Assembly (NCBI GenBank): GCA_948902155.1
Contig: CAQVQZ010000042.1
Coordinates: 1-12,835, forward strand
Source of the DNA: an uncultured Oscillibacter sp.
GTDB taxonomy: Bacteria; Bacillota_A; Clostridia; Oscillospirales; Oscillospiraceae
Length of the DNA stretch: 12,835 nt
Direction: 5' to 3'
In this document: positions 1 through 12,835 of the stretch, piece after piece
How positions within the stretch are numbered: the stretch's first letter is position 1
Layout of the letters: each line of letters opens with the position of its first letter
Position numbers and translations under genes: made by a program
Notes under the pieces: model-generated
Told to the model about the DNA's origin: nothing
Seen by the model: only the letters and a program-made list of their open reading frames with translations
The model's database searches: none

Positions 1-75
1 TTCAGAGGATTTTTAGGCCCTCCCTAGGAAACGGCAGATCTGACTAGAATACTGCACCGCCGCTTAGCGGGAATC

Positions 76-104
76 AGTATACCATATCCTTTATAACTAT
101 GCAA
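76..104 (-). promoter_or_regulatory. Sigma-A-type promoter reading out of the left edge
   Basis: On the minus strand TTGCAT (plus positions 99-104) and TATACT (76-81) are separated by exactly 17 bases, in a markedly AT-rich patch between GC-rich genes. Transcription would start near position 69 and leave the window at base 1. The first transcribed bases contain a short CCGCT/AGCGG hairpin (60-70). No start codon with a ribosome-binding site is visible before the edge, so the transcript has a leader of at least about 65 bases whose gene or RNA lies outside the window. Confidence 0.6.
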
Positions 105-146
105 GATATACCGTATATAAATTTTTTGTTAATGAAACCCCAGAGC

Positions 147-167
147 TGAGATAGGAGATATGAGATA
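147..167. repeat. Three tandem heptamers
   Basis: Three head-to-tail 7-base units read TGAGATA, GGAGATA, TGAGATA. They lie downstream of the rluB stop and upstream of the outward promoter. No function can be assigned. The 1-205 stretch otherwise holds no gene that I can see. Confidence 0.5.
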
Positions 168-205
168 TTTTTTCCTGCGAGGTTTACCACCTATCTTCTC
201 TTCTA

Positions 206-910
206 TTATCTTTTCAGGGCTTCGATTTCTTCCGCGCTCAGCCGCCGCCATTTTCCCGGGGGCAGGGTCCCCAGCTCCAGGGTGTGCTCCCGCACCCGGC
301 GGAGGCGCTCCACCGTCAGGCCGCAGGCGGCGCACATCCGGCGGACCTGGCGATTCTTCCCCTCGTGGATGGTGACGGCCAGCCGGGCCTTTTCCGGTCC
401 CCGGCTCAAAAGCTCCACCCTGGCGGGCCGGATGGCCTCCCCCTCCAGGTCCGTCAACCGGCCCAGGCGCTCCGCCGCGCCCTCCACCGGCCCCCGGACC
501 CAGACGCGATAGGTCTTCTCCGCCTCCCGGCCCGGATGGGTCAGCCGCTGGGCCAGATCGCCGTCGTTGGTCATCAGCAGCAGCCCCTCGGAGTCCAGGT
601 CCAGCCGCCCCACCGGGTAGACCCGGACGCCGCAGTCCCGCACCAGGTCCGCCACCGTCTTCCGGCCCTTCTCGTCGGAGAGGGTGGTCACGTAGCCCCT
701 GGGCTTGTTCAGCAGGAGGCACACCGTCCCGCCCCTGGGGGCCAGGGGCCTGCCGTCCAGGCGGACGTCGTCCCGGTCCGGGTCGGCCTTGTCCCCCAGG
801 GCGGCGGGGATGCCGTTGACCGTCACCCGGCCCGCCTGTATGTACCCCTCCGCCGTCCGCCGGGAGCAGACCCCGGCGGCGGAGAGGAGCTTCTGCAAAC
901 GTTCTTCCAT
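206..910 (-). CDS. rluB: Ribosomal large subunit pseudouridine synthase B family
   Basis: This 234-residue protein should convert a specific uridine of 23S rRNA to pseudouridine in the cytoplasm (the RluB/RsuA branch, by family knowledge). An N-terminal S4 RNA-binding domain covers about residues 1-60 (MEERLQKLLSAAG, then SRR and VTVNG). The catalytic signature GRLDLDSEG lies at 101-109 with the family's catalytic aspartate at D104. Further family blocks follow (LLLMTNDGDLA, then KTYRVWV and EGKNRQVRRM). The ATG at 910 has GGAGGG about 7 bases upstream. It is the last gene of the minus-strand block and follows the dacF terminator, so it may be read through or started separately. The rluB/rluE/rsuA distinction rests on length and on the dacF-like neighbour. 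Confidence 0.88.
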   Translation of the reverse strand: MEERLQKLLSAAGVCSRRTAEGYIQAGRVTVNGIPAALGDKADPDRDDVRLDGRPLAPRGGTVCLLLNKPRGYVTTLSDEKGRKTVADLVRDCGVRVYPVGRLDLDSEGLLLMTNDGDLAQRLTHPGREAEKTYRVWVRGPVEGAAERLGRLTDLEGEAIRPARVELLSRGPEKARLAVTIHEGKNRQVRRMCAACGLTVERLRRVREHTLELGTLPPGKWRRLSAEEIEALKR

Positions 911-941
911 AGAACTCCCTCCTGCGTCGCAAAGAACGGAA

Positions 942-960
942 GGGCCGCCCCCGGCGGCCC
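942..960. repeat. Hairpin in the rluB leader
   Basis: A perfect 8-bp inverted repeat, GGGCCGCC and GGCGGCCC with a 3-base loop, sits about 30 bases upstream of the rluB start. On the minus strand it is followed by CTTCCGTTCTTT, a poor U-tract. It could be a secondary terminator or a leader structure. Confidence 0.4.
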
Positions 961-990
961 CAGCTTCTGCATATCACGAAATCGCCTTCG

Positions 991-1020
991 AAAAATAGGA
1001 CGGCCCGCCGGACGCCGCCC
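991..1020 (-). terminator. Rho-independent terminator of dacF
   Basis: On the minus strand GGGCGGC pairs with GCCGTCC (one G-U pair) around a 9-base loop. TATTTTT follows. The stem begins at the last base of the dacF stop codon. This would end or attenuate transcription before rluB. Confidence 0.65.
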
Positions 1021-2105
1021 TACCGGAAGCTCCGCAGCGTCTTCATGGCGGACTCCGCCTGGAGCGGCACCGTCTCGCCGCAGAGCAGGGCCACCCGGCC
1101 CACCTCCCGCCCGTTCAGCGTGAACACGGCCTGTCCCACCTGGGCCCCCGCCCGCAGGGGAGCGGCCAGCTCCCGGTCCAGGCGGATATCCGTCTCCAGC
1201 GCCTCCCCCTGGGCCAGGGGCCAGGCGAAGCTGTCCGCCGCGATGAGGGACACCGTGTCCCGCATCCCGCCCTTCACCGCCGCCTGGGACAGCGCATGGC
1301 CCAGCTGGGCCGCCCGGCGGGCGGGATACGCGGCATAGCCGTACTCGTAAAGGCTCTGGTGGTCCGCCCAGTCGTTGCCGTCCTGGAGGGTCACCGCCAC
1401 CAGCCGCTGCCCGTTCCGCTCCGCGCAGCTGACCAGCGTCCGGCCCGCCGCGCGGGTGTAGCCGGTCTTCAGACCCACGCAGCCGTCCAGATAGCCCAGC
1501 AGCTTGTTGTGGTTGGTCATGGTCCGCCCGCCGATGCTCACCGTGCGGGTGGAGGCAATGCGCAGCAGCGTCTCATTCTCCACCGCGGCCCGCGCCAGCA
1601 GGGCCATGTCCCTGGCGGTGGAATAGTGGTCCTCATGGTCCAGGCCGTTGGGGTTGGCGAAGGAGGAATGCTCCATGCCCAGGGCCAGGGCGGTGTCGTT
1701 CATCCGCTCCACAAAGCCCTCCACGCTGCCGCCCACGTGCTCCGCCACCGCCACGGCGGCGTCGTTCCCCGAGCAGAGGAGCAGGCCGTAAAGCAGGGTC
1801 TCCAGCGTCAGCTCCTCCCCCTCTTTCAGGTACATGGAGGAGCCCTCGGTATAAGCCGCCTCCCGGCTCACCTTCACCGTGTCCGCCAGGTTCCCGTCCC
1901 GGATGGCCACCAGGGCCGTCAGCAGCTTGGTGGTGCTGGCGATCAGCATCCGGGCGCCGGCGTTCCGCTCATAGAGCACCCGGCCGCTGTCCACGTCCAT
2001 CAAAATCGCGGCGGTGGCCGACGTATCCACCGCCCCCGCCCGGCCGCACAGGAGGCACGCGGCCAGCAGCAGCGCCCCGGCCCCCCGGAGAAATCGTTTT
2101 GGCAA
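1020..2105 (-). CDS. dacF: D-alanyl-D-alanine carboxypeptidase (DacF-like PBP)
   Basis: This 361-residue serine DD-carboxypeptidase (peptidase S11) would trim the terminal D-Ala from peptidoglycan stem peptides outside the membrane. All three active-site motifs are present: S57-T-T-K60, S112-G-N114 and K213-T-G215. An N-terminal signal peptide covers residues 1-25 (positive start, then GALLLAACLLC). The C-terminal third (about 265-350) is the beta-rich PBP5_C region. The start is a TTG: an in-frame TGA lies two codons upstream, and GAGGTGAT sits 5 bases before the TTG. A sigma-G-like promoter lies just upstream, and the gene follows gerW. Both facts favour the sporulation paralogue dacF over a vegetative dacA, but the symbol is an inference from context. 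Confidence 0.88.
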   Translation of the reverse strand: MPKRFLRGAGALLLAACLLCGRAGAVDTSATAAILMDVDSGRVLYERNAGARMLIASTTKLLTALVAIRDGNLADTVKVSREAAYTEGSSMYLKEGEELTLETLLYGLLLCSGNDAAVAVAEHVGGSVEGFVERMNDTALALGMEHSSFANPNGLDHEDHYSTARDMALLARAAVENETLLRIASTRTVSIGGRTMTNHNKLLGYLDGCVGLKTGYTRAAGRTLVSCAERNGQRLVAVTLQDGNDWADHQSLYEYGYAAYPARRAAQLGHALSQAAVKGGMRDTVSLIAADSFAWPLAQGEALETDIRLDRELAAPLRAGAQVGQAVFTLNGREVGRVALLCGETVPLQAESAMKTLRSFR

Positions 2106-2138
2106 ACGTCATCACCTCAACTTGGTCAACAGTGATGA

Positions 2139-2168
2139 TAGTATGCCCAGCGGGCCAAAAAAGTATTT
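2139..2168 (-). promoter_or_regulatory. Putative forespore (sigma-G/F type) promoter of dacF
   Basis: On the minus strand AAATA (plus 2164-2168) and GGCATACTA (2139-2147) are separated by 16 bases. The -10 fits the published sigma-G pattern (GgCATNHTR) exactly and the -35 fits GHATR at four of five bases. It lies about 35 bases upstream of the dacF TTG start. In B. subtilis dacF is a forespore-sigma gene, which agrees. The spacer is one arm of the 2148-2178 palindrome. The match is by eye to a remembered consensus. Confidence 0.5.
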
Positions 2169-2178
2169 TGGCCCGCTG
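2148..2178. repeat. 13-bp perfect palindrome between gerW and dacF
   Basis: CAGCGGGCCAAAA and TTTTGGCCCGCTG form a perfect 13-bp stem around a 5-base loop. On the minus strand no U-tract follows it; the T-run precedes it. It is therefore not a classical terminator of gerW. It occupies the spacer and -35 of the putative dacF promoter, so an operator or insulating role is possible. Confidence 0.6.
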
Positions 2179-2195
2179 AAAAAACCATTTTTCCG

Positions 2196-2600
2196 TTACA
2201 GCGCCTCTTCCGCCTTCTCTGCCTGGCGCTTTTCCAGGAACCGCTCCGCCTTGTCCACCAGATCCGGCACCATGTCCACGATGCGGTCCACTGCGGAGAC
2301 CGGCGGCACCGCCACCGGCAGGACCCGTGTCACACCGTCCTTGATGACCAGGAAGGCCACGGGGTCGATCTTCACCCCCGCGCCGCCGCCTCCGCCGAAC
2401 TGGTGGGGCTGGGCCTTGCCGTAGTCCCCGCCGCCGCTGCCGACGCCGAAGCTCACCTTGGAAATGGGAATCAGGGTCACGCCGTCGGGGGTGTTGATGG
2501 GCTGGCCCACAATGGCGTTGGTGTCCACCATCTCGTGGATTTTGTCCATGGTGGAACGCATCAGCTCGCTGACGCCGCTCTTTTTCTCCAGATTGTCCAT
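2196..2600 (-). CDS. gerW: GerW family sporulation protein (YtfJ)
   Basis: This 134-residue protein belongs to the GerW/YtfJ family. B. subtilis GerW is a spore protein needed for germination with L-alanine; the biochemical role is not established. The N-terminal helix (SELMRSTMDKIHEMVDTNAIVG) is followed by GVTLIPISKVSFGVGSGG. A Gly-rich segment (FGGGGGAGVKIDPVAFLVI, about residues 69-87) is also a family hallmark. The C-terminal helix (about 103-134) is charged. The ATG at 2600 has AGGAAG about 6 bases upstream. It lies 46 bases downstream of the DUF2953 gene, the same partner (ytfI-ytfJ) seen in Bacillus, so co-transcription is likely. Confidence 0.9.
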   Translation of the reverse strand: MDNLEKKSGVSELMRSTMDKIHEMVDTNAIVGQPINTPDGVTLIPISKVSFGVGSGGGDYGKAQPHQFGGGGGAGVKIDPVAFLVIKDGVTRVLPVAVPPVSAVDRIVDMVPDLVDKAERFLEKRQAEKAEEAL

Positions 2601-2646
2601 CTTGCGCTTCCTTTCTTATATATCGTCAAATTCATGTACGCCTGTC

Positions 2647-3318
2647 TCAAGCGGCGGATTCCTGGGGCGCTTCCGCCTTCTCCTGCTCGGCCCGCTTGCA
2701 GCGCTTCCGCCAGCGCAGGAACCACCGCAGCCCCGGAACCGCCGCGCCGAAGCCCATGGCCAGCAGCGTCCCGATTCGGAGGGTGACGCCCGCCTCGCCC
2801 TCCACCGCCGGGGCGGGGGAACCGAAATCCACGCCGATGTGAATCTGAGGGTCCCGAATATCCAGCAGCCGCTCCAGCACCGGCATCCCGCCCCACACGG
2901 CGGCCAGCAGCTTTCCGCAGAGCTCCGCCGAGGAGGCGGGGTCCTCCTGGCCCCCCAGGGTCAGGGAGACGTGCAGCGGTTTGACCTGAATGCCCCGCCA
3001 GGTCCGGCTCAGCGCCCGCTTCAGGGGCGGGAGCAGGGTGCGGAGGGCGTCCTTCCCGTCCTCCAGGGTGAAGGAGAGCTTGCGTTTTGGCTCCTCCTCC
3101 GCTCCTTCGGGCTTGGGTTTTTGGGGCTTTTTCTTCTTTTTCGGCTTCTCCGCCTGGGGCTTTTTGGCCTTCGGCGGCAGGATGTGCAGGCGCAGCAGCC
3201 CTACCCGCGCGTCCAGGCGGAGCGTCTGGCCGTCGTAAGCCGCCCAAACGCCCACCTTCGTCCAGCACAGCAGGGCGATCAGCAGGCAGACCGCCAGCAG
3301 AATCCAAAGCCAGAGCAT
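2647..3318 (-). CDS. DUF2953 membrane-anchored protein (YtfI-like)
   Basis: This 223-residue protein has one N-terminal membrane segment (about residues 2-20, MLWLWILLAVCLLIALLCW). A Lys/Pro/Glu-rich low-complexity linker follows (about 50-80, repeated KPKKKKKPQKPK-type runs). The C-terminal half resembles the DUF2953 family (about 110-185, including LHVSLTLGGQEDPASSAELCG and IHIGVDFGSP). The extreme C-terminus has a second hydrophobic stretch followed by a basic tail. The function is unknown, but members sit next to gerW in many spore formers. The ATG at 3318 has GGAGGGGG shortly upstream, and the gene begins 18 bases after scpB, so it is in the same transcript. Confidence 0.75.
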   Translation of the reverse strand: MLWLWILLAVCLLIALLCWTKVGVWAAYDGQTLRLDARVGLLRLHILPPKAKKPQAEKPKKKKKPQKPKPEGAEEEPKRKLSFTLEDGKDALRTLLPPLKRALSRTWRGIQVKPLHVSLTLGGQEDPASSAELCGKLLAAVWGGMPVLERLLDIRDPQIHIGVDFGSPAPAVEGEAGVTLRIGTLLAMGFGAAVPGLRWFLRWRKRCKRAEQEKAEAPQESAA

Positions 3319-3336
3319 AGGCCCCCTCCTCTCTCG

Positions 3337-3942
3337 TTACTCCGGTTCCTCCTCCTCCGCCTGGGCGGCGACGATCTCGCCGTGCTCCCCCAGGCGCATC
3401 TGGACCTCGTCCTCCAGCTCCAGCGCCTCCGCCGGTTCCGTCAGCTCCGGCAGGTCCTCCAGGCTGTTCAGGTGGAAGGCCCGCAGGAACTGCTTCGTGG
3501 TCCGGTACAGCCGGGGCCGCCCCGGCACCTGCAAGCGCCCGCACTCCTCGATCAGCTCCCGGTTCAGCAGCAGGCTCATGGTGTAGGCGCTGTCCACCCC
3601 GCGAATCTGGTCCACGTAAGCCCGGGTGGTGGGCTGGTAATAGGCGATGATGGTCAGGGCCTCCAGGGCGGGCTGGCTCAGCTTGGCGGGCTTGCGGACC
3701 TCCAGCGCCTGGCGGACGGCGTTCCCGAACTCCGGGGCGGAGCACAGCTGCCAGCTGTCGTCCATCTGGACCAGCCGGATGCCCCGGCGGTCGTAGGCGT
3801 AAAAATCCCGCAGGTCCTGCAAGGCCCGCTCCACCGCCGGGCGGGCCAGCTCCAGCGCCGTGCAGAGGCGCTTGATCTGCACCGGCTCGCCGGAGGCGAA
3901 CAGAATCGCCTCGACGGCGGACTCGATCTCTTTTCTCTCCAT
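3337..3942 (-). CDS. scpB: Segregation and condensation protein B
   Basis: This 201-residue protein is the dimeric winged-helix subunit of the SMC-ScpA-ScpB condensin that compacts and separates newly replicated origins. Family blocks are ESAVEAILFASGEPV at the N-terminus, LSQPALEALTIIAYYQP at about 88-104, the following RAYVDQIRGVDS, and GRPRLYRTTKQFLRAF near 140-160. An acidic tail closes the protein. The reading frame is open to a GTG at 3990, but the ATG at 3942 is chosen: it carries AAGGAGAG about 6 bases upstream and gives the normal family N-terminus. It lies 78 bases downstream of scpA and is co-directional with it. Confidence 0.93.
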   Translation of the reverse strand: MERKEIESAVEAILFASGEPVQIKRLCTALELARPAVERALQDLRDFYAYDRRGIRLVQMDDSWQLCSAPEFGNAVRQALEVRKPAKLSQPALEALTIIAYYQPTTRAYVDQIRGVDSAYTMSLLLNRELIEECGRLQVPGRPRLYRTTKQFLRAFHLNSLEDLPELTEPAEALELEDEVQMRLGEHGEIVAAQAEEEEPE

Positions 3943-4020
3943 AGTCTCTCCTTGACTGCGCAAACTCAGCCGCCGGACGATTCCGACCACTCGGGCCGGT
4001 CTTGCTGCGGCTTCGATCCC

Positions 4021-4812
4021 TCACTCCGACAAGGACGAAAGGTCCTCCGGCAGCTCTCCGATCTGGCGGACGGTGCACTCCGCCTCCGTGCCGGTCAGAT
4101 GCAGCACGTGGGCCCGGCACAGCTCCAGCACCGCCAGGAAGGTGGCCACGATCTCGCTGCGGCTGCGGCTCCCCCGGAAGAGCTGGCGGAAATAGGCCGT
4201 GCCCAGCTCCTTCAGCCGCTCCAGGATATCCAGGGCCTTGCGCTCCACGGGGTAGGGCTCGTGCCGGGCGATGTCCTGGAAGGCCGCCCGGGGGGGCGGC
4301 AGCTTCCGCTCCGCCCGGCTCTGCAGCTCCGCCATGGCCCGGAGCAGGTCCCTGGGATGGTGGTCGTACTCCACCGGCCTGCCCCTGTCCAGGTTCTCGG
4401 GGCCCCGGACGCAGATGGACCGGCCGAACTCCGCCAGGGGGGCCAGCTTCTCCGCCATGGCCTTGACGTAGGCGTAGCTCTCGCCCCGGCGGCGCTCCTC
4501 CAGGGATTGAATCAGGGCCTCCATCTCGCTTTTGGCCTCCTCGTCCTCGATGGAGAGGAGCATCCGGGTCTTCAGATAGACCAAATGGGAGGCCATGGCC
4601 GCGAACTCGCTGGCCACTTCCAGGTCCAGCTGCTGCCGCCGGTCCAGCCAGCTGAGGTATTGGTCGCAGATCAGGGAAATGGAGATGTCCTGAATCTCCA
4701 TCTTGTTTTTGCTCAGCAGAAACAGAATCAGGTCCAAGGGCCCCTCGAAGTCCTGCAGCTCCTCCGAGCGGTCGTGGACCACTTTCTCCAGCTTGAATAC
4801 GGGACTTTCCAA
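4021..4812 (-). CDS. scpA: Segregation and condensation protein A
   Basis: This 263-residue kleisin bridges the SMC heads in the bacterial condensin and binds ScpB. The family signature FEGPLDLILFLL lies at 22-33, and EFAAMASHLVYLKTRMLL at 69-86. A variable acidic/basic middle follows, and the C-terminal winged helix (SRSEIVATFLAVLELCR, about 217-233) contacts the SMC head. The start is a TTG at 4812 preceded at 5 bases by AGGAGG; the first residues (ESPVFKLEKVV) fit the family. A GC-rich hairpin lies just upstream of this ribosome-binding site. Confidence 0.93.
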   Translation of the reverse strand: MESPVFKLEKVVHDRSEELQDFEGPLDLILFLLSKNKMEIQDISISLICDQYLSWLDRRQQLDLEVASEFAAMASHLVYLKTRMLLSIEDEEAKSEMEALIQSLEERRRGESYAYVKAMAEKLAPLAEFGRSICVRGPENLDRGRPVEYDHHPRDLLRAMAELQSRAERKLPPPRAAFQDIARHEPYPVERKALDILERLKELGTAYFRQLFRGSRSRSEIVATFLAVLELCRAHVLHLTGTEAECTVRQIGELPEDLSSLSE

Positions 4813-4823
4813 GAATACCTCCT

Positions 4824-4847
4824 ACCGCCCCGGAACCGCTCCGGGCG
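4824..4847. repeat. Hairpin just upstream of the scpA ribosome-binding site
   Basis: CCGCCCCGGA and TCCGGGCGG pair with one bulged base around a short loop. On the minus strand the structure ends a few bases before TAGGAGG. It has no U-tract and could affect scpA translation or mRNA processing between the protease gene and scpA. Confidence 0.45.
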
Positions 4848-4877
4848 GGTTTGGGATGACGCTGATATATGCGCCGT

Positions 4878-5534
4878 TCAATAGAACAGCTGAAAGAAAA
4901 ACCGATAGACCCCCATGATGGCCCCGCTGATAAAGCCCCCGGTGACGCCCAGATAGGACAGGGCCAGCAGGAGCAGCATCCCATAGCGCTCATAGCGCAT
5001 CAGGCCGAAATACAGCCGGTCCGGCAGGAAGGCCCCCAGGACCTTGGCTCCGTCCAGAGGCGGGATGGGCAGCAGGTTGAACAGGCCCAGGCCGATGGAC
5101 AGGGGCGCCAGGACATAGAGCAGGAAGTCGAACAGCAGCGCCCAGCCGGGGCCGGGGGCGGACACGTTCCGGTAGATCGCCCAGCTGAAAAACACCGCCG
5201 CAAAGGCCAGCGCGAAGTTGGACACCGGCCCCGCCAGGGCGGTGGCCGCCATGCCCTGCTTGGGCCTGCGGAAATAGCGGGGGTCCACCGGCACCGGTTT
5301 CGCCCAGCCGAAGCCCGCCGCCAGCATCATGGCCAATCCCAGCCAGTCAATGTGGCGGAGGGGGTTCAGGCTCAGGCGGTGCTGGTCCCTGGCGGTGGGG
5401 TCCCCCAGGGCGTAAGCCGCCAGCCCGTGGCAGGTCTCGTGGACCGTCAGGCAGAGCAGGACCGCCGCCAGGCGGGTCAGGGTGTCCTCCAGAAACGCCC
5501 AGTCAATGGAACGAACGAGATCGTGAAAGCCCAT
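4878..5534 (-). CDS. Site-2 protease family (M50) membrane metalloprotease
   Basis: This 218-residue polytopic protein is a predicted intramembrane zinc protease. The zinc-binding motif H32-E-T-C-H36 lies in the first hydrophobic segment. AGPVSN is at 101-106, and the second metal-site motif is N153 to D161-G162 in LFNLLPIPPLDG. About five membrane segments are visible. The protein is short and lacks PDZ or CBS domains, so it is the compact YwhC/Rv-type S2P class and not clearly SpoIVFB. The substrate is unknown. The ATG at 5534 has AAGGGGAGG upstream. It is the first gene of the scpAB block, with its own promoter about 50 bases upstream. Confidence 0.85.
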   Translation of the reverse strand: MGFHDLVRSIDWAFLEDTLTRLAAVLLCLTVHETCHGLAAYALGDPTARDQHRLSLNPLRHIDWLGLAMMLAAGFGWAKPVPVDPRYFRRPKQGMAATALAGPVSNFALAFAAVFFSWAIYRNVSAPGPGWALLFDFLLYVLAPLSIGLGLFNLLPIPPLDGAKVLGAFLPDRLYFGLMRYERYGMLLLLALSYLGVTGGFISGAIMGVYRFFFQLFY

Positions 5535-5586
5535 GGTCCTCCCCTTCCGGCGGCCAATGCTCTTCCGTTATGGCCGCTTTGCGGCT

Positions 5587-5615
5587 ATTATACCAGCTTC
5601 CGGCAGGAAATACAA
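5587..5615 (-). promoter_or_regulatory. Sigma-A promoter of the M50-scpAB-gerW block
   Basis: On the minus strand TTGTAT (plus 5610-5615) and a perfect TATAAT (5587-5592) are separated by 17 bases. Transcription would start near 5580, giving a leader of about 45 bases that contains a GGCCGC/GCGGCT hairpin. This is the only clear housekeeping promoter in front of the block. Confidence 0.75.
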
Positions 5616-5635
5616 GGGAAACCATGGAAAAGGAA

Positions 5636-5671
5636 CCGCCCCTACATGAAATCTCCGGTTGGGACATTCCC
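5636..5671. repeat. Dispersed intergenic repeat, copy A (partial)
   Basis: These 36 bases match 8230-8266 at about 33 of 37 aligned positions, in the same orientation (shared cores CCGCCCCTACAT and TTGGGACATT). Copy A lies between the sigG terminator and the M50 promoter. It is probably one of a family of intergenic repeats in this genome. Confidence 0.6.
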
Positions 5672-5676
5672 TATGG

Positions 5677-5699
5677 AAAAAGGCCCGCCGAAGCGGACC
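5677..5699 (-). terminator. Terminator of the sigG remnant
   Basis: On the minus strand GGTCCGC and GCGGGCC pair over 7 bp (one G-U) around a TTCG tetraloop, followed immediately by TTTTT. It lies about 100 bases after the sigG stop codon and separates sigG from the M50 promoter. Confidence 0.75.
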
Positions 5700-5802
5700 T
5701 CTCCCAAAAGCCTATCGTTAAACCGGAGCGTGAACTGCCGGAAATTTTTCCACCGGACACGGCAGCATCCATTTCCCAAAAATTCCAAAACTGCCGCCCA
5801 CA

Positions 5803-6297
5803 CTAAATGTTCTTCTTAATCGTATTGATAGCCCCCTTCTCCAGCCGGGAGACCTGGGCCTGGGAAATGCCCACCTCGGCGGAGACCTCCATCTGGGTCT
5901 TCCCCTCGTAGAACCGGAGGGACAAGATCCGCCGCTCCCGGTCGTCCAGGCGCTTCAGCGCGTCCTTCAGGGCGATGCGGTCCGTCCAGTTCTCGTCGGT
6001 GTTCTGGGTATCCCGGACCTGGTCCATGACGCACAGAGCGTCCCCACCGTCGGAATACACCGGCTCATAGAGGGACACCGGGTCCACGATGGCGTCCATG
6101 GCAAAGACCACATCCTCCCGCGGGATGTCCAGCTCCTTGGCGATCTGCTCCACCGTGGGCTCCCGCTGGGTCTCGGAGATCAGCCGCTCCCGGACCTGGA
6201 GGACCCGGTACGCCGTGTCCCGCATGCTGCGGGAGACCCGGATGGCGCTGTTGTCCCGGAGGTAGCGCCGTATCTCTCCAATAATCATCGGCACTGC
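5803..6297 (-). pseudogene. sigG: C-terminal part of RNA polymerase sigma-G, split gene
   Basis: This is the last 164 or so codons of a sigma-G-like forespore sigma factor. The reading begins AVPMIIGEIRRYLRDN (end of region 2), then IRVSRSMRDTAYRVLQVRERLISE and the phrase DPVSLYEPVYSDGGD (region 3). Region 4 contains GKTQMEVSAEVGISQAQVSRLEKGAI. These match sigma-G better than sigma-F, -E or -K as I remember them. Everything normally N-terminal (about the first 100 residues, including core-binding region 2) is missing. The frame continues only five foreign codons (F Q L R I) to a TGA at 6313-6315. A GTG at 6292-6294 is just an internal valine codon and has no ribosome-binding site. The break lies about 20 bases from the recombinase stop. 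The fragment looks undecayed, so it may be one half of a gene rejoined by excision, or a recent loss. Confidence 0.88.
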
Positions 6298-6317
6298 TAT
6301 CCGAAGTTGAAATCAGT
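6295..6317. other. Candidate attachment junction (element end in sigG)
   Basis: On the minus strand sigG-like codons (GCA GTG CCG ATG) begin at 6297, while the preceding bases (CAACTTCGGATA) do not encode the expected sigma-G residues (a Tyr precedes Ala-Val-Pro in B. subtilis). The recombinase stop is at 6318-6320. Serine recombinases act on short cores, so the crossover probably lies within a few bases of GCAGTG. The partner site is not in the window. Confidence 0.6.
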
Positions 6318-7742
6318 TTATTGTGACCCTGAAAGGCCGAATTTCAGCCGGATGTCGGTATAATCGGCGGAAATCGTCACGCTCTCCACCACCGACGCCA
6401 GCACCACCCGCCGCTCCTGGACGGACATGTAGGGCCACGCGTCCCGGATGCCCTCCAGCCTCTGGCAGGCGCTGAGGGCGGCCTGGGACTTCGCGCCCCT
6501 GGCCTCCTCCTCCGCCATGGCGGCGTTCACCCGGCCGATCTCCTCCCGGGCCTCCCGGATGGCCTCCAGCAGATACTCGTCCCCGCCGTCGCCGTAGAGC
6601 CCGTAGAGGCGGCGGAGCTTGGCCTCCGCCTTCTTCCGCCGCTCCAGGAGCAGCTCCGCCGCGCTGCCGGACTCCAGTGCCTTCCGGGCGTCTGCCAGTT
6701 TTTCCCTCGTCACCGCGAACAGCGCCTGCACCACGCCCTCCTCCACATCCTCGGCGAAGGGAGACGGCCCGTCGCAGTTGGGGTCCCGGACCAGGTAGGG
6801 CTTGCTCCGCTGCTGGGAGTAGCACACCAGCTTATACCCCGCCCTGCCCCATTTCAGATAGCGCATCTTGGACCCGCAGACGCCGCAGCGGCACAGGCCC
6901 GTGAGGAGGTGGCCCGTCTTCGTCACCAGCCGCGCCGCCGAGCGGTCCGCCAGCAGGGCCATGGCCCGGTCGTAGGTGTCCAGGGAGACGATGGGCTGGT
7001 GGAGCCCCCGGTACTCCTCCCCCTTGTAGACGATGTATCCCGCGTTGGCCTTCCGGGTGAGGATGTTGTACACCACCCGCTCGTATTTCAGGTCCAGGCT
7101 GTCCGCAATGGCCTGCATGGACGCCCCGGCCAGATAGCGGTCGTAGATGTGGCGGACGGTCTCCGCCTCCCCGTTGGGCACCAGGATGCCTTGGGCGGGG
7201 TCGTAGTCATAGCCGAAGGGCGTCCGCCCGCCGCCGGGCCAATAGCCCTTCTCCACCCGCTTCTGCATGCCGCCCCGGGTGCGTTCAAAAATATTCTCCC
7301 GCTCCAGCTGGGCGAAGACGGACAGAATGCCCACCATCGCCCGGCCAAAGGCCGTGTCCGTGTTGAAGCTCTCCAGAATGGAGATAAACGCCACGTTCGC
7401 CGGGAGCATCACGTCCTCGATGAGGTGCAGCGTGTCCTTCTGGCTGCGGCTGAGCCGGTCCAGCTTCACCACGATCACGTGGGTGATCTGCCCCGCCTCG
7501 ATGTCCGCGATCAGGCGCTTCATCCCCGGCCGGTCCAGGCTGCTGCCGGAATAGCCGTCGTCCAGGTAGTCCCGGACCTCCCGGACGTTGGAAAAGGTCT
7601 TGGCGTAAGCCTCCAGCTTCTCCTTCTGGACGTCCAGAGAATAGCCCTCGTCCGCCTGCTTGTCCGTGGACACCCGGCGGTACAGGGCCAGGGTGCAGCC
7701 GCCGGGGGCCTCCAGCGGTTTTTGCATGGTCGATCTGCTCAT
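6318..7742 (-). CDS. Serine site-specific recombinase (large serine family)
   Basis: This 474-residue DNA recombinase is predicted to cut both strands through a 5'-phosphoserine link. The resolvase-type catalytic domain spans about residues 17-155: Y21-R-R-V-S25 (catalytic serine), then GYSGSSLDRP and KLDRLSRS at 93-100. The recombinase domain follows (about 165-265, KGYWPGGGRTPFGYDYD onward). A zinc ribbon follows (C284, C286, C289, C307, C323). A helical coiled-coil-like stretch covers about 365-425. The ATG at 7742 has GGGAGG about 4 bases upstream. The size and domain order match the skin-element recombinase SpoIVCA and prophage integrases. It ends about 20 bases from the broken sigG. Its GC content is like its neighbours, so transfer was either old or from a related host. 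Confidence 0.93.
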   Translation of the reverse strand: MSRSTMQKPLEAPGGCTLALYRRVSTDKQADEGYSLDVQKEKLEAYAKTFSNVREVRDYLDDGYSGSSLDRPGMKRLIADIEAGQITHVIVVKLDRLSRSQKDTLHLIEDVMLPANVAFISILESFNTDTAFGRAMVGILSVFAQLERENIFERTRGGMQKRVEKGYWPGGGRTPFGYDYDPAQGILVPNGEAETVRHIYDRYLAGASMQAIADSLDLKYERVVYNILTRKANAGYIVYKGEEYRGLHQPIVSLDTYDRAMALLADRSAARLVTKTGHLLTGLCRCGVCGSKMRYLKWGRAGYKLVCYSQQRSKPYLVRDPNCDGPSPFAEDVEEGVVQALFAVTREKLADARKALESGSAAELLLERRKKAEAKLRRLYGLYGDGGDEYLLEAIREAREEIGRVNAAMAEEEARGAKSQAALSACQRLEGIRDAWPYMSVQERRVVLASVVESVTISADYTDIRLKFGLSGSQ

Positions 7743-7759
7743 GGGTCCTCCCGTTCACA

Positions 7760-7787
7760 GGTTCCAAAGGCCCGAAAAACCGGAACG
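7760..7787. repeat. Inverted repeat in the recombinase leader
   Basis: GTTCC and GGAAC arms enclose a segment that reads AAAGGCCCGAAAAACC on the plus strand. It lies about 20 bases upstream of the recombinase start. It could be an operator or a leader hairpin. Confidence 0.35.
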
Positions 7788-7788
7788 C

Positions 7789-7810
7789 CCCGGCGGCTTC
7801 CGCCGCCGGG
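7789..7810. repeat. Strong hairpin in the recombinase leader
   Basis: A 9-bp perfect stem (CCCGGCGGC with GCCGCCGGG) has a 4-base loop. On the minus strand it is followed after about 9 bases by TTTTT, so it could act as a leaky terminator or attenuator between the promoter at 7868 and the recombinase. Confidence 0.5.
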
Positions 7811-7836
7811 CGCTCCCCGTTGACAAGCCCTGTCCG

Positions 7837-7859
7837 GGCGGAGGGACGGTCCCTCCGCC
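7837..7859. repeat. Strong hairpin in the recombinase leader
   Basis: A 10-bp perfect stem (GGCGGAGGGA with TCCCTCCGCC) has a 3-base loop. It lies just downstream of the predicted recombinase transcription start, so it would fold at the very 5' end of that mRNA. Confidence 0.55.
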
Positions 7860-7867
7860 GCAAGCCT

Positions 7868-7896
7868 ATTCTATCATTGCGCCGGCCTGTTTGCAA
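7868..7896 (-). promoter_or_regulatory. Promoter of the recombinase
   Basis: On the minus strand TTGCAA (plus 7891-7896) and TAGAAT (7868-7873) are separated by 17 bases. The elements overlap the end of the 55-codon ORF. The transcript would start near 7861, giving a leader of about 120 bases with two strong hairpins. The pattern is sigma-A-like; I see no sigma-E or sigma-K pattern here. Confidence 0.5.
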
Positions 7897-8041
7897 CCGC
7901 CCCGCCCGGATTCCCAGTCTTTTCCACCCGCTCCGCCACGGTGGCGAAAACGTGGTTCATGGCCGGGGTCCGCACGCCCATGGACCGGAGCTGTTCCGGC
8001 GTGAGCTGGCGTCCCGCCGGGTCAAAATAGCGAAACTGCAT
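7874..8041 (-). CDS. Small hypothetical protein, 55 residues, upstream of recombinase
   Basis: This is a 55-codon ORF starting MQFRYFDPAGRQLTPEQL. It is predicted to be a small, somewhat basic soluble protein: an N-terminal YFDPxG turn, a helical middle (PAMNHVFATVAERVEK, about 26-41) and a Gly/Ala/Pro tail. I do not recognise a named family. The ATG at 8041 has GGGAGG 9 bases upstream, which supports a real start, and no other frame covers this stretch better. It is co-directional with the recombinase, 131 bases upstream of it. Small proteins beside serine recombinases can be directionality factors, but nothing in the sequence proves that here. Confidence 0.6.
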   Translation of the reverse strand: MQFRYFDPAGRQLTPEQLRSMGVRTPAMNHVFATVAERVEKTGNPGGAVANRPAQ

Positions 8042-8052
8042 CGATAACCGCC

Positions 8053-8081
8053 TCCCACGAGAGCATACCCGCTCTGTGGGA
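8053..8081 (-). promoter_or_regulatory. Hairpin overlapping the ribosome-binding site of the 55-residue ORF
   Basis: On the minus strand TCCCACAGAGC pairs with GCTCTCGTGGGA (11 bp, one bulged base) around the loop GGGTAT. The 3' arm ends in GTGGGA and the Shine-Dalgarno GGGAGG begins inside it, so the folded RNA would partly hide the site. The same palindrome could instead be a DNA operator. Confidence 0.5.
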
Positions 8082-8136
8082 ATCTTAAACCAAACGCCGT
8101 CCCAAAGGGTTATCAGCAGCCGGTCCGTATTCGGGC

Positions 8137-8152
8137 GTCCTATCGATAGGAC
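8137..8152. repeat. Perfect 16-bp palindrome
   Basis: GTCCTATCGATAGGAC is perfectly self-complementary. An outer pair CGGTCC (8121-8126) and GGACCG (8149-8154) overlaps it. It could be a binding site for a dimeric protein or part of the neighbouring repeat. Confidence 0.5.
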
Positions 8153-8156
8153 CGCA

Positions 8157-8266
8157 AATGCAGGGGCGGTTACCAACCGCCCGTTTCCCCTTCGACCCTG
8201 GCGGCCGCGGAGGCACAGGCAGCTGATAGCCGCCCCTACATAAAATCTTCGATTGGGACATTTCCC
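8157..8266. repeat. Dispersed intergenic repeat, copy B
   Basis: ATGCAGGGGCGG (8157-8168) and CCGCCCCTACAT (8230-8241) are inverted (11 of 12) and bound an 85-bp unit with internal hairpins: GGGCGGTT and AACCGCCC around ACC, and GGCAGC/GCCGCC. Its right flank (8230-8266) is the segment shared with copy A at 5636-5671. Such GC-rich palindromic units fit a REP/MITE-like family. The 8042-8272 interval holds this unit and the two palindromes, and no gene. Confidence 0.55.
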
Positions 8267-8272
8267 GTTTTA

Positions 8273-9013
8273 TCACCACAATTCCAGCGCCGCCTTCACC
8301 ACCGTGCTGACGCCCCCGGCGATGAACACGAACACCACCAGCCGGTCCGCCAGACGGTCGCCGACCCGCCGGTCCAGCTGCGCGCCGACGGCAATGCCCA
8401 GAAACGCGCCGGGCAGCGCCGCCAGGGTCAGCAGAAGGCTCTCCCGCGTGTACATGCCGTTCCAGAGGTAGACCCCGCAGCGGAAGAGGTTTTCCAGCAG
8501 GAACACAAAGCAGAGGTTGCTCCGGAAGCCCTCCCGGTTCTCCGAAACCCGATGAAGGTACGCCAGCACCAGCAGGTTGATGCCGAACAGCCCCGCCGTC
8601 AGCCCGGAGAGGAAGCAGACCACGCTCCGGACCACCGGATTGGGCTTCCGCTTCTTCGCCTTGTCCCGGGTCAGCATCTCCAGGCCGGAGAGGATGATGA
8701 CCACCCCCAGCCCCAGCTTCAAAACGGCGGGCGAGCCGTACCGCAGCAGCAGCGTCCCCGGCACGACGCCCAGCGCCACGAAGGCGCAGACGGGATACAC
8801 CAGCTTCCAGGAGAAAGAGCGGCGGTTCTGCCAGACCATCTTGCAGTTCAGCGCCAGGGACACCGGGCTCAGGCCGGGGGTGATGACCCGGTTGGGCAGC
8901 GCCATGGACAGCAGCGGCCCGGAGATCAGCGGGTCCCCGAAGCCCACCATCCCCTTGCAGACAGACGCCAGCAGCACGCTGGCAAAGCAGTAGGCAAACA
9001 GTTTCCCCGTCAC
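8273..9013 (-). CDS. TauE/SafE family sulfite exporter-like membrane protein
   Basis: This 246-residue polytopic protein belongs to the TauE/SafE (DUF81) family, whose members carry sulfite, sulfoacetate and related small anions or sulfur compounds. About eight hydrophobic segments alternate with basic loops. The N-terminal half contains ASVCKGMVGFGDPLISGPLL (the family's G-G-G-x-G-like entry region) and TPGLSPVSLALNCKMVWQNR. The second half repeats the pattern (VCFLSGLTAGLFGINLLVL; AALPGAFLGIAVGAQLDRRV). The start is a GTG at 9013 with GGAGG upstream; the nearby ATG at 9020 is in another frame. The substrate cannot be read from the sequence. It is divergent from the radical SAM gene. Confidence 0.82.
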   Translation of the reverse strand: MTGKLFAYCFASVLLASVCKGMVGFGDPLISGPLLSMALPNRVITPGLSPVSLALNCKMVWQNRRSFSWKLVYPVCAFVALGVVPGTLLLRYGSPAVLKLGLGVVIILSGLEMLTRDKAKKRKPNPVVRSVVCFLSGLTAGLFGINLLVLAYLHRVSENREGFRSNLCFVFLLENLFRCGVYLWNGMYTRESLLLTLAALPGAFLGIAVGAQLDRRVGDRLADRLVVFVFIAGGVSTVVKAALELW

Positions 9014-9052
9014 GGCGCATCCCCCTCCGCCGCCCGTCTCCCGGCGGCTCTG

Positions 9053-9081
9053 TTGACTTTCTCTCTTTCCAGGACTACAAT
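9053..9081 (+). promoter_or_regulatory. Promoter of the radical SAM gene
   Basis: TTGACT (9053-9058) and TACAAT (9076-9081) are separated by 17 bases. The start point would be near 9088, which excludes the upstream GTG at 9094 as a practical start and supports the ATG at 9112. Confidence 0.7.
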
Positions 9082-9111
9082 CAGAGCAATTACGTGATAT
9101 GGAGCTTCCCT

Positions 9112-9999
9112 ATGGAATACATCGACGCCAAAACCATCGTCACCCGGACCAAGGACCCCAGCTGGTTCGGCACGGAGTACAACATGAACATCTACCGGGG
9201 CTGTTCCCACGGCTGCATCTACTGCGACAGCCGCAGCGACTGCTACCATAACGACGCCTTTGACCAGGTACGGGCCAAGCGGGACGCCCTGCGCATCATC
9301 CGGGACGACCTGGAGCGCAAGGCAAAGACCGGCGTGGTGGGCGTCGGCTCCATGAGCGACCCCTACAACCCCTTCGAGGAAGAGCTGCTGCTCACCCGCC
9401 ATGCCCTGACGCTGCTGGAAGCCTATGGCTTCGGCGTAGCCGTCGCCACCAAAAGCGACCTGATCGTCCGGGACACCGACGTGCTCACGTCCATCAACCG
9501 CACCATGCCCGCCATCTGCAAGCTGACCCTCACCACCTGCGACGACGGTCTGGCCGCCAAGGTGGAGCCCCGCGCCCCCTCCCCCAGCCGCCGCCTGGCG
9601 GCGCTGGAGCGGCTGAGCAAAGCGGGGCTGTTCACCGGCGTTCTGATGATGCCCATCCTCCCCTTTCTGGAGGACACGCCGGAAAACATCCAGGACATCG
9701 TGGACCGGGCGGCGGACGCGGGCGCGCGGTTTATCTACCCCGCCCTCGGCGTGACCTGCCGCTCCGGCCAGCGGGAGTTTTTCTATCAGCAGCTAGAGGC
9801 CCGCTTCCCCGGACAGGGGCTGTCGGAGCAGTACCGCCGCCGGTACGGGTCGCGGTATTCCTGTTCCAGCCCCAGGGCAAAGGCCCTGTGGGAGCTGTTC
9901 CAGGAGCGGTGCCGCCGGCGGGGGCTGCTGTACTCCATGAGCCGCATCACCGCCGCCTCCCGCCGGGGGCACGAGACGGACCAGCTCAGCCTGTTCTGA
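9112..9999 (+). CDS. SPL-family radical SAM protein
   Basis: This 295-residue radical SAM enzyme belongs to the spore-photoproduct-lyase-like (SplB/Rv2578c) family. The [4Fe-4S] cluster motif is C31-S-H-G-C35-I-Y-C38, the CX3CX2C type. The preceding NMNIYRG and following YCDSRSDCYH are family blocks; GSMSDPYNPFEEELLLTR (about 82-99) comes next. The C-terminus ends in DQLSLF. The substrate is not established: some relatives repair spore photoproduct, but most of this broad group are uncharacterised. The ATG at 9112 has GGAG about 7 bases upstream; the frame also opens at a GTG at 9094. The gene converges on the XRE regulator with only 9 bases between the stop codons. Confidence 0.87.
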   Translation: MEYIDAKTIVTRTKDPSWFGTEYNMNIYRGCSHGCIYCDSRSDCYHNDAFDQVRAKRDALRIIRDDLERKAKTGVVGVGSMSDPYNPFEEELLLTRHALTLLEAYGFGVAVATKSDLIVRDTDVLTSINRTMPAICKLTLTTCDDGLAAKVEPRAPSPSRRLAALERLSKAGLFTGVLMMPILPFLEDTPENIQDIVDRAADAGARFIYPALGVTCRSGQREFFYQQLEARFPGQGLSEQYRRRYGSRYSCSSPRAKALWELFQERCRRRGLLYSMSRITAASRRGHETDQLSLF

Positions 10000-10008
10000 C
10001 CCCGAACC

Positions 10009-10644
10009 TCACTTCATCTCTCCCAAAAGGCACTGCCTGTCGTACTCCTCACGCAAAAAGTCCATCACGACGTCCAGAATGTGGATGGGAGAGAGCTGCA
10101 AGGCGCTGCACTTCTCCGCGATCTCCAAGACCTTCCCCCGGTCGCCGCAGAACGGCGCCACCGAGGCCACGTTGACCCACTGGCCATCGCAGTATTCCTT
10201 CGCCATCATGCCGTAGGTGCTCTGCCGGCGGCAGCCGGGCTCCTGGAGGGTCAGAAGGGTGTAGCAATACCGCCCCTCTTCCTCCCGCAGCGCGGCCTGC
10301 CCCGCGGCCTGCAAGTTGAACGCACTCCGCAGGATTTTCAGCGCCTCCTCCCCGATGCGCCGCGCGGAGCCGTCCAGGCAATTGACCTCCAGGGACAGCC
10401 TGTCCAAATACGCGGCGGCAGACGCGTCTCCGGGCCCCTCTCCCATAAACAGCTCCGCCAGAGGGATTTCCAGCCGTTCCGCAATCAGCGCCAGGGTGTC
10501 TACCCTTGGAATCCGCCGCCCTTTCTCATATTCCTCCAAAGAGGAGAGGGAAATTCCGAGTTCTTCGGAAAATTCCGCCATGGTCTTTTCTTTTTTTATC
10601 CGTTCCCGCTTGATTCTCGCCGCAAATATCTCTTGAATGTCCAA
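10009..10644 (-). CDS. XRE-family HTH regulator with C-terminal DUF6514-like domain
   Basis: This 211-residue protein has an N-terminal XRE/Cro-type helix-turn-helix (about residues 8-64): IKRERIKKEKTMAEFSEELGIS followed by SLEEYEKGRRIPRVDTLALIAERLEI. The C-terminal half (about 120-205) contains RYCYTLLTL, YGMMAKEYCDGQWVNVASVAPF and the ending LSPIHILDVVMDFL. That pattern resembles the DUF6514 family of Clostridia, by memory. It could sense a ligand or bring partners to DNA. The start is a TTG at 10644 with AAGGAGG 7 bases upstream. It has its own promoter and is divergent from the SulP gene, which makes that gene and its own promoter the obvious candidate targets. Confidence 0.78.
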   Translation of the reverse strand: MDIQEIFAARIKRERIKKEKTMAEFSEELGISLSSLEEYEKGRRIPRVDTLALIAERLEIPLAELFMGEGPGDASAAAYLDRLSLEVNCLDGSARRIGEEALKILRSAFNLQAAGQAALREEEGRYCYTLLTLQEPGCRRQSTYGMMAKEYCDGQWVNVASVAPFCGDRGKVLEIAEKCSALQLSPIHILDVVMDFLREEYDRQCLLGEMK

Positions 10645-10666
10645 ACGAGCACCTCCTTACCTAATT

Positions 10667-10695
10667 AGCATAAAAAGGCGAAATTTGGAAGTCAA
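10667..10695 (-). promoter_or_regulatory. Promoter of the XRE regulator
   Basis: On the minus strand TTGACT (plus 10690-10695) and TATGCT (10667-10672) are separated by 17 bases, with the start codon at 10644. This stretch of about 300 bases (10645-10943) contains no gene and is the regulatory region of two divergent units. Confidence 0.65.
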
Positions 10696-10727
10696 TACCA
10701 ACTTGTTCTTGTCTTTGCCAACATTCC

Positions 10728-10752
10728 GGCATCCGGAGATCAGCCGGATGCC
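10728..10752. promoter_or_regulatory. Palindrome between two divergent promoters (candidate operator)
   Basis: GGCATCCGG and CCGGATGCC form a perfect 9-bp inverted repeat around a 7-base spacer. It lies 33 bases upstream of the regulator's -35 element. A second, shorter inverted repeat (TTTCCA/TGGAAA) follows at 10761-10777. Either could be a binding site for the XRE regulator. No U-tract follows, so terminators are unlikely. Confidence 0.4.
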
Positions 10753-10885
10753 CGCCGTCCTTTCCAGCCGGTGGAAAGCAACGGTGCTGTTTAGCATAAT
10801 ACCATACGGAGCAAAAGGAAACAATCCCCCTCTTTTCCGAATTCCCAGGGATCCCCACGATTCTTCCGGCCTTTGCAGAAAAGGC

Positions 10886-10914
10886 TTGCCATCCTTCCCG
10901 CCGTCCGGTATCAT
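10886..10914 (+). promoter_or_regulatory. Promoter of the SulP transporter gene
   Basis: TTGCCA (10886-10891) and TATCAT (10909-10914) are separated by 17 bases. The start point would be about 20 bases before the ATG at 10944, leaving just enough room for the ribosome-binding site. Confidence 0.65.
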
Positions 10915-10943
10915 GGAGGAAGATAAGGAAGGAGAGGACTCCC

Positions 10944-12587
10944 ATGAAAGATTTGACCCCCCAGCTTGTGTATTCCCTCAAGCACTATACCCGGAAGGAT
11001 TTTCTTCAGGACCTGACCGCCGGAGTCATCGTAGCCATCATCGCCCTGCCCCTGTCCATCGCCCTGGCCCTGGCCTCCGGCGTGTCCCCGGAGCAGGGGC
11101 TGTACACCGCCATCGCCGCCGGCTTCCTGATCTCCGCCCTAGGCGGCAGCAAGGTGCAGATCGCCGGGCCCACCGCCGCCTTCGCCACCATCGTGGCGGG
11201 CATCGTCGCCCGGAACGGCATGGAGGGCTTAGCCGCCGCCACCATCCTGGCGGGCCTCATGCTGATCCTGATGGGCGTTCTGCGGATGGGCAGCATGATC
11301 AAGTACATCCCCTACACCATCACCACCGGCTTCACCGCCGGAATCGCCGTCACCATCCTCATCGGCCAGCTGAAGGACTTCTTCGGCCTGACCTTCGAAC
11401 ACGCCCCCGTGGAGACCATGGAGAAGCTGGAGGAGGTCATCCGGACCTTCCACACGGCCAACTGGTCCGCCGTGGCTGTGGGCTGTCTGGCCCTGGCGGT
11501 GCTCATCCTCTGGCCGAAGCTGTTCCGGAAAATCCCCGCCTCCCTCATCGCCGTCCTCGTCACGGCGGCGGCGGTGAAGCTCCTCAAGCTGCCGGTGAAC
11601 ACCATCGGCGACCTCTACACCATCTCCAGCGCCCTGCCCAAGCTCACCCTGCCCGCCCTGTCCTACGGCACCGTGGCTGCGGTGCTGCCCGACGCCTTCA
11701 CCATCGCGGTATTAGCGGCCATCGAGTCCCTGCTCTCCGCCGTGGTGGCCGACGAGATGATCGGCGCGCGGCACAACTCCAACATGGAGCTGGTGGCCCA
11801 GGGGGTGGGCAACGCCGCCTCCGCCCTCTTCGGCGGCATCCCCGCTACGGGGGCCATCGCCCGGACCGCCGCCAACATCAAAAACGGCGGCAGGACCCCG
11901 GTGGCCGGCATGGTCCACGCCGTGGTCCTGCTGCTGGTACTGGTGCTGCTCATGCCCTACGCCGCCCTGATTCCCATGCCCTGCATCGCCGCCATTCTGT
12001 TCCAGGTAGCCTACAACATGAGCGGCTGGCGCACCGTGGTAAAAGTGGTCAAACGCTCCCCCAAGAGCGATGTCGCTGTCCTGGTGGTCACCTTCCTGCT
12101 GACGGTGATTTTCGACCTGGTGGTGGCCATCATGGTGGGGCTGTCCCTGGCCTGCCTGCTGTTCATGAAGCGCATGGCCGACGTGGCCGTGGTAAAGGAA
12201 TGGGAATACGTGGAGGACACCGGGGACGATCAGGGCCGTCTGAAGCCGGTCCCCGCCCACGTGATGGTCTACGAGATCAGCGGTCCCATGTTCTTCGGCG
12301 CGGCGGACAAGATTCCCCACATCGAGCGGAACAGCGGACGCTATGTGCTCATCCTCCGGATGCGCTCCGTGCCCGCCATGGACATCACCGCCCTCAACAG
12401 CCTCCAACGTCTCTACGAGGAGTGCCGGGACAAGGGCATCCAGGTGATCTTCTCCCATGTGAACGAACAGCCCATGTCCGTGTTCCGGAAATCCGGCCTG
12501 TACAACCTGGTGGGCGAAGAGCACTTCGCCCCCAACATCGACGCGGCCCTGGCCAAAGCGTCGGAGCTGGAAGCCGCCGTCCGCTGA
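10944..12587 (+). CDS. SulP family inorganic anion transporter with STAS domain
   Basis: This 547-residue inner-membrane SLC26/SulP-family transporter carries sulfate, bicarbonate or a related anion; the substrate is not readable from sequence. The N-terminal helix region (LTAGVIVAIIALPLSIALALASG, about 24-46) and the family signature IAGPTAAFATIVAG (73-86) are clear. The membrane portion runs to about residue 415. FGGIPATGAIARTAANIKNGGRTPVAGMVHA is another SulP hallmark. The C-terminal STAS domain covers about 435-540 (VYEISGPMFFGAADKI through MRSVPAMDITALNSL). The usual DSSG-like phospho-loop reads D-I-T-A here. The ATG at 10944 has AAGGAGAGG upstream. It is monocistronic: own promoter and terminator. 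Confidence 0.9.
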   Translation: MKDLTPQLVYSLKHYTRKDFLQDLTAGVIVAIIALPLSIALALASGVSPEQGLYTAIAAGFLISALGGSKVQIAGPTAAFATIVAGIVARNGMEGLAAATILAGLMLILMGVLRMGSMIKYIPYTITTGFTAGIAVTILIGQLKDFFGLTFEHAPVETMEKLEEVIRTFHTANWSAVAVGCLALAVLILWPKLFRKIPASLIAVLVTAAAVKLLKLPVNTIGDLYTISSALPKLTLPALSYGTVAAVLPDAFTIAVLAAIESLLSAVVADEMIGARHNSNMELVAQGVGNAASALFGGIPATGAIARTAANIKNGGRTPVAGMVHAVVLLLVLVLLMPYAALIPMPCIAAILFQVAYNMSGWRTVVKVVKRSPKSDVAVLVVTFLLTVIFDLVVAIMVGLSLACLLFMKRMADVAVVKEWEYVEDTGDDQGRLKPVPAHVMVYEISGPMFFGAADKIPHIERNSGRYVLILRMRSVPAMDITALNSLQRLYEECRDKGIQVIFSHVNEQPMSVFRKSGLYNLVGEEHFAPNIDAALAKASELEAAVR

Positions 12588-12641
12588 CCAAAAAGAAGCT
12601 CCACATTGCCTATGTCATTAAATTAAGCTGACTCAAGCGAG

Positions 12642-12680
12642 ACCCCACTGCTTTTTCATTTGATAAAGCAGTGGGGTTTT
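12642..12680 (+). terminator. Rho-independent terminator after sulP
   Basis: ACCCCACTGCTTT and AAAGCAGTGGGGT form a perfect 13-bp stem around a 10-base loop and end in TTTT. It lies 54 bases after the SulP stop codon. The stem starts with A and ends in T, so it could act in both directions. Confidence 0.8.
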
Positions 12681-12687
12681 ACGTAAA

Positions 12688-12716
12688 TTGACAGGAACTT
12701 GAACCCGCAATATGCG
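12688..12716 (+). promoter_or_regulatory. Possible weak promoter reading right
   Basis: A perfect TTGACA (12688-12693) is followed at 17 bases by TATGCG (12711-12716), which matches the -10 consensus at only three positions. No plus-strand gene starts before the window edge. The remaining bases (12757-12835) show no gene; a minus-strand frame ends in a TAG at 12784-12786 but is only 16 codons inside the window. Confidence 0.3.
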
Positions 12717-12835
12717 AAATTGGAAATGTATTCCTTAACTTAATGGCATTGCCTATCTTGCGCCTGTAATTTTCCGATAAGCGCTAGAGGGTGTCTTCAA
12801 ACTCAAGCAATCCAAACAAGAATAGCAGCGAGAAG

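Follow-up and report, generated by a model that had tools for sequence, protein, structure and literature searches.

The split locus

The window, i.e. the whole 12,835-nucleotide stretch of DNA analysed here, carries the following features:

206..5534, minus strand: M50 protease, scpA, scpB, DUF2953, ytfJ, dacF and rluB, host genes found 3' of intact sigG in close relatives
5803..6297, minus strand: sigG C-half, open, SigG residues 94-256 (sigma regions 3 and 4), without a ribosome site of its own
6268..6313, minus strand: attR-like junction at the start of the SigG C-half, with arms compared with those of genome G466
6268-6289: attB right arm
6290-6291: putative crossover dinucleotide CC, within a Pro codon
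6292-6313: attP left arm
6318..7742, minus strand: large serine recombinase, 474 aa, complete
7874..8041, minus strand: 55-aa small gene 5' of the recombinase, with a strong ribosome site, candidate recombination directionality factor (predicted function)
8062..8090, minus strand: promoter-like GTTTA-N15-GGGTATGCT, similar to the sigG promoter and at the same position in G466
8273..12587, strand unspecified: TauE, radical SAM, XRE/DUF6514 and SulP genes, beyond the recombinase as seen from sigG

Along the minus strand the order is therefore promoter-like stretch, small gene, recombinase, attachment-site junction, sigG C-half, then the host genes from the M50 protease to rluB (DUF2953 and rluB are names that we presume for these genes). 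A sequence-only reading of this DNA had pointed to an undecayed C-terminal sigG frame beside a complete recombinase, and this description holds. The frame 5806-6297 aligns to the SigG model TIGR02850 from model position 91 to the end with 276 bits, the cut-off for the full gene being 457 bits. The product of 6318-7742 has Resolvase, Recombinase and Zn-ribbon domains and matches the phrog_95 integrase; its domains and length are those of large serine recombinases (Resolvase, Recombinase and zinc ribbon, about 450-600 aa). The recombinase stop and the sigG frame are separated by 20 bp. GTG and ATG codons occur near the start of the C-half, yet without a ribosome site. The N-half is absent from the window: tblastn with full SigG and four N-halves matched only residues 93-256, with a single further match at E 0.057. 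From its sequence, the window is the C-side (attR) of a recombinase-split sigG, of which only the C-half is visible in the window itself.

Of the genes on the far side of the recombinase, TauE, radical SAM and SulP have their matches in relatives on contigs other than that of sigG, and these contigs differ from one another. The far-side genes of G466 are likewise matched on different contigs in relatives.

Comparison with intact relatives

The nearest named relatives of the window are metagenome assemblies labelled Oscillibacter. Six genomes (G436, G410, G419, G447, G437 and G443), which their similarity leads us to take as congeners of the window, carry a full sigG with a C-half 96-99% identical to that of the window, and the genes that come after it are those of the window, in unchanged order. 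A window-type recombinase was found in one of 86 genomes of the genus of G436, namely G466, where it is 88% identical. The DNA of G466 and of the window is 87% identical across the C-half and recombinase, and 80% across most of the downstream block. The sigG N-half of G466 lies on a contig other than that of its C-half. The DNA 5' of this N-half matches the region 5' of intact sigG (72-85% identity by piece, gapped), and the match stops exactly at the split. Since the N-side and the C-side of G466 both match the intact locus up to the split, a single intact locus is represented in G466 by two separate places, parted at the same base. The comparison with uninterrupted relatives called for by the sequence-only reading thus places the break to the base; the FSTYA that it expected at the end of the N-half is FSTYG in G466, the sole carrier relative.

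Five full-length SigG proteins (P0121-P0125) have a C-half 98-99% identical to that of the window, and may be intact relatives rather than the joined form of the window. Four others (P0126, P0130, P0133 and P0242) combine a C-half 97-98% identical to that of the query with a much more diverged N-half; these are either assembly chimeras or real recombinants.

Distribution of the split

The distribution was surveyed in a family draw of 400 genomes, with recombinase carriers defined at E<=1e-120 and sigG searched with full SigG at E<=1e-56. Eighteen of the 400 carry the recombinase (47-67% identical to that of the window), and in 15 of them a sigG C-half begins within about 320 bp after it. For the other three, the recombinase of G196 faces the N-half, the C-half of G119 is 3 kb off, and G368, where no sigG half was found, was left out of the split count. 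None of the 18 has a full sigG, their full-length matches (at most 40% identical) being taken as other sigma factors. A second complete sigG, which would have meant a dead remnant, was therefore found neither in these carriers nor in G466.

A sigG-like match is present in 325 of the 400 genomes, and the split fraction was counted among these 325, the 75 without such a match lying outside it. Seventeen genomes had half-level or odd sigG scores. Eight are split at the same att-site codon, with the N-half on another contig in seven; five of the eight have a recombinase only 31-46% identical to that of the window. The others were not retained as carriers: G008, G138, G275, G114, G143 and G146 have contig-edge or otherwise partial sigG matches, and G188, G313 and G367 have a full sigG. 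Altogether 25 of the 325 sigG-bearing genomes are split at the same Pro codon, with several recombinase lineages, which confirms that the break seen in the window is real. The N-half was found in 12 of the 18 carriers, in seven of the eight further ones and in G466.

In an order-level draw, a recombinase relative (E<=1e-90) occurs in 29 of 394 genomes, nine of these carriers having already been counted in the family draw; 21 of the 29 adjoin a sigG half (19 C, 2 N). The remaining eight relatives lie away from sigG (L272, L274, L276, L277, L280, L281, L282 and L284). A neighbour gene of 412-413 aa is common to six of them, all but L276 and L281, which suggests that the recombinase family has another target.

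A phage or plasmid origin of the window recombinase was considered and not retained. A scan of viral_contigs matched five stretches, none encoding a relative; phage records gave matches below 60% identity, none covering 80% of the query; and the only match in plasmid DNA was the sigG of Pusillibacter. The replicon concerned (L153, NZ_AP023421.1, 504 kb), filed as a Pusillibacter faecalis plasmid, carries sigG, rpsB, tsf, scpA and holA and for this reason looks chromosome-like.

Attachment site

Arms were taken to the left of the C-half and to the right of the N-half, and set around the CC of the invariant Pro codon over 22 positions. These attP arms are palindromic in all 20 genomes with both halves, at 12 to 21 of 22 positions (mean 15.45). 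Arms paired between clades have a mean of 10.39 (n=314), and none of 20,000 permutations was as high as the observed pairing (p<5e-5). The other arms of the same 20 genomes score 7-13 (attB), 2-8 (attL) and 5-9 (attR). The left arm of the window and the N-side right arm of G466 are complementary at 19 of 22 positions. Half-sites with inverted repeats were thus seen at both junctions in 20 genomes and, for the window, on the C-side. The palindrome is what would be expected of an attP after recombination of attP with attB had given attL on the N-side and attR on the C-side. The CC itself is not palindromic, so that the halves would be joinable only in the correct order.

Arrangement of the two halves

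In five clade B genomes the halves are in direct orientation about 6.4 kb apart. The insert holds genes for an iron alcohol dehydrogenase, an aldehyde ferredoxin oxidoreductase and ThiS- and ThiF-like proteins (domains identified in G029 and G239). This metabolic cassette was recognized by domains in L112 and L113 and by frames only in L109, L110 and L114. In G119 the halves are 25 kb apart, with Cas3, Cas7 and a MobA/VirD2-type relaxase between them (L121, L122); a repeat-rich stretch of the same insert resembles a CRISPR array (candidate). The halves of G196 are 6.7 kb apart, with the recombinase on the N side. A discrete element in direct orientation is therefore present between the halves in the five clade B genomes, G119 and G196, and not in G278. 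In G278 the N-half, its neighbour of GntR/aminotransferase type and the recombinase have been turned round as one segment bounded by the two att sites, and the next outward gene has kept its position, which indicates a site-specific inversion. Twelve genomes, G466 among them, have the two halves on different contigs; they are at least 188 kb apart in G180 and at least 166 kb in G230. Rejoining halves so often far apart would need a large rearrangement. An element between the halves, as the sequence-only reading had supposed, was thus found in some genomes only.

In clade A, the block formed by the recombinase and the C-half is conserved between species together with its far side, and the DNA beyond the N-half (9-10 kb seen) is different in each of four genomes. 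The two G047 contigs (L198, L199) extend beyond the split ends by 99 and 107 nt, a place where an assembler might stop if alternative junctions coexisted. The N-half was absent from the parts searched of six other genomes: 1.428-1.808 and 2.158-2.358 Mb of the 4.0 Mb single-contig chromosome of G781, 60 kb of G776, and 60, 40, 20 and 20 kb of G628, G691, G761 and G682.

GC skew, read in the sense of sigG, has one sign on all sides in the window and G466, clade A, clade B (where G125 and G399 count with their N sides alone), G196, G391 and G265. Between the N and C sides the signs are weakly different in G011 and G181, mixed in G119 and different in G278. Apart from the weak exceptions G011, G181 and G119, the skew is for the most part compatible with direct sites or with an inversion between replichores.

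Conservation of the halves

All 26 C-halves and all 19 N-halves analysed are open frames. The six clade B genomes have dN/dS values of 0.007-0.079 (C-halves) and 0-0.053 (N-halves). Clade A values lie mostly at 0.01-0.10; two pairs reach 0.18, and saturation affects many of the synonymous distances. Purifying selection on the halves is thus strong in these two clades, the best sampled, and less so in three smaller groups (dN/dS 0.1-0.45).

Translation signals are distributed unequally. A strong ribosome site precedes 20 of 20 N-halves (median -11.45 kcal/mol), whereas the C-halves have a median of -2.4 kcal/mol (best -6.5; 6 of 27 at -5 or lower), close to the background (median -2.1, lowest 5% at -7.1 kcal/mol). 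Signals on each half, as a bipartite factor would have, are therefore not found. The first residue of the C-half moreover varies with the attP arm (V, I, M or R). The sigG promoter is kept in 19 of 19 N-halves, and 23 of the 26 split genomes have matches to the SASP family. Neither a factor made of two polypeptides nor a dead gene predicts open, selected halves together with a ribosome site on the N-half only and a kept promoter; the idea of a dead remnant is weakened by the same observations.

The recombinase and sigG trees agree on the main groups and in pairing G239 with G029 and G270 with G230, and disagree on the placement of G399 and of G010 and G339. The window and G466 nest among intact relatives in the sigG tree. 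Six changes of state are needed on the tree, three of them forced by well supported branches, which implies several origins of the split; these are single-gene trees with many weak forks, in which the intact sequences are those nearest to the query.

A candidate control operon

A small gene with a good ribosome site was picked in 17 of 17 regions 5' of the recombinase, chance small frames being uncontrolled in this count. It lies about 270 bp from the recombinase in G011 and G181. The versions of the window, G466 and G196 are homologous to that of clade A (hhalign 93.7%). Homology between the clade B and clade A versions was undetected, and none of the five small genes tried against PHROGs gave a match. 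In position and length the small gene is like CD1234, the directionality factor of C. difficile skin; it probably belongs to the system and is a candidate directionality factor.

A promoter weight matrix was trained solely on intact sigG promoters, of which 38 of 41 have a seed match, mostly GTATA-N14/15-GGNNATACT, a type that we take to be recognized by sigma-F. At p<=0.05, a sigG-type promoter precedes 15 of 17 operons of small gene and recombinase versus 7 of 108 control genes, the 17 operons falling into five clades, so that the matches are not independent. Operon scores are 4.7-12, with two at 0 or below, compared to 13.8-23.2 for the N-halves and 12.1 for the best control. No match was obtained in G119 and G181. 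The match in the window is weak alone (p 0.042), that of G466 at the same position having p 0.004. The first narrow promoter patterns found nothing, and one relaxed pattern matched G196 and G307; the wider pattern was set after a conserved block had been noticed in clade A, and the matrix and controls came later. The resemblance to the sigG promoter points to expression in the forespore instead of the mother cell.

A second split spore gene

As a by-product of one search, a SASP gene (PF00269), which we take to encode a spore-core protein, was found to be split in a manner similar to sigG in three genomes of one genus, that of the window (G466, G410 and G436). The loci are:

L260: 2448-4313
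L261: 5148-5237
L262: 1465-3270
L263: about 10008-10091
L258: 357-452
L259: 2570-2662

A different large serine recombinase (556-558 aa) stands directly 5' of the SASP C-part in G410 and G436, whose sigG is intact. The SASP arms are palindromic around GA at 16-17 of 22 positions, compared to a mean of 6-7 and a maximum of 14 for shuffles. The final SASP codons after VKKM differ between L264 (G447), L258 and L260 on the one hand and L262 on the other, as if a further insertion site were present there.

Relation to known systems

PMC10747680 names sigK, spsM, spoVFB, gerE and yabG as split sporulation genes and states that elements of this kind can be found in several species or strains. These genes act in the mother cell, where loss of DNA costs nothing. 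Rejoining by excision is described in PMC10747680, PMC5595907 and PMC4191935 for yabG of C. botulinum (element yin), spoVFB (vfbin), spsM (SPbeta) and gerE (gin). According to PMC5025042, the recombinase of C. difficile skin adjoins the 3' part of sigK; it can integrate by itself, and its excision reaction depends on a second protein. This directionality factor, CD1234, has 53 aa (PMC10747680) and is required for excision but not integration (PMC5025042 and PMC10747680).

The sigG locus resembles skin in B. subtilis and C. difficile in that the gene of a sporulation sigma factor is split by a large serine recombinase; as in C. difficile, the recombinase stands beside the 3' part, the att half-sites form an inverted repeat and a small gene is present, here a candidate directionality factor (compare PMC5025042). 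In the relatives, as in a skin-type split, a sporulation gene lies in two open, conserved halves parted at one point. However, sigK is used in the mother cell, which leaves no DNA to the next generation, whereas sigG is used in the forespore, whose DNA is passed on. Skin is moreover a prophage-like element between the halves, while sigG is often without a small element, with halves on separate contigs and in one case inverted. The same holds for yin, vfbin, SPbeta and gin: these also split sporulation genes by a recombinase, but they are excised inserts in mother-cell genes, and sigG encodes a forespore regulator whose halves may be far apart or inverted.

The observation made from the window alone is correct, and the window is not an isolated remnant. 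The claim of a skin-like split that can be rejoined is borne out in relatives as far as the attL and attR half-sites, the attP palindrome and the open halves under selection are concerned; a recombinase-split, probably re-joinable sigG is thus well supported by them. A search in titles and starts of abstracts of the open-licence literature gave no recombinase-split sigG or SASP; subscription papers and preprints were outside its scope and absence is unproven.

Interpretation

The split at one exact spot beside a recombinase suggests that the gene is rejoined only at sporulation, in the cell that founds the next generation. In the reading that we favour, with a probability of roughly 0.7, sigG is kept split in growth by a dedicated recombinase, rejoined in the forespore and split again after germination. 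By default, during growth, the recombinase alone would recombine attP with attB and leave sigG split. In the forespore, sigma-F would switch on the operon of small gene and recombinase together with the promoter of the N-half. The small gene would act as directionality factor, and recombination between attL and attR, at the CC within the Pro codon, would restore a continuous sigG. After germination the directionality factor would be gone and the recombinase alone would split sigG again. A split in the inherited chromosome would require such a reversal step. The objection that excision in the forespore would be heritable, raised by the sequence-only reading, stands; self-resetting recombination would answer it, as re-splitting after germination means that nothing is lost from the germline.

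Joined sigG was found in none of the 18 family carriers nor in G466; carrier assemblies contain split forms only, an assembly representing the majority form. A search with a clade B C-half gave 32 protein clusters at >=93% identity, from 209 contigs. Thirty of these clusters (207 contigs) contain the C-half alone, in some cases perhaps because the contig ends there, and the N-half identity of the two full-length clusters is only 83/93 and 63/70. The lack of a joined clade B form fits a rare, developmentally limited state, and also a gene that is never rejoined. The latter would apply if sigG were a mere attB for mobile elements, whose insertion ends sporulation and leaves the halves as remnants. 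The 25-kb insert of G119, with cas3, cas7 and a relaxase, has the look of a mobile element; 8 of 29 recombinase relatives are away from sigG; and no carrier besides the window and G466 is known in the genus presumed for them (1 of 86 genomes searched), so that the split may be recent there. We nevertheless judge this explanation unlikely, given 26 C-halves and 19 N-halves that are open, strong purifying selection in two clades, recombinase lineages that track the main host groups, a sigG promoter and ribosome site that are kept, and SASP matches in 23 of 26 genomes.

Segments flipped between inverted att sites are the principle of serine-recombinase inversion switches, and G278, where a site-specific inversion carries the N-half and recombinase, shares this feature. 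Random recombination could maintain joined and split subpopulations as a heritable on/off phase variation, without developmental control, and the G047 contigs, which stop 99 and 107 nt beyond the split ends, might have been ended by an assembler at a branching junction. Every carrier genome looked at is however split rather than mixed, the coding sequence is cut mid-way, unlike in inversion switches, and the operon promoters are similar to that of sigG, i.e. developmental-like; this makes phase variation improbable. In B. subtilis, SigO-RsoA is a bipartite sigma factor with its sigma regions in separate genes, and the sigG halves could similarly be two separate polypeptides. Both show conservation, some genomes have them far apart, the position of the C-half after the recombinase in most carriers would allow co-transcription, and the ribosome-site energy is -5 or lower for 6 of 27 C-halves. 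As a set, though, the C-halves have no ribosome site (median -2.4, compared to -11.45 for the N-halves), their first residue changes with the attP arm, and both breaks are att sites whose arms stay palindromic. A bipartite factor is thus very improbable.

Going beyond developmental rejoining of sigG, a more tentative extension, to which we give somewhat less than even odds, is that each sporulation rearranges the forespore chromosome to assemble sigG, that the recombinase reverses this after germination, and that SASP is gated likewise. The rearrangement, spanning as much as hundreds of kb, would then be an inversion or a fission that yields two circles. With SASP under a second, similar recombinase in one genus, the spore programme would be gated by several germline rearrangements.

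If true, a split sigG would mean programmed recombination in an inherited chromosome, which would be a principle new to bacterial development. Annotation could make carriers look deficient in sigG, and with attB/attP junctions the sporulation of uncultured gut bacteria could be tested for directly in their DNA.
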